From assembly GCA_023101885.1 (NCBI GenBank), contig JALPQD010000390.1, positions 1,103,257 through 1,167,256 of the forward strand: a DNA stretch of 64,000 bases, read 5' to 3'. Positions 1-64,000 of the stretch are shown here, in pieces; the stretch's first letter is position 1, and each line of letters begins with the position of its first letter. Source of the stretch: Typhlomys cinereus (taxonomy: Eukaryota > Chordata > Mammalia > Rodentia > Platacanthomyidae). Under the pieces are notes generated by a model. That model searched no databases, was not told the DNA's origin, and was given only the letters and a program-made list of their open reading frames with translations. Position numbers and translations under genes: made by a program.

Positions 1-500
1 ATACAACTTTAACAGGTACACCAGTCCCCTCCCTCCCTCCAACCTCCCACCTCCCTGTGCCCCCCTCCCCTCCCCCTCCCTCCTCATCCCCCAGAGCCTC
101 TCCCTCCCATCCCCAGAGCATCCTTTAATGTGCATGTCAGACTTTCATCTGGGTCCTCCTCTCTGATGAGGTGCAAGGACCCAGCGGCATTTTCCAGAAC
201 CCTTTCCTGCATTCCCCTTAAGCATAGGAACACTACTGTGGATGTCAATCCCTTGCCTCCAAGGATCTTAGTGCCTTTAGCAAATGCTAGAATTTGAGGG
301 TAAATAGTGTGTTGGACAATTGTGCAGGGCATGCAAAGTCCAATTATGATTGCTTCGGCCCTAACTTGTGTGGAGTATGTTGTATATCATTACTCCTCCC
401 ATCCTTGTGCTCTTACAATCTTACCGGCCCCTCTTCCGCAAATTTCCCTGAGCTTCTGGATGGGGAGAGATTAAACTGGCCTAGTTCCAGGTAGATCACC
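1..500 (-). mobile_element. L1 LINE, 3' UTR fragment
   Basis: Read on the minus strand this is the 3' UTR of a rodent L1: a C/T-rich block at the left edge (purine-rich in the sense direction), followed by the same order of sequence as in the L1 copies at 8.8-9.3 kb and 18.5-19.0 kb. The match stops near 500. No ORF2 sequence follows, so this is a 3' end only, and the element may continue left of the window. Confidence 0.85.
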
Positions 501-3045
501 ATGGCAACAGGTGAACACCAGTGTAATAATGGCATTATTACTAAGGAGACAACCAACAGCTTTCTGATTGGCTCAGAAACACCCACTTGTCAGAATGGTA
601 TCCATCCCTATTACTGTAAATTAGAATAAGAACCAAAAAAATGGAAGGAAATAGATCAATAGGGAAGATAGCCAATAAACCTATAGGTAGGAAGATATCA
701 AACTGCTCTGTAAACAGCTTATATTACACCCATAGAATGGGAACTCACAGTGGAAACCTTTGAGTCTAAAGCTGGGTGAGTGAAGGAAGCACACACATCA
801 GTGGGATGGCCTGAAGAAAGGTAACTTGTTGTACTAGGGAGGCCTGAACCCCCATAGGAGTAGACAAGCCAGAGTGAACCGTGAGGTCCATTGAAGCATG
901 TGGGCAGAAGAGTGGGAGGGAGTAGGAGGGAATAGTGTGGGAAGGGAGGGAATGGGAGCAAAGAGAGAGAGAAGGAAACTGGTATGTATACTCAATATGC
1001 CTGTTAAAAGTAGAAAAATTAATGAAAATAATTTGATCTGCTCTTAACTAGAAAAAGGAAGGGTTGTCATAAAAGGTGAGATTTGTGTAGGAAAAAGAAA
1101 AAAACACTTGTTATCTATTGTGATCTCCGAAACTAATTTGTGTGAAAAAGGACTTCAGGAGGAGGCAGGAGAGATAATGAGCGTTGGGATGAAAGAAAAT
1201 CAGAATGCAGTGCAACAATGTACAAAACTGAGAATATATTTAAGTTTTCATAAGGAGCTACTTGAAGTGTCATTATCTTTCTTCCTTTTGATATTTCACT
1301 TGGCATAAAGGAATGTGAAGTTAAAATTTCTAGACCCATCATGCAATTAAATTTAAGGGTTGCCCTTTGTGTTGAAAATATCTTAACCCAGATAATCTTA
1401 CAGGGGTCTGACAGCTAATCTGTTGGTTAATCCCACTATAGTCAAGATTAACTAATATAGACATTAGGTAGAAATTAGGAATATATAAATTGAAATTCTG
1501 TTAATAGTACCTTTCATTTTTTTCTTCTTACATAAACGACTATCTCTTAAAACACAGAAGCATCAAATCATGTCTGGATTTTAGTTATATATTTCCTAAC
1601 ATTGTCTCATAGAATATGGCCGGCCATCACTGTCAGGTGTGTAATGCTAGTAGAGACATCCATATACTCACCTGGGCTGAATTTATTCTGATAATAAACA
1701 TTCAGAACATGAAAATTCTTGACAAGAAAGTTGAGCAAAGATTATTGGTCCTAATGCATGTGTATATGAAGATATCAGAAGGGGAGTGGCAGCAAAAATA
1801 ACTGCATCAGCCACAAGAGACCATTCAAATAAAAATGAGAAACAAGGGCACTAATGTTCCATAGAGGTGGACAGCAAGTACCACCACCCACAAGTTTTCT
1901 GTTGCATGATCATGAAGACAAGGGTTCTCAGATGGCATTATAGTGACTGCTGCTTGCATCTGGAATCACACATAGATACACTCACTGCGTTTAATGGATT
2001 ATGCTTCAAGCATTGTCAATATTTTGAAGAATTGTTCCAATAAATATAATTTAAAGTTACTTCTTCATTTTCTTTTCCTTTTTAAATATCTCATATAAAA
2101 ACCTCATGGAAAAAATGTATGTTGGAAGTATAAACTTTTACTACTAATCATCACATGTAACTAATAAAGGTGGACGTGAGTTTAAAGGAGATGGGCAAAA
2201 TGGATTTTCCATTCTACTGCTGATCAATGAGACAGTGATAATAGAAAATCTCTTCCTGCAAATATATGCTTCAAAATGGATTCTTGTTTATTAAACACAA
2301 AATAGAATACATGATGTCCATTTCAGTTAATATTTTTGTCTATGATTAACATATATATATGTATCACTATATATGTATAGTTGTAATCTATATGTATACA
2401 AGTTATATCTCTCAGTCATGCATCCCTCTTCTGGGAATTGACCACTCTGACTTCAACAGTGAGTCTAGAATTATGAGAACAGACAGCAGAATGAAAATTG
2501 TTAATAAACAAACAAACAAAAAAGACTCCAGGAAAAGTACCGTGTGTCATGCGGTTTCCTAAGTAATTCAAAGAACTAACTTGGTTGGTCCACATGACAC
2601 TCCAGTAAATAGGCTGTAAGAGTAGCCCCACCAAAAAGGCAAGTAGTCTAAGGTTCATACTTTTGTATGATTTAACAAAAGATCACTCTATAACAAGTGT
2701 TTGAATACAGGTTCAATAAAGTCATTCTAAATTAAGAATTTACACTAACAATACCATCTACTCATTCTTCATTAAGAACATTCTGAACAGACAGAAAATA
2801 AGAAGGATATGAGGAATGCTAGGTAATAATACAGCTTTTTGTTGAAACAGATGACTTAGGGGGATTGACGATGGCATGGCAGGTAATGGTATCTGTTCAT
2901 AAACATGGCAACCAGAGTTCAGTCTCCAAGGCCCACATAATGAGGGAACAAGCTCCCGAAATTTGTTCACTGACCTCCATTAGTGTGTTGTTCTCTCTCT
3001 CTCTCTTTCTCTCTTCCTGTCTCCTCCTCTTAATAAAGGAAAAAG
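501..3045. other. Intergenic, no gene seen
   Basis: Mostly AT-rich sequence without a credible coding region. A purine-rich patch at about 880-990 resembles the sense-strand 3' end of an old L1, but I cannot prove it. A short CT-rich tract lies at 2993-3030. All open frames here are short and lack family features. Confidence 0.6.
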
Positions 3046-3253
3046 GGGCTGGAGAGGTGGCTCACGGGTTAAGGCTCTGTCTTGCAGGTGGAAGGTCCTG
3101 AGTTCAGATTCTAGACCCCACATATAGGTGCTGGGCGGAAGCGGGGGCGGCCTGCGTTTCTGGTCATGGTAGGGCGGAGCCTGTGAATCCCAGGGCAGAG
3201 TAAAACAAGGAGGAAGTGGAGGCGTCCATGGTGGTTCCAGAATTCGCCCGGAT

Positions 3254-3291
<38 letters not shown>

Positions 3292-3328
3292 TGCAAACAT
3301 GCACACACGCACAATTGAATTAAAAAAA
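3046..3328 (+). mobile_element. tRNA-headed SINE with internal CA tract
   Basis: The head starts GGGCTGGAGAGGTGGCTCA and carries an A-box-like and a B-box-like stretch (GGTCCTGAGTTCAGATT), as expected for an RNA polymerase III SINE. A GC-rich body of about 130 bp follows, then a (CA)n tract, then CACAATTGAATTAAAAAAA as the A-rich tail. The same order of parts recurs on the minus strand near 23.2-23.5, 53.8-54.0 and 54.3-54.6 kb. The head is B2-like; I do not recognise the body. Confidence 0.85.
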
Positions 3329-3914
3329 TGAAGGAATAAATTTTAAAAATAGAAAAATGGATGAAATAGATAACTGAAGCAGGAAACTTAATTGAAACCT
3401 AAGGTGATATAAATAATTATGAACAGCTCAGAGTTTTGAGGTTTGTAAAAAACATTGTTTCTGGTTAATATTTTTGTTGCTAGATCAGTATACTAGAAGT
3501 TATACATACATATGCAAAGTACAGAGTTCCTCTGGGTCTTTTCTAATTCAGTTTAAACAGTACATATTAAATAGTACAAAGATCCCTGTTCTTACCTTGG
3601 GACAGATCTACTTTGACTTTCCAGTGCTTCAATCCTGATGCATTGAAGAATGGATTTAAATTTTCTTTTTCACCCTTGAGATCTACTTTGTTGAAATTTT
3701 AATCTAATTCAAAGAGAAACTAATTGCTCATCATTTTCCTAGGGGGAAATACCTTAGAGATCTGTTAATTATGCTCAGAATATATAATTAGGAAAAAACA
3801 AAAATGTTCCAAGCTTTAGTTTAACTGAAGTTAAAAAAGAATAAGTTTTGCTAACCAATAGGCATTATAATCATAAATATAAATCAGTACTAAATGTGAA
3901 TAAATTTATCTGGA
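3329..3914. other. Intergenic, no gene seen
   Basis: AT-rich unique-looking sequence between a SINE tail and the poly-T (A-tail) end of the outer L1. I see no coding region or repeat. Confidence 0.5.
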
Positions 3915-4969
3915 TTTTTTTTATTTCTTCCACTCATTCAAAGTTGTTAAGTACCATTCCCATCCCTCCCTCCACCCCTCTCTGGATCCCCTTGCTCCCT
4001 TCCCCTTTTCTCCTTCCTTTCCCACCCTGCTACCCTTTCTCCCAGTGCCTCCTCCCCACCCATTCGTGGAGCAACCTTTAGTGTGCATGTCAAACTTGCC
4101 TCTGGGTCCCCCTCTCTGATGAGGTGTAAGGACTCGGTAGCATTGCCTAGAGTTGTTTTTTGTGTTCCCCTTTAGTATAGGAACACTATTGTTAATCCCT
4201 AGTCTCTAAGGATCCTAGTGCCTGTAATCCATGCTAGACTTTGAGGGATTAGTGATATGTTCTCACTGCATAGGTCATGCAAAGTCCTATCATGATTACT
4301 TTGGCCCTAACTTATGTGGAATATCTTGTATAGTGTTGCTCCTCCCCATCTTTAGGTTCTTACAATCTTACTGCCCCCTCTTCCGCAAGTTTTCCTGAGC
4401 TTTAGGATGGGGAAAGATTAGACTGGCCTGGTTCCAGGTGGATGGTGTAGAATCTCTGATGTTCTGAATTATGGTTTGTTGATTTTTTTTTTTCAGTTTT
4501 GCTGTTCCTGCACCGCCCTTAGTTCCATCCTGTTGGATATTGAATGTCACCACCTGGACAGAGATGAAAGATTGTTAAAATAGAGTCTTATCATAACAGT
4601 AGATTCAAAGGTAGATGGAATAAGAGTAGGAGACCATGGTGTGTGTGTGTATGGGGGTCAGTCTCCCATTTGCAAGATGGTTACCTTCTATCTGCCAGAC
4701 TCTGTGCCCTCCCTTTCTGGTGAGATCATACCTCATAAGTTGCAAGTGATCAGAAAGGAAAGTCTGTGAGCTTAACCAGATGTCTCATTACTTACTTGCA
4801 GTCTTTGATGGTGGCCTATTTTCTTTATTGTAGTATGATACCCTCTCTCATTGTTGCTGGTGAGGGCCTCCTTCTCCTTCTCTCCTGTTTATAATCTTTG
4901 CAATTACTGTAGGTATTACAGAGATTTATCTTTGAGTGTGTCTCTAAATGGGTTTCATAGTAGGATCCA

Positions 4970-7900
4970 CATATTAGGGAGAACATACAGTGCTTAATTT
5001 TCTGTGTGTGTGATACTTCACTCAATATAATTGTTTCTAATTCCATCCATTTCCCAGCAAATTTCATTAATTCATCATTTTGATAGCTTAGTAGTATTCC
5101 ATTATATAAATTTTCCTTATCCACTCATCAACTGTTGGCATTTGGGTTGATTCCATGACTTTGCTATTATAAGCAGTGCTGCTATGAACATGGTTGTGCT
5201 TGTGCTATTGAGGTGAACATTTGCTGTATGGGGGTTATTTCCAAAAGTGGAAGAGCAGGGTCATATGGCATTTCAATCTTTAACTTTTTTGAGATCATCA
5301 GATGGCTCGCCAGAGTGGTTGAAATAACCCTGCATTCCCACCAGCAATGTAAGAGAGTTCCCTTCTCGCCACATCCTCTCCATCATTTGATGTTGTTTGT
5401 ATTATAGATTTTTGCCATCCTGACCGGGGTGAGATGATATGTCAGGGAGGATTTGATTTCCTTTTCCCTAATGGCTAAGGATGCAGAAAATTATTTAAGA
5501 TATTTGTTAGACATTTCAATTTCATCCATGGTAAAATTTCTTTTAAGTTTCAAGGCCCATTTTTTAATTGGACCATATGTTTCCTTGGTGTTTAGTTTCT
5601 AAGTTCCTTGTGCACTCTGGATAACAGAGCTCTATCAGATATGTGGTTAGTGAGGATTTTCTCCCGTTCTGTGGGTTGCTTTGTGGTCGAGTTACAATCT
5701 CTTTATCTGAACAGAAGCTCTTTAATTTCACCAGATCCCATCTGTTGAGTGTTGGTTGTAGTGACCATGCTATCAGATTTCTGTTTAGGAACTGTTGGCC
5801 TAGCCCAATCAGCTCAAGGGTGTTCCCTACCCTTTCACTAAGGTTTTTATAGTCTCTGGCCTTATATTGAGGTCCTTGATCCGTTTGGAATTAAGTCTTG
5901 TACATGGTGACAAGTACGGGTCTAGTTTTAATCTTCTGCGTTCAGACATCCAGTTTTGCCAGCACCATTTGTTGAAGATGCTGTTCTTTTTCCACTGGAT
6001 TTTTTGGGCCCCTTTGTCAAAGATCAAATGGCTATAAGTGTGGGAGCTTATATCTGGGTCTTCTTCTTATCTGGGTCTTCTACCCTTATCCATTGATCTG
6101 TGTGTCTATTTTGGAGCCAGAACCAGGCTGTTTTTATAACTATGGATTTGTAGTATAAATTAAGGTTTGATATGGTGATGCCTCCAGTAGAGTTTTTGTA
6201 ACTAAGGATTGTTTTTGCTATCCTGGGTCTTTTGTGCCTCCATATGAATTTTGAGATTGTTTGTTTAACTTCTTTAAAGAATTGCTTTGGGATTTTAATT
6301 GGTATAGCATTGAATCTGTATATTGCCTTTGGTAGGATGGTCATTTTTATGATATAGATTTTGCCAATCCAGGAACATGGTAGGTCTTTCCACCTTCTGA
6401 TGTCTTCTGTAATTTCTTTCTTTAGGGTTTTAAAGTTTTCATTGTAAAGGTCTCTTACTTCCTTGGTTAGGTTTATACCAAAGTATTTCCTTTTTTTAGG
6501 GGCTATAGTAAATGGGATTGTTTCTCTCAAGGTTTTTTACTTCTTTCATTCTTGGCATATAGGAAGGCCATTGATTTTAGTTTGTTTATTTTCTATCCTG
6601 CCACCCTGCTGAGGTCCTGTATTAGTCCAGGAGCTTCCTGGTGGAGTTTTTGGGATCACTTAGGTATAAGATCATGTCATCTGCAAATAGGGATAGCTTG
6701 ATTTCTTCCTTGCTGATTTGAATCCTTTTTATCTCCCTTTCTTGTCTTCTGGCTTCAGCTAAGACTTGAAGTACAATATTGAATAGAAGTGGTGAGAGTG
6801 GATAGCCTTGTCTACTCCCTGATCAAAGCAGGAATGCTTCAAGTTTTTCCCCATTGAGTAGAATCCTTCTGTTAGCTTGTAGTATACAACTTTTGTTATA
6901 TTGATAAAGGTTCCTTCCATTCCAACTGTCTCTAGGGTTTTGATCATAAAGCGTTTTTGGACCTTGTCAAAAGCTTTTTCTGCATCTATCAAGAGTATCA
7001 TGTGGTCTTGGATTTTGAACTGGTGATTTTTATATGGTGAATTACAGATATTGAACCAACCTTGTGTGCCTGGGATAAAGCCTACTTGATCCCCTTGAAT
7101 GATCTTTTTGATGTTTTTGAATCCGATTTGCTAAGACTTTGTTGAGAAACTTTGTGTTCATCAAATCTGTGTTCATCAAATACACTGGTCTATAGTTTTC
7201 TTTGTTAAGTGTATCTTTATTAGGTTTGGGGATTAAGATGATATTAACTTCATAGAAAAAATCTGGTAGTGTTCCTTCTTTTGCTATTTGATTAGAACAA
7301 TTTAAGGAGTATTGGTGTTATTTGTTCCTTAAATGTCTGGTAGAACTCTGTGCTGAATCCATCTAGTCCAGGACATTTTTTGGTGGGAACATTCGAGATT
7401 ACTTCATCGATTTCCTCATATATTATAGGACTATTTAAATACTTCAAAATATCCTGATTCAATTTAGGTTAGTTGTGCTTACTCAGGAATTCATCCATTT
7501 CTTTTGTGTCAAATTTCACAGACTAAAAAGTTTTTGAAATATGATGTTATAATATTTTGAATTTCTTAGGTATCAGTAATGATAACTCCATTTTCATTTC
7601 TAATTTTGTTAATTGTGTTTTCTCTTTCTTGCTTTTGGTTAATTTAGCTAGTGGTTTATCAATCTTATTGATTCTTTTCAAAGAACCAGCTTTTTGACTG
7701 GTTGATTCTCTGTATCATTTTCCTAATCTCAATTTTGGATATTTCTCCCCTTATTTTGCTAATCTCCTCTCTTCGAATTGCTCCAGTGTCTCTACAGCTT
7801 TAAGCTGCATTGTTAAGTTATTTATTTGTGATGGTTAAATTCTTTTGATGTAGGCAAAACAAAGAGTTATGAACTTACCTCTTAGACAGCTTTCATTGTG

Positions 7901-8769
7901 TCCTAGAGATTTTGACAAGTTGTAATTTCATTATCGTTCATTTCCAGGAAATTTTGAATTTCCTTTGTAATTTCTTCCTGAATCCAATTCTCATTCAGCA
8001 TCAAAGTGTTTAGTTTCCAGGAGTTAGTGTATTTTTAGTTGTTTGTTGTGTTGCAGATTTCAAGCTTTAGATCATGGTGGTCTGATAGGGTACATGCTAT
8101 AATTTCAATTTTCCTGTATATGTGGAGATTAATATTGTGGCCCAATATGTGATCTGTTTTGGAGAAAGTTCCATATGTTGATGAGAAAAATGCATATTCT
8201 TTGTTGCGTGGATGAAAAGTTCGATAGAGATCTGTAAGGTCCATTTCAGTAAGGGTTTGATTAAGTTCCAAAGTGTCTCTGTTAAGTTTTGACCTGTTGA
8301 TCTATCCCATGTTGAGAGGGCAGTGTTGAAATCCCCAAGAACTATCATTTAGGGGTTGATTTCTCACTTTAGAGGCTGTAGAGTTTGCTTAATGAATGTA
8401 GAAGGGCCCATATTATGTGCATATTTGTTCAGTATTGTGAAGACTTCCTGGTGAATTGTACCTGTGACTAAAATGTAATATCCATCTGTGTCTCTTATGA
8501 TTTATTTTTTTTGGTTTGAAGTTCACTTTGTCCAATAGCATAATGGCTAACCCTACCTGTTTCCTGGTTCCATTAACTTGCAGAATTTTTGACCAACCTT
8601 TTATTTTTAGGATCTGCCTATCTTTTGTGGTGAGATGAATTTTCTGAAGGCAGCAGATTGATGGGTTGTGATCTTTAATCCAAGTTTGTAATCTATGTCT
8701 CTTGATCAGTGAGTTAATTCCATTGTCATTTAATGTTAAAATGGAGAAATTATTTTTAATTTCAGACAT
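4970..8769 (-). pseudogene. L1 ORF2 remnant (outer L1)
   Basis: Endonuclease/reverse-transcriptase ORF2 of the outer L1, inactive. The start codon is at 8769, followed by the endonuclease N-terminus, and recognisable segments run through the reverse transcriptase to the C-terminus near 4972. It is broken into at least six frames (for example 8413-8769, 8035-8271, 6759-7001, 6048-6530, 5827-6027, 4825-5124). The normal stop codon has been lost by substitution, so the last frame reads into the 3' UTR. In the fragment near 6.8 kb the reverse transcriptase region is badly disrupted. Confidence 0.85.
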
Positions 8770-8773
8770 TTTT
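8757..8773. repeat. Target-site duplication of nested L1, left copy
   Basis: TAATTTCAGACATTTTT, identical to 16041-16057. It flanks the nested L1 and gives the exact insertion site, at the ORF2 start of the outer L1. Confidence 0.9.
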
Positions 8774-9797
8774 ATAACATTTTTATTATTATTTCCGCTC
8801 ATACAAATTTAATAGGTAGACCAGTTCCCTCCCCCCTCCTCCTTCCCCCCGAACCTCCTGTTCCGCCTCCCTTCCTCCCCATCTCCCAGTACCCCCCCCC
8901 AAATTCCCAAAGAGTCCTTTATTGCGTATGCCTAACTCTCCTCTTGGTCCTCCTTTCTGATGACGTAAAAGGACCCAGTGGCATTTCCCTGAACCCTTTC
9001 TCGTGTTCCCCTTAAGCATAGGAACACTATTGTGGCCATCAATCCCTTGCCTCCAAGGATCTTGGTGCTTTTAGCTGATGTTAGACTTTGTGAGGTCAAT
9101 AGTGTGACGGACATGGCTCAGGGCATACAAAGTCTTATTATGATTGCTTCAGTCCTATCTAGTGTGGAGACTCTTCAAATCATTGCTCCCCCCATCCTTT
9201 TGTTCTTACAATCTTACCGCCCCCTCTTCCGCAGATATCCCTGAGCTTCAGGATGGGGGGAGATTAGGCTGTCTTAGTTCTATGTGGATGATATAGAGTC
9301 TCTGAAATTCTGGATTGTGGTTTGTTGATTTTCTTTTGCAGTTTTGCTGCTCCTGCTATGTCCTTCCCTCCATCCTGATGGGCACTGTATGTCACCCCCT
9401 GGTCAGAGATAAAAAACTGTTAAACTGGAGTCTTGTTATAATAGCACATTCAAGGATAGATGTAATAAAAGCAGGAAACCTCGGTGAGGGAGGGATCAGT
9501 CATCTATTTGCAAAATGATCTCTTTTCATCTGCCAGACTATATGCCCTCTCCTTCTAGTGAGATCATACCCCCTCAGTTGTACATGATCAGGAACGAATG
9601 TCTGTGAACTTAACCAGGTGTCATGTTACTTACTTGCATTCCTTGGAGGTCGATTTTTTCTGCTGTAACATGTTCCCCTCCCTCCTTGTGTCTGGTGTGG
9701 CTCTCCAACCCCATCCCTCCTGTTCAACATCCTTGCAATTACCATATTACATAGATTTACCCTTGAGTGTCTCAATGTGGGCTGGGTGAGTTTGGTA

Positions 9798-12700
9798 CTA
9801 GGAGCCACCTATTAGGGAGTACATACGGCGCTTAACTTTCTGGGATTGGGATACTTCACTTAATATAATTGTTTCTAATGACATCCATTTCCCAGCAAAC
9901 TCCAGTAATTCATCATTTTTGATGGCTGAGTAGTACTCCATTGTATAGATGTACCACATTTCCTTATCCACTCGTCAACTGTTGGACATTTAGGTTGATT
10001 CCATGACTTTGCTATTGTAAACAGTGCTGCTATGAACATAGTCGTGCTGGTGCTATCGAGGCGAACCTCTGCTGCATGGGGGGTTATTCCCAAAAGTGGA
10101 ATAGCAGGGTCATATGGCATTTCAATCTTTAATTTCTTTAAGAATCTCCAGACACCTCGCCAGAGTGGCTGTATGAGTCTGCATTCCCACCAGCAATGTA
10201 GCAGGGTTCCCCTCCCTCCACATCCTCTCCAGCACTTGTTGTTGTTTGTATTGTGGATTTTTGCCATCCTGACCGGGGTGAGATGGTATCTCAGGGAAGT
10301 TTTGATTTGCATTTCCCTGATAGCTAAAGAAATGGAGCATTTTTTAAGATGTTTGTTAGACATTTTAATTTCATCTCTGGTAAAATTTCTTTTAAGTTCC
10401 AGGGCCCATTTTTTAATTGGGCCATTGGTTTCCTTGGTGTTTAATTTTCTAAGTTCTTTGTGCACTCTGGACAGTAGAGCTCTATCAGATATGTGGTTAG
10501 TGAAGATTTTCTCCCATTCTGTGGGTTGCCTTTGAGCTCGTGTGATAATCTCTTTATCTAAACAGAAGCTCTTTAATTTCACAAGATCCCAACTGTTGAG
10601 AGTTGGTAGCAGTGACTGTGCCATTGGATGTCTGTTTAGGAACTGTTGGCCTAGTCCAATCAGCTCGAGGGAGTTCCCTATCCTTTCAACTATGGTTATT
10701 ATAGTCTCTGGCCTGATATCAAGGTCCTTGATCCATTTGGAATTAAGTCTTGTACATGGTGACAAGTATGGGTCCAGCTTTAATCTTCTGCATGTGGAGA
10801 TCCAGTTTTGCCAGCACCATTTGTTGAAGATACTGTTCTTTTTCATTGGATTCTTTGGGCCCCTTTGTCAAAGAACAAATGGCTGTATTTTTGTGGGCTT
10901 ATATCTGGGTCCTCAACCCTTATCCATTGGTCTGTGTGTCTATTTTGGAGCCAGTACCAGGCTGTTTTTATAACTATGGATTTGTAGTATAGACTAAGGT
11001 TCGGTATGGTAATACCTCCAGCAGTGTTTTTGTTACTCAGGATTGTCTTTGCTATTCTGGGTCTTTTGTGCCTCCATATGAATTTTGAGATTAATTGGTC
11101 AACTTCTTTAAAGAATTGCTTTGGGATTTTAATTGGTATAGCACTGAATTTGTATATTGCCTTAGGTAGGATGGTCATTTTTACGATGTTGATTCTGCCA
11201 ATCCAGCAACATGGGAGGTCTTTCCACCTTCTGATGTCTTCAGCAATTTCTTTCTTTAGGGTTTTAAAGTTTTCATTGTAAAGGTCTTTTACCTCCTTGG
11301 TTAGGTTTATACCAAGGTATTTCATTTTTTTTAGGGGCTACAGTAAATGGGATTGTTTCTCTGAAGGCTTTTTCACTTCTTTCATTCTGGGCATATAGGA
11401 AGGCCTCTGATTTTTGCACATTTATTTTGTATCCTGCCACCCTGCTGAACTTCTCAATTAGTTCCAGGAGCTTCCTGGTGGAGTTTTTGGGATCCCTCAG
11501 GTATAAGATCATGTCATCTGCAAATAGGGATAGCTTGACTTCTTCCTTGCCGATTTGAATCCCTTTTATGTCCCTTTCTTGTCTTATGGCTTCAGCTAAG
11601 ACTTCAAGTACAATATTGAATAGAAGTGGTGAGAGTGGACAGCCTTGTCTAGTTCCTGATCGAAGTGGGAATGCTTCCAATTATTCCCCATTGAGCATAA
11701 TCCTTGCTGTGGGCTTGTTGTATACAGCTTTTATTATATTGATAAAGGTTCCTTCCATTCCTACTGTCTCTAGCGTTTTGATCATAAAAGGCTGTTGGAT
11801 CTTATCAAAGGCTTTTTCTGCGTCTATCGAGAGTATCATGCGGTCTTGGACTTTGGACTGGTTTACATGATGAATTACATTTATTGATTTGCGTATGTTG
11901 AACCAACCTTGCATGCCGGGGATGAAGCCTACTTGGTCACTGTGAATGATCTTTTTGATATGTTTTTGAATCCGATTTGCTAAGACTTTGTTGAGAATCT
12001 TTGCGTCTGTGTTCATCAGGGAGATCGGCCTATAGTTTTCTTTTTTAAGTGAATCTTTATTAGGTTTTGGGATTAAGACGATATTAGCTTCATAGAAGGA
12101 ATTTGGTAGTGTTCCTTCCTTTGCTATTTGATGGAACAGTTTAAGGAGTATTAGTGTTATTGACTCCTTAAATGTCTGGTAGAATTCTGTGCTGAATCCA
12201 TCTGGTCCAGGACATTTTTTGGTGGGAAGATTCGAGATTACTTCTTCAATTTCCTTATATGTTATAGGGCCAGTTAAGTAATTAACAACTTCCTGATCCA
12301 ATTTAGGTAAGATATGTTTACTTAGAAATTCATCCATCTCTTCTGTGTTGTCAAACTTCACTGAGTATAAGTTTTTGAAATATGGTGTTATAATTCTCTG
12401 GATTTCTTGGGTATCAGTAGTGATTACTCCATGTTCATTTCTAATTTTGTTAATTTGGGTTTTCTCTCTCTTGCTTTTGGTTAATTTAGCTAGGGGTGTA
12501 TCTATCTTATTGATTTTTTCAAAGAACCAGCTTTTTGACTGGTTGATTTTTTCTATCGTTTTCTTAGTCTCAATTTCAGATATTTCTCCCCTTATTTTGC
12601 TAATCTCCTCTCTTCTACTACTTTTGGGATCAGATTGCTCAAGTTTCTCTAAAGCCTTAAGCTGCATTGTTAAGTTATTTATTTCTGATGTTTCCATTTT

Positions 12701-13621
12701 TTTGATGTAGGCATTAAGAGCTATGAACTTACCTCTTAGGACAGCTTTCATTGTGTCCCAGAGATTTTGGTAAGTTGTATTTTCGTTATCGTTCACTTTC
12801 AGGAAATCTTGAATTTCCTTTTTAATTTCTTCCTGAATCCAGTTCTCATTCAGCATCATATTGTTAAGTTTCCTGGAGTTAGTGTATTTTCTCTTGTTTG
12901 TTGTGTTGTGGATGTCCAGCTTTAGGCCATGGTGGTCTGACAGAGCACAGGTTAGAATTTCAACTTTTTTGTATATGTGTAGATTCGTTTTGTGGCCCAA
13001 TATGTGATCTATTTTGGAAAAAGTTCCGTGTGCTGCTGAGAAAAATGTGTATTCTTTTGTGCGTGGGTGAAAAGTTCGATAAAAATCTGTAAGGTCCATT
13101 TCTTTAAGGGTTTGATTAAGTTCCAAAGTGTCTCTGTTAAGCTTTTGACCTGTTGATCTATCCCATGTTGACAGGGTGGTGTTGAAGTCCCCAAGAATTA
13201 TCGTTTGGGGGTTGGTATCTTGTTTTAGGCGCTGTAGGGTTTTCTTAATGAATGTGGAGGGCCCCGTATTGGGTGCATAAATGTTCAGGATTGTGAAGTC
13301 TTCCTGCTGAATTGTACCTGTGACTAAAATGTAGTATCCATCTGTGTCTCTTATGATTTTCTTTGGTTTGAAGTCCACTTTGTCTGATAGCATAATTGCT
13401 ACCCCTGCCTGTTTCCTGGTTCCATTAGCTTGTAAGATTTTGGACCAGCCTTTCATTCTTAGGATGTGCCTATCTTTTGTGGTGAGATGAGTTTCCTGAA
13501 GGCAGCAGATTGTTGGATTGTGGTTTTTAATCCAAGTTTGTAATCTATGTCTCTTAATCGGTGAATTAATCCCATTGACATTTAATGTTATAATGGAGAA
13601 ATTGTGTTTAATTCTGGACAT
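9798..13621 (-). pseudogene. L1 ORF2 (endonuclease-reverse transcriptase), broken
   Basis: About 1275 codons, the usual L1 ORF2 length. In order: an apurinic-type endonuclease domain from the start at 13621 (early motifs NVNGI and QETHL), a linker, a reverse transcriptase with the catalytic FADD motif near 11.5 kb, and a cysteine-rich C-terminal region near 10.2 kb. Breaks visible: an in-frame TAA at 11681-11683 where relatives have lysine; one extra A in the A8 run (plus-strand T8 at 11325-11332), shifting the frame; a one-base loss near 10845; and another near 9960 in a short A run. The first 646 codons (11681-13621) are open and cover the endonuclease and the start of the reverse transcriptase. 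Confidence 0.9.
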
Positions 13622-13678
13622 TTTTTATGTTTAGTAGATTTTGTAAGCATGTTGTTTGATATTTATGTTTCAGTGGTA

Positions 13679-14743
13679 TTATACTTCCCTTCTGCCCTCC
13701 TGGATACGCTTGTTCTTTTCTTCAAGCTTGAGTATCAGTTCTAGGATTTTTTGAAGGCCTGGTTTGGTAGACATGTATCCCTTCAAGTTGTCTTTGTGTT
13801 GGAAAACTTTTCTTTCTCCCTCAATCATGACAGATAGTTTTGCCAGGTATATCAGTCTGGCTTGGCATTTTTGCTCATTTAATACTTGAAGTATATCTCT
13901 CCAAGCTCTTCTTGCTTTTACTGTTTCCATTGAGTAGTCATTTGTTATTCTAATAGGTTTACCTTTAAAAGTGAGTTGCTTTTTTTCTCTTGAAGCTCTC
14001 AGCACCTTTTCTTTGTCTTGAATGTGGAGTGTTTTGACTATTATTTGCCGTGGCGATTTTCTATTTTGGTCGTATCTGTTTGGAGTGCGAAATGCCTCTT
14101 GTATTTGGATAGGCCTCTCATTCTTTAATTGTGGGAAGTTTTCATTTATGATGAGTTGAAATATTTCCTCAGGTGTGGTATTTTGGGATTCTTGTTCTGG
14201 TATTCCATGAATGCGCATGTTAGGCTTCTTCAGGGTGTCCCACATCTCTTGAATGTTCCTCTCAAGTATCTTTTTGGCTTTAACAATCTCTTCCATTGAG
14301 CTGGTTAATTCTCCCACTTTGTCTTCAAGATCTGAAATTCTATTTTCTGCCTCATTTGTTCTGCTGATAAGACTCTCTGTTGAGTTTTGGGTTGAAGATA
14401 ACTTGTCTTTTAGTTCAATTTTAAACTCTGCCTGAGACTGTTTCAATTGCTCCATACCTATTTTTGTTTCTTGAACTGTTTTTCTCAACTCCTCCAAGTG
14501 CCTGTTGTGTTCCTCTTCAAAGTGGTTGATTCGATTGTTTATCTCTTCTCGGATTTCCTTTGTCATAGTATTAATCATGGTAAGAATCATACTCTGAAAG
14601 TCGTTATGTTGGGTCTGGCTTTCATGGCGATTTTCTGTGGATTTGTTCTGATCGGAATCTCTTATTATGGGATTGATTCTTTCGGCAGAAGATTGGTCTT
14701 CTTGGGTTTTGTTTCTCGTGGATCTGCACTTTGACTTGTACAT
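13679..14743 (-). CDS. L1 ORF1 protein (RNA-binding chaperone), intact
   Basis: A 354-residue open frame, close to the usual rodent L1 ORF1p length. The family forms trimers that coat L1 RNA in the cytoplasm. Residues about 45-155 are rich in E, K, N and Q with heptad-like spacing, fitting the trimeric coiled coil. The central RNA-recognition fold follows (motif MRIHGIPEQE at about 180-190), then the C-terminal domain with a basic stretch near 245-275 and RAWRDIL. No stop or frameshift is present. It lies 57 bp upstream of the ORF2 start, as expected for the bicistronic L1 RNA. The intact frame beside a dead ORF2 is a sign of youth, not proof of function. Confidence 0.9.
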   Translation of the reverse strand: MYKSKCRSTRNKTQEDQSSAERINPIIRDSDQNKSTENRHESQTQHNDFQSMILTMINTMTKEIREEINNRINHFEEEHNRHLEELRKTVQETKIGMEQLKQSQAEFKIELKDKLSSTQNSTESLISRTNEAENRISDLEDKVGELTSSMEEIVKAKKILERNIQEMWDTLKKPNMRIHGIPEQESQNTTPEEIFQLIINENFPQLKNERPIQIQEAFRTPNRYDQNRKSPRQIIVKTLHIQDKEKVLRASREKKQLTFKGKPIRITNDYSMETVKARRAWRDILQVLNEQKCQARLIYLAKLSVMIEGERKVFQHKDNLKGYMSTKPGLQKILELILKLEEKNKRIQEGRREV

Positions 14744-15684
14744 TGTTGTTTTGTTTTTTAGGACCTTTCAGTTTCTGTTTTTTACTGAATCCACGTAGTT
14801 AGTATTGTTACGCTTGCCAGTTATTACTAGTGCTTGCCTTGTATTGGGTATGTCTGTGTATTGTTATTATTATATCCTAGATGAGGCTACTAGGCTGTTA
14901 GTACTTCACTTAAGTCAGGTTACGTTACCAGGGGGTGAGTATTAGTTTGGTAGTGCTCTTTTACGATTTAGTTTCTTGATGAAATGTGGGGGTGAGTGGT
15001 GTACTCCCTGGAGTTGTATGTTGTGGGGTGGCTGTATGAGAAAGTTGATCTACAGCATTGATACTTTAAAGGATCAGTAAGGTGAAAAGAAAAAGTTTAC
15101 TTATCTTTGGGCTGGATGAGAAGAAACTCGCCCACGTGATATAATGATTGTAGTGGAGTCCAGATGTATGGCCTGTGCTCCCTTTGTTCCTTAGAATTTT
15201 GCTTGAGTTTCCTTTGGGCTCTATTGAATTCTGAGTAGCAGTGTGTGTTCCGTGGACCACATGCGTAGGTCCCCGGTGGGCCAGAGAGGCAGAGGGTCTG
15301 ATGTTGATGGCAGAGTTCTTCACCTGCGATGTGGGAAGGTGGGCACGGAGAGGGGCGGGGCCCGGGGCAAAGCAGGCTGCAGCAGTGCGGTGCTGCTGGC
15401 CGGGCGGCTCCTGGGTGGGGGGCGGGGTGGGGCTGGGCTGGGCTCTTTCGCCCCTTGGCTCAATGGCAGAATTCTTCACCTGGGATCCAGGGGCGTAGCT
15501 AGGCGCATGGGGCAGGAGGGTGCGAGGGGCTTGGGCGGCAGGCAGAGGGCGGAGGGCGGGCAGTGGCGGGGAGGCGTGGAGGGGGCTGGGGTCGCCCGGG
15601 CCGGGGGGTGCGGGCCAAGCCGCAGTCGGCCTGGGTGCTCGTCGCCAGGACGCGTGGGGCTCTGGGGTGGGTGGGGGCTGGGCT

Positions 15685-15722
<38 letters not shown>

Positions 15723-15857
15723 ACCTTGGGCGGGGGCGGGGCGGTGCGGCGGAGGGGGCTAGGGTCGTCCGGGCCGGGGGGCGCAAGCCAAGCCGCAGTC
15801 GGCCTGGGTGCTCGTCGCCGGGACGCGTGGGGCTCCGGGGTGGGTGGGGGCTGGGCT

Positions 15858-15901
<44 letters not shown>

Positions 15902-16040
15902 ACTCACCTTGGGCGGGGGCAGGGCGGCGCGGCGGATGGGGCTGGGGTTGTCCGGGCCGGGGGGCGCAGGCCAAGCCGCAGTCGGCCTGGGTGCTCGCAG
16001 CCGGGACTCGTGGGGCTCCGGGATGGGTGGGGGCTGGGCT
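14744..16040 (-). promoter_or_regulatory. L1 5' UTR with three tandem promoter monomers
   Basis: The part nearest ORF1 is ordinary sequence. From about 15240 it becomes very GC- and CpG-rich. Three units of about 175-185 bp repeat in tandem (landmark GCCAAGCCGCAGTCGGCCTG near 15617, 15790 and 15973). Units are separated by (CT)n tracts at about 15690-15719 and 15860-15897 next to CTCACCTTGGGCGGGGGC. The outermost unit (15954-16040) is truncated at the insertion boundary. A further diverged pair built on TTCTTCACCTG occurs at 15318 and 15472. This is the architecture of mouse L1 promoters, but the monomer sequence is not one I recognise. Confidence 0.82.
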
Positions 16041-16057
16041 TAATTTCAGACATTTTT
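16041..16057. repeat. Target-site duplication of nested L1, right copy
   Basis: Matches 8757-8773 over 17 bp and marks the 5' end of the nested L1. Confidence 0.9.
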
Positions 16058-16099
16058 TATGTTTAGTGGCTTTTGTAAGTGTATTGTATAGCTTTTTGG

Positions 16100-17143
16100 T
16101 TTTGGTGTTATTATACTTCTCTTCTGGATATGCTTGTTTTTTCTTCAACCTTGAGTATCATTTCTGGCATTTTTTGAAGGCCTGGTTTGGTTGATATGTA
16201 AGCCTTTTTTTTTTTTTAAGTTTTCTTTGTGCTGGAAATCTTTTCTTTCTCCTTTTATCATGACGGATAGTTTTGCTGGGTATATCAGCCTGGTTTGACA
16301 TTTTTGCTCATTCAATACTTGAAGTATGCCTCTCCAAGCTCTTCTTGCTTTTACTGTTTCCATTGAGAAGTCATTTGTTGTTTTAATAGGTTTACTTTAA
16401 AAGTGACTTTTTTTTTTCTTGAAGCTCTCAGCACCTTTTCTGTGTCTTGAATGTGAAGCGTTTTGGCTATTATTTGCCATGGCGAGTTTCTATTTTGATC
16501 ATATCTGTTTGGGGTGTGGAATGCCTCTTGTATTTGGATGGGACCCTCATTCTTTAGATGAAGGAAGTTTTCATTTACGATAATTTGAAAAATTTCTTCA
16601 GGTGTGGTATTTTGGGATTCTTGCTCTGGTATTCCATGAATGTGCATGTTAGGCTTCTTCAAGGTGTCCCATAATTCTTGAATATTCCTCTCAAGTATCT
16701 TTTTGGCTTTAACAACCTCTTCCATTGAGCTGGTTTTCTTCCACTTTGTCTTCAAGATATGAAATTCTATTTTCTGCTTCATTAGTTCTGCTGGTAGTTC
16801 TCTGTTGAGTTCTGGTTTGAAGGTAATTTGTCTTTTAGATCAATTTTAAACTCTGCCTGAGACTGTTTTACCTTCTCTATGCCTATTTTTGTTTCTTGAA
16901 CTGTTTTTCTCAACTCCTCCAAATGTCTGTTGTATTCCTGTTTAGAGTGGTGATGCGGTTATTTAACTCCTTCCACATTTCCTCTTTCATAGTATTGATT
17001 ATGGTAGTGATCATGCTTTGAAAGTTGTTATCTTGGGTCTGGCTTCCTTGGCTATTTTCTGTCAATTTGTTCTGTTTGGAATCTAAAATTATGGCGTTAA
17101 TTCTTTTGGTGGGAGGTTTGTCTTCTTGGGTTTTGTTTCTCAT
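16100..17143 (-). pseudogene. L1 ORF1 remnant (outer L1)
   Basis: Three broken frames (16910-17143, 16351-16782, 16145-16363) align in order to the intact ORF1 at 13679-14743. They include the N-terminal start, the central motif MHIHGIPEQE and the RAWRGIL C-terminal motif. Frame changes occur near 16.37 and 16.8-16.9 kb. The continuation to the right, 17144-17922, is the outer element's 5' UTR, which lacks the tandem monomers of the nested copy. Confidence 0.85.
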
Positions 17144-17924
17144 GGATCTGCACTTTGACTTGGGCCTTGTTGTTTTGTCTCTTAAGACCTTTCAGTTTCT
17201 GTGTGTTTTTGACTGAACTGATTTAGTTGGTATTACTACTCTTGGGCAGTTATTACTAATGTTTGCCTTGGAGATGGGTGTGTTTGTCTGTTGTAATTGT
17301 TATTTCATAGATGGGGCTATTAGACTGATACTACATCAATTAAGTCAGATTTAGTAGACAGGGGGTGAATATTAGTATGGTAGTGCACTTTTATGATTTA
17401 CTTTGGCGATATATGAGGGTGAGTGGTATAATCCCTGAAGTTGTATATGTTTTGGGGGTGGCTATATGGAAAAGTTAATCTTCAGTGATTAATATTTGAA
17501 AGGAGCAAGATAGTAACAAAAATAGGTTTACTTATCTTTGGGCTGGCTGTGAAGAATCTCTCCTATGCGATAGGATGAATTTAAAGGACTTCAGATGTAT
17601 GGCCTTTTCCCCCTAGAGCTTTGCTTGAGTTTCCTTTGGACTCTGTTGAATTGTGAGGAGCAGTGTGTCCTCCATAGACTGAGAACAAGGATCCCGGTAG
17701 GCCGGAGGGGCAGAGGGGTTGATGGTGATGGCAGAGCTCTTCACCTGGGACCTGGGACTTGGCTTAGTGGTCAACACAAGCTCAGGACAGCCTGGGTGTT
17801 GCTCAGGCTGGCTGGTGGGAGGAGCTGGGATGAGTGGCGACCAAGGGGCTGGTGGAACTTACCTGGGAAGGAGGACCAAGAGCGAGTCCTGTCCTGGGTG
17901 GGCAGGAGGAGGGTCCCTAAAGTG

Positions 17925-18112
17925 GAATTAAAGCTGATAAATAACTATGAGGCAGAAATTTACTATCTGGCTGATAGAAATCTTATCAGTACCTTAAATT
18001 TTCTTTAAATTTAACTATAAAATTAAAATTACATATACAATTTTCTTAACCTAAGAAAACAGATTCTAAATATCTATAATGAAAGTTTTTTTAAAATTTT
18101 TTAAATTTATTT

Positions 18113-18145
<33 letters not shown>

Positions 18146-18490
18146 CAGAGGGCACTGTGTGTCCCTGTGGAAGATTTCCAAGGGTAATTTTGGGAATCAT
18201 CCTGGATTGCTTCCACCTACATCTTGCTTCACTCTGGGATTTTCCAGGCTCTGCCTACCAAGACCAGAAGTACAGGCTACTATCATTTCTGCCTGGTATT
18301 TTATCATGTGCAGAGTTTTAATCCTTGAGCCATCCTTTCCAGCCTAACAAAGGTAAAACTCTTTAAAACAGTTCTCTTTTATTAGAGCATGTACTCATGT
18401 ATTTATGCATGCATTCATATATGTTTTAAGTATTTATATATATATATAAGTATTGATGACTTATTATTATGATATATTTCAGAAGAACAT
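17925..18490. repeat. Segmental duplicate, part 1 (paralogue of 43354-43912)
   Basis: Starting at AAAGTGGAATTAAAGCTGAT the sequence follows 43354 onward with scattered differences and continues through an old SINE to ...CAGAAGAACAT. The copy is then split by an L1 and resumes at 21038. Its left edge coincides with the 5' end of the outer L1. Confidence 0.88.
18090..18345 (-). mobile_element. tRNA-headed SINE (older subfamily)
   Basis: The complement of the head (CCAGCC at the right end) and a body with CAGGCTCTGCCTACCAAGACCAGAAG are present, and a (TG)n tract at 18114-18143 is the complement of the CA tail. It is the same insertion as the one at 43505-43758, so it predates the duplication. 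The head has lost bases near 18310. Confidence 0.8.
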
Positions 18491-21037
18491 ATTTTTTTTC
18501 CTTTTTTATTTCTGCTCATACAAATTAACAGGTAGCCTGGTCCCCTCCCTTCCTCCCTCCAGTCCCCTGAACCCCTGCTCTCTCCTTCCTTTCCCCCTCT
18601 CTCCCCATCCCCCAGTGCCTCCCCCTCCCATCCCTGGAGCATCCTTTAAGTGCATGCCAAACTCTCCTCTGGATCATCCTCTCCCATGAGATACAAGGAC
18701 CCAGCAGCATTTCCCAGAACCCTTTCCTGTGTTTCCCTTAAACATATGAACACTACTATGGCTGTCAATCCCTAGTCTCCAAGGATCCTAGTGCCTTTAG
18801 TCTATGCTAGACTTTGTGGGGTCAATAATGTGTTGGACATTGTGCAGGGCATGTAAAGTCCAATTATGATTGCTTCGGCCCTAACTTGTGTGGAGTATCT
18901 TGCATATCATTGCTCCTCCCATCCTTGTGCTCTCACACTCTTACCACCCCCTCTTCCTCAAATTTCCCTGAGCTTCAGGATGGGGAGAGATTAGGCTGGC
19001 CTATTTCTAGGTGGTTGATATAGAGTCTCTGATGTTCTGAATTATGGTTTGTTGATTGTTTTTCAGTTTTGCTGCTCCTGCAATGCCCTTGGCTACATCC
19101 TAATTGGGTATTGGTATCTCAGCCAGAGATAAAAAAACTGCTAAATTAGACTCTTGTTATAAGAGTATATTCAAAAGTAGATGTATTAAAATAGGAGACT
19201 GCGGTGAGGGAGGTGTCAATCACCCATTTGCAAAATGGTTACTTTCTATCTGCCAGACTATATTCCTTCCCCTTCTGGTGAGATCATATCCCATCAGTTG
19301 CAAATGATCAGGAAGGAAAGTCTGTGAACTTAACCAGATGTCTGATTACTTACTTGCATTTCTTGATGGTGGCCTGTTTTCTCTGCTGTAACATGGGGCC
19401 CTCTTTCCTTGTTTCTGGTGGGGCCCTCCTTCCCCATCCCTCCTGTTTATAATCTATGCAATTACTGTAGATATTACAGAGATTTATCCTTGAGTGTCTC
19501 TAAGTGGGTTTGGTACTAGGATCCACCTATTAGGGAGTCCATATGAAACTTACTTTTCTGTGTCTGGGATACTTCACTCAATATAATTGTTTCTAATCCC
19601 TTCCACTTCCCAGCAAATTGCATTAATTCATCATTTTTGATGGCTGAGTAGTATTCCATTGTATAAATGTACCACATTTTACTTATGCACTCATCAACTG
19701 TTTGACATTTGGGTTGATTCCATGACTTTGCTATTGTAAACAGTGCTGCTATGAATATGGTCATGCTTGTGCTATCAAGGTGAACTTTTACTTTATGGGG
19801 GGTTATTCCCAAAAGTGGAATCACAGGGTCATATGGCATTTCAATCTTTAATTTCTTTAAGAATTGCCAGATGGCTCTCCAGAGTGGCTGTATGAGCCTA
19901 CATTCCAACCAGCAATGTAGGAGAGTTCCCTTCTTGCCACATCCTCTCCAGCATTTGGTGTTGTTTGTATTGTGAATTTTTGCCATCCTGACTGGGGTGA
20001 GATCATATCTCAGAAAAGATTGATTTGCATTTCCCTGATGGCTAAGGATGTAGAGCATTTTTTAAGATATTTGTTAGACATTTTAATTTCATCCCTACTA
20101 AAATATCTTTTAAGTTCCAAGACCCATTTTTTAATTGGCCCATTTGTTTTCTTGGTGTTTAATTTTCTATGTTTTTTGTGCACTCTGGATAATAGAGATC
20201 TATTAGATATGTGGTTAGTGCAGATTTTCTCCCATTCTGTGGGTTGCCTTTGTGATGGAGTTATAATCTCTTTATCTGAACAGAAGCTCTTTAATGTCAC
20301 AATCCCATCTGTTGAATGTTGGTTGTAGTGACTGTGCTATTGGATGTCTGTTTAGGAACTGTTGGCCTAGCCCAATCAGCTTGAGGGAGTTCCCTACCCT
20401 TTCACCTATGGTTTTTATGATCTCTGGCCTTATATTGAGGTCCTTTATCCATTTGGAATTAAGCCTTGTACATGGTGAGAAATACAGGTTGAGTTTTAAT
20501 CTTCTGCGTGCCGACATCCAGTTTTGCCAGCACCATTTGTTGAAGATGCTGTTCTTTTTCCATTGGATTTTTTGGGCCCCTTTGTCAAAGATCAGATGGA
20601 TGTAATTGTGTGGGCTTATTTCTGGGTCTTCAACCCTTATCCATTGATCTGTGTGTCTATTTTGGAGCCAATACCAAGCTGTTTTTACAATTATGGATTT
20701 ATAATATAGACTAAGGTTTGGTATGGTTATACCTCCAGCAGTGTTTTTGTTGCTCAGGATTGTCTTTGCTATCCTGGGTCTTTTGTGCCTCCATATGAAT
20801 TTTGAGATTGTTTGGTCAACTTCTTTAAAGAATTGCTGTGGGATTTTAATTGGTATAGCATTGAATTTGTATATTGCCATTGGTAGGATGGTCATTTTTC
20901 CGATGCTGATTCTGCCAATCCAGGAACATGGGAGGTCTTTCCACCTTCTGGTGTCTTTTGGAATTTTTTTCTTTAGGATTTTAAAGTTTTCATTATAAAG
21001 TCTCTTACTTCCTTGGTTAGGTTTATACCAAGGTATT
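18491..21037 (-). mobile_element. 5'-truncated L1 inserted in the duplicate
   Basis: The poly-T at 18492-18499 is the A-tail; the 3' UTR follows, and the ORF2 C-terminal third runs from 19516 to about 21037 in three frames (19516-20058, 20010-20300, 20272-20895). The paralogous site near 43.91 kb has no insert, so this L1 landed after the duplication. An imperfect short target duplication (AGAACATA / AGAATAA) flanks it. Confidence 0.9.
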
Positions 21038-21727
21038 AGAATAATTTAAAATGAATGTCTCAAACATTAAATTATGCAGCAATTCATTTAACTATCTAGT
21101 TCATTTCTATGTTGAAACCATTATGATTATGAAAATGAATATTACAATTAATTAAGCTAAGCTGATTATTGCAAAGTGGATGGGTGGCAGAAGGTTAGTA
21201 GAATGAATTCACATTTGCAATCAACATGAGAAATGTTTCATTTCTATGGCTCTTTTCACAGCTTCCTTGAAGTCTTTTTCCCTGAGACTATAAAGCATTG
21301 GGTTTAACATGGGGATCACTATAGTGTAGAAAACAGAAACCACTTTTTCCTGTTCTACAGAATAATGGGAGCTTGGCTGAATGTAGCTAAAACTTAGGGT
21401 ACCATAGAATATGGTCACAGCAGTCAGGTGAGAGGCACAGGTGGAGAAAGCTTTTTGTCTCCCTGTGGCTGAGCTGATCCTCAAAATAGCTAAGGCAATG
21501 AATATATAGGATATGATCAGAATTAGAAAAGTGCCCATGGTGATGACTCCAGAGAAGGTCAAGAGTAAAAACTCATTGATGGAGGTGTCAGAACAAGAGA
21601 GCTTCAGCAAGGGGGGCACATCACAGAAGAAGTGGCCCACGACATTGGGTCCACAAAAGGAGAGTTTCGCCAAGCTTATGGTGTGTGTCAGTGAATTAAT
21701 CAGTCCCCCATGCTCGACCCAATGACG
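21038..21727. repeat. Segmental duplicate, part 2 (paralogue of 43912-44593)
   Basis: Resumes the match to the OR5J locus: about 180 bp of 3' flank and then the 3' half of the receptor gene. Similarity ends sharply after CCCAATGAC at 21727, equivalent to 44593. That is the right-hand breakpoint of the duplication. Confidence 0.9.
21221..21727 (-). pseudogene. Or5j: Olfactory receptor OR5J-like pseudogene, 3' half
   Basis: Covers what would be residues about 144-312 of the receptor encoded at 44085-45023: second extracellular loop to the end, with [28 protein letters not shown] and [10 protein letters not shown]. Residues 1-143 (transmembrane segments 1-3 and MAYDRY) are absent because the duplication ends there. 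One base is missing near 21709 relative to the intact gene (CCCCCATGC against CCCCCTATGC), shifting the frame. The conserved SLRNKEVK motif has become SLREKDFK. It cannot encode a receptor. Confidence 0.93.
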
Positions 21728-23172
21728 TGTCTAGTGTTTAGTGTAATTGCTAATTTTATTATTTTTGAGTGATCTATGAAATTTGAAGGACCATGAAAAA
21801 AGAAATATGAAATTGAGAGTTTTATTTCTCTTTCACTTGGTTGTTCTTTCCCGATTTTGATGAAAATGATTATGCAGTATATTTTCATTGTTTCTCATCC
21901 CTTCTTCATTCTACCCTGTATAACAACAAAGGCAAAATTCCCAAACAAGGCAAAATGAACTATTTCCAATATAATCAACTCTGGTTACAAATGAAAGGAT
22001 TTAGTTTTCTAATCTTTCAGATGTATTCTCTCTAAGCTTCTTACCACATTTCCCTTGTTTTATGAATTTATATTCCTAAGATTCTAATGAAGCAACCAGA
22101 ATCTGTAATTTTTTCTTATTTTACTAGAATGGGATAAAAACTCTATGTAGCTCATAGAAGATGAATAAAACAATTTTCTATAGAATAATGTTGAAAAAGT
22201 GTGTACATAGATATATAATTATGGTTTCAATAATACTTTTCTGGTAAAGTGAGATTTTAAAGAGATAATAAACATGTTGGGGATATGTACATTTGTTCTC
22301 TCATTTAACCCAATTAAATCATATTAGTAACTATAGGCACCACATTGTACATTAAATTCCTGTTTTGTGTGTGACTACAACTGTGCATATTCTGCTTGTT
22401 CCAACTCCTCCCTGCAGAATTTATATGGAAAATCTATTTAGAAGTCTGAATTTGATGTAATATTTGCAGATTAATATTAACAACTGGATGACATATATCA
22501 AGAGTTTTGTAGAGAAAGGAAATAATTATCAGAAATAATTGCACATGGATTTTGAATCTGTAGAGAAGTATAACTCCACCAACACACACATCACAATATT
22601 TAGACATGCATTCAGCAGAATGAATAGTTACCACTGAAAAAATGAGCAGGATGTCAGAAGTTATGATGTGAGCATTCATTTTCTACATGTCCTTAACTGG
22701 AATTGGGAAATTGAGAAAGATTATTCCTGAAAATAAGGGAAAATGGAGAAAAATACCTAACATATTGTCATTTATCAGCCCATTGGCAGCACAGGACTGT
22801 GATCTATGAAAGAAAGACCTCACATAGGTCAGTGGCAGGTGATCAACAGAAATGAGTCACTGTGTTTAGTTGGGGGCACAAAATCAAAATAATCAAAACT
22901 GATGAGCCTAGAGTATGTGGAGCTAAGTAAAAGAATGGAGGAAGGAAACATAAATTATCATGAAGTTTTACTTTTGGATGATTTGTGAACTTCATATAAT
23001 TGTGTATCTGTCATGTGACTTACAAAACAGCTATCATGGAAAACAAAGTTTGAAGAAGCTTATGTGATTAAAAAAATAACTATTTTTTTCAGAAAGAATT
23101 AGAGATCAGTATTTTGGAATTTTCTATGAATGAAATTTACTTAAAAACAGGAGAATTAAGGACAAAATTCGC
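21728..23172. other. Intergenic, no gene seen
   Basis: AT-rich sequence with no recognisable repeat or coding region. Upstream OR5J coding sequence is not found here, which confirms that the pseudogene was truncated by the duplication and not by a later insertion. Confidence 0.6.
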
Positions 23173-23504
23173 TTGATAAAATTCTTTTTTTTTATTTTTT
23201 TAAAAAATTTTTTATTATTATTTAGTTCAATTGTGCGTGTGTGTGTGTGTATGTATGTGCGCCCGCATGTGTGTACGTGTGTGTGTGTGTAGAACCACGG
23301 ACGAATCGGGAACCACCATGGACGCCTCCATCTTCTTCTGCCCGGGGATTCACAGGCTCCGCCCTACCAGGACCAGAAGCGCAGGCCGACCCCGCTTCCG
23401 CCTGGCGTCTATACATGGGATCTGGGATCCGAACTCAGGACCTTCTGCCTGCAAGACAGAGGCTTAACCCCTGAGCCACCTCTCCAGCCCTTGATAAAAT
23501 TCTT
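23173..23504 (-). mobile_element. tRNA-headed SINE with perfect target duplication
   Basis: Flanked by TTGATAAAATTCTT at 23173-23186 and 23491-23504. Sense order (right to left): head GGGCTGGAGAGGTGGCTCA ending at 23490, GC-rich body with the complement of CCTACCAGGACCAGAAGCGC, a TG/CA tract, the complement of CAATTGAACTAAA, and an A-rich tail with TAA units. The intact duplication and GC-rich, CpG-retaining body suggest a fairly recent insertion. Confidence 0.92.
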
Positions 23505-23569
23505 ATATATTTATTTATTTATAGTTTTATTTATAAATACATATTTTTATATTACATGCATTTGGTCAA

Positions 23570-23935
23570 TATCATCTATCAACTTGATAAATGGAAGCAT
23601 GCCTCTGGGCACATCTGTAGGAGATGTCTTGATTTACTTTAGTTGAGCAAGGAAGAACTACACTCTGTGGATAATTCTACTCCCTAGGTGGATGGTATAT
23701 ATGGAAATGTAGCAAGTATAAAGAGGTGAAGAACAAGCAAGCAAGCAGGCTTATATTTCCTTCCTGCTCTTATCTGTGGATATGATACTGTAGCAAGCTC
23801 CTACCACTGTGACTTTCTTACCATGGTGGATTATAAACTGAAACTGTGATTTGGAATAAACCCTTTCTCCTTATGGTGTGCTTTTGTTCAGAAAGTTCAG
23901 CAGTTTTGAACACAAGAAGAAAATGACTATGATAA
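23570..23935 (+). repeat. Rodent interspersed repeat, unnamed
   Basis: The stretch from ATCATCTATCAACTTGATAAATG to GGAATAAACCCTTTCTCC has the look of a common rodent dispersed repeat that often ends in an AATAAACCCTTTC polyadenylation-type signal. I recognise the style but cannot name the family with confidence. Confidence 0.5.
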
Positions 23936-24476
23936 TGGTAGTGCACACTAATAACTCCAACGGACAAGCAGATCCCTGAGGTTCCCTATCCCAAAACATT
24001 GGTGTCTGTTAATATAAAGTGTTGTCATACCCATGAAATCAACAGAACACTGTCTACTTCCACTAGATATCTACAACACCTGGCTTAGTGACACTTTGCT
24101 ATGGAACAGAGAAGACCTTAAAAGACTGAAGAACTGTATAGAACTGGTGTCAAAAAGAGAGGCAGAGTCTCTATACGCTACAGTTTACACATTGGTGATC
24201 CACTTGCACCAATGCAGATGTATTGGTGTACTAGGCAGAATCCAGTGGATCATGTCTATGAGAAAACAATGGGGAGGGAGGGAAACAGGCTAGAGGGAAG
24301 AATACCTGGGATGGGAAGTGGGGTGGGGGTCGGCAGGGGTGATTGAAATCCACAAACACATTGTTAATATAAATTAAAACAAATACAGCTAATTTTAAAA
24401 AGTTGACAGAATTTAAGAAATGAAACCTGAAGTTGTCTTCTGCACTCCACAAGTAGGAGAACCATGTGAACATGAG

Positions 24477-24533
<57 letters not shown>

Positions 24534-26720
24534 GTGCACACAGAGGCAAATCCACACACATGCATACACAACCTATTGCAGCCAAAAAATACAACGAAAA
24601 TGAATTATGTAGAAAATAATGCTGCAGCCATATTCTAACAGAGTTCATCGTTAATATTCAAAATGTGCACACTGACTGCCAATCAGGAAATGATTTAACA
24701 ATAAAAGAAAATGTGACACCTGTTTGCACAACTGTTATTTCCAAAGAAGTTCTATTTCTAGCTTCTTTGCATTTATTTGACAAGTTCAGGGATGCAGTCA
24801 GTGAGTAGGTGCCATTTCTACCACATATCACCAGAAAACTCTTTCCCCAGCCTGTCTTTATCATGCTTTCATGTCTTCATGTGTCAGTGTGGGCTTTTAA
24901 CTGATTTGAATTTGATTCACCTGCATACAATTCTGAGGGAAGTTCTAAGGCTAAATCATGAGAAAGAAATCTTAAAAAACATAAAAGTCCATAGTCTTTC
25001 AGACAGAAAGAACAAAAAGAGTTCATGGAATCAAAGAGAAAAATAAAAGTGAATATCAAAACTGATACAGCTATGGAAAGAAAAATCAATATCATTCTAA
25101 AACTGCTCAATGCAGTGATACTGAGCCATATAGCTTGTATGTGATGGATTGGCATATCCATTAATAGCTTAAAATATTATCAAATGATGTTTTTTTCAAA
25201 ATATACATAAAACAGTGTAGCATCAGAGGGTTGTGTGACTGTCTTGACATACACATCCATAAACACATATGTGTACACACACACACATGCACAACACACA
25301 CAGATACACACATATATCATCCACAAAATAATCTGCTGCATATGTGAGAGTCTAGTAAGACATAATGTCTTCTGTAATCCTCAAAGGGCACATTCTTCTA
25401 TTTTCTATCATTGCCTTTTTGTGCCAAAAAATTAATAACACCAAAGTCAAAACAATAATATCTTGAAGACAGTTTTAAACATCAGTTGCATTTTTAAGTG
25501 ATGTTCAGAATGAAATAAAAAATATACCCATGTTTACAATGGCAAAAAGTTTAGAAACTTCATAAACATGATAGGCAAATTATATTACATAAGGAAAATA
25601 TCACCAATAGTCAACAGATGAATAAAACTCTAAAATTATATAATGCTCCTATTCTTACTTTGAAAATTGTAAAAACAGTAACAAATAACTAGTCTTTATC
25701 AATAATGAAAATAATATGAAGAAAATTAAAATTTCATGGATAACATATGCTAATAAAAATGTTAAGAATTTGTTACACTGAAAGTTTATTCTAAAACTGA
25801 ATTATATAATTCAAGGTCCAATAATTCCACTGTTTTATCATATGCATATCAACAGATACACATATGATTAGAATGCTTCTATTAGAATTTTCATAAGTTC
25901 TCCAGCTCACACATTAATGGGAAAATGGTTATATAAATGTCACACTTTCAGAGCCAGGTTTGAAGCTGTCCATTTATAAACTCTGGAATCAGCAGGCCAT
26001 GGAGATGGGAGCAGGGGTTTAAGATCACTTAAATCCAATATGAAACATCTGACATATTATCTTTAAAAATAAAATATGCACTCCTACAATAAAACTGTAC
26101 AACAAACCAAATGCACCATGAATATATGGAAAAAATCCCAAGTTAAGATGATCCAATGCTAGGTAATTGTGATTTTCATTAGTTCACAAATAAAACTGAA
26201 ATTTAAATGAGACAGTGTGTTTGAACCTTCCATTTCTATTTCAAAGTATATTTGGAAGGACATATTAACTGAATAAAAATATCTAGAGTACCATCAGTGA
26301 CCTGGAACTTGAAAACTATTTAATATTAATATATGAAGATATTTTCATGATGGGTGTGGCTTTGGATGTGAAGGGAACTTCATTTGGCATTGAAGAAAAT
26401 ATGCTGTATGTCAATTCAAGTACTGCACATAAGACACAAATGAAAATACACTTTGAAAACATCAGCTTTAACAGTTTAAATGGATGCTCTATTACAAGTA
26501 AATTTCCCTCAATTATAAAGCATATAAATTCATGTTAGAGTTTTTGTGGAAAACATGGTATTGGTCATAAATGGAATGACACGATGCCTCACCTCATGTG
26601 CCACAGTTGGGCAGTCACTGTTGTAGCAGCAGGTTTTTCAATGATGTTGATGGCTTTTCTGGTACTCACTGTGAATATGCTACCAAATCCAATGCTCTGG
26701 ACTTTAAATCTATTACGTTA
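23936..26720. other. Intergenic with microsatellites, no gene seen
   Basis: AT-rich sequence. It contains a compound (CG)n(CA)n microsatellite at about 24476-24530 and a CA-rich patch at 25273-25312. Open frames here are short and partly microsatellite-encoded. I see no gene or recognisable repeat in the rest. Confidence 0.6.
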
Positions 26721-26959
26721 GGGCTGCAGAGACGGCTCAGGGGTTAAAACTGTATCTCACAAATAGAAGGTCTTGAGTTCACATCCTAGGTCTCGCATAA
26801 AAAACACCACAAGGAAATGGAGCAACCTTCACTCCTCACCCTGATGGGCGGAGCCTGGGAAATCCCACAGTGAAGCAAAAAGGAGTAGAAGCAATCCAGG
26901 GTGATTCCTGAAATCACCTTGTTCCTCCACAGGGATATGCAGTGTCCTCTGATACACAC

Positions 26960-27007
<48 letters not shown>

Positions 27008-27040
27008 TAAAACTTTATAAGAAATAAAGGATCAATGGCT
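26721..27040 (+). mobile_element. tRNA-headed SINE (older subfamily)
   Basis: The head GGGCTGCAGAGACGGCTCAG with a degraded B-box is followed by the family body (GGGCGGAGCCTGGGAAATCCCA), a long (CA)n tract at 26956-27005, and an A-rich tail. It is more diverged than the copies at 3046 and 54309 and shares the GTGTCCTCTGATACAC junction with the copies at 18.1 and 43.5 kb. Confidence 0.8.
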
Positions 27041-27680
27041 TCTGAATAAGGAAGTAATAATATCTGTCTCACAAATATGCAGGGATCAGATTATATATTC
27101 TAGCATACAAAGCATCCGTCATATATTTTGCAAGAATAAGATTGTAATATTTTAAAGAAAAGATGAAAACAGTATCCTCTATTGTACTGTTATAATTTTA
27201 AATGTTGCAGTTTTATTGTGTTTAATGTTATGTCAAAGTATTTCTCATTGTACCATCAATGACTGATGCTGCATAAATGAATAAACAGACCCATTGAATT
27301 TATTCATGCCTCTCTGGATTAGAAAGATCATTTATAATTTTTGTGATCCCTTTTGTGAGCAATCACTACATTTCCCCCTAGGGAATAGGGAGGATATTCA
27401 GGGCAATTATCAGGAAAGTTTTAGCAAGCTTCTAGGTCTCTCAGATGATATAAATATAATAATCTCAGTTAACTGCATGTTTTGTTCTCCAGGGATTATC
27501 ACAGTGAGCAAGAAAGCAATAAATTGCTGACACCAGAAGAAAAATAAAGACAGCTTTAGGAAAAGAAAATTGACTTTATTCTGAAAGGTAAGCAGGTAAT
27601 AACTGTATCTGTTACTAACTGATACACATGTATATCTAGATAATTTCACATGACTCTTGGCTTCTGAACACAGATTTTTC

Positions 27681-27920
27681 TTAAATATCTGTGCCTCCAC
27701 TAATTTTCATTTATGTTGACCAAGATGCTGATTTTTCACTGACCAGAAACTGAGGGAACTGGGAAGGGAATCATTGTCTTCACAGAAGTTTTATATATTT
27801 TTCGCCTTCTCATGGAAATTCACTAAACAAAGAGGAATTACTCATTATTGAAATATTTTAAATCATAATTTTAGTTTGCAAATATATCCTTGTCTAAAAG
27901 AGTAAATTGACAGGACACAT
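27681..27920 (+). repeat. 240-bp direct repeat, copy 1
   Basis: Begins TTAAATATCTGTGCCTCCAC and ends GACAGGACACAT. It matches 28315-28554 with three base differences by eye and no length change. Flanks do not match. It contains several TAAT/ATTA cores (for example GGAATTACTCATTATTG). It resembles no mobile element I know and has no obvious terminal structure. Confidence 0.95.
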
Positions 27921-28314
27921 TAAATTTGAAATCTTTACATACATTCATTTAATCTTGATACATTTAGTAGCCTTTTAGGAATTGTTCATTTGCTGTTAAG
28001 ATATGAACCCCTATTATTTGAACAGATATCCTATATCCACTCTACCTATAAGAGATTCAAATGAGAAGAGGTCAGAAATATGATAACAATGCATAACAAA
28101 CCTTATATATGATTTTATACTGATAAAAGTTAAATTGTCCCTTATGTTTTATAATGTGGAACAGGTTTAATCTGTCTTTGAAAGTGATTTAAAATAACCT
28201 AAAAATTTTATAAATATCAAATAAACATATGCATTGATGTAACAGATATGACAGCTATGAGACCTAATAATTCATGCAACACTATAAAATGAGAAGTCTA
28301 ACCAGAATTAAGGA

Positions 28315-28554
28315 TTAAATATCTGTGCCTCCACTAATTTTCATTTATGTTGACCAAGATGCTGATTTTTCACTGACCAGAAACTGAGGAAACTGGGAAG
28401 GGAATCATTGTCTTCGGAGAAGTTTTATATATTTTTCGCCTTCTCATGGAAATTCACTAAACAAAGAGGAATTACTCATTATTGAAATATTTTAAATCAT
28501 AATTTTAGTTTGCAAATATATCCTTGTCTAAAAGAGTAAATTGACAGGACACAT
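28315..28554 (+). repeat. 240-bp direct repeat, copy 2
   Basis: Second copy, 634 bp downstream of the first and about 830 bp upstream of the OR8K-like coding start at 29386. The differences are GAGGAAACT for GAGGGAACT and CTTCGGAG for CTTCACAG. Confidence 0.95.
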
Positions 28555-28940
28555 GATTTGAAAATTTTCAAGTAAATATATTCTCCTACACACTTTTATC
28601 TGTATTATGACATTCTTCAGGAAAGTGCAAAATTAAGTAATAAAAGTCTTTTAATGTTGATGCATCAGCAGGAATGTATTCAAATATCACATCTAGAAGC
28701 TTGTACTGAGCTGTATTTTATCAAAAGAAAGCAAAAAAATTGTAAACATAATTAAGACATATTAATTAATTTTAAATGTCAATGAATCATACAAATCATA
28801 TTGCTTTGACCACATTTATGTAAATATTCTTTTATAAATATCTTTTATATTCTATTTATTTTGAATATTTAAAAATATTATCTAAAATCTTGAACAACAT
28901 GCATTTAATGTACATGTTTATTTAACATATGTTTAATGTT

Positions 28941-29105
28941 ATTTCTTCCTCATGGGGTATGAATGGAAGGAGGAAAGGCGAAAGAATGTAATGAGGGCTG
29001 ACAGAGTAGGGGAGGAGAGAGAGAGAGGAGGAAGTGCCTATTGAGCTTTTATGATTAGGACAAAATATAATATGGGAAAAAAATAAAACCCAATACTTAA
29101 AAATG
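28941..29105 (+). mobile_element. Old L1 3'-end fragment
   Basis: A purine-rich stretch is followed by GTGCCTATTGAGCTTTTATGATTAGGA and an A-rich, AATAAA-bearing end. The same order occurs at 40.6-40.83 kb, and it parallels the sense-strand 3' end of the L1 copies in this window (purine-rich block, then ACCTGTTAATTTGTATGAGC, then A tail). Confidence 0.6.
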
Positions 29106-29360
29106 AAATTAAGACTTTTATACAAATTAATTCTCCTATTTAATATTTGCCTTTACATATTTTTAAGAGGACATGATCACTTCACAAATTCAACCAATGA
29201 TATCAGTGAATGTCTTTACAAGAATACCCCTTGTATTCTTTCACTAAGTAGAATGAACTAAAAATTAATGTACTTTTGAATCAAAAGTATAAGTTGTTTT
29301 TCAATAATATACAGATATGTTACTATGTGGCACTATATCAAAATATAAAAGAAACCTCTT

Positions 29361-29370
29361 CTTCCAAAAG
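29361..29370 (+). promoter_or_regulatory. Likely 3' splice site of the OR coding exon
   Basis: CTTCCAAAAG, preceded by ACCTCTT, gives a pyrimidine-rich tract and AG 15 bases before the start codon. OR genes usually join non-coding 5' exons to one coding exon at such a site. Confidence 0.5.
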
Positions 29371-29385
29371 AGACAAGTGGATGCA

Positions 29386-30327
29386 ATGGGAAAATGGAAT
29401 GTCACAGCATTTCCAGAATTCGTTCTTATGGGCGTGACCCAGAGGCCTGAGCTTCAGCTTCCCCTCTTTGGGGTCTTCCTCATCGTCTACACAGTCACAG
29501 TGGTGGGAAACCTGGGCATGATCATTTTGACCAAGCTGGACTCCCACCTTCACACACCCATGTACTTCTTCATCAGACACCTGGCTTTCATCGATCTTGG
29601 CAATTCTACAGTCATTTGTCCCAAGATGATGGTGAACTTCGTTGTGGAACAAAATACCATTTCTTTCTATGCATGTGCCACCCAGTTGGCATTTTTCCTT
29701 TTGTTCATAATCAGTGAGTTCTTTATCTTGTCTGCAATGGCCTATGACCGCTACGCAGCCATTTGCAACCCGCTGCTCTACAACATTATCATGTCTCAGA
29801 GAATTTGTCATATGCTTGTGGACATCCCATATTTGTACAGTGCATTTCAGGCTTTGCTGTTCACTTGTAAGATTTTCACATTGAGCTTCTGTGGCTCAAA
29901 TGTCATCAGTCACTTCTATTGTGATGACGTTCCTTTGTTACCTATGTTATGTTCAGGTGCACAGGAGATACAAGTGCTGATCATATTTTTTTCAGCATTT
30001 AATTTGATCTCATCCCTCCTGGTGGTGCTAGGATCTTACACTATGATTCTGCTAACCATATGCAGAATGCACTCAACAGAAGGCAAGAGAAAAGCATTCT
30101 CCACCTGTGGCTCTCACCTGACTGTGGTGACTGTGTTCTATGGGACTCTGCTCTTCATGTACTTGCAGCCCAGGTCTACCCACTCCTTGGAGACCGATAC
30201 AATTGCCTCTGTGTTTTACACATTGGTGATCCCCATGCTGAACCCTTTGATTTACAGCTTAAGGAACAAAGAAGTTAAAAATGCCTTTTACCGCGTATTT
30301 AAGAATCCATGCAAATTTCTTACTTAG
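29386..30327 (+). CDS. Or8k: Olfactory receptor, OR8K-like
   Basis: A 313-residue seven-transmembrane odorant receptor of olfactory sensory neuron cilia, coupling to Golf and adenylate cyclase in this family. It has an N-glycosylation site at N5 (NVT), GN at 41-42 in TM1, LHTPMYFF at 55-62, MAYDRYAAIC at 118-127, the extracellular loop 2 cysteines including SHFYCDD (about 175-181), KAFSTCGSH at 236-244 and [18 protein letters not shown] at 283-300. The Met at 29386 was chosen over the upstream in-frame one (29317) because it gives the standard N-terminus and lies just after a splice-site-like AG. One oddity: MAYDRYAAIC has alanine where most receptors have valine. The remainder is intact. Subfamily assignment rests on remembered OR8K features. 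Confidence 0.95.
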   Translation: MGKWNVTAFPEFVLMGVTQRPELQLPLFGVFLIVYTVTVVGNLGMIILTKLDSHLHTPMYFFIRHLAFIDLGNSTVICPKMMVNFVVEQNTISFYACATQLAFFLLFIISEFFILSAMAYDRYAAICNPLLYNIIMSQRICHMLVDIPYLYSAFQALLFTCKIFTLSFCGSNVISHFYCDDVPLLPMLCSGAQEIQVLIIFFSAFNLISSLLVVLGSYTMILLTICRMHSTEGKRKAFSTCGSHLTVVTVFYGTLLFMYLQPRSTHSLETDTIASVFYTLVIPMLNPLIYSLRNKEVKNAFYRVFKNPCKFLT

Positions 30328-30328
30328 T

Positions 30329-30356
30329 GTTTGCTATAGAAAGTTTTATAGCAAAC
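30329..30356 (+). other. Perfect 10-bp hairpin right after the OR stop codon
   Basis: GTTTGCTATA, an 8-nt loop, then TATAGCAAAC, starting two bases after the TAG stop. In the mRNA this is the first element of the 3' UTR. Confidence 0.8.
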
Positions 30357-31276
30357 GTGATGAATATACTTCTTTGTTTCTGTAGGCCATCGAGATAGAC
30401 AATTTGATATTTTGTCCTCAAATCTTTCATCTCATTTAATTTTGTAATTTCTAATCTCTCTTTTACTTTAGAGCTAATTGAACATGAAATCACCTTACAA
30501 AATATATATTTTTTATTTCATTAGTATTAACTATAGCACTTAAGCTACACTTCGGGTTTCCACAATCTCTAATGTTCCTGAAGCTTGTAACCTTTTGCTG
30601 GTCATCTTTCTTTTGACACCTATTTCTGATTAAATGTATCAATTCATGAAATTTTCTTGTATTTTAGATTCTGTAGATGTGAGATCATGCTGTACTTCTT
30701 ATTTTCCTTTACTATTACCTCTTATAGGCTCATTCATGTCACTACATATACCATTTGCTTCTGTTCTTAAAGCACAGAAATATTTCCATATGTTTATAAC
30801 ATTATGCATGCAATTTATGGATCTATGTACTAATGCACACTGTGTCTTGTGCTGTCATCATTGTGTATAATTCTGAAACTATAATATGAGAATAAAAATA
30901 TCTTCATCTCATTGTGAATATATTTTGGTGGTATTTGCTCAAAGGGAAACGCTAGAGTATGTTGTACTTTTATTTCTATTATCTTTAGTATCATTCATGT
31001 TCTTTTATACAAAGTAACATGTTTTTCATTTCCTCTCAGTGACATGGCCACTAAAAGTATACAGTAGTTTTCCTCTTTTCACATCTTGTTTATACTTATG
31101 GTCTCTACCTTTTTTATTATAGATATTCTTATGATCAATGTCAGAACCTAATTGGTTATGAACTGTAACTCTTTTAGTGTGTCATTAATTTTTGTTGGGC
31201 TTTATTATTCATCAAAGACAGTAGCCTATAGTGATCTTTTTTTACTTTATAAGATATTATTATTAGGATTTGTATG
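30357..31276. other. OR 3' flank, no gene seen
   Basis: AT-rich. The OR transcript's 3' UTR probably lies here (AATAAA-like AGAATAAAAATA at about 30889), but no end can be fixed from sequence. Confidence 0.45.
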
Positions 31277-31282
31277 TACTTG

Positions 31283-31727
31283 TGTGGCACTATCGATTCA
31301 GGGAGACCCTAGCCTGGCTCCAGAATCCAAGAGATCTGGCTACAGACAAGCCTGAATAAGGAACCATACAGGCAGAGGAATGGACAACTAATGGGCAGAG
31401 AAATGAACAACCAATAGGAGGGGGGATAAACAACCAATGGGAAATGGCCATCTAACCTGGACACCCAGTAAACCGCTAAATGATTGGTGGCTGCTCTCCC
31501 CCCTCCTCTGAGCACAGAGGTGGCCACACCTGATTGGACCCCGAGCCTATGTAAGCCCAAACACTTCCTAAGTAAAGTTTAGTCTGCGGCCAACTCCTCC
31601 TCTGCGTGCTGCTTCTTGCTTGACTCCCAGGGTCTGGGCGGTGGCCGGCTCGCCCATTCGCCTGGTGCCCACAAGGCCCCGCTGCTTCCCTCTTTCCCCG
31701 GCTGGCCCAGCGGGGGATTCAGCAACA
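31283..31727 (+). mobile_element. Solo LTR, 6-bp target duplication (class II type)
   Basis: A 445-bp LTR running TGTGGC...CAACA, flanked by TACTTG at 31277-31282 and 31728-31733. It holds CCAAT-type boxes (AACCAATAGG, CAACCAATGG), and a C/T-rich segment ends in GGGGGATTCAGCAACA. No internal retroviral sequence adjoins it, so it is a solo LTR. A 6-bp duplication is typical of class II (ERVK-like) integrases. A diverged relative in the opposite orientation is at 45172-45587. Confidence 0.9.
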
Positions 31728-31825
31728 TACTTGTGTGTATAATGCATATTTAGCTGTATATGACATGTACATGTACATGTGTGCATTTGAAGCGGCATGT
31801 TCCATCACTCTCAACCCTATTCTTA

Positions 31826-31828
<3 letters not shown>

Positions 31829-31912
<84 letters not shown>
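31829..31912. repeat. Compound (TG)n(AG)n microsatellite
   Basis: About 36 bp of TG followed directly by about 48 bp of AG dinucleotides, uninterrupted and therefore likely polymorphic. Confidence 0.95.
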
Positions 31913-31914
<2 letters not shown>

Positions 31915-31954
31915 CTGGATAACCAAATGTGACATCAAGAAAAGTCCTGGACAG

Positions 31955-33238
31955 ATTTGTTTAGTTGTATGCTGCTTTTATTATGTTGATATAAGCTTTT
32001 TACATTCCAGCCGTCTCTCATGTTTTGATCATAAAAGAATGTTGGATCTTGTCAAAAGCTTTTTCTGCATCTGTCAAGAGTATCATGAGGTCTTGGATTT
32101 CGAAGGTTTATATGATGGATTACCTTTATTGATTTGTATATGCTGAAGTAAGTTTGTGTGCCTGGGATAAACCTTACTTGATCACTGTGAATGATCTCGT
32201 TTATATGTTTTTGAATCCAATTTGCTAAGATTTTGTTGAGAATCTTTGCATCTATGTTCATAAAAGAGATTGGCCTATAATTTTTTAAGTGTATCTTTAG
32301 TAGGTTTGGGGATTAGTATGATATTAGCTTCATTGAGGAACAATTGTGTTAGTTGTGCTTTAAATGTCTGGTAGGATTCTATGCTGAATCATCTATTCCA
32401 GGACATTTTTTGGTGGGAGGATTTGAGATTATTTCATCAATTTCCTCATTTGTTATAGAACTATTTAAGTAATTCAAAACTTCCTGATCAATTTAGGTAA
32501 GTTGTGCTTACTCAGGAATTCATCCATTTATTTTGTGTTATCAAATGTCATGGAATATAATTTTTTGAAATATAACCTTATAATTCTCTGAATTTCTTGG
32601 GTATCAGTTGTGATATCTCCATAATTTCTAATTTTGTTAATTTGAGTTTTCTTTTTCTTCATTTGGTTAACTTGCTAGGGATGTATCAATCTTAATGATT
32701 TTTTTCAAAGAACCAGCATTTTGTCAGGTACTAACCTTTTAGGACTGCTTTCATTGTGTCCCAGAGAACTTGATGTGTTGCATTTTCATTATCATTCACT
32801 TCTAGGAAATCTTGAATTTCCTTTTTGGTTTCTTTCTGAATCCACTTCTCATTCAGCATCATAGTGTTTGATTTCCAAGAGTTAGTGTATTTTCTGATAT
32901 TTATTGTGTTGTGGATGTCAAGCTTTAGACCATGGTGTTCTGATAGGATACAGGCTATAATTTCTAATTTTCTGTATATTTGAAGATTCATTTTGTGGCC
33001 CAATATGTAGTCTATTTTGGAGAAAGTTCTGTGGGCTGCTGTGAAGAATGTATATTCCTTAGTAGTTGGATGAAAGGTTCAATAGAAATCTGTTGAGTCC
33101 ATTTCAGTAATGGTTTAATTTAGCTCCAATGTGCCTCTTTTGAGTTTTTGACCTGTTGATCTAGCCCATGTTGAGGTTTGGGTATTAAAATCCCAAACTA
33201 TTACCCTTTTGGGATCTATTTCTTGTTTTAGACATTAT
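31955..33238 (-). mobile_element. L1 ORF2 segment, inverted 5' part of one L1
   Basis: On the minus strand this aligns to L1 ORF2 from the endonuclease (ILGDFN-like region near 33.2 kb) to the early reverse transcriptase (near 32.0 kb), in broken frames (32731-33003, 32052-32261). At about 33239 it joins directly to the ORF2 C-terminus and 3' UTR on the plus strand. Opposed halves with loss of the sequence between are the signature of 5' inversion by twin priming. Confidence 0.8.
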
Positions 33239-33849
33239 AGTGAAGTATCCCAGACACAGATAGTTAGACATGTATGTACTACCTAATGTGTGGATCCTAA
33301 TTCCAAACATACTTAATGACATATTCAAAAGTAAATCTCTGTAATACCCACTGTAATCACAAAGGATTATAAACAGGAGGGAAGGGGAAGTAGGACATTA
33401 AAAGAAACAAGATAGGGGATCATGCTTCAGTAGAGAAAACTGGCATGTAAGTAGCAAGACATCTGCTGCAGCTCACTCTCACTTCCCTTCCAGGTCACTT
33501 GGACTGAAGAGGTTTGATCCCACAATCAGGGAGGGTTTAGGGACTGGCAGATAGATGGTAACCATCCTGCAAATGGGACACTGACACCCCTCCCACCTGC
33601 TGTGTCCTACTCCTATTCTTCCATCTACCTTTGAGTCTCCTCTTATATTAAGATCCTCGTTTAAAGAGTCTTTTGTCTTTGGTTAGGAGGTGACTTTCGG
33701 TACCAATCTGGATGCAGCTAAGGGCAGTGCAAGAAAAGCAAAATTGTAAACAACAAACCATAATTCAGAACAGAACACAATCTTAGAAGAGGGGCCAACA
33801 AGATTGTAACAGCCTAAAGATGGGGAGGACCAACTATATATATTCAAGA
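33239..33849 (+). mobile_element. L1 ORF2 tail and 3' UTR, plus orientation
   Basis: Starts in the last codons of ORF2 (GAAGTATCCCAGACACAG, complement of the same place in other copies) and runs through the 3' UTR to the ERV insertion at 33849/33850. The remainder continues at 39877. The last four bases, AAGA, form the left ERV target duplication. Confidence 0.88.
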
Positions 33850-34241
33850 TGTGGAACCCAGGTTCCCGCTGTGAAGCCCAAGTTCCCGCCGGCGCAAAAT
33901 TCAAATCTCCCACCGGCGCCAAACTCTCCCGCCGGCGCCAACTCACTGCATGCCGGGAACTGCCCAGGGCAAGGTTATCGGCCAGAACATCTGTAAACTG
34001 ACTCAACTTCCTTGTGTATAGTGAAAATATTTACAGAATGTATTTGCTCAAGGCAGTTGCTTTTCCTATAAAAACCTTGCCCCAAATTCAGTCGGGGCCG
34101 TTCTCCTATGCCTGAGCAGGGAGGCGGTCCTAGCTAGCTAGATTAATAAATCTTGCCTCATGCCTTTACAGCAACCCAGCGGTTCTCGTGTCTCCTTCGG
34201 GGATCTGGGTAAGGGGCCCAAAGGGAACTTCGGTTCCAACA
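33850..34241 (+). repeat. 5' LTR of the provirus
   Basis: TGTGGAACCC...TTCCAACA, 392 bp. U3 carries three GC-rich direct repeats (33877-33943). TATAAAA is at 34067-34073 and the polyadenylation signal AATAAA at 34145-34150, so U3-R-U5 order is normal and transcription should start near 34095-34100. The single difference from the 3' LTR is A against G in TTGCCTC(A/G)TGCC, near 34160. Confidence 0.96.
33877..33943 (+). promoter_or_regulatory. Triple GC-rich motif in U3 (E2F-like)
   Basis: TTCCCGCCGGCGCAAAA, then TCCCACCGGCGCCAAA, then TCCCGCCGGCGCCAAC, spaced about 22-24 bp. The first contains TTCCCGCC, the core of E2F sites. The repeat is shared by both LTRs. Function is inferred. Confidence 0.6.
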
Positions 34242-34243
34242 TA

Positions 34244-34261
34244 TGGGGGCTCGTCCGGGAT
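34244..34261 (+). promoter_or_regulatory. Primer binding site, tRNA-Pro type
   Basis: TGGGGGCTCGTCCGGGAT, two bases after the LTR end. This is the 18-nt site known from gammaretroviruses primed by tRNA-Pro, and it appears undamaged. Confidence 0.93.
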
Positions 34262-34301
34262 GCCCCTGACCCAACTCGGAGGAGCCGACGACCAGGGTTG
34301 G

Positions 34302-34309
34302 AGGTAAGT
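34302..34309 (+). promoter_or_regulatory. Likely major splice donor in the leader
   Basis: GAG|GTAAGT at 34301-34309 is a near-ideal 5' splice site 43 bases after the primer binding site, where gammaretroviruses place theirs. Three further GTAAGC sites open the repeat units at 34436, 34557 and 34681. Confidence 0.65.
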
Positions 34310-34435
34310 GGAGCTCCTGAATTGTCTTGTGTCTTGTGCATTGTGCATTGTGTATTGTGTCTGTGTTCTCTCGTGTCAGTTTCTTCTCCGGGCGTGGACA
34401 GACGTGTCCGCGACCTCGCGGGGGGCAGCAGGGGG

Positions 34436-34798
34436 TAAGCCGCAGTTGGATGGTATTCCCAACTAGGCTCAGTTGGACGGTATTCCCAGCTGAACTCCCC
34501 CGTAAGGCTTGGGCAATTGGACGGTATTCCCAATTGAACCCAACCCTGTCGACGGGGTAAGCCGCAGTTGAATGGTATTCCCAACTAGGCTCAGTTGGAC
34601 GGTATTCCCAGCTGAACTCCCCCGTAAGGCTTGGGCAATTGGACGGTATTCCCAATTGAACCCAACCCTGTCGACAGGGGGTAAGCCGCAGTTGGATGGT
34701 ATTCCCAACTAGGTTCAGTTGGACGGTATTCCCAGCTGAACTCCCCCATAAGGCTTGGGCAATTGGACGGTATTCCCAATTGTGCCCAACCCTGTTCG
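34436..34798 (+). repeat. Leader tandem repeat: 3 units, 9 hairpins
   Basis: Three units of about 121-124 bp begin at 34436, 34557 and 34681. Each unit holds three hairpins with a shared 9-nt loop A(C/T)GGTATTC. Positions: 34444-34464, 34470-34492, 34514-34536; 34566-34586, 34592-34614, 34636-34658; 34690-34710, 34716-34738, 34760-34782. Stems are AGTTGG/CCAACT, CAGTTGG/CCAGCTG (one G-U) and CAATTGG/CCAATTG, so pairing is kept while bases change. The first stem of unit 2 has one lost pair (GTTGA). The place, between primer site and gag, is where gammaretroviral packaging and dimer signals lie. Confidence 0.93.
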
Positions 34799-35013
34799 GT
34801 AAGCTGCAGCAGTCGGAGAAGGAGGGCATACCCGGGGCAGCGGGTCTCCGAACTCCTCTGTTGCCGGCTTCTTTTACTTTCACTTTCTTCCCGGGAGAGA
34901 AGCCGCTCGAGCGAGCGCTTAAGGACCGGGTGCTGCAAATATTTGTTGGGTTCGTCTTTGTGTCATTCTCTGTGTTTCTGGGGTATTTCTGTGTTCAAGA
35001 AATTCAATATATA
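34696..35013 (+). CDS. Glyco-Gag-like leader extension, in frame with mini-Gag
   Basis: 106 codons from an ATG inside the first hairpin of repeat unit 3, open and in frame with the mini-Gag that starts at 35014. Residues about 79-100 form an uninterrupted hydrophobic segment just before the Gag methionine, preceded by a basic/acidic stretch (LERALKDR). Gammaretroviral glycosylated Gag has the same layout: leader-encoded N-terminus, one membrane anchor, then Gag, entered from an upstream often non-AUG start. The frame could also be entered by a start I cannot identify. The sequence is not recognisably conserved. The interpretation rests on position, phase and hydrophobicity. Confidence 0.55.
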
Positions 35014-35325
35014 ATGGGACAGACTCGATCAACACCCCTTGACTTGATTATCAACTATCGGACGGACGTTAGGGAAGGAAGGAATGAACGGAGGCTTACT
35101 CAAATCCTGGCTATAATAGTACAGGACAAGCAGGACGGGCAAAACAGGCAAGAGAGAAAGGGATACCTGAACAATAAAGGTGACAAGAGAGCTGACCGAG
35201 ACCAATGCCGCTATTGTAGAGAAAAGGGGCATTGGGCAAGGGACTGCCCCAAGAAGCCCCCATTCCACAAACGCCTGCCAGGTAACTCCTCTCGAGTGCT
35301 AACCCTGGGGGAAGAATCTGACTAG
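35014..35325 (+). CDS. Mini-Gag: matrix start fused to nucleocapsid zinc knuckle
   Basis: A 103-residue frame. It opens MGQT, with glycine 2 the expected myristoylation site of gammaretroviral matrix, keeps about 20 matrix-like residues, and then passes into a basic, glutamine-rich nucleocapsid with one CCHC knuckle, C65-x2-C68-x4-H73-x4-C78 (CRYCREKGHWARDC). The C-terminal part of matrix, p12 and the whole capsid are absent, joined in frame. Normal gammaretroviral Gag is over 500 residues, so this cannot build a particle. It could still bind RNA and, if myristoylated, membranes. The open frame in a young element is expected whether or not it is used. Confidence 0.85.
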   Translation: MGQTRSTPLDLIINYRTDVREGRNERRLTQILAIIVQDKQDGQNRQERKGYLNNKGDKRADRDQCRYCREKGHWARDCPKKPPFHKRLPGNSSRVLTLGEESD

Positions 35326-37699
35326 GGAAGACGGGGAACTGTCTGTCGTTTTTTTGTGCTGTGTTTATGATGATCTCATTTGAGTTACTTTGTTTAGTTA
35401 TCTGGGTTTTCCATAATAGGTGTGTTTTATGTTTCAAAATAACACAGCTATGGCCATTTCAAATTATTGCGCGCTTATGATTACATCTTGGTTTTTTTTT
35501 GACTTTTTATTATTTGGCATGCTCAATTTAAATGCACGTGCACACTTAAGAACAACATAAAAGGCCTGAGTACGTATTGATTAAAATATTTTGTTTTATC
35601 TTGATTTCTATGAAGCTTCACAAAAGATGATATTGTGTTTTTACCTAGGATCTAATAACATCACTTTTGTAATTCCTTTAAAAGTTTGTTTTTCCATATG
35701 TAATACCAACATATCTAGCAACCAAAAAGGAAAACTGATTTCTGAGAAATTCATTGGAATTTCTTCATTCTCCTGGTATGTATGCTAATTTCCTGTTTCC
35801 AGGTGTACTCCTGTGTTCTGTTACAATCTTGCTAACTTAATTGGGATATAATGATTTTTAAGATGAGGTCTACTGTTATTGCCTCTTTTAAAGGACATTT
35901 TTAAAGGGTAAACAACAGAAAACCATCAAGTATGAAAGAAAATATGTATGGTAGTTAGATGTGCAAGAGGTTCATGAGTTGGTTACTTAAAAAAAATGTT
36001 AAAGTATGTCATGAAGGTTTGTGGGATGTTAGAGTTATGAGAAGACTGAAAATAAGAGATGATGGTTAAAGAAAATATTATTTGTTATGTTTCTTCCATG
36101 TTATAAAACAAAAGATATTGAGCCTCAGAAATTAGAAATTAAGAATTAAGCTTCATGTATTCAAATGTATTTCAGTTGTCTGTTTAAAGCAGAAAATTGG
36201 TTACTTCTAAAATCCCAACTTCTCAAGGACAGTAGGAATCTTAACAGTGGGGTCATAAATGAGAAGTCTGAGACCAGGGCCCTCCCTGCCCCCAGGGAGG
36301 TGGCCAGCAGGAGAAACTGAGGCCCCGCCTCAGCTGCAGCTTGGAACAGACTCAAGGCCAACTAGGGAGTTTCTCTAAATCTTGGACTTTACGGTAAAAG
36401 AGAATGTGCTAAACCAACCCCTGCTCACCTTTTGGAGCAGGCCTCTCTTGGAGGGGGAGGAAAAGGGCACCTGCAAAATGGGGGAGGGAATGTTTTAACC
36501 TCTGTATGAATGTGTGAGTGAGTGTCGGCCTGAGGTGGGAAACCTGCAACACCTCTGTGCTCGAGTTTGTAGTCCCACGGCGAGATCCCTAAGATCTCTT
36601 AAAGCCACGGGATTCGATTGGGCCAGTTCTGCGTTTCCATGGTGATAAAATACGGTCTAGGGTGGGATCGGATTAGAATCCGATCGCAAGTCACGAAACC
36701 ACTGAACCCACTATGGCCAAGTTATCACCCATGACTCTGCAAAGAGTGTGGCCAGACTGGTACTTGAATGATCTCTCCTGGAGGGATTCCCAACCTTTGT
36801 CTGTCTGCGTCCTGGGTGGGGATCAATGTGACCCTAGCTCTTGGTCTACGTAGTACAGTGGGGATCAATGTAACTTTAGCTTTTGTTAGTCAATGGAAGG
36901 GAATTCCTAAAAATGTTTGCCCTGAAGGAAAGTGTTTCAAGTCTGAGACAATGACTATGCTGTTTAAATAGCATAGGGAATACAAGAAGCTTCAGGCATG
37001 TGTGGACCATGGACTCTCCCCTTTTAGTGTCATCGGGTGGGGCTCTGGTGGCGTTGGGTGGAGTGCTGGCCTCCCCGGACCACACCACGGGCAGTGTCAG
37101 TGGATGTCTTTGCTGACAACACTGTGTATAGTGATTATCAGAACTCTGCTAAGCCACGCGTCCTTTCCTCAAGTCCAGGTTCACTAATTGAAGCCAAAAG
37201 AGAGAGATTTCCCCTTCCTGTGTCCAGGGACTATCTAGAAATTGTGAATGCTTAGTTCTACCAACCTAAAAGAGGGTCAAGTCATAGCATATTCTCAGAC
37301 ATGCCCTGTATACATCTTAGACAAGAGATGATCCCAGGAAGATCTTTAAGTTATACTACCATCCAACTAGACAAACAAATGCCAGAAAGTTGAGAGACTA
37401 TAGAGCTGGACCAAAAGTACCAGCTAGTAACTCAGGAAGAGCTTTGCCTCCCAATGCCCTCAAGACTAAGGTGAAACAGACAGGAATTTCATTTAGCTTC
37501 CATGTCAGCCAAAGTCCTCATCTGTCAGGGGGAAGTAAACTCTCATGTGGAGGACAACAGGGCTCTCATCTGTTGAGGGAAATAGGTCCCCATCATCTGT
37601 AAGGGAGAGGTTGGCACCATCAGGAAGCTTTCATTTCTGTCTTGGAGGTAGAATCCTTTGTTTCTGTTTGTCCTAGGACTTTAAAAATAGGACAGGTGA
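35326..37699 (+). other. Provirus interior, non-coding, origin unclear
   Basis: After the mini-Gag the base composition becomes AT-rich (35340-36200), then GC-richer (36240-36760). Part of the latter, around 36480-36760 with GTGTGAGTGAGTGTCGGCCTG and a start-like ATGGCCAAGTTATCA at 36712, looks like a second retroviral leader and gag start from a different element. I see no intact frame. It may be VL30-like material, which I cannot confirm. Confidence 0.5.
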
Positions 37700-38230
37700 C
37701 CTAGGACTTAGTAAAAAAAAGAGAAAAGAAAGAGAAAGAACCAGAAAGCAAAGAAATCAGAACTTGACATTTGCCTTAGGGGATAGGTTAAACAGGCACC
37801 CCAAGCAGATCAACCCAGGACCCCTCCCGACAGGGGAAAGGTGGAAAAAGATGCTTCGAATATGACCAGACTGGGCGCTTTGAGACTGTTGTGAGCACAG
37901 GAAGCTTTCATGTGGCCTATGTCCCAACTATGGGAATTTCCACTGGAGGAAGATTGCCCCCTGAACCTCAGGGCCCAGGGATCGAGCGAGTTCTCTGGTG
38001 GAGACCAATGAAATGGCCTGAAGCTCTTAGCTTCCCTCCGATGGGAAAAAGGAGTTTGCCACTGATATCCAGCAAAAGGAGGCCCAAAAGTGCCAGGTTG
38101 AGCATCTCGTGAGAACCTTGGGTTTAACGTGCAAATGGGAAGCCTCTTTGTTTCTATGTTAATAGACAAGGGAGCACAAAATTCTAGTGCTCAACTTCCT
38201 TCCTAGGCTTTTGTCAACTTTTGATTTTAC
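37700..38230 (+). pseudogene. Degenerate gag-nucleocapsid/protease remnants
   Basis: Near 37845-37890 a reading gives RCFEYDQTGRF, a zinc-knuckle outline with later cysteine and histidine positions lost. Near 38130-38190 another gives a short hydrophobic stretch and IDKGAQNSS, matching the retroviral protease active-site outline (normally D-T-G) with the threonine replaced and a stop codon just before. Both are too decayed to act. They suggest a second, older retroviral source within the provirus. Confidence 0.45.
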
Positions 38231-38707
38231 TAAAATCAAGAAAATGACAGGCTCATTGCACTCACAAAGTAACTACTGAGATTCCTTATATGCTTAATAG
38301 TGATGCTTTTTAGGCATTCCTTTGTTTACATGCCTGAGTGCCCGAATATTCAAGGTTTAGGCTTAATAGAATAAAATATTTTAGCACTGTTATAAAATTG
38401 GTTTTAGACGCACAAAAGGTATTAGAAGAGAAAATCATGGATTACAGAAAATGCCAGATAGCATGTAACAAAAGTCTGCAGTTTAAAGACCCTAAATGCT
38501 GCATCCTTATCCAACCACTCTGATGGATAAGATTCCAACCTGATAAGATATTATTTCAAGGAAACATTTTCTGGAGAAAAGACATGGCTTTATCTAGGAA
38601 AAATAAATATAAAAATTGTCAGGTCTTGGTGTTTCTTCCCAGTTCAGGCCTAAAGCCTGTTCCCTGGGGAAGGTCACTGTAACCTGGCCACAGGGGTTTG
38701 GGCTCCA

Positions 38708-38955
38708 TGGTTGATGACCTCCTCTACTAGAGAGATTAAGAAAACTGGAGTGGTGTTTGACGCCAGCTTGTTCCTGCTGCTTTCCTTGTCAGTATTCAGC
38801 ATCGTGAGTGTGACAGCCTACATTGCCTTGGCCCTGCTCTCTGTGACTATCAGCTTTAGAAGGGTATGATCCAAGCAATCCAGGAATCAGATGAAGGCCA
38901 CCCATTCAGGGCATATTTGGATGAAAAGATGCTATCATAGGAGAAATTATTCTTT
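38708..38955 (+). pseudogene. Rtn4: RTN4 (reticulon-4) fragment captured inside the provirus
   Basis: Translating the plus strand gives pieces of the reticulon-homology domain of RTN4/Nogo, an ER-membrane-shaping protein: [44 protein letters not shown], and after a short deletion ESDEGHPFRAYL. Breaks: TAG where the protein has tryptophan (YWRD), a lost codon's worth of sequence at RDI, and a deletion after ISFR that shifts frame. From what I know of RTN4, similarity starts near the beginning of the 208-bp reticulon exon and continues across GHPFR|AYL into the next exon with no intron, so the source was probably spliced RNA. RTN4 fits better than RTN1 or RTN3. Confidence 0.85.
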
Positions 38956-39464
38956 TAATAATTATATTGCTTAAGCTCACGCAGGGACTTACCCACAGCA
39001 AGACTGCTGAGCTTGTTCGGTTTATCTCATGTGCCTTCCCAATTACAATGATCTGGTCCTTCTATGGATTCTGGAGACTCAATTTGCCTGTATTTTGTCT
39101 CTTTTAGACCAACCTTGAGGTAATAAAGCCATCTATCAGACCTCTAGACCAACCCAGCATTTCATAAATGAGAATGTCAGACTGCTCTTATTTCCTTTGC
39201 CCCGATTCAGCAGGAAGCAGCCAGATCGAATCACCGCCCTTTATCCCCAGAGCAGTCTGATTCTCATATAGGTTTATGGGAAAGTGAGGCAGGATTAGAG
39301 CAGCTATGCTGGGATGGGTCTCTCAAGGTCTTTAGAATTCTGAAGAGACGTCCTCTACTGCTGGAATCACCTGGAAGGAACACCCCTGCTGAGGAACTGA
39401 CTCCAATCCTCCCAGAAATTTACCACAAGAACTGTAACTGACACTCCATGATTGGAGTGTGCCT
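38956..39464 (+). other. Provirus 3' interior before the polypurine tract
   Basis: No intact frame. The part at about 39283-39424 (GTGAGGCAGGATTAGAGCAG onward) is clearly related to the complement of 48770-48915, where it lies just upstream of, or within, a different decayed LTR. It is therefore shared between two retroelements. Confidence 0.7.
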
Positions 39465-39480
39465 AAAGAAAAGGGGGGAA
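39465..39480 (+). promoter_or_regulatory. Polypurine tract
   Basis: AAAGAAAAGGGGGGAA directly abuts the 3' LTR at 39481. It is the expected second-strand primer of reverse transcription and is undamaged. Confidence 0.93.
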
Positions 39481-39872
39481 TGTGGAACCCAGGTTCCCGC
39501 TGTGAAGCCCAAGTTCCCGCCGGCGCAAAATTCAAATCTCCCACCGGCGCCAAACTCTCCCGCCGGCGCCAACTCACTGCATGCCGGGAACTGCCCAGGG
39601 CAAGGTTATCGGCCAGAACATCTGTAAACTGACTCAACTTCCTTGTGTATAGTGAAAATATTTACAGAATGTATTTGCTCAAGGCAGTTGCTTTTCCTAT
39701 AAAAACCTTGCCCCAAATTCAGTCGGGGCCGTTCTCCTATGCCTGAGCAGGGAGGCGGTCCTAGCTAGCTAGATTAATAAATCTTGCCTCGTGCCTTTAC
39801 AGCAACCCAGCGGTTCTCGTGTCTCCTTCGGGGATCTGGGTAAGGGGCCCAAAGGGAACTTCGGTTCCAACA
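39481..39872 (+). repeat. 3' LTR of the provirus
   Basis: 392 bp, TGTGGAACCC...TTCCAACA, differing from the 5' LTR at one base (G in TTGCCTCGTGCC). TATAAAA, AATAAA and the three GC-rich U3 motifs are all kept. It is followed by the right AAGA duplication. Confidence 0.96.
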
Positions 39873-39876
39873 AAGA

Positions 39877-40020
39877 TACTCCACACAAGTTAGGGCTGCA
39901 GCAGCCAGGAGTGGATTTTGCCTGACCTGCACAATGGCTGACATGTCAAAGACTCCCTAAAGTCTAGCATAGATCACAGGGGAGAAGGCTCCAGGCAGTG
40001 TGATCATTAGAGGCCAGGGA
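39877..40020 (+). mobile_element. L1 3' UTR, continuation after the provirus
   Basis: TACTCCACACAAGTTAGGGC continues the L1 3' UTR that was interrupted at 33849. It can be followed to about 40020, where it meets another repeat with no A-tail. Confidence 0.8.
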
Positions 40021-40029
40021 TTAAATAGA

Positions 40030-40530
40030 CAAAATGAAGTTCCCATACTGTTTTAGTTCGCATGTGTAGTTTCTGATAAATGACCATCAAATGGCTTAAG
40101 GGAACAAGGGGTTTATTCTCTTAAGATTACTGGTTACAGTTCATAGTCCAGCTTGACAGGAGAGCTCATGCCAACACCAAGGCCAAGGGAATTGGTTACC
40201 AAGGCTGAGGGAATTGGTTACACCATCTCTCCATAATGAGGGAATTGGTTACGCCATCTCTGCATAATCACTGAGAGAGGGATGATCTTTACTTGCCAGA
40301 CCAGCATGTCTAGCCAAGTATACACAATGACAACTCTCTCTACCAGCTGTCTGTATTTTATTCCAGGGTCTAATCCCACCCAACATGGGCTGGGCCTTCC
40401 CCATCAGCTAGACAATCTCCTGCAGGTCTGCTCTTGGCCTAACTCAACCACTCATTCTCTACAAATGTGCCCAGAGCCCAAATCCTCAACAGTCAAGTTG
40501 ACACCTGTGCCCAACTATAACACATACTAA
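40030..40530 (+). repeat. Interspersed repeat, family copy 1
   Basis: Shares most of its length with the complement of 58035-58450 and its last part with 51270-51415 (landmarks GGCTGGGCCTTCCCCATCAGCTAGACAA and CAGTCAAGTTGACACCTGTG). It includes an internal triplication of GGGAATTGGTTAC at about 40188-40255 that the other copies lack. The family is unnamed by me. Confidence 0.8.
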
Positions 40531-40559
40531 CGAGGAACCCAAGAAGCGGCTCCAGGCTA

Positions 40560-40830
40560 CCCCACAGAGTCCAGAACCCTCAATGGGGTGGAATACTCAG
40601 AGGGAGGTTTAGAGCACACGTAATGGGATGTTCCAGGGGATGAGAGAGAGGAAGAAGGAGGCCCATGGAAAGTAAGAGGGAGGGAAGTGAAAGGAATATG
40701 GGAAGGGGGGAGAGTACAATGGGGGAAAACTAAGGAGGGGAGGAGGGAGGGAAAGGACAAAGGTACCTATTGAGCTTGCATGATTAGGAAAAAAAAATAA
40801 AACATGGGAGAAAAAAATTTTAAAAAATTC
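40560..40830 (+). mobile_element. Old L1 3'-end fragment
   Basis: A purine-rich block, then GTACCTATTGAGCTTGCATGATTAGG, then AAATAAAACATGGG and an A-rich end, parallel to the fragment at 28941-29105. Confidence 0.6.
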
Positions 40831-43124
40831 AGCGCTCAACAATTTAAAAAATTAGGCACAATGCTTCTGATAGTTGTAGATTATGGAGCTAGTGATGTCT
40901 GTTTAAAGAAATATTCTCACCTTTAAGATAAAGAGAATATGTTTGTAGCTAAAGTAATATAACCCCAATCAGAATGTTCATTATTTATTTGTAGTCACTG
41001 ATTTATTTCTTTTAATCAACTTATATTTTCTTAAATAAATATAATTAATAAAGATAAAAATATAAAACATCAGGTAAGTTAAGATCTAAATTTTATGCAT
41101 TTATTTGTACTTTAAAATGTAAAGACTAAGTTAAAAAATCATGAATGTGGGAAACGAACTAGTAGGGAGGAGAAGAGTGTGGTAGATAACAGAGAGAGGA
41201 GGATTACAGTAATTAAGCTATACTGCATAGTTGTATGAAAGTTTCAAATGCTAATTCAGTAAAAGTTATAACATATGAATGGATGGATGGATGGATGGAG
41301 TGCTGGCTAGATGGATAGATGTTGAATGGGTAAATTAATGGATCATTAACTATGAGTCATAGTTTTCCCTCATTTCCAGCTTTCAATTGTATTTACTCAT
41401 CTATATAGTTATGGTGTTATTTTAATTCTCACATGATGACAGATGGCAGTAAAGACATCTCTTGTCTAAATTCTACTCAAAAAAAAAAAAAAAAAAAGGA
41501 ATCGCCTTGGATTGTTTTTTTACATTAGTGGTTTGACCTGAGAATTCACCAGCAGATGACCACCAGCAGATATTCCAATTACTAAATTTAGCAAAGGACT
41601 TGCCAGGTTTATTTTTCTTTTTTCAACAAAATCAGATGTTAGAATACTCTTATATGTGTTGAAATAATGAAGATAGTACAAAACTTCGAATATGTTCTAA
41701 TATGGAGGAAATATTTCAAATTCTTAGGAATCAATACACCTCTCACAAACACCCAAAATTTTGTGGCCAGGAGTGATAACTTCATTGTTCTGGTTGCTAA
41801 GGATGAGACTGGAGAGTAGGAGTTGTCTGCAAAGTGAGAATCTAACTCAAAAAAGAAAAGATGAAAAAAGTAACAATTTTAGACTTCCTATTTCTTTAAG
41901 AAAGTTATGCCTTGCTTCCAAATTAGAATAGACTCCTTTGAATCTTGGCTGACACAGGCTTGTCAAGAGGCTTCCCTGTGTCCAGTTCCAGAATGCTGGG
42001 AACTCCCAGTTGCCCATTAACACAAGGGTATAAGGTGAGTAATAGTTTCCTGGTTCTCTGAACTCTGAGAAAGAACTGATAAGTGCTGCCCCCTAGCTCT
42101 TCCGCTTTTCAGAGGATTCTCATGGACTTCCCTGTGCCTTGGGGGAAGGGGCAGTAACCTCTGGGGAAATCTGTATTGACATTTCATTTTCTAACTTAAG
42201 GACCTACAGGACACTACTCTGGCACCCCAGGATGGTAACAGCATGAACAGGAGCTTACATGATTTCAATCAGTTCCTCACAATGGATCACAGTGGGAGGA
42301 CACTCACCAACAATGACAATAAAATCACCACAAACAAAGGAAAACAGATAACAGGTTTTATTAATTATAATCTTCACGATTTGTCAAAGATTGTTTTGTG
42401 GCTATCACATGATCAAATTTGTCCATTTAGAAATGATGTGTATTCTCCTTTTGTTGTATTATCAGTTCTGTACATGGCTATCATATATTTGGATGAAAGT
42501 GTAGTTACAGGACGTTCATCAGAGTTATAAGAAGCTGATCAGATACCACTTAAATTCAAAACAGAAAACAGTTCACAAGTGCATATTACAACTAATTTGT
42601 CAAGAAAAAAAAAGGAATTCCAAAGTCATCAATGAAAAGGAGTGTATCACAAACAAGGGAAGGTCACTAAGGAGCCCAATACTATTTTAGTGAAAAAATA
42701 ACAGTCCAGGATATATTGTATTCAAAGTAATAGAAAGAAATTACATAATGACTGTCAGACAAGATTAAATGAGCTGGAAATGTTGCAATCCATAATGAAG
42801 GAGAAATCAATAGAATAAGCTGAAACTTACTAATTTTTCTGAAAAACAATATCAAGAGGTTGTAAAGCCAATGCAATTTGTGGAATATGGGTTTCATATA
42901 AAAACATATGCAAGTGTCAATGTTTATATAACTAGAGGAAACTGAAAAATCTAAATGTGTGGAAACTATAAAATTGATAATAAATTGTACTGGTAATGTT
43001 AGAAATAATGCAAATATGTGAACAGCTGATTCTTAAAAACATCAAAATCGTTGACAAAAATATAATGTAATCATTATGAACTTCTCTTTAAATGCTTGCT
43101 TCATTATTCAGGTATCTCTGAATA

Positions 43125-43159
<35 letters not shown>

Positions 43160-43504
43160 GTAAATATAAAGATTGTGAATGAAATTCTTGGAAAGAGAAT
43201 TGAAAGAGAGTGTGCTGAATTTCTTACTCCCAAAAGATGTTATTTCACATGTAAATATCTTTCTATTAGGATTTTAATAAGTGTACTGTTTTAAAGCTGA
43301 AAAATACTATGTAATTATAAAAATCTATCTCTTGTCCCTAGCTCTGAGCTTGTAAAGTGGAATTAAAGCTGATAAATATGAGGCAGAAATTGACTGTCTG
43401 GCTGATGGAAATCTTATCAATACCATATATTTACATTTAAACATAAAATTACAATTATATATACAATTTTCTTAAGAAAACAAATTTTAAATATAACAGG
43501 TTTT
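40831..43504. other. Intergenic, no gene seen
   Basis: AT-rich. It holds a short ATGG tetranucleotide run (about 41277-41297), a poly-A of about 18 at 41480, and a TG tract at 43124-43160. I see no coding region or clear mobile element. Confidence 0.55.
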
Positions 43505-43521
43505 ATAAATTTTTAAATTTA

Positions 43522-43568
<47 letters not shown>

Positions 43569-44593
43569 CAGAGGGCACTGTGTGTCTCTGTGGAGGTTCC
43601 TGCTTCGTTCTGGTTTTTCCCAGGCTCTGCCTACCAGGACCAGAAGTGCAGGCTACCATCATTTCTGCCTGGTATTTTATCATGTGACCTGGAGTCCAAA
43701 CTCAGGATCTTCTGCTTGTCAAACAGAGTTTTAACCCCTGAGCCATCCTCTCCAGCCCAACAAAGGTAAAACTCGTTAAAACAGTTCTCTTTTATTAGAG
43801 CATACACTCATGGATTTATGCATGCATTCATGTATGTTTTAAGTATTTATGTATATGTATATAAGTATTGATGACTTATTATTAATGATACTATTTCAGA
43901 AGAACATAATTTAAAATCAATTTTCAAACACTAAATTCTGTAGCAATTCATTCAACTATCTAGTTCATTTCTATGTTGAAACCATTATGATTATGAAAAT
44001 GAAGATTACAATTAATTGAGTTAAGCTGATTATTGCAAAGTGGATGGGTGGCAGAAGGTTAGTAGAATGAATTCACATTTGCAATCAACATGAGAAATGT
44101 TTCATTTCTATGGCTCTTTTCACGGCTTGCTTGACCTCTTTGTTCCTGAGACTATAAATCATTGGATTTAACATGGGGATCACTATAGTGTAGAAAACAG
44201 AAACCACTTTTTCCTGTTCTACAGAATAATGGGAGCTTGGCTGAATGTAGCTAAAACTTAGGGTACCATAGAATATGGTCACAGCAGTCAGGTGAGAGGC
44301 ACAAGTGGAGAAAGCTTTCTGTCTCCCTGAGGCTGAGCGGATCCTCAAAATAGCTAAGGCAATGAATATATAGGATATGATCACAATCAGAAAGGTGCCC
44401 ATGGCGATGACTCCAGAGAAGGTCAAGAGTAAAAACTCATTGATGGAGGTGTCAGAACAAGAGAGCTTTAGCAAGGGGGGCACATCACAGAAGAAGTGGC
44501 CCACGACATTGGGTCCACAAAAGGAGAGTTTCGCCAAGCTTATGGTGTGTGTCAGTGAATTAATCAGTCCCCCTATGCTCGACCCAATGACCA
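43354..44593. repeat. Segmental duplication, reference copy
   Basis: Contiguous here; its paralogue is the split pair 17925-18490 and 21038-21727. It spans an old SINE, the OR5J 3' flank and the 3' half of the OR5J gene. Confidence 0.9.
43505..43758 (-). mobile_element. tRNA-headed SINE (older subfamily)
   Basis: Head complement ends at 43758 (CTCTCCAGCCC), the body contains CAGGCTCTGCCTACCAGGACCAGAAG, and the TG tract at 43523-43568 is the complement of its CA tail. It is orthologous within the duplication to the copy at 18090-18345. Confidence 0.85.
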
Positions 44594-45023
44594 GCGTCAC
44601 ACACTTTCTCTTAGACATGGCTACAGTATACAGAAGAGGGTTGACAATGGCCACATAGCGGTCATAAGCCATCACAGACAGCAAGAAGCCTTCTGTGGTA
44701 ATGAGCACCCCAAAAAACAAATGTTGCACAATGCAAGCAATGAATGAGATGGCTTTCCTAGACAACAAGAGACCCATCAGCATTTTGGGTACAATGACCG
44801 ATGAATAGCAAGCATCCACAAAAGAAAGGCAGCTGAGGAAAAAGTACATTGGTGTGTGCAGCTTTGGGGAGATTCGGATCAAAAGAATCATCCCCGGATT
44901 CCCCATTAAGGTCACAGTGTAAATCACAAGAAACAAGGAAAAAAGTACTATCTTCAATTCTGAACGATCAGTCAGTCCCAAAAGAATAAACTCTGTTAGG
45001 ACTGTATAATTCTCTTTAGCCAT
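44085..45023 (-). CDS. Or5j: Olfactory receptor, OR5J family
   Basis: A 312-residue odorant receptor, full length and unbroken. It has an N-glycosylation site at N5 (NYT), GN at 41-42, LHTPMYFF at 55-62, [10 protein letters not shown] at 117-126, extracellular loop 2 with [14 protein letters not shown] (167-180), [11 protein letters not shown] at 236-246 and [18 protein letters not shown] at 283-300. The sequence follows human OR5J2 closely as I remember it, down to the C-terminal [10 protein letters not shown]. Valine follows MAYDRYVAI where cysteine is usual, which I recall as an OR5J feature. TM1 has GNPG instead of the common GNLG. A likely 3' splice site (complement of CTG at 45039-45041, after TTTTCAATTT) lies 15 bases before the start. 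The gene is opposite in strand to the three OR8K-like genes. A 5'-truncated paralogue is at 21221-21727. Confidence 0.96.
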
Positions 45024-45171
45024 TCCTTTCTTTCAATCCTGAAATTGAAAAGACACAAGGTTAGAGCAGTTATAGAAAAGCAGTTTATTAAGATCATGTA
45101 GAAATAATCATATGCTTGTATACTTAGATAAATAAACTTATTAGCATCATTTGAAAAATTAAGGACTTGAG

Positions 45172-45587
45172 TGTTGCTGAATCCCCTCCAGGCCAGCTGG
45201 GGAAAGCAGGGGGGAAGTCAGCTGGATGCCACAGATTGAGCAGCCGGAGTCACCACACAGACTCTGGAAGTCAGGTGAGAAGTGAGCAGAGACGAGCTGT
45301 CGCAGATTCTCTTATTTGAGTTTATACAGGGTCAGGGATCCAATTAGGTTTTGCCATCTCTCTGCTGGGGGGCGGGGGGCAGTCATTAATCATTTAGCTG
45401 TTTAATAGGTGTCCATTGCAGAGGCAGGTTAGATGACTGCTTCCCATTGATTGCTCATCCCTCCTCCTGCATGGTTCCTTTATTGGGACATGTCAGGCAT
45501 GTCTGTACTTATTCCGGTTTGTCTGTAATCTGACCTCCTGGATTTGGGAGCCAGGGCTAGGGCCTCCCTGAATCAATAGTCTGTATA
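45172..45587 (-). mobile_element. Solo LTR, relative of 31283-31727
   Basis: Flanked by CTTGAG at 45166-45171 and 45588-45593, a perfect 6-bp duplication. The complement runs with the LTR at 31283 for most of its length (GGGGATTCAGCAACA end, ATGATTAATGACTG, CCTGACCCTGTATAA) but is more diverged. The outer end is TGTATA where CA would be expected. No internal sequence adjoins it. Confidence 0.88.
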
Positions 45588-45599
45588 CTTGAGTATACA

Positions 45600-48264
45600 G
45601 TCTTTTATTATCTGAGTGACACAGGTATGGTTTGTTTTCATAACAACACATATCAAAAGCACTATGCCTTTCAAATTTTTTGATATGCCTCTAAAATGTC
45701 TGCCTCTTTGAAAAATTAATAGATCCTTAAGCGACACAGATGGTGAACAAAGAATTCCAGAAAATTAGCATCAACTATTCTTTTGACATTCACTTTGTAT
45801 GTAGAGGTAATAACAAAACAAATGGGAAATAAATTCACTGAGTAGACAAGCCACAAATGTATTATGCAATATGTCAAGAATTAGCAGAGATCATGAGGTG
45901 AGGGAAATGTCTGATAAAATGAAATCATGGCATCCTTTACAGGACTTACATTCCAGACTTCTAAGACTTTCTCATAATGAAGACAGATACTCCATGTATC
46001 ACACTCTGCAAGGACAGAAGTCTATCTTGTTTCAGAGTGATGGTTTGAGAAGTCTCCACAGATGTTATATGCTTTTTAGAGCCAACATAATATGGATTTG
46101 TTTTTTGGTGTCTAGTTTTACTTTTATTCTTGAAAAGGTAATACACATTTATTACATTATAAATCTGCATATATATACATAGACATAAAAAGTAAGATTT
46201 TTCAGTGTTGTAGCTATAACAGTTATTGATAGTGATATTTCCCGTCCATTTATAGAATGACAAAAACTGTAATTTTATTTGTTGAATTCATTTCCTATTA
46301 AAAAGTTTACTTAATTGACATTTTGGATTTAAATTCATGATACTGTTGTGAGTCTTGCATCTGTGGTAGAATGGAGGTCCCTTCTACCCTCTCTCTACTT
46401 CTATCTCAATCAATTGCATTACATATTTACTTAAGGGAAGTTATATTTTTAGAAACAGCACATCAAATCAAAGGTGTAAAATGTTGGCCATTTATTTCAG
46501 TTTTGTTAACTCAATTTACTTACGACATTTCAAATACAATAGCAGGAAATTGATTGACTCTACTGCAACCTGGGGTTCAAATGTGATTCTATCACTTATT
46601 AACTGTGTTACTTCAGGGAATTCACTTATTATCCCTAGTTTGATACAATTACTTTTTCATTAACTGATCTTACAAACAAAATCTGGAAACAATGAATGCA
46701 AAATGCAAAGTCATTCTATAATAAACCCCCAAATTAACAAGGTATGGGTAGGTAGCTGAGCAATACTCATTGGCATAAGCTAAATAAGCATCTTATTATC
46801 CTGAGAACTGAAGTTAGCTATTGAGCTAGAAAAAAGCATACGTCAAAAAGCCTCTTTTAATTTAGTTTTTCTTTATATTTTTATGGGAAATGTGGTGATA
46901 CACATAGGGACAAATCAAACAAAAACATTCGTTTATTCAATTGCATTTACCAAACTTTTATTTCCAATTTATTTGAAGTGAAAATGAAACGAAGAATAAA
47001 TTAAAGGTACTATATTTCCCTAGAATAGATGACATTCCTATACACACTCATAAGTACTCACATTTTTCTTACAAGCTACATCATTTAGCAAAATACAAAG
47101 TTTGCATTAACAAATAATAGTAAACTTTGACAATAAAATTGAACTTACCATTCCAGAAGTTCTCAGCTGTCCTTTACAATGGTAATAACTAAAGAGAAAT
47201 ATTTTAATATGAACTGAAATCAGCTGATTTAATTTGGAAGTGTTTGTGCTACTCCAAGTTAAAGTGATTAATAGACAATGTGATTAGCTACACTGTCTCC
47301 AATAACATAGACAATAGTAGATTGTCATGGGTACAAAAATATCACACAGTTAGAGCTCTATTCTGACCCTTCATTTTTTTACAGCAGCAGCTAAATGAAT
47401 TTTTCTCTAGAAAATTTATCCACTTAGACAGTTTTAATTCACAAGAAAATTCAAATAAATTGAGCCTATATAGAAATTTATTTTTATTTCTTGTTCTTAG
47501 CTTGCAAGGCCACTTATAAAACTTCATGTACTGAAATAAGGAGAATTGAACAAAAATTTAGAAAGTTAGATTGCATATCTTTTAATTTTTTTGTGTCAGT
47601 TACAGATGTGCATTTCTCAATAGTCTACTAAGTATGAAAATACCAAAGTAAGAATAGAAAATGCTCTTCTTAAAATAAACATAGCCTACCAAAAGAAGGC
47701 ATTTTATATTTACACATTTAAGAATGTTATACCTTTCTCTTTGTTTTTTTTTTTTTTAATCCTTTCCTACAAGAGAATTGTAGTTAATGATGATAAGCCT
47801 GGCAGAGCTACTAAAGATTTGAAAGTATGTGAAGAAAGTTAGTTACAAGTAAAATACAGGGTAATTTTAAAAGCTGACCTAAAACAAATGCATGAAGCAA
47901 AGACATGGGTAAAGCTTTAATGCATTCTCCTTTAAGAGGAGTCTCCATCAATTTCTAATGAACTTTTTTTCAGCTTAAGTAGAATGAGTAGCAAAGGAAG
48001 ATTACAAATACTCTCTATTCTTAAGGGAGACTGGGAGTCGCCATGACTCATATATCCCCAAAGTGCATAATTAACTAAAAAACTGTAATAAACTTACAAT
48101 GGGGTAGGCTTATATTAATTAAAATGCTGTAGAATCAACAATTGAAAGTGATTAATTCCTCGTTAAGTACTCCAGACAAGTACAAATGACTAGATGCAAC
48201 CAGATTATTTAAAGATTTGTTTTAATGTGCATGTACAATAGAATATTTAAATTATTAAACTATT
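45600..48264. other. Intergenic, no gene seen
   Basis: AT-rich sequence, with no repeat family or coding region I can support. A poly-T/A-rich tract is at about 47743-47759. Confidence 0.55.
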
Positions 48265-48445
48265 TTTGAAATAAAGTCTTATCCTTTGGCATCAAATTCA
48301 TGATACAACTAAGGATAACCTTGAACTTCAATTTCCCAACTTCCATATCTCAGGTGTTGGTATCATAGATATGTTCCAGTACACTTTAATTTTGGGAAAT
48401 TTGGGATTGATCCCCTGCCTCATGCATGCTAGTGATGCAGGACAG
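48265..48445 (-). mobile_element. B4-like SINE remnant
   Basis: ACCTTGAACTTC...AGGTGTTGGTATCATAGATATG on the left is B1-like, joined to a tRNA-like end (GATTGATCCCCTGCCTCATGCATGCTAG). This is the composite order of rodent B4/RSINE elements in reverse orientation. It is heavily decayed. Confidence 0.55.
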
Positions 48446-48960
48446 TCTTTTGGTTGCCAAATGTTTTGGGAAACAGTCTCACCAAATGTTGCAACATCCC
48501 TGTTTGGGTGCCAAATGTTATAGGAATGACCATCCCAATGATGCAGGGTTCATTTGTTATGGAATTGAAGATTGAAACCAGAATATGTATAGAGGATTAA
48601 GATAGAGTTTATTAGAGAGAAAGGATAGAATTTATGGACTCCAGGTGTGGAGTACCATGAGGGGCTAGGGCTCCCTGGAAAACTCATGGAGCTAGAGGTC
48701 AAGTTGGTTGATTGATATGGAGAGTTCATCTACATAATCTTTTCATAGGGAAGTTGGTCATCTTATCTCTGGGAGGATTGAAGTCACTTCCCAGCAGGGA
48801 TGCTCCTTCAGGGAGATTCCCACAGTGGGGGATGACCTTCAGGAATTCTAAAGACCTTCAAAGACCTTAGAGACCCATCCCAGCATGGCTACTGTAATCC
48901 TGCCTCACTAGGAAAGCATTCTGTCAAGTATACTGGGTTAATAGCAGTTCCTCCCCAAGT
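48446..48960 (-). mobile_element. Decayed LTR with adjoining primer-site-like sequence
   Basis: On the minus strand the order is: GTGAGGCAGGATTACAGTAGCC (from 48915), a stretch related to 39283-39424 of the young provirus, an AATAAA signal (complement at 48606-48611), an LTR-like end AACA, and then TTTGGCACCCAAACAGGGA (complement near 48503-48521). The last resembles a tRNA-Lys3-type primer binding site in which two CpGs have decayed to CpA/TpG. No coding remains. Confidence 0.5.
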
Positions 48961-50498
48961 CTTTAAAAGCAACCAGTACTACACTAAGCACAAAGATGAC
49001 AGAAAGAGAGACAGAGAGAGAAAGAGAGAGAGGAGTACATTAATAAGTTTTCATCATCACTGATATCTGTCAGTGTTCCCAACACAATAAGTTTGGAAGA
49101 ATGTTATGCATGAACCAGTGTTTACAATGGAGATATTGCAGCAGATACAGCAGTGTACATTAAAATAAAGTTGATTCAATATAGTGAATAAAATCTTAAC
49201 AAGAGGACTACAGAAATGACTTATTGTGTATAACACCTGCCATACAAGGGTTAAGACATGAGTTTGAATCCCAAGGAACCACAAAAAGTCAGAAATGGAA
49301 GTGTGCATCTGTAATCACATTGTTCCTGTGAAGGTATGTGAGGAAGGGACAAGAGGAGTAATCTCAAAAGACTGTGAGCCAGCCAGGACCAGAACATAAA
49401 CAACTACTGAGATGTTTGCAGATGTGAGAGAGACTCATCAAAGGGAAAGGTGAAGACTGACACCCGAGTTAGTCTCTTGATTTCCAGACCACATGTTGTA
49501 GCATTGTGGGATGTGTATGCCTCCATTCATCCACAGGAACACACACACACACATCACTACCACTACCACCACCACCAGCACCACCACCACCACTATAGGG
49601 AACACTCAAGCTTAAGACCCACATTTCTTGAAAATGAATGCCAAAGGCATTCCTTCCTCGAAGTCATAGTTGCAGTTTGCCTCCCATTATAGTTGAGGCT
49701 GACTCCTGTTGATTTTCCCACAAGGGGTAGGGATGTATCTTGTCCTGTCTCAAAATGGGGTCAAAAGGTGTTTTTTTTTTTTTTTTTTTACATATTTCTT
49801 CCTGTTATTAGGAAGCCATCTAGACATATATTAGCACATTTAAAGAATAGGCATGGAGCTTTATCGTAATTTTATCACTGTGTTGCTAACCTATTAGTAG
49901 CCTGTTCTTTCTCCACAATGAATGAGGCCTTTAGGGTATATTACCATATCTAAGGATTGGCAGGTCTGTTTCATTGGTGATGGCCCAACCTATAGCTGAC
50001 CTTGCACATGCAGTCTGTCTGCCACTATTGACATCATCCCTCTGAGCAGTATATAGACTGCATTCCCTTTTTCATGATATATAAGGGATTAAATTCCACA
50101 ATAAACTTGACGTGGTTTAGGCTTTTCCAAGATCCCCTCTTGACCCAGCCTGATTCAATTACTACTGATCCTACTCTGGTACCTATCAGGATTGCAAGGT
50201 AAGCATCCAGGTCAGGAAGCCAGCATGCCACCACATACATATCACACAAAAATAATAATACAGACACACAACAACAAGCATACTAAGAAAAGAGAATTCA
50301 ATTGGGATAAAACTCAAATTTTCATCAATACTGTCAAGTACAATGGCAACTATTCTGCATTTCTAGATCCCCTTATCCCGACCCAACTATTTAGAAACAA
50401 CTAATCCACCTATGTTCTCCAGTGAGGTTCCATATTGCACTTTTGCCTGCATTTTGATGACAAATTTGCAAGGGTTTTTTTTGTTGTTGTTTTTGTTT

Positions 50499-50545
<47 letters not shown>

Positions 50546-50573
50546 CTTATGATTATCTGGTTGCAATTGTTAC
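48961..50573. other. Intergenic with SINE debris and microsatellites
   Basis: 49205-49560 has the loose outline of an old tRNA-derived SINE (AGGGTTAAGACATGAGTTTGAATCCC...) ending in CA and CAC repeats at 49540-49595. A poly-T is at 49769-49789 and a long TG tract at 50503-50543. I see no gene. Confidence 0.5.
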
Positions 50574-51104
50574 TGTTAGGGTCCGAAATTTCTCAAAACC
50601 CAGCTAAGACATGTATGCAAAAGCAAGAGTGTTTTATTCAATCCCGCATGCTGTGGTCCACCATTGTACAGAGAAAATGGCAACCATGAGCGCAACTGAG
50701 AGGCTTTATTTCAGAGAGAGAGAGAGAGAGAGACTGGTGCCAGGACTTACACACACCGGCAGGGTGCTGTGTGTGCAGCCCCCAATTACATCTCCACACA
50801 AGTTTTATACACAAGGGACAAAGGAGGTTGTATGCCCCACCAAGCAGTTTAGCAGTTTAGTTTTAGTCTTCCTGGCATGCAGGCTTCTTTCCTGCCCTCT
50901 GGCTAAACAGCATTCCAGACTTCTTGCAGGCCCTCTGGCCAAATGACATTCCTTTAGAGTCTGGGTGGTGTGTTCTTATCTAGGGACTTTTATGACTCCC
51001 TTAACCTAATTTCTGTAAAGACATGTGGTTTACAGGAATCTGAAACTTAGACCTAGCATGGAGTCTGAGGCCTGTCATGGCGTTATCCTAGCTTGGTCTC
51101 TTCA
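50574..51104 (-). mobile_element. Solo LTR, 5-bp target duplication (ERVL/MaLR type)
   Basis: A 531-bp LTR. On the minus strand it begins TGAAGAGACC and ends CGGACCCTAACA. It is flanked by GTTAC at 50569-50573 and 51105-51109. On the minus strand a TATA-like GTGTATAAAAC (about 50803-50813) precedes AATAAA-type signals (complements at about 50705-50710 and 50634-50639). A (CT)n tract lies between. Five-base duplications are typical of class III elements. No internal region is attached. Confidence 0.85.
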
Positions 51105-51269
51105 GTTACTCCAGCTGGGAGCGGAAAGGCACACATCAACACCATGGGTCAAGAAAACTGGGCACACCATGTTCACAGGACCTGAGAAAAGGAAAAACCT
51201 CATTTGCCATATAGCTTGTCTGTCCAAGTATAGAAAAGATTGTTAACTTCTTTAACCAGTGCTTTTTAT

Positions 51270-51415
51270 CTTATCCACTTGCCCAGCAACTAGTCTCACC
51301 CTATGGGCTGGGCCCTCACCTTCAATTAGACAACCTCTTGGAACTTGCTGAAGACTTAACAACTATGCCTAGAACTTGAGTCTTCAATTTTCAAGTTGAC
51401 ATCTGTATCTAATTT
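51270..51415 (+). repeat. Interspersed repeat, family copy 2 (partial)
   Basis: Matches the right third of the 40030-40530 repeat (GGGCTGGGCCCTCACCTTCAATTAGACAACCTC and TTTCAAGTTGACATCTGTAT), with more divergence. Confidence 0.7.
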
Positions 51416-51429
51416 TGACACTCTACTTC

Positions 51430-52139
51430 CTGAAGGTTCAACAACCTTTTCCATAGACTAGGGATGAAGCACTGAAATATATGAGCCTATAAGGTACATT
51501 TCACGCTCAAACCACACACTTCCCAAACTGTATCTGGTAATGACCAATTGAGTAATTGAAACATCAACCATCCCACAGGCAGCAAGACAATATCAGAAGA
51601 AAATGGGTGTGTGCTCATCTTGGGTGTGTGCTCTTACAGCATATAGGCCTCTCCAAAAAAGCACAGATCATTTACATTGTTTTGTTGCTTTCTTTCAATC
51701 ATCCTTTACCTTTTCTCAGGGGAATGTGGAAGGTGTCTTAGATAATGAGAATAGCATGGCAGTATTTTAAAGCCTCTCAGAAGGTTAGGGTATAATGATG
51801 TGAACAAGTTAGATTCTATACCCTCAGGGAGCATTATAGAGAGGACAGAAAACTATAAATTCTCTGCTTGAAATAGAGGTGCGAGTAATATGAAACAAAC
51901 AACTTATTCTTTATTAACAGCAAATAAGCAAGAACTCTGTTTTTGCTGACCAACTAGGTAAGGGTAACTTCCTATCACTTCTGGCTTATGACCTTAAGTG
52001 TACTACTTCAAATGTGATGATTCCTTCAAATATATCACAAAAGCATGGTTAGTGCTGGGTGGAGGAGACTGGTGTTTCTAGGTGCTGAGTCACATGAAAT
52101 CATCAGACTAGTTTTGTTTGTGAGAAGTGATACTTGAAA
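51430..52139. other. Intergenic, no gene seen
   Basis: No supported feature. Confidence 0.5.
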
Positions 52140-52322
52140 GTGAGATAGAAAGAGAGAGAAAAAAGAGAAGGTGGACTCATGTATTCTGCTGCACATGAAT
52201 AGAGAACAGAAGACAACTCTCAGATGTCAGTATTCTCCTTCCACCATGTGAGCTTTAGGGGACTGAATTTAAGTCACCAGGTTTGTAAACAGATACTCCC
52301 TGAGCTGTCTCAACAGCCCACA
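52140..52322 (-). mobile_element. Old tRNA-derived rodent SINE
   Basis: TTCTCCTTCCACCATGTGAGC...GAATTTAAGTCACCAGG...CTGAGCTGTCTCAACAGCCCA is the reversed outline of a common old rodent SINE: tRNA-like head at the right, GA-rich tail at the left. Confidence 0.6.
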
Positions 52323-53804
52323 GAACTTATTTATTAAGAATCATAATTTCATAAAATATGTCAGACATCAGGTCACATTGGATTTCCATATAAACATCAG
52401 TAAATTGTTATATGTATCTTATGTAATCTATTAAATAAATATTATTTTGCAATGAACATGCAACCTCTTTTATCTGGAAAATGAATATTTACTTATTTCC
52501 TATGTAATGCATAAAATTTAAAAATATACAATGCAGTTGCATGCACACATTTGCCTGTTTTAATCTTATTTCATTATTTTTCCTAATGATTTGTTCAGAA
52601 TGGGCTTCTTCTTCTTTTTCTTTTTCTTTTTTGCTGATGGCCATCGCAGACTGACAAATATAGAGGAAAAGTAACTGCAGAATATTGGAGAACTTTTAAA
52701 TTCTAAGTTTTCCTAACACATTTGTCTAACAAGAAACAAAACTGAATATGTATGTCATGTTCCATATTTGAAGAAAGGTAAAAATAAGGAAATTCTTTCA
52801 CATTCATAGAACAAGAGATACTTGTGATGAATTGCAAAATCATCCCTGGCAAAGCGTTAAAGCCATGAAGATAGTAGTGTGAACAGTGAAATACTGATTC
52901 TTTTTCCAAGTCCACGGCTTCTCCTCTTCTAGCATAGAACAGTATAATAGCAGGACTTGTAAGATACTAAAATAAAATTTTCAACAAGAGAGAGAGAGAA
53001 ACAGAGGACAAAATCATCTCAGAAGCAAGAACAGAGGTGGCTCAGCAATCCTTAATGCTGCTGTCCTTTCAACACTCCACTTCCTGAGTCATAAAGAAAA
53101 GGTAAGGCACAATAAATTTCTGGAGTGGACATTAACTGCCATAAACACAAGTTGCCTGTAGATACTACAAAAAGTAGGTCTGTTCTTTGCAGTAGCTCAG
53201 ACAGATTTGTCCCTGGTAGATATGATAGTTATAGATGACTTGGTATTGCATTTAAAATAATTCTACTTTGCATTTTATCTCCTTGAATATTTTTATAATC
53301 AATTACTCTTCCAATAGAAGCCATACTCATAGCTTACCAAGTTTTCATTGAGGATATACTAAATAGAAAAGAACCCAAACAGATTAGAGAAAATAAACTT
53401 AACTATTCATCATGTCTTTTGACTTGCCTGTTTGAATATGTAAATAAAATATTAACAATCATAATATATACATTATAAATATTTCACCATAAAATTCAAA
53501 ATATCCATTAACATTCAATGATAAGGGATGTTATGTGTGCTCAAATAAGTTTTAAGCACTTTGCAGAATGAATTTTCACATTGTTAAGGGAAAGACATAA
53601 AGCATATAATATTAGAAAGACAAGTTGGACACCAATTAAAGATTTCTGGAATTGCTACCAGCTGCCACATGGGAGCTATGGTACTCCACTTGCTCCAAAC
53701 CATAATTTTATTCCTTTCAGTGCTACCTGAATGATTCTTCCTGAAGGTTTTACAGATTGACTTTACAACTGTAGTAATTTGGCCCTGCCTTTTTGTCTCA
53801 GTGA
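52323..53804. other. Intergenic, no gene seen
   Basis: AT-rich. Short CTT-rich and GA-rich tracts occur at about 52606-52632 and 52987-53000. No coding region is supported. Confidence 0.5.
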
Positions 53805-54046
53805 ATTGCATGTATGTATGTGTGTGTGTGTGTGTGTAACCATGGATGAATTCGGGAACCACCATGGACCGCCTCCACCTCCTCCTTGTTTTCTCTGCCC
53901 CAGGATTCACAGGCACCACCCTACCAGGACCAGAAACGCAGGCCGCCCCCGCTTCTGCCCGGCGTCTATAGGTGGGGTCTAGGATCTGAACTCAGGACCT
54001 TCTGCCTGAAGGCAAGAACTTAATCCCTGAGCCACCTCTCCAGCCT
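53805..54046 (-). mobile_element. tRNA-headed SINE
   Basis: Head complement ends ...CTGAGCCACCTCTCCAGCC at 54045. The body includes CCACCCTACCAGGACCAGAAACGCAGGCC, then comes a TG tract at 53812-53837 and the complement of the CAATTCA tail at 53803-53808. No clear target duplication is visible. Confidence 0.85.
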
Positions 54047-54296
54047 TCAAACATAGATTCTTTTGCTTGAGATGCAAAGGCTTTAATTATTGAGACATTT
54101 CCTCAGCCCTCACTGATATCCTGGTTTTTCCATTAATCACTATAACTTAAAAATCATGATTGCAATGCTTCCATATTTCTTTGAAGATAATCTGAATGCA
54201 ATAAAAAGAAAACTCAAATGGACAAATATGTCAGGTTTGTTGCCTTTAATCAGTGCAATTTTACGGTCTATTGAATGGTTTTCATTTAGACAAAGT

Positions 54297-54319
54297 AGTT
54301 ACTGAAATTTTTTTTTAAA

Positions 54320-54350
<31 letters not shown>

Positions 54351-54387
54351 TATTCAACTGTGTGCATATGCGTGTGTATGTGCGCGC

Positions 54388-54424
<37 letters not shown>

Positions 54425-54648
54425 TGTGTATGTGTAGAACCACGGACGAATTCACGAACCACCATGGACGCCTCCATCTCCTTCTGCCCCGGGATTCACA
54501 GGCTCCGCCCTACCAGGACCAGAAGCGCAGGCCGCCCCCGCTTCCGCCTGGCGTCTAGACGTGGGATCTGGAATCCGAACTCAGGACCTTCCGCCTGCAA
54601 GGCGGAGGCTTAACCCCTGAGCCACCTCTCCAGCCCAGTTACTGAAAT
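54297..54648 (-). mobile_element. tRNA-headed SINE with perfect target duplication
   Basis: Flanked by AGTTACTGAAAT at 54297-54308 and 54637-54648. Sense order from 54636 leftward: head, CpG-rich body, CA tract containing CG dinucleotides (54383-54420), the complement of CAGTTGAATAAATAATAATAAT and an A-rich tail. It is among the least decayed copies in the window and lies 289 bp upstream of an OR coding exon. Confidence 0.93.
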
Positions 54649-54891
54649 ATTTAAAAATCTCACTGTTATTTATCATGAATATTCATTGTCAGCATCTGGA
54701 ATTTAATTTACATTAAGGCTTTATTGCACATCATATAAGTTTGTGTTCCATATATATTTCTGCTCATAGGAAGTAGATTTTATTTGATGATTCTTATTTT
54801 GAAATGTAGAAGTTATGCTGGTATTCTGAATGTGAAATTCCATGCATAATATAACTTTTAGATTCCTCTGAAGGAAAATAATAAACTCTCC

Positions 54892-54911
54892 TTTTTCTTC
54901 TTTGAATACAG
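54892..54911 (+). promoter_or_regulatory. Likely 3' splice site of the OR coding exon
   Basis: TTTTTCTTCTTTGAATACAG is a strong pyrimidine tract plus CAG, with 13 bases left before the start codon. Confidence 0.7.
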
Positions 54912-54924
54912 CTAGAGTAGCCAA

Positions 54925-55851
54925 ATGGACCACCCAAATTTGACAATACCCACTGAATTCATTTTGCTGGGGGTCACGCAGAGACCGGAACTGCAGGTAC
55001 CCCTCTTTGGGGTCTTCCTCATCATCTATACAGTCACAGTGGTGGGAAACCTGGGCATGATCATTTTGACCAAGCTGGACTCCCACCTCCACACACCCAT
55101 GTACTTCTTCATCAGACACTTGGCTATCATTGATCTTGGCAATTCCACTGCCATTTGTCCGAAGATGCTGGTGAATTTCGTTTTAGATAAAAATACCATC
55201 AATTTTTATGCATGTGCCATGCAGATGTCATTCTTCATTATGTTCATTGTCAGTGAATTTTCAATCTTGTCTGCCATGGCCTATGACCGCTATGTGGCCA
55301 TCTGTAACCCACTGCTCTACAATGCTGTCATGTCTCCAAGACGTTGTCACATGCTGGTAGGCATTCCATATCTTTACAGCACCTTCCAGGCACTGTTGTT
55401 TCCTATTAAATATTTTACACTGACCTTCTGTGGATCTAATGTGATCAGCCATTTCTACTGTGACGTCGTCCCCTTGCTTCCTTTGATCTGCTCACATGCC
55501 CAAGAGACAGAACTGTTAACACTCCTTTTCTCAGCCTTCAATTTAATCTCCTCCCTTCTGGTTGTGCTTCTGTCCTACACGCTTATTCTCCTAACCATAT
55601 GTCGAATTCATTCTGCAGAAGGCAGGAAGAAGGCGTTCTCCACCTGCGGTTCTCATCTGACCGTTGTGGTGGTGTTCTATGGGTCTCTGCTTTTCATGTA
55701 TGTACAGCCAAAGTCCACTCACTCCTATGAAACAGACAAAGTGGCTTCTGTGTTTTACACATTAGTGATTCCCATGCTGAACCCTTTGATCTACAGTTTA
55801 AGGAACAAAGAAGTGAAAAATGCTGTGCATAGGCTCATTAAGAATCAGTGA
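54925..55851 (+). CDS. Or8k: Olfactory receptor, OR8K-like
   Basis: A 308-residue odorant receptor, complete. N-glycosylation site N5 (NLT), GN at 41-42, LHTPMYFF at 55-62, [10 protein letters not shown] at 118-127 (canonical), SHFYCDVVPLL in extracellular loop 2, KAFSTCGSHLTVV in TM6 and [18 protein letters not shown] at the end of TM7. The start at 54925 is the first Met of the frame and gives the standard N-terminus. It is close to the genes at 29386 and 62743, with which it shares TQRPELQ at the N-terminus and the THS.[E/D]TD loop, so the three form a local subfamily made by tandem duplication. The downstream region differs from the other two and lacks their hairpin. Confidence 0.96.
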   Translation: MDHPNLTIPTEFILLGVTQRPELQVPLFGVFLIIYTVTVVGNLGMIILTKLDSHLHTPMYFFIRHLAIIDLGNSTAICPKMLVNFVLDKNTINFYACAMQMSFFIMFIVSEFSILSAMAYDRYVAICNPLLYNAVMSPRRCHMLVGIPYLYSTFQALLFPIKYFTLTFCGSNVISHFYCDVVPLLPLICSHAQETELLTLLFSAFNLISSLLVVLLSYTLILLTICRIHSAEGRKKAFSTCGSHLTVVVVFYGSLLFMYVQPKSTHSYETDKVASVFYTLVIPMLNPLIYSLRNKEVKNAVHRLIKNQ

Positions 55852-57363
55852 AAATATCATTAATATTAATATGAATATATTCAAAGAAATCTGATTAGAG
55901 TGTCAGATGAAAATATTTGTTGACATAACTGCATATTTTAACTACAAAACAGCATATATGTATATATTTTTATTTTTAGCTAACTTGACTCAGTTTAAAT
56001 CTCTAATATGTTTTTACTTATTTTATTTGTTCATTTTCAGTATTTATTTATTTAACAGAGAAGGAGGAACAGAAAGAGAGAGAGAGAGCCATAGGATAAA
56101 GGGCAACTTTTGGAACTTAATACTCTCTTCTCATTCTCTCCTCTGGGGTTCCACAAATTGAACTCAGGTCTTCAGGTTTCCAAATTTACATGAAGTAGTC
56201 TTTACTTAATGAACCATCTTGCCAAATACTTGCTTCACGTGTAGTCTTTCCTTTAGTGATTCTATGGAGCCACATGTTTTCCTAAGAGGAATAATTGTCA
56301 AACTCTTTTCAGTAAAATGCTTTGGATTCTGTCTCTTATTTTTTTTTTTTTGCAGGGGGGGGGTTGGACATATATTTTCTAACCTGTATTTATTATATTT
56401 TTAAATTTGAAGCATGTCATAAATAAAACAGATCTATTAGAGAAAATCTGTTTCTTTTTGAGAGACATTTTATAATATGCTTTAAAAAGTATTCATTTTC
56501 CCAATGAATTTATTGAAGTTTCTAACTCGTTACTTTCGTCCAGTTAATTATCTGTTTTGGGCATGTTGCATATGTAATTTCATGTTTTCCTTTGTTCCTC
56601 CCTCCTTCTACTACAAAGTTTTTTCAGTTGTTACTAAACTCAAGTTTGTGAGACTGCTACAAAAGACCAGGTTACAATAAGTGTTTCTGTGTGAAGAAAA
56701 AATCTGCATATGTAAAAAATAGAAAATAGTAAAGAACTATACATCATCTTTTAATTTTATCTCTAAATTTCCACTATATCCAGATCTAGTTATTCAATGT
56801 TACTTACATTATTCACTTTGATAATTTAGCTCAATATTCCTTCTGGAAAGAGGAAAACTGTGAGATATCTGACTGCAGTTCTAACCACAAAAATCAATTA
56901 TAGTCAGGGAATATGCTTTATCCAGCCAGACACTAGAAATGACTCTCTACATAGTAAAATCCCTACAGTTAAGAACAATGGTAGACTTATGTTTCTGCCT
57001 TAGATTTTACTTAATTCATTTTGTGAAAATTGGTCTTATACTCAAACATTCAGTATTAGATATTTCACTTAATAATTTCATATTTGATTTCCATATGTGT
57101 GTGTGTGTATGTGTGCGTGTGTGTGTGTGTGTGTGTATAAAGAGAGAGAGATGTGGTGAAAGACTTCATTCTGTTGAGTATCATAAGTCACCATGGTATC
57201 ACAGCCTTCTTCCTTCTCTCTGGTTATCTTGCATATTCAATACTCAACACTCAGACATGATCATCTTAACCAGGGTGGGCTATCAACTGCAAGCACACAT
57301 TTGAGCTTTCTCAAACACATGTGTCTTGGCCATTATATAGCAGAACACTACAAAATATTTACA
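55852..57363. other. OR 3' flank and intergenic, SINE remnant
   Basis: A decayed reversed SINE of the same kind as 52140-52322 lies at about 56040-56225 (ACTCAGGTCTTCAGG...GAACCATCTTGCCAAAT). A TG/GA microsatellite is at about 57096-57150. Otherwise AT-rich with no gene. Confidence 0.5.
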
Positions 57364-57600
57364 CTTTTGTGTGTGTGTATTAGAGAGCACTATGTAAAAC
57401 CAAGGCTCTTCAGGAGTCATCCTGGATTGCTTTTACCTCCTTTTGGCTTCACTCTGGGATTTCCCCAGGCTCTATCCACCAGAGCCTGAAGTACAAGCAC
57501 CACCATTTCTGCCTGGCATTTTTATGTGGGATCTGGGATCTGAATTCAGGTCCTTCTGCTTCAAAAGCAAAGTCTTAAGCCTTATGCCATCTCTCCAGTT
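57364..57600 (-). mobile_element. tRNA-headed SINE (older subfamily)
   Basis: A short TG tract, GAGAGCACTATGTAAAACC, GCTTCACTCTGGGATTTCCCCAGGCTC, and a right end ATGCCATCTCTCCAG follow the order of the copies at 18.1 and 43.5 kb. Decayed. Confidence 0.75.
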
Positions 57601-58034
57601 CTCACACATTTTGCTTTGAGTCACAATTAAATCTACTATTTTATACCACATTGCTAGTTTTCTTTCTTATGTTTAATCATAGCAATTTCTTTCTCTCTGT
57701 TTTATAACCATCAATGTCATTTATAAACTACATTTTATATTGTTACTATGTCATAAGGCTATGTGAAGAACTGGTGGCAGGACTCTGAACCTATGCACCT
57801 TCCCATATTCTTTGATCACCATAAAGATGTTTACTTAACCTTGTTGAACTACCTTCTTCTTCTTTTATTATTATTCATGAGCTCCCATATACACAGAGTT
57901 GAACTGATAATTTTATTTTCAGCAGCTTTTGATTTAATGCTCTTTCTTCTGCCTCCCTCTTGCCTCTGAGTCGAACAACCTCATAGCCTTTCTCTTGATG
58001 AACTTTACTGAAGGTAGACACAAAGTTTTCTCTA
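57601..58034. other. Intergenic, no gene seen
   Basis: No supported feature. Confidence 0.5.
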
Positions 58035-58450
58035 CCTAACCACATGCCATAGTTAGGCACAGGTGTCAATTTGACTGTTGAGAGGTTGAGCTCTGGGCAC
58101 AGTTGTAGAGAGTTGATGGTTGACTTAAGCCCAGAGCAAACTTGAAGGAAATTGTCCAGCTGATGGGGAAGACACAGCCCATGGTGGATGGGATTAGACC
58201 CTGGATAAATCACAGAGAGCTGGTTGAGAGTTGGCATCCTTCTGTACACTTGCCTAGACATGCTGGTCTGGCAAGTAAGGATTGTCCATCTCTCAGCCGT
58301 TATGCAGTGATGGTGTGGCCAGTTCCCTCAGCCCTGGTGTTGGTGCATGCTCTCCTATCAAGCTGGACTATGAACTGTAACCGGACTGTCATAAGAAAGT
58401 AAACTCCTTGTTCCCTTAAGCTGTGTGATGGTCATTTATCAGCAACCATG
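58035..58450 (-). repeat. Interspersed repeat, family copy 3 (inverted)
   Basis: The complement follows 40060-40520 from GCTGATAAATGACCATCACACAGC to CAGGTGTCAATTTGACTG-type landmarks along its whole length. It lacks the internal triplication of copy 1, so this copy gives the better view of the original unit of about 415 bp. Confidence 0.85.
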
Positions 58451-61400
58451 GAGATGACTGCAATACCACAGTTATCATCTCTTTATGGGAACTTGTGTAC
58501 AGTCTGGGCACTTCTGCATTTTTCACTCTCTGTTATTCTGTTGGATTTTCTGATGTATATTTTGAGGGAAATAAGAATAGATAAAAATATTTTCTTAAAA
58601 GAAAGTGAAATATTATGATAATTTTACTAAAGTTCTATCCAACAGAATTCCTATTAAAAAAATTTGTGAACATCCAACTTTGGCACAATTCCATGAGAAA
58701 TAGTAAGCACAAAGGAGTTCTACTTGTACCTACACATTTCTACACAACTTTATTTATTGAAAGCAGAGTAAGAGAAAACAAGTGAAAGGACTGTTTTTTT
58801 TGTCAGAAAGATAAATTTTATTCAAAAGAGTAAATGTCTTCTTCTTACTTCAGAAAATTTTCAATACCAAGGTAAAAAAAATGGAGAAGGAGGGTGAATA
58901 TGCTTAGCAAGAATAGAGAAGGGCAATAGTTACCACACGAAGACTTAGCATTTAGTGTGAGCATTAATCACTGCATTAAAACATGAAATACTTGTTGATC
59001 TTTTATCTGTGTTTTCTATAATAAGTATGCCAGCTCTTTCCTTTTGTCTCATCATTCTTTTTCTGCTGATGTATTTTAGATTGTACTTTATCATAGTTGC
59101 TAATGAAGCTCATGATGAAATGAAGTATTCAGTTACATGCATGTGTTCACACAATAATATCATTCTCAACCTTGTCAAAACACCCCCTTCTTGTTCATAT
59201 GTATGATTTTCAAAATGACTCTGTTGTATGGTTCTCTTATTCACAAGTCAGATCAATACCTGATTTTGTTTCAGTGGTTCCTTGGTGTCATAATGCAGTC
59301 TTGGCAATAGGTTGCTTAAAGCTCTTCACAAAGGTCATTTGGTCATTGGTCTCCTCTTCCCCCACTAGTTGTTACTTCATAACTATCAGGTCTCATGAAT
59401 TGTTTACTGATGCTTGAAGTAAATATCCATATTTGCAAGCTACTTCTAGGTGTTTTGTTATTCCTGCCTGAAAAATATATATATATAGTCAAATGACTTT
59501 GGATCAGTAAAACTATATAGCTTACGTTCCTGGATTTTCAGTGTTTTGACTGTAAATAAAATTAATTCTTTTATTACATTCTCATGTATTGCAATGAGAA
59601 ATAAAATGTTTCAGTTAGATCTTCATACATTTGTTGTTTCTCCAGTATATTCCCTGAGTCTAGTGTCTATATATTTTCTATTTTTACCTCATTATTTGAC
59701 TCTACACAAGAAAATAAGTCAGGGCCTACAAATCCCTTAAGTCTTTCACACAACTGTTCACATATATTTTTTTTTTCTTTCCTTGAGTTGTCTAGTGTTT
59801 TCCTCACTGGGAAATAGATAAGGGGACATGAAAGCAATTTTGCTTCAATTCTCTTAAGAAATAATTGAGGAATAATAAACAGAGAAAATTATAAGATGTT
59901 TCCTTTGGGAACACTGCAAACAATCAGAAAAAAAAACATAAATTATTCTTCTTCAAAGGAAAAAACAAAGAAGAATTTAAGAGAAAGATATCTGCATCTT
60001 CATGAGTGGAGTGATGGTAAGAGTTGTCATAGGACTTGTGATGATCTGTTCTTTAAAATCAATCACTGCTGAAGTGCACCGGTAACTGTTTTTCTAGTTC
60101 TAAGAGCTGATTCCTCCAAGTACGATGTAAAAAATCCAATACTTGCTTTGGTAATCATTTGCCTCTTTCACAAGCATTTTATTTGTTTGGATAGAAATGC
60201 TATTTTGAGACCTGAGCCAGTGATTTAGACTTCCTTCAAAGTCAAATGTGGCATTTGGACTGTGAAGGAAAAACTGGTAAGACTGTCAGACTTCTCACCA
60301 GTTACACTTTGTTCTTATCAGGATTTCCTGGTGAAATGTTGTTTCTTTTAATTTTCAGATAAAGGGCAAAGGCTATTGAGTATACAATATGAAATATTTA
60401 AAGAAGAAAATATATTTTTATGAGGATACATAAACTATGACTTTTGAACAGAGTATTTTAAGATTAGTATTTTCATAACTTTATGAAGAAGTGCAAATAA
60501 TTTTATTTAAGGATGTCATGTGCAAAAATATACAGGGTTTTGGTCATTTGTCTTGCTTTGCTAATAATTTTTTAATTGAGAAACCAGTGAACTCTTGCTC
60601 ACAGAAAGTAATTTCTAATATATATAGAAACTGATAAATCAACTTCTCTTTGTACTTTTGGCTTCTGCCTGGTCCACTTTTGTCTGTGAGACCATTTTCC
60701 CTATGTATGTGCACATATTCTAAACAGACAGAAATGTTCACTGTCATACAAGAAACCTGGAAAGATGAAGAATCCTAGACACTTTCAGAGGTACATATTA
60801 ACTGAATCTGACAATGGAGATAGACCTAACAGACCAAGCAACAGGAATTGTTGACAAAATTTAAGCACATTAAAGTAAAAATAAACAGGACTTACTTTCT
60901 GAATTTGTTTGCTCAGTTAAGTGCATTTTATAAAGCAGCATGATATGTATTTGGTGGAGAGCTAGGTGCTCAGCACATGCTATACAACTTTGAAATTTCC
61001 AAAGCCACTTCTATATTAACTTTGCATTAGTATATGACAGAACTGTTCATCAAATGATATTCTAGAGTTAATGAGTTTCTAAGGTGGAAAAGAAGATCCC
61101 TAAAATCATTCATCACTTTGTGTTATTTTATGGTTCTTATGGGGTGAGGGAGGATCTTGAAAGAAGAGCATGACTCAATAGAGAACCAGCAGAAAACTTC
61201 ATTTAGGAAGAGAAATCAAAGGTCAAAGGTTTGCGGATATCAAGTTCCAATGTGTGCTAATAAGAAGATTTCTATGACTGCAGACAACTATTTTAAACAG
61301 TAGTGTTGGATATGTGTAAGACTTGTTCAAGTTTCTATCTGACATCCGGGAAAGCTAATGCTCCATTTTCTATTCTGACTTGTGTCGGGGTGTAGAAGGG

Positions 61401-61489
61401 GTTGGAGAATAAGGCAGGTATACTCTTGGGAGTATAGGTGGAGGCTAGATAATCAACCTCTGATTTTTTTTTCAATTACTCTCCATTTT
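58451..61489. other. Intergenic, no gene seen
   Basis: About 3 kb of AT-rich sequence without a repeat, coding region or RNA gene I can support. Confidence 0.55.
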
Positions 61490-61735
61490 CTTACTTTTGA
61501 AACAGGGTCTTTCACAGAACCTGCACTTCACCATTTGAATAAGCTGGTTGACCAGCAATCTTGTAGGATTTTCCTTTCTTTGCCTTGCTGTTACAGGGAT
61601 TAAAGGTGTGTGCCACAACACCCAACATTTGCATGAGTGCTGGAGAAAGAACTCAGGTTTTTATGCTTGCTTTGTTTTTATGCCTCAAGCACCTTCCAGT
61701 TAAGCTATCCCCTCATCCTCTAATATGCATTTGAC
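61490..61735 (-). mobile_element. B4/RSINE-like SINE
   Basis: CTTTTGAAACAGGGTCTTTCACAGAACCTG, ...TTACAGGGATTAAAGGTGTGTGCCAC (B1-like part), then GAGTGCTGGAGAAAGAACTCAGG...TTAAGCTATC (tRNA-like part). This is the known B1-tRNA composite in reverse orientation, moderately decayed. Confidence 0.75.
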
Positions 61736-62704
61736 AAGATAATTGTGAGTCCATATCTATTTGATGGTTGAAAATAGCAATTGCATATCTCTAGGTTTTC
61801 ACTGTAGAGACACTGAATATGAGAAGAAGAGCATTCACACCTGAAACTGTAGTAGGTTCCTGTGTCTAATTATAGAAGCTCCCATTTGTTTTACTGACAT
61901 TCCTAACAAAATTTATTAAATGGATGTTAGCAATTGATACTGAAATATTGAAAATCACAGAACTATATTCTCTGTCCAATTCTAAAAGTCTATAAAAAAT
62001 TCAATGGTTATCAGTATAATAAATATTCAAATTAATGTTTAAATTATTAATATAGCCATCATAAGAATGTTAAAAGATATACATTTAAGTATCATATCTC
62101 CATGTATAATGAAATAAATCATGAAGATTAATAATAGATCCACATTTTATATAGCTTAAAGACTACCAGATCAGGCAGGATTTTCTTCTCTCCAAAAAGA
62201 CTGAGCACACAACTTATAAAATAAGTATGATTATTAGTTGCATGAAAAATTTTGAAATTCAGATGTAAACAAGTGGCAGGTCAAAAACCACTTAAAATCT
62301 ATATGCATGTTAATTTTGTTAAAGAAACTTTAGACCGATTTTCACATTTTTAACATAATTTGTAAATCATCATATAGCTGCTTATGATAAGAATTAGCTA
62401 TCTTGAGCCTTCTAAACATACCCTATTAATCATCAACTACAATAATACCAATATTGGTTGGATATGACAAATGCTTGCAGACATTGATGGGATGTACATC
62501 ATAATGGAATGAGACAGAAAGATTAGTTGCCTGTCTCTGGTATATCTTGCTTTTCAAGTTTCACAATTATGCCTCTGGGTTAGGTGAAACTAAGTCCCCA
62601 AAGAAAATCTCAGAACCACAGTAACAAATTTATTTAAATTTTATTAGTTTCTGTAACCTCAAATTTAATCTTCCATGAAATTTAATCTTGTATGAAAGCT
62701 TATA
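61736..62704. other. Intergenic upstream of an OR, no gene seen
   Basis: AT-rich. Any non-coding 5' exon and promoter of the next receptor would lie here or further left, but I cannot place them. Confidence 0.5.
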
Positions 62705-62724
62705 GAATTTCTTTTTGTTTCCAG
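62705..62724 (+). promoter_or_regulatory. Likely 3' splice site of the OR coding exon
   Basis: GAATTTCTTTTTGTTTCCAG is a textbook pyrimidine tract and CAG, followed by an 18-base 5' UTR remnant and the start at 62743. Confidence 0.8.
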
Positions 62725-62742
62725 ATAGGAAACACTGTCAAA

Positions 62743-63681
62743 ATGGGTCAAAATAATTTAACAATGCCTGTCGAATTCTTTCTGACGGGAGTCACACAGC
62801 GCCCTGAACTGCAGCTACCCTTTTTTGGAGTTTTCCTCCTGATCTACACAGTCACACTGGTGGGCAACCTCGGAATGATCATCCTGACCAAGCTGGACTC
62901 ACACCTACACACACCAATGTATTTTTTTATCAGACACCTGGCTTTTGTTGACCTTGGTAACTCAACTGTCATTTATCCCAAAATGCTGGTCAGCTTTGTT
63001 GTCAATCAAAATAGCATTTCCTCCTATGCTTGTGCCATGCAGATGGCATTCTTTATCACATTCATCATCAGTGAACTGTTCATCTTGTCAGCCATGGCCT
63101 ATGACCGTTACGTGGCCATCTGCAACCCTCTTCTCTACAATGTCATCATGTCTCAGAGACGTTGTCATGTGCTGGTAGGCATTCCATATCTCTACAGTGC
63201 TTTCCAAGCTGTGATGATAACTGCAAAGATTTTCACATTGACTTTCTGTGGATCTATGGTCATCAGCCATTTCTACTGTGATAATGTGGCCATGTTGCTC
63301 ATGCTGTGTTCAAATGCACGAGATATAGAATTACTGATCATACTATTTTCAGCACTTAACTTGATCTCATCCCTCACGGTTGTTTTAGTATCTTACATTC
63401 TGATTCTACTAGCCATATGCCGAATGCATTCAGCGGAAGGCAGGAGAAAAGCGTTCTCCACGTGTGGTTCTCATCTGACTGTGGTGGTGGTGTTTTATGG
63501 GACTTTGCTCTTCATGTACTTGCAACCCAAGTCCACTCACTCCTTTGACACAGATAAAATAACCTCTGTGTTTTACACTTTGGTGATCCCCATGCTTAAC
63601 CCCATGATTTACAGCTTCAGAAACAAGGAAGTAAAGAATGCCTTTATCAGAGTCTTGAATCAATGCAAACTCTGTATTTGA
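62743..63681 (+). CDS. Or8k: Olfactory receptor, OR8K-like
   Basis: A 312-residue odorant receptor, complete. The Met at 62743 was chosen, not the upstream in-frame Met at 62692, because a strong 3' splice site lies between them and MGQNNLT gives the standard N-terminus with glycosylation site N5. GN at 41-42, LHTPMYFF at 55-62, [10 protein letters not shown] at 118-127, KAFSTCGSHLTVV in TM6 and [18 protein letters not shown] in TM7 are present. One oddity: after SHFYCD in extracellular loop 2 the usual PLLPLLCS-type run reads NVAMLLMLCS, so the conserved proline is lost. This is next to the odorant-binding region and may alter specificity, or mark the start of relaxed constraint. Confidence 0.95.
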   Translation: MGQNNLTMPVEFFLTGVTQRPELQLPFFGVFLLIYTVTLVGNLGMIILTKLDSHLHTPMYFFIRHLAFVDLGNSTVIYPKMLVSFVVNQNSISSYACAMQMAFFITFIISELFILSAMAYDRYVAICNPLLYNVIMSQRRCHVLVGIPYLYSAFQAVMITAKIFTLTFCGSMVISHFYCDNVAMLLMLCSNARDIELLIILFSALNLISSLTVVLVSYILILLAICRMHSAEGRRKAFSTCGSHLTVVVVFYGTLLFMYLQPKSTHSFDTDKITSVFYTLVIPMLNPMIYSFRNKEVKNAFIRVLNQCKLCI

Positions 63682-63686
63682 TATTC

Positions 63687-63708
63687 TTATGCAATGTTAT
63701 TTGCATAA
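63687..63708 (+). other. 8-bp hairpin just after the OR stop codon
   Basis: TTATGCAA, loop TGTTAT, TTGCATAA, beginning five bases after the TGA. It is comparable in place, not in sequence, to the hairpin at 30329-30356. Confidence 0.6.
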
Positions 63709-64000
63709 AATATTATAAAGACAATGTTCAATGGATTTTTTTTACTAAGATGTGGGGAATCTCATTATAACATATAGAATATTAAAATTTGTCTTTCATA
63801 GGTACCCAAATAAATTCTTACATTTCAATTGTCAATTAACTTCTTTCTTCCTTGTCATTTCTTATTCCTGGCTCAATGTGTCCTTCAAACTTCTATAGAA
63901 TTGATATTTCACCATTGTGAATATAAGCTAACTCTATATCAGGGATCTATATTTGTTTCATAGGGTTTTTATTTGTTTCTTCTGTTTTGTTTTGTTGGAC
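63709..64000. other. OR 3' flank, no gene seen
   Basis: AT-rich sequence to the end of the window. No polyadenylation site can be assigned with confidence. Confidence 0.45.

Follow-up and report, generated by a model that had tools for sequence, protein, structure and literature searches.

The leader of a young, gammaretrovirus-like endogenous retrovirus in the rodent Typhlomys cinereus carries a tandem array of hairpins ahead of gag, and related copies in the same genome differ in how many units the array contains. We give about an even chance to the reading that this array is an accessory cis-acting packaging/dimer module, placed beside a canonical core and expanded by template switching. 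The element lies within a 64,000-nucleotide stretch of contig JALPQD010000390.1 (hereafter the window, to which all coordinates refer), in which a first-pass annotation had described nine hairpins with co-varying stems and proposed an amplified packaging or dimer signal. Our comparison of the window with its genomic relatives leads us likewise to infer a packaging/dimerisation role, on grounds of sequence.

The element is bounded by two LTRs of 392 bp each and flanked by the TSD AAGA, read directly at 33846-33849 and 39873-39876 (Table 1). The LTRs differ at 1 of 392 positions (position 34160), which bears out the earlier description of a young retroelement. The nucleocapsid knuckle of its gag remnant matches MLV nucleocapsid p10 (chain 1u6p, E 2.5e-11; 1U6P is given as MoMuLV NC in PMC7599994). 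No pol or env domain was found in the three forward frames of 35326-39479 at E up to 0.5. Further along the element, 38654-38866 gives a weak Reticulon match (PF02453, at E 1.8e-4 and 4.5e-5, neither reaching the Pfam cut-off) and no PDB match; by eye the likeness presumably continues as far as about 38975, interrupted by a frame shift and stops, and the piece seems to resemble captured host mRNA. The stretch 35400-36299 is AT-rich and CpG-poor (GC 0.29-0.35), in contrast with the leader. Elsewhere in the window, a reverse-strand fragment at 48765-48909 is 80% identical to the 3' internal end of the element (39283-39419) and is probably an older related ERV. Four of the eight window ORFs tested are olfactory receptors, and others are L1; L1-like ORFs at 11681-14743 on the reverse strand comprise one with an endonuclease and a partial RT domain and one with ORF1 domains.

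Table 1. Positions of the element's features in the window, with the basis of each assignment or further detail.
Feature	Position	Strand	Basis or detail
5' LTR	33850..34241	+	1/392 differing from 3' LTR; TSD AAGA
Primer binding site (PBS) TGGGGGCTCGTCCGGGAT, 18 nt	34244..34261	+	single window match at up to 3 mismatches, 0.01 expected
Splice-donor-like AG/GTAAGT	34302..34309	+	GTAAG census and sequence; predicted site
8-nt palindrome GGAGCTCC directly past donor, candidate dimer site	34310..34317	+	
Canonical-type GACG tetraloop hairpin, 8 bp, CGTGGACA-GACG-TGTCCGCG	34393..34412	+	
Array unit 1	34432..34553	+	loops 34450-34458, 34477-34485, 34521-34529
Near-palindrome CCCTGTCGACGGGG, unit 1/2 junction	34544..34557	+	dimer gain (34538-34564)
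Array unit 2	34554..34677	+	loops 34572-34580, 34599-34607, 34643-34651; hairpin 1 closing pair broken
ORF continuing into gag, with hydrophobic stretch, glycoGag-like leader	34660..35013	+	shuffle test
Perfect 14-nt palindrome CCCTGTCGACAGGG, unit 2/3 junction	34666..34679	+	dimer gain
Array unit 3	34678..34799	+	loops 34696-34704, 34723-34731, 34767-34775; middle stem extended
gag remnant ORF, 103 aa, MGQT start fused to CCHC nucleocapsid knuckle	35014..35325	+	
Polypurine tract ahead of 3' LTR	39465..39480	+	read directly
3' LTR	39481..39872	+	compared with 5' LTR

The array was first described as three units of about 122 bp, and it is indeed a tandem repeat of 3.0 copies with a period of 122 (34429-34795), the individual units measuring 122, 124 and 122 bp. 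The 11-nt loop word GGTATTCCCAA occurs six times in the window, always within the array, against 0.02 occurrences expected. Each unit had been credited with three hairpins of given stems and the shared loop A(C/T)GGTATTC. This holds for eight of the nine; in hairpin 1 of unit 2 the arm reads AGTTGA (G to A), which leaves a loop-closing A.C instead of a G-C pair. The extended middle stem of unit 3 has the ten pairs attributed to it, or 11 when one further G-U is counted. The hairpin-1 loops (34450, 34572 and 34696) all read AUGG, and the loops of hairpins 2 and 3 ACGG.

Folding of single units 1-3 gives z scores of -2.5, -2.3 and -2.0 on the forward strand and -2.1, -1.6 and -2.8 on the reverse strand; the values for the whole array (-4.4) and the leader (-3.3) are inflated by the repeats. 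The nine hairpins are not all stable in every fold. In a fold of the full leader eight of them form at mean pair probabilities of 0.69-0.97 and hairpin 2 of unit 1 does not (0.01); when pairing is restricted to spans of 80 nt, every one of the nine forms at 0.69-0.97, and in the array folded alone hairpin 3 drops to 0.13 in unit 1 and to 0.10 in unit 3. An antisense open frame runs over the LTR end and the array at 34158-34994 on the reverse strand (241 aa from GTG, 278 aa stop to stop), and we take it as a by-product of repeat composition.

We searched the genome (2.68 Gb, 1235 contigs) with the array and with the sequence that follows it, and took the best 40 of 328 candidates for the array query and the best 40 of 343 for the post-array query. 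These yielded 39 leader pieces around array matches (first batch) and 17 new ones around post-array matches (second batch), and the resulting 56 pieces together with the window make up the 57 copies considered here. Selection by score makes this a non-random sample, and because only the best-matching copies were taken, array-less relatives may exist among the remaining candidates. At least three hairpins are found in every one of these 57 best-scoring copies. The post-array query is blind to the array, and the best 40 of its 343 places all carry at least three hairpins; 17 of these places were new and 23 coincided with the first set or the window.

The variation in unit number that had been proposed as a check is plainly present, ranging from 1 to 7 units among the 52 main-type copies. 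Three copies have one unit, 12 have two, ten have two plus an extra hairpin match (the rearranged array of L078 is counted here), 19 have three, four have three plus one, two have four plus one, and single copies have five and seven. The other five copies (L086-L090) are divergent and have one module each, with 4, 3 (the fourth being decayed), 4, 5 and 4 detected hairpins, respectively. The first 40 copies fall into subfamily A (n=24, including the window) and subfamily B (n=16).

Some of these copies retain more of the coding region. Copy L059 contains the gammaretroviral Gag matrix (PF01140; Gag_MA, E 4.7e-43) together with RT (RVT_1) and RNase H pieces that are interrupted by stops, and a fuller matrix start is found in L059, L056 and L064, truncated by stops in the last two. 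On its LTRs and TSD, its Gag_MA and its single-knuckle NC, the family is a gammaretrovirus-like (class I) ERV. The array hairpins of these three copies are the same as those of the window (10 in L059, 13 in L056 and 7 in L064). The gag/pol-bearing lineage and the gag-deleted members thus have the module in common, and the former is a possible source of helpers.

Near-identical copies of the window element occupy many genomic sites, and the window copy lacks a working gag/pol. The element is apparently non-autonomous and recently spread, with a VL30-like way of life. Among the 39 first-batch copies, 11 have a gag frame of at most 14 codons or one without a recognisable start. In nine of these 11, MGQT is followed by a stop; eight have three units and one, L070, has two, so that this truncation affects 8 of the 18 three-unit copies of subfamily A plus one two-unit copy. 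The second-batch copies L075 and L078 are likewise cut short after MGQT. Because the gag ORF ends at this point in these copies, coding does not drive their spread.

The leader that holds the array has a gammaretroviral layout of PBS, donor-like site, 8-nt palindrome, GACG hairpin, array and gag remnant after the 5' LTR. We take the PBS to be of the tRNA-Pro type. The placement of the array between PBS and gag, on which the packaging proposal was built, stands, the array being 3' of both the donor-like site and the GACG hairpin. The proposal had also pointed to the GACG within the GGACGG closing region, and this argument is not supported. No GACG word of the array forms a tetraloop: the six at array hairpins are each flanked by 0 pairs and that at the junction of units 1 and 2 by 2 pairs, and the word preceding the array (34287) has 0. 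GACG tetraloops inside the array are ruled out by this absent or short pairing.

Gammaretroviral leaders are described as having a pair of GACG tetraloop hairpins (PMC3265304, PMC5874298). The window leader has a single one, upstream of the array at 34393-34412, and two adjacent GACG-tetraloop hairpins were not found in the window. A GACG tetraloop hairpin of at least 8 bp arises in 0.12% of 5000 shuffles, and the hairpin is present in 38 of the 39 first-batch and 16 of the 17 second-batch pieces. Subfamily A has one GACG hairpin where it is found. Subfamily B, with 26 nt more ahead of the array, has two in 14 of its 16 copies, as do the divergent L086-L089. The second hairpin in B has the stem AAGGG/CCCTG in 14/16 copies (loop GACG in 12, AACG in 1 and GACA in 1) and AGGAC/GTCCG around GACG in 2/16, and three of four stem pairs differ on both sides between these types, in compensated fashion. 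The array has thus been added to a leader of canonical type, and the window's subfamily lacks the second canonical hairpin; in this subfamily the array may stand in for it. A search of the leader (34242-35013) against 4227 Rfam families at E up to 10, with no positive control, gave no match, and the element as a whole gave one unrelated sub-threshold archaeal match (36129-36297), taken as chance. A scan of 34242-35013 that allowed up to one mismatch did not turn up UCUG-UR-UCUG, the motif bound by MLV Gag.

The first-pass annotation read the stems as changing bases while keeping their pairing. Within the window this has little to rest on, because the nine hairpins amount to three stem types in near-identical units and offer one two-sided pair (G-C/A-U). 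The window's covariation score is reached by 37 of 500 shuffles and one such pair by 292 of 500, and a simple mutation simulation produces one or more compensated pairs in 4.0% of its runs. Across subfamilies the reading is upheld by two-sided changes, as in hairpin 2, which is CGGCTGG/CCAGCCG in L089 and CAGTTGG/CCAGCTG in the main family. We aligned 15 hairpins selected from the main family and from L086, L089 and L090. Omitted were L087 and L088, which nearly duplicate L086 (in L087 hairpin 4 is decayed), hairpin 4 of L090, the hairpin 5 repeated in L089, the L078 chimera, all private variants and three rarer forms of the main-family fourth hairpin (5/15 instances, all still paired). In this alignment 99% of cells are paired, and of the 7 stem pairs 3 have changed in both arms. 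None of 500 shuffles attains its covariation score, and 80 of the 500 contain three two-sided pairs. When the six distinct stems alone are used, pairing is as good in 39 of 5000 shuffles by column and in 94 of 5000 by arm. These shuffle figures are not probabilities, because only six distinct stems exist and the rows are related. The detected stems of L086-L090 stay paired although their loops differ.

Stem decay without compensation had been named as the observation that would speak against selection on structure. It is seen in 7 of 360 hairpin instances (40 copies) and not in the remainder, and the variants concerned occur in one copy each, except for a 1-nt deletion in hairpin 1 found in two. 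We further compared private with shared variants, counting substitutions only, leaving gaps out and handling the last 15 unit positions (the 'tail') separately. In the 136 units of 52 copies, that is with the five divergent copies left out, hairpins have 11 private and 2 shared substitutions and linkers 14 and 14 (Fisher p 0.045); in the 40-copy set the contrast has p 0.054, and p 0.41 when shared is taken as at least three copies. Seven substitutions fall in stems, of which five break a pair and are all private, one is private and keeps its pair, and one is shared and makes a pair; the stem-breaking deletion present in two copies is uncounted because the test takes substitutions only. These tests, modest singly, together favour constraint on the hairpins, or homogenisation. 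A structural constraint on the hairpins is moderately supported by this comparison.

Neutral expansion is the main rival to a packaging/dimer module. In such a by-product, hairpin-rich sequence would make RT jump, units would multiply and shrink with no effect on packaging, and the stems would be homogenised by copying. We consider this somewhat unlikely. It fits a unit number that changes 12 times, against a minimum of 6, on a weakly supported tree of 40 copies built from post-array pieces (25/37 inner branches open), and it fits the stem-breaking variants that survive in single copies, the one such deletion in two copies and the decayed fourth hairpin of L087. Loops are also uniform per element and different between elements, as homogenisation predicts, with a mean edit distance of 0.54 within elements (28 pairs) and 3.78 between them (108 pairs; four types). 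At oriented position ~943, L078 has a chimeric hairpin, still paired by way of a G-U, whose 5' arm is that of hairpin 1 and whose 3' arm is that of hairpin 3; exchange inside hairpins thus occurs, and it could homogenise loops. A pure by-product is harder to reconcile with the two-sided changes that preserve pairing at the same site of hairpin 2 in L089 and the main family, with the G-U pairs tolerated on the forward strand, and with hairpins retained in single-module copies that have no tandem unit repeat. Nor does it lead one to expect that unit 1 is better conserved between subfamilies than its flanks: identity between A and B, compared over 6 of the 24 copies in A and 5 of the 16 in B (11/40), is 98.5% in unit 1 and 94.1% and 94.8% in the leader before and after it, with about 68 gap columns before and 52 after.

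The loops are 9 nt long in the main family and 11 nt in L086-L090, where three main types occur. Selection for one shared partner is a bolder reading of their agreement within elements. It would make the array a multivalent packaging/dimer device in an arms race, with loops changing together to match a helper Gag or partner RNA and the stems serving as structure, in which a module has multiplied from 1 to 7 units and up to 21 hairpins; we regard this elaboration as rather doubtful. Loop-loop kissing was rejected, as self-pairing does not rise above that of shuffled loops for any of the 4 loop types, and no complementary partner site for the loops was found in the same piece (at most 6-nt complements). 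The best dimer candidates would be the palindromes at the unit junctions, for which modelling predicts a dimer gain of -16.5 kcal/mol each, the largest of ten segments (no shuffled control). Small gains of -5.9 and -7.0 kcal/mol are predicted for whole units, and a gain of -10.9 kcal/mol, again with no shuffled control, for the GGAGCTCC region past the donor (34296-34330).

The array could instead serve a different RNA function, such as nuclear export, translation control or splicing control, which we judge decidedly improbable. Repeated hairpins of uniform loop would suit a host RNA-binding protein. Of the seven GTAAG words that the leader contains, six fall within the array or on its 3' border, but the words other than the main donor have no AG ahead of GT. 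Each window hairpin-1 loop contains an AUG, and that of unit 3 (ATG at 34696) is in frame with gag, those of units 1 and 2 being out of frame. An open frame with a membrane stretch leads from unit 3 into gag; none of 5000 shuffles of 34663-35013 leaves a frame that is both open and as hydrophobic, and most of the 16 second-batch copies having a gag start possess a similar hydrophobic end. Against a role of this kind, the upstream frame is 118 codons in 16/23 first-batch A copies but at most 39 in 14/16 B copies, and the repeat does not maintain a frame. A coding function of the array is itself rejected on its spacing of 122 and 124 and on stops in all three frames. A role at the level of DNA, for instance as a palindrome bound by a transcription factor or repressor of the host, is very improbable: every hairpin is an inverted repeat in DNA and reverse-strand folding energies are similar to those of the forward strand, but the U-G pair of hairpin 2 is standard in forward-strand RNA and a mismatch in DNA or on the reverse strand, and the loops vary between subfamilies in length (9 or 11) and sequence.

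An accessory packaging/dimer module would have arisen as follows. A single module may be the ancestral state (the window's LTR pair is the only one dated), and units would be gained and lost through reverse-transcriptase template switching among near-identical hairpins. Intramolecular template switching is described as yielding duplications and deletions (PMC5086612). Several hairpins could give the RNA added contacts with Gag/NC or a partner RNA, and these extra contacts may help a non-coding element to compete for its relatives' particles.

Such a module resembles the gammaretroviral packaging signal, described with paired GACG hairpins SL-C/SL-D (Konings et al., 1992, via PMC5874298), in its site between the donor-like position and gag, in the palindrome after the donor, in the family's GACG hairpin(s) with compensated stems and in the MLV-like NC knuckle. 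It differs in adding a tandemly amplified module with 9- or 11-nt loops, in the single GACG hairpin of the window subfamily and in that UCUG-UR-UCUG was not found. The RD-114 leader, in the account given in PMC5874298, has several stem-loops beside its GACG hairpins and is similar in combining multiple stem-loops with such hairpins in one gammaretroviral leader; that account describes no tandem multi-hairpin unit, and the two are set apart by description alone. VL30 is described as non-autonomous and multi-copy, with RNA packaged into MLV virions (PMC4859993), and the window element is alike in the first two respects. The rat VL30 signal is given as a 68-bp purine-rich sequence (PMC4859993), and imperfect repeats are mentioned for VL30 dimer linkage (PMC516450). 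Compared by description alone, the array differs in that these sources, as far as they cover VL30, mention no hairpin array.

We found no description of a tandem, copy-number-variable multi-hairpin unit in an ERV leader in the parts of the open-licence literature consulted. In IMG/VR the loop word gave 26 contigs with one match each, taken as chance, and the PBS, the two-hairpin pattern and the gag remnant gave nothing relevant; the two-hairpin pattern likewise gave nothing relevant in prokaryote genomes.

The uniformity of loops within elements and their divergence between them is unusual and demands a mechanism. If the array is a by-product of copying, it is still a record of fast tandem change in a retroviral leader. 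If it is packaging-active, this genome holds a natural copy-number series of a retroviral packaging module that covers both gag/pol-bearing and gag-deleted members, and how parasitic retroelements win particle space would become directly testable.
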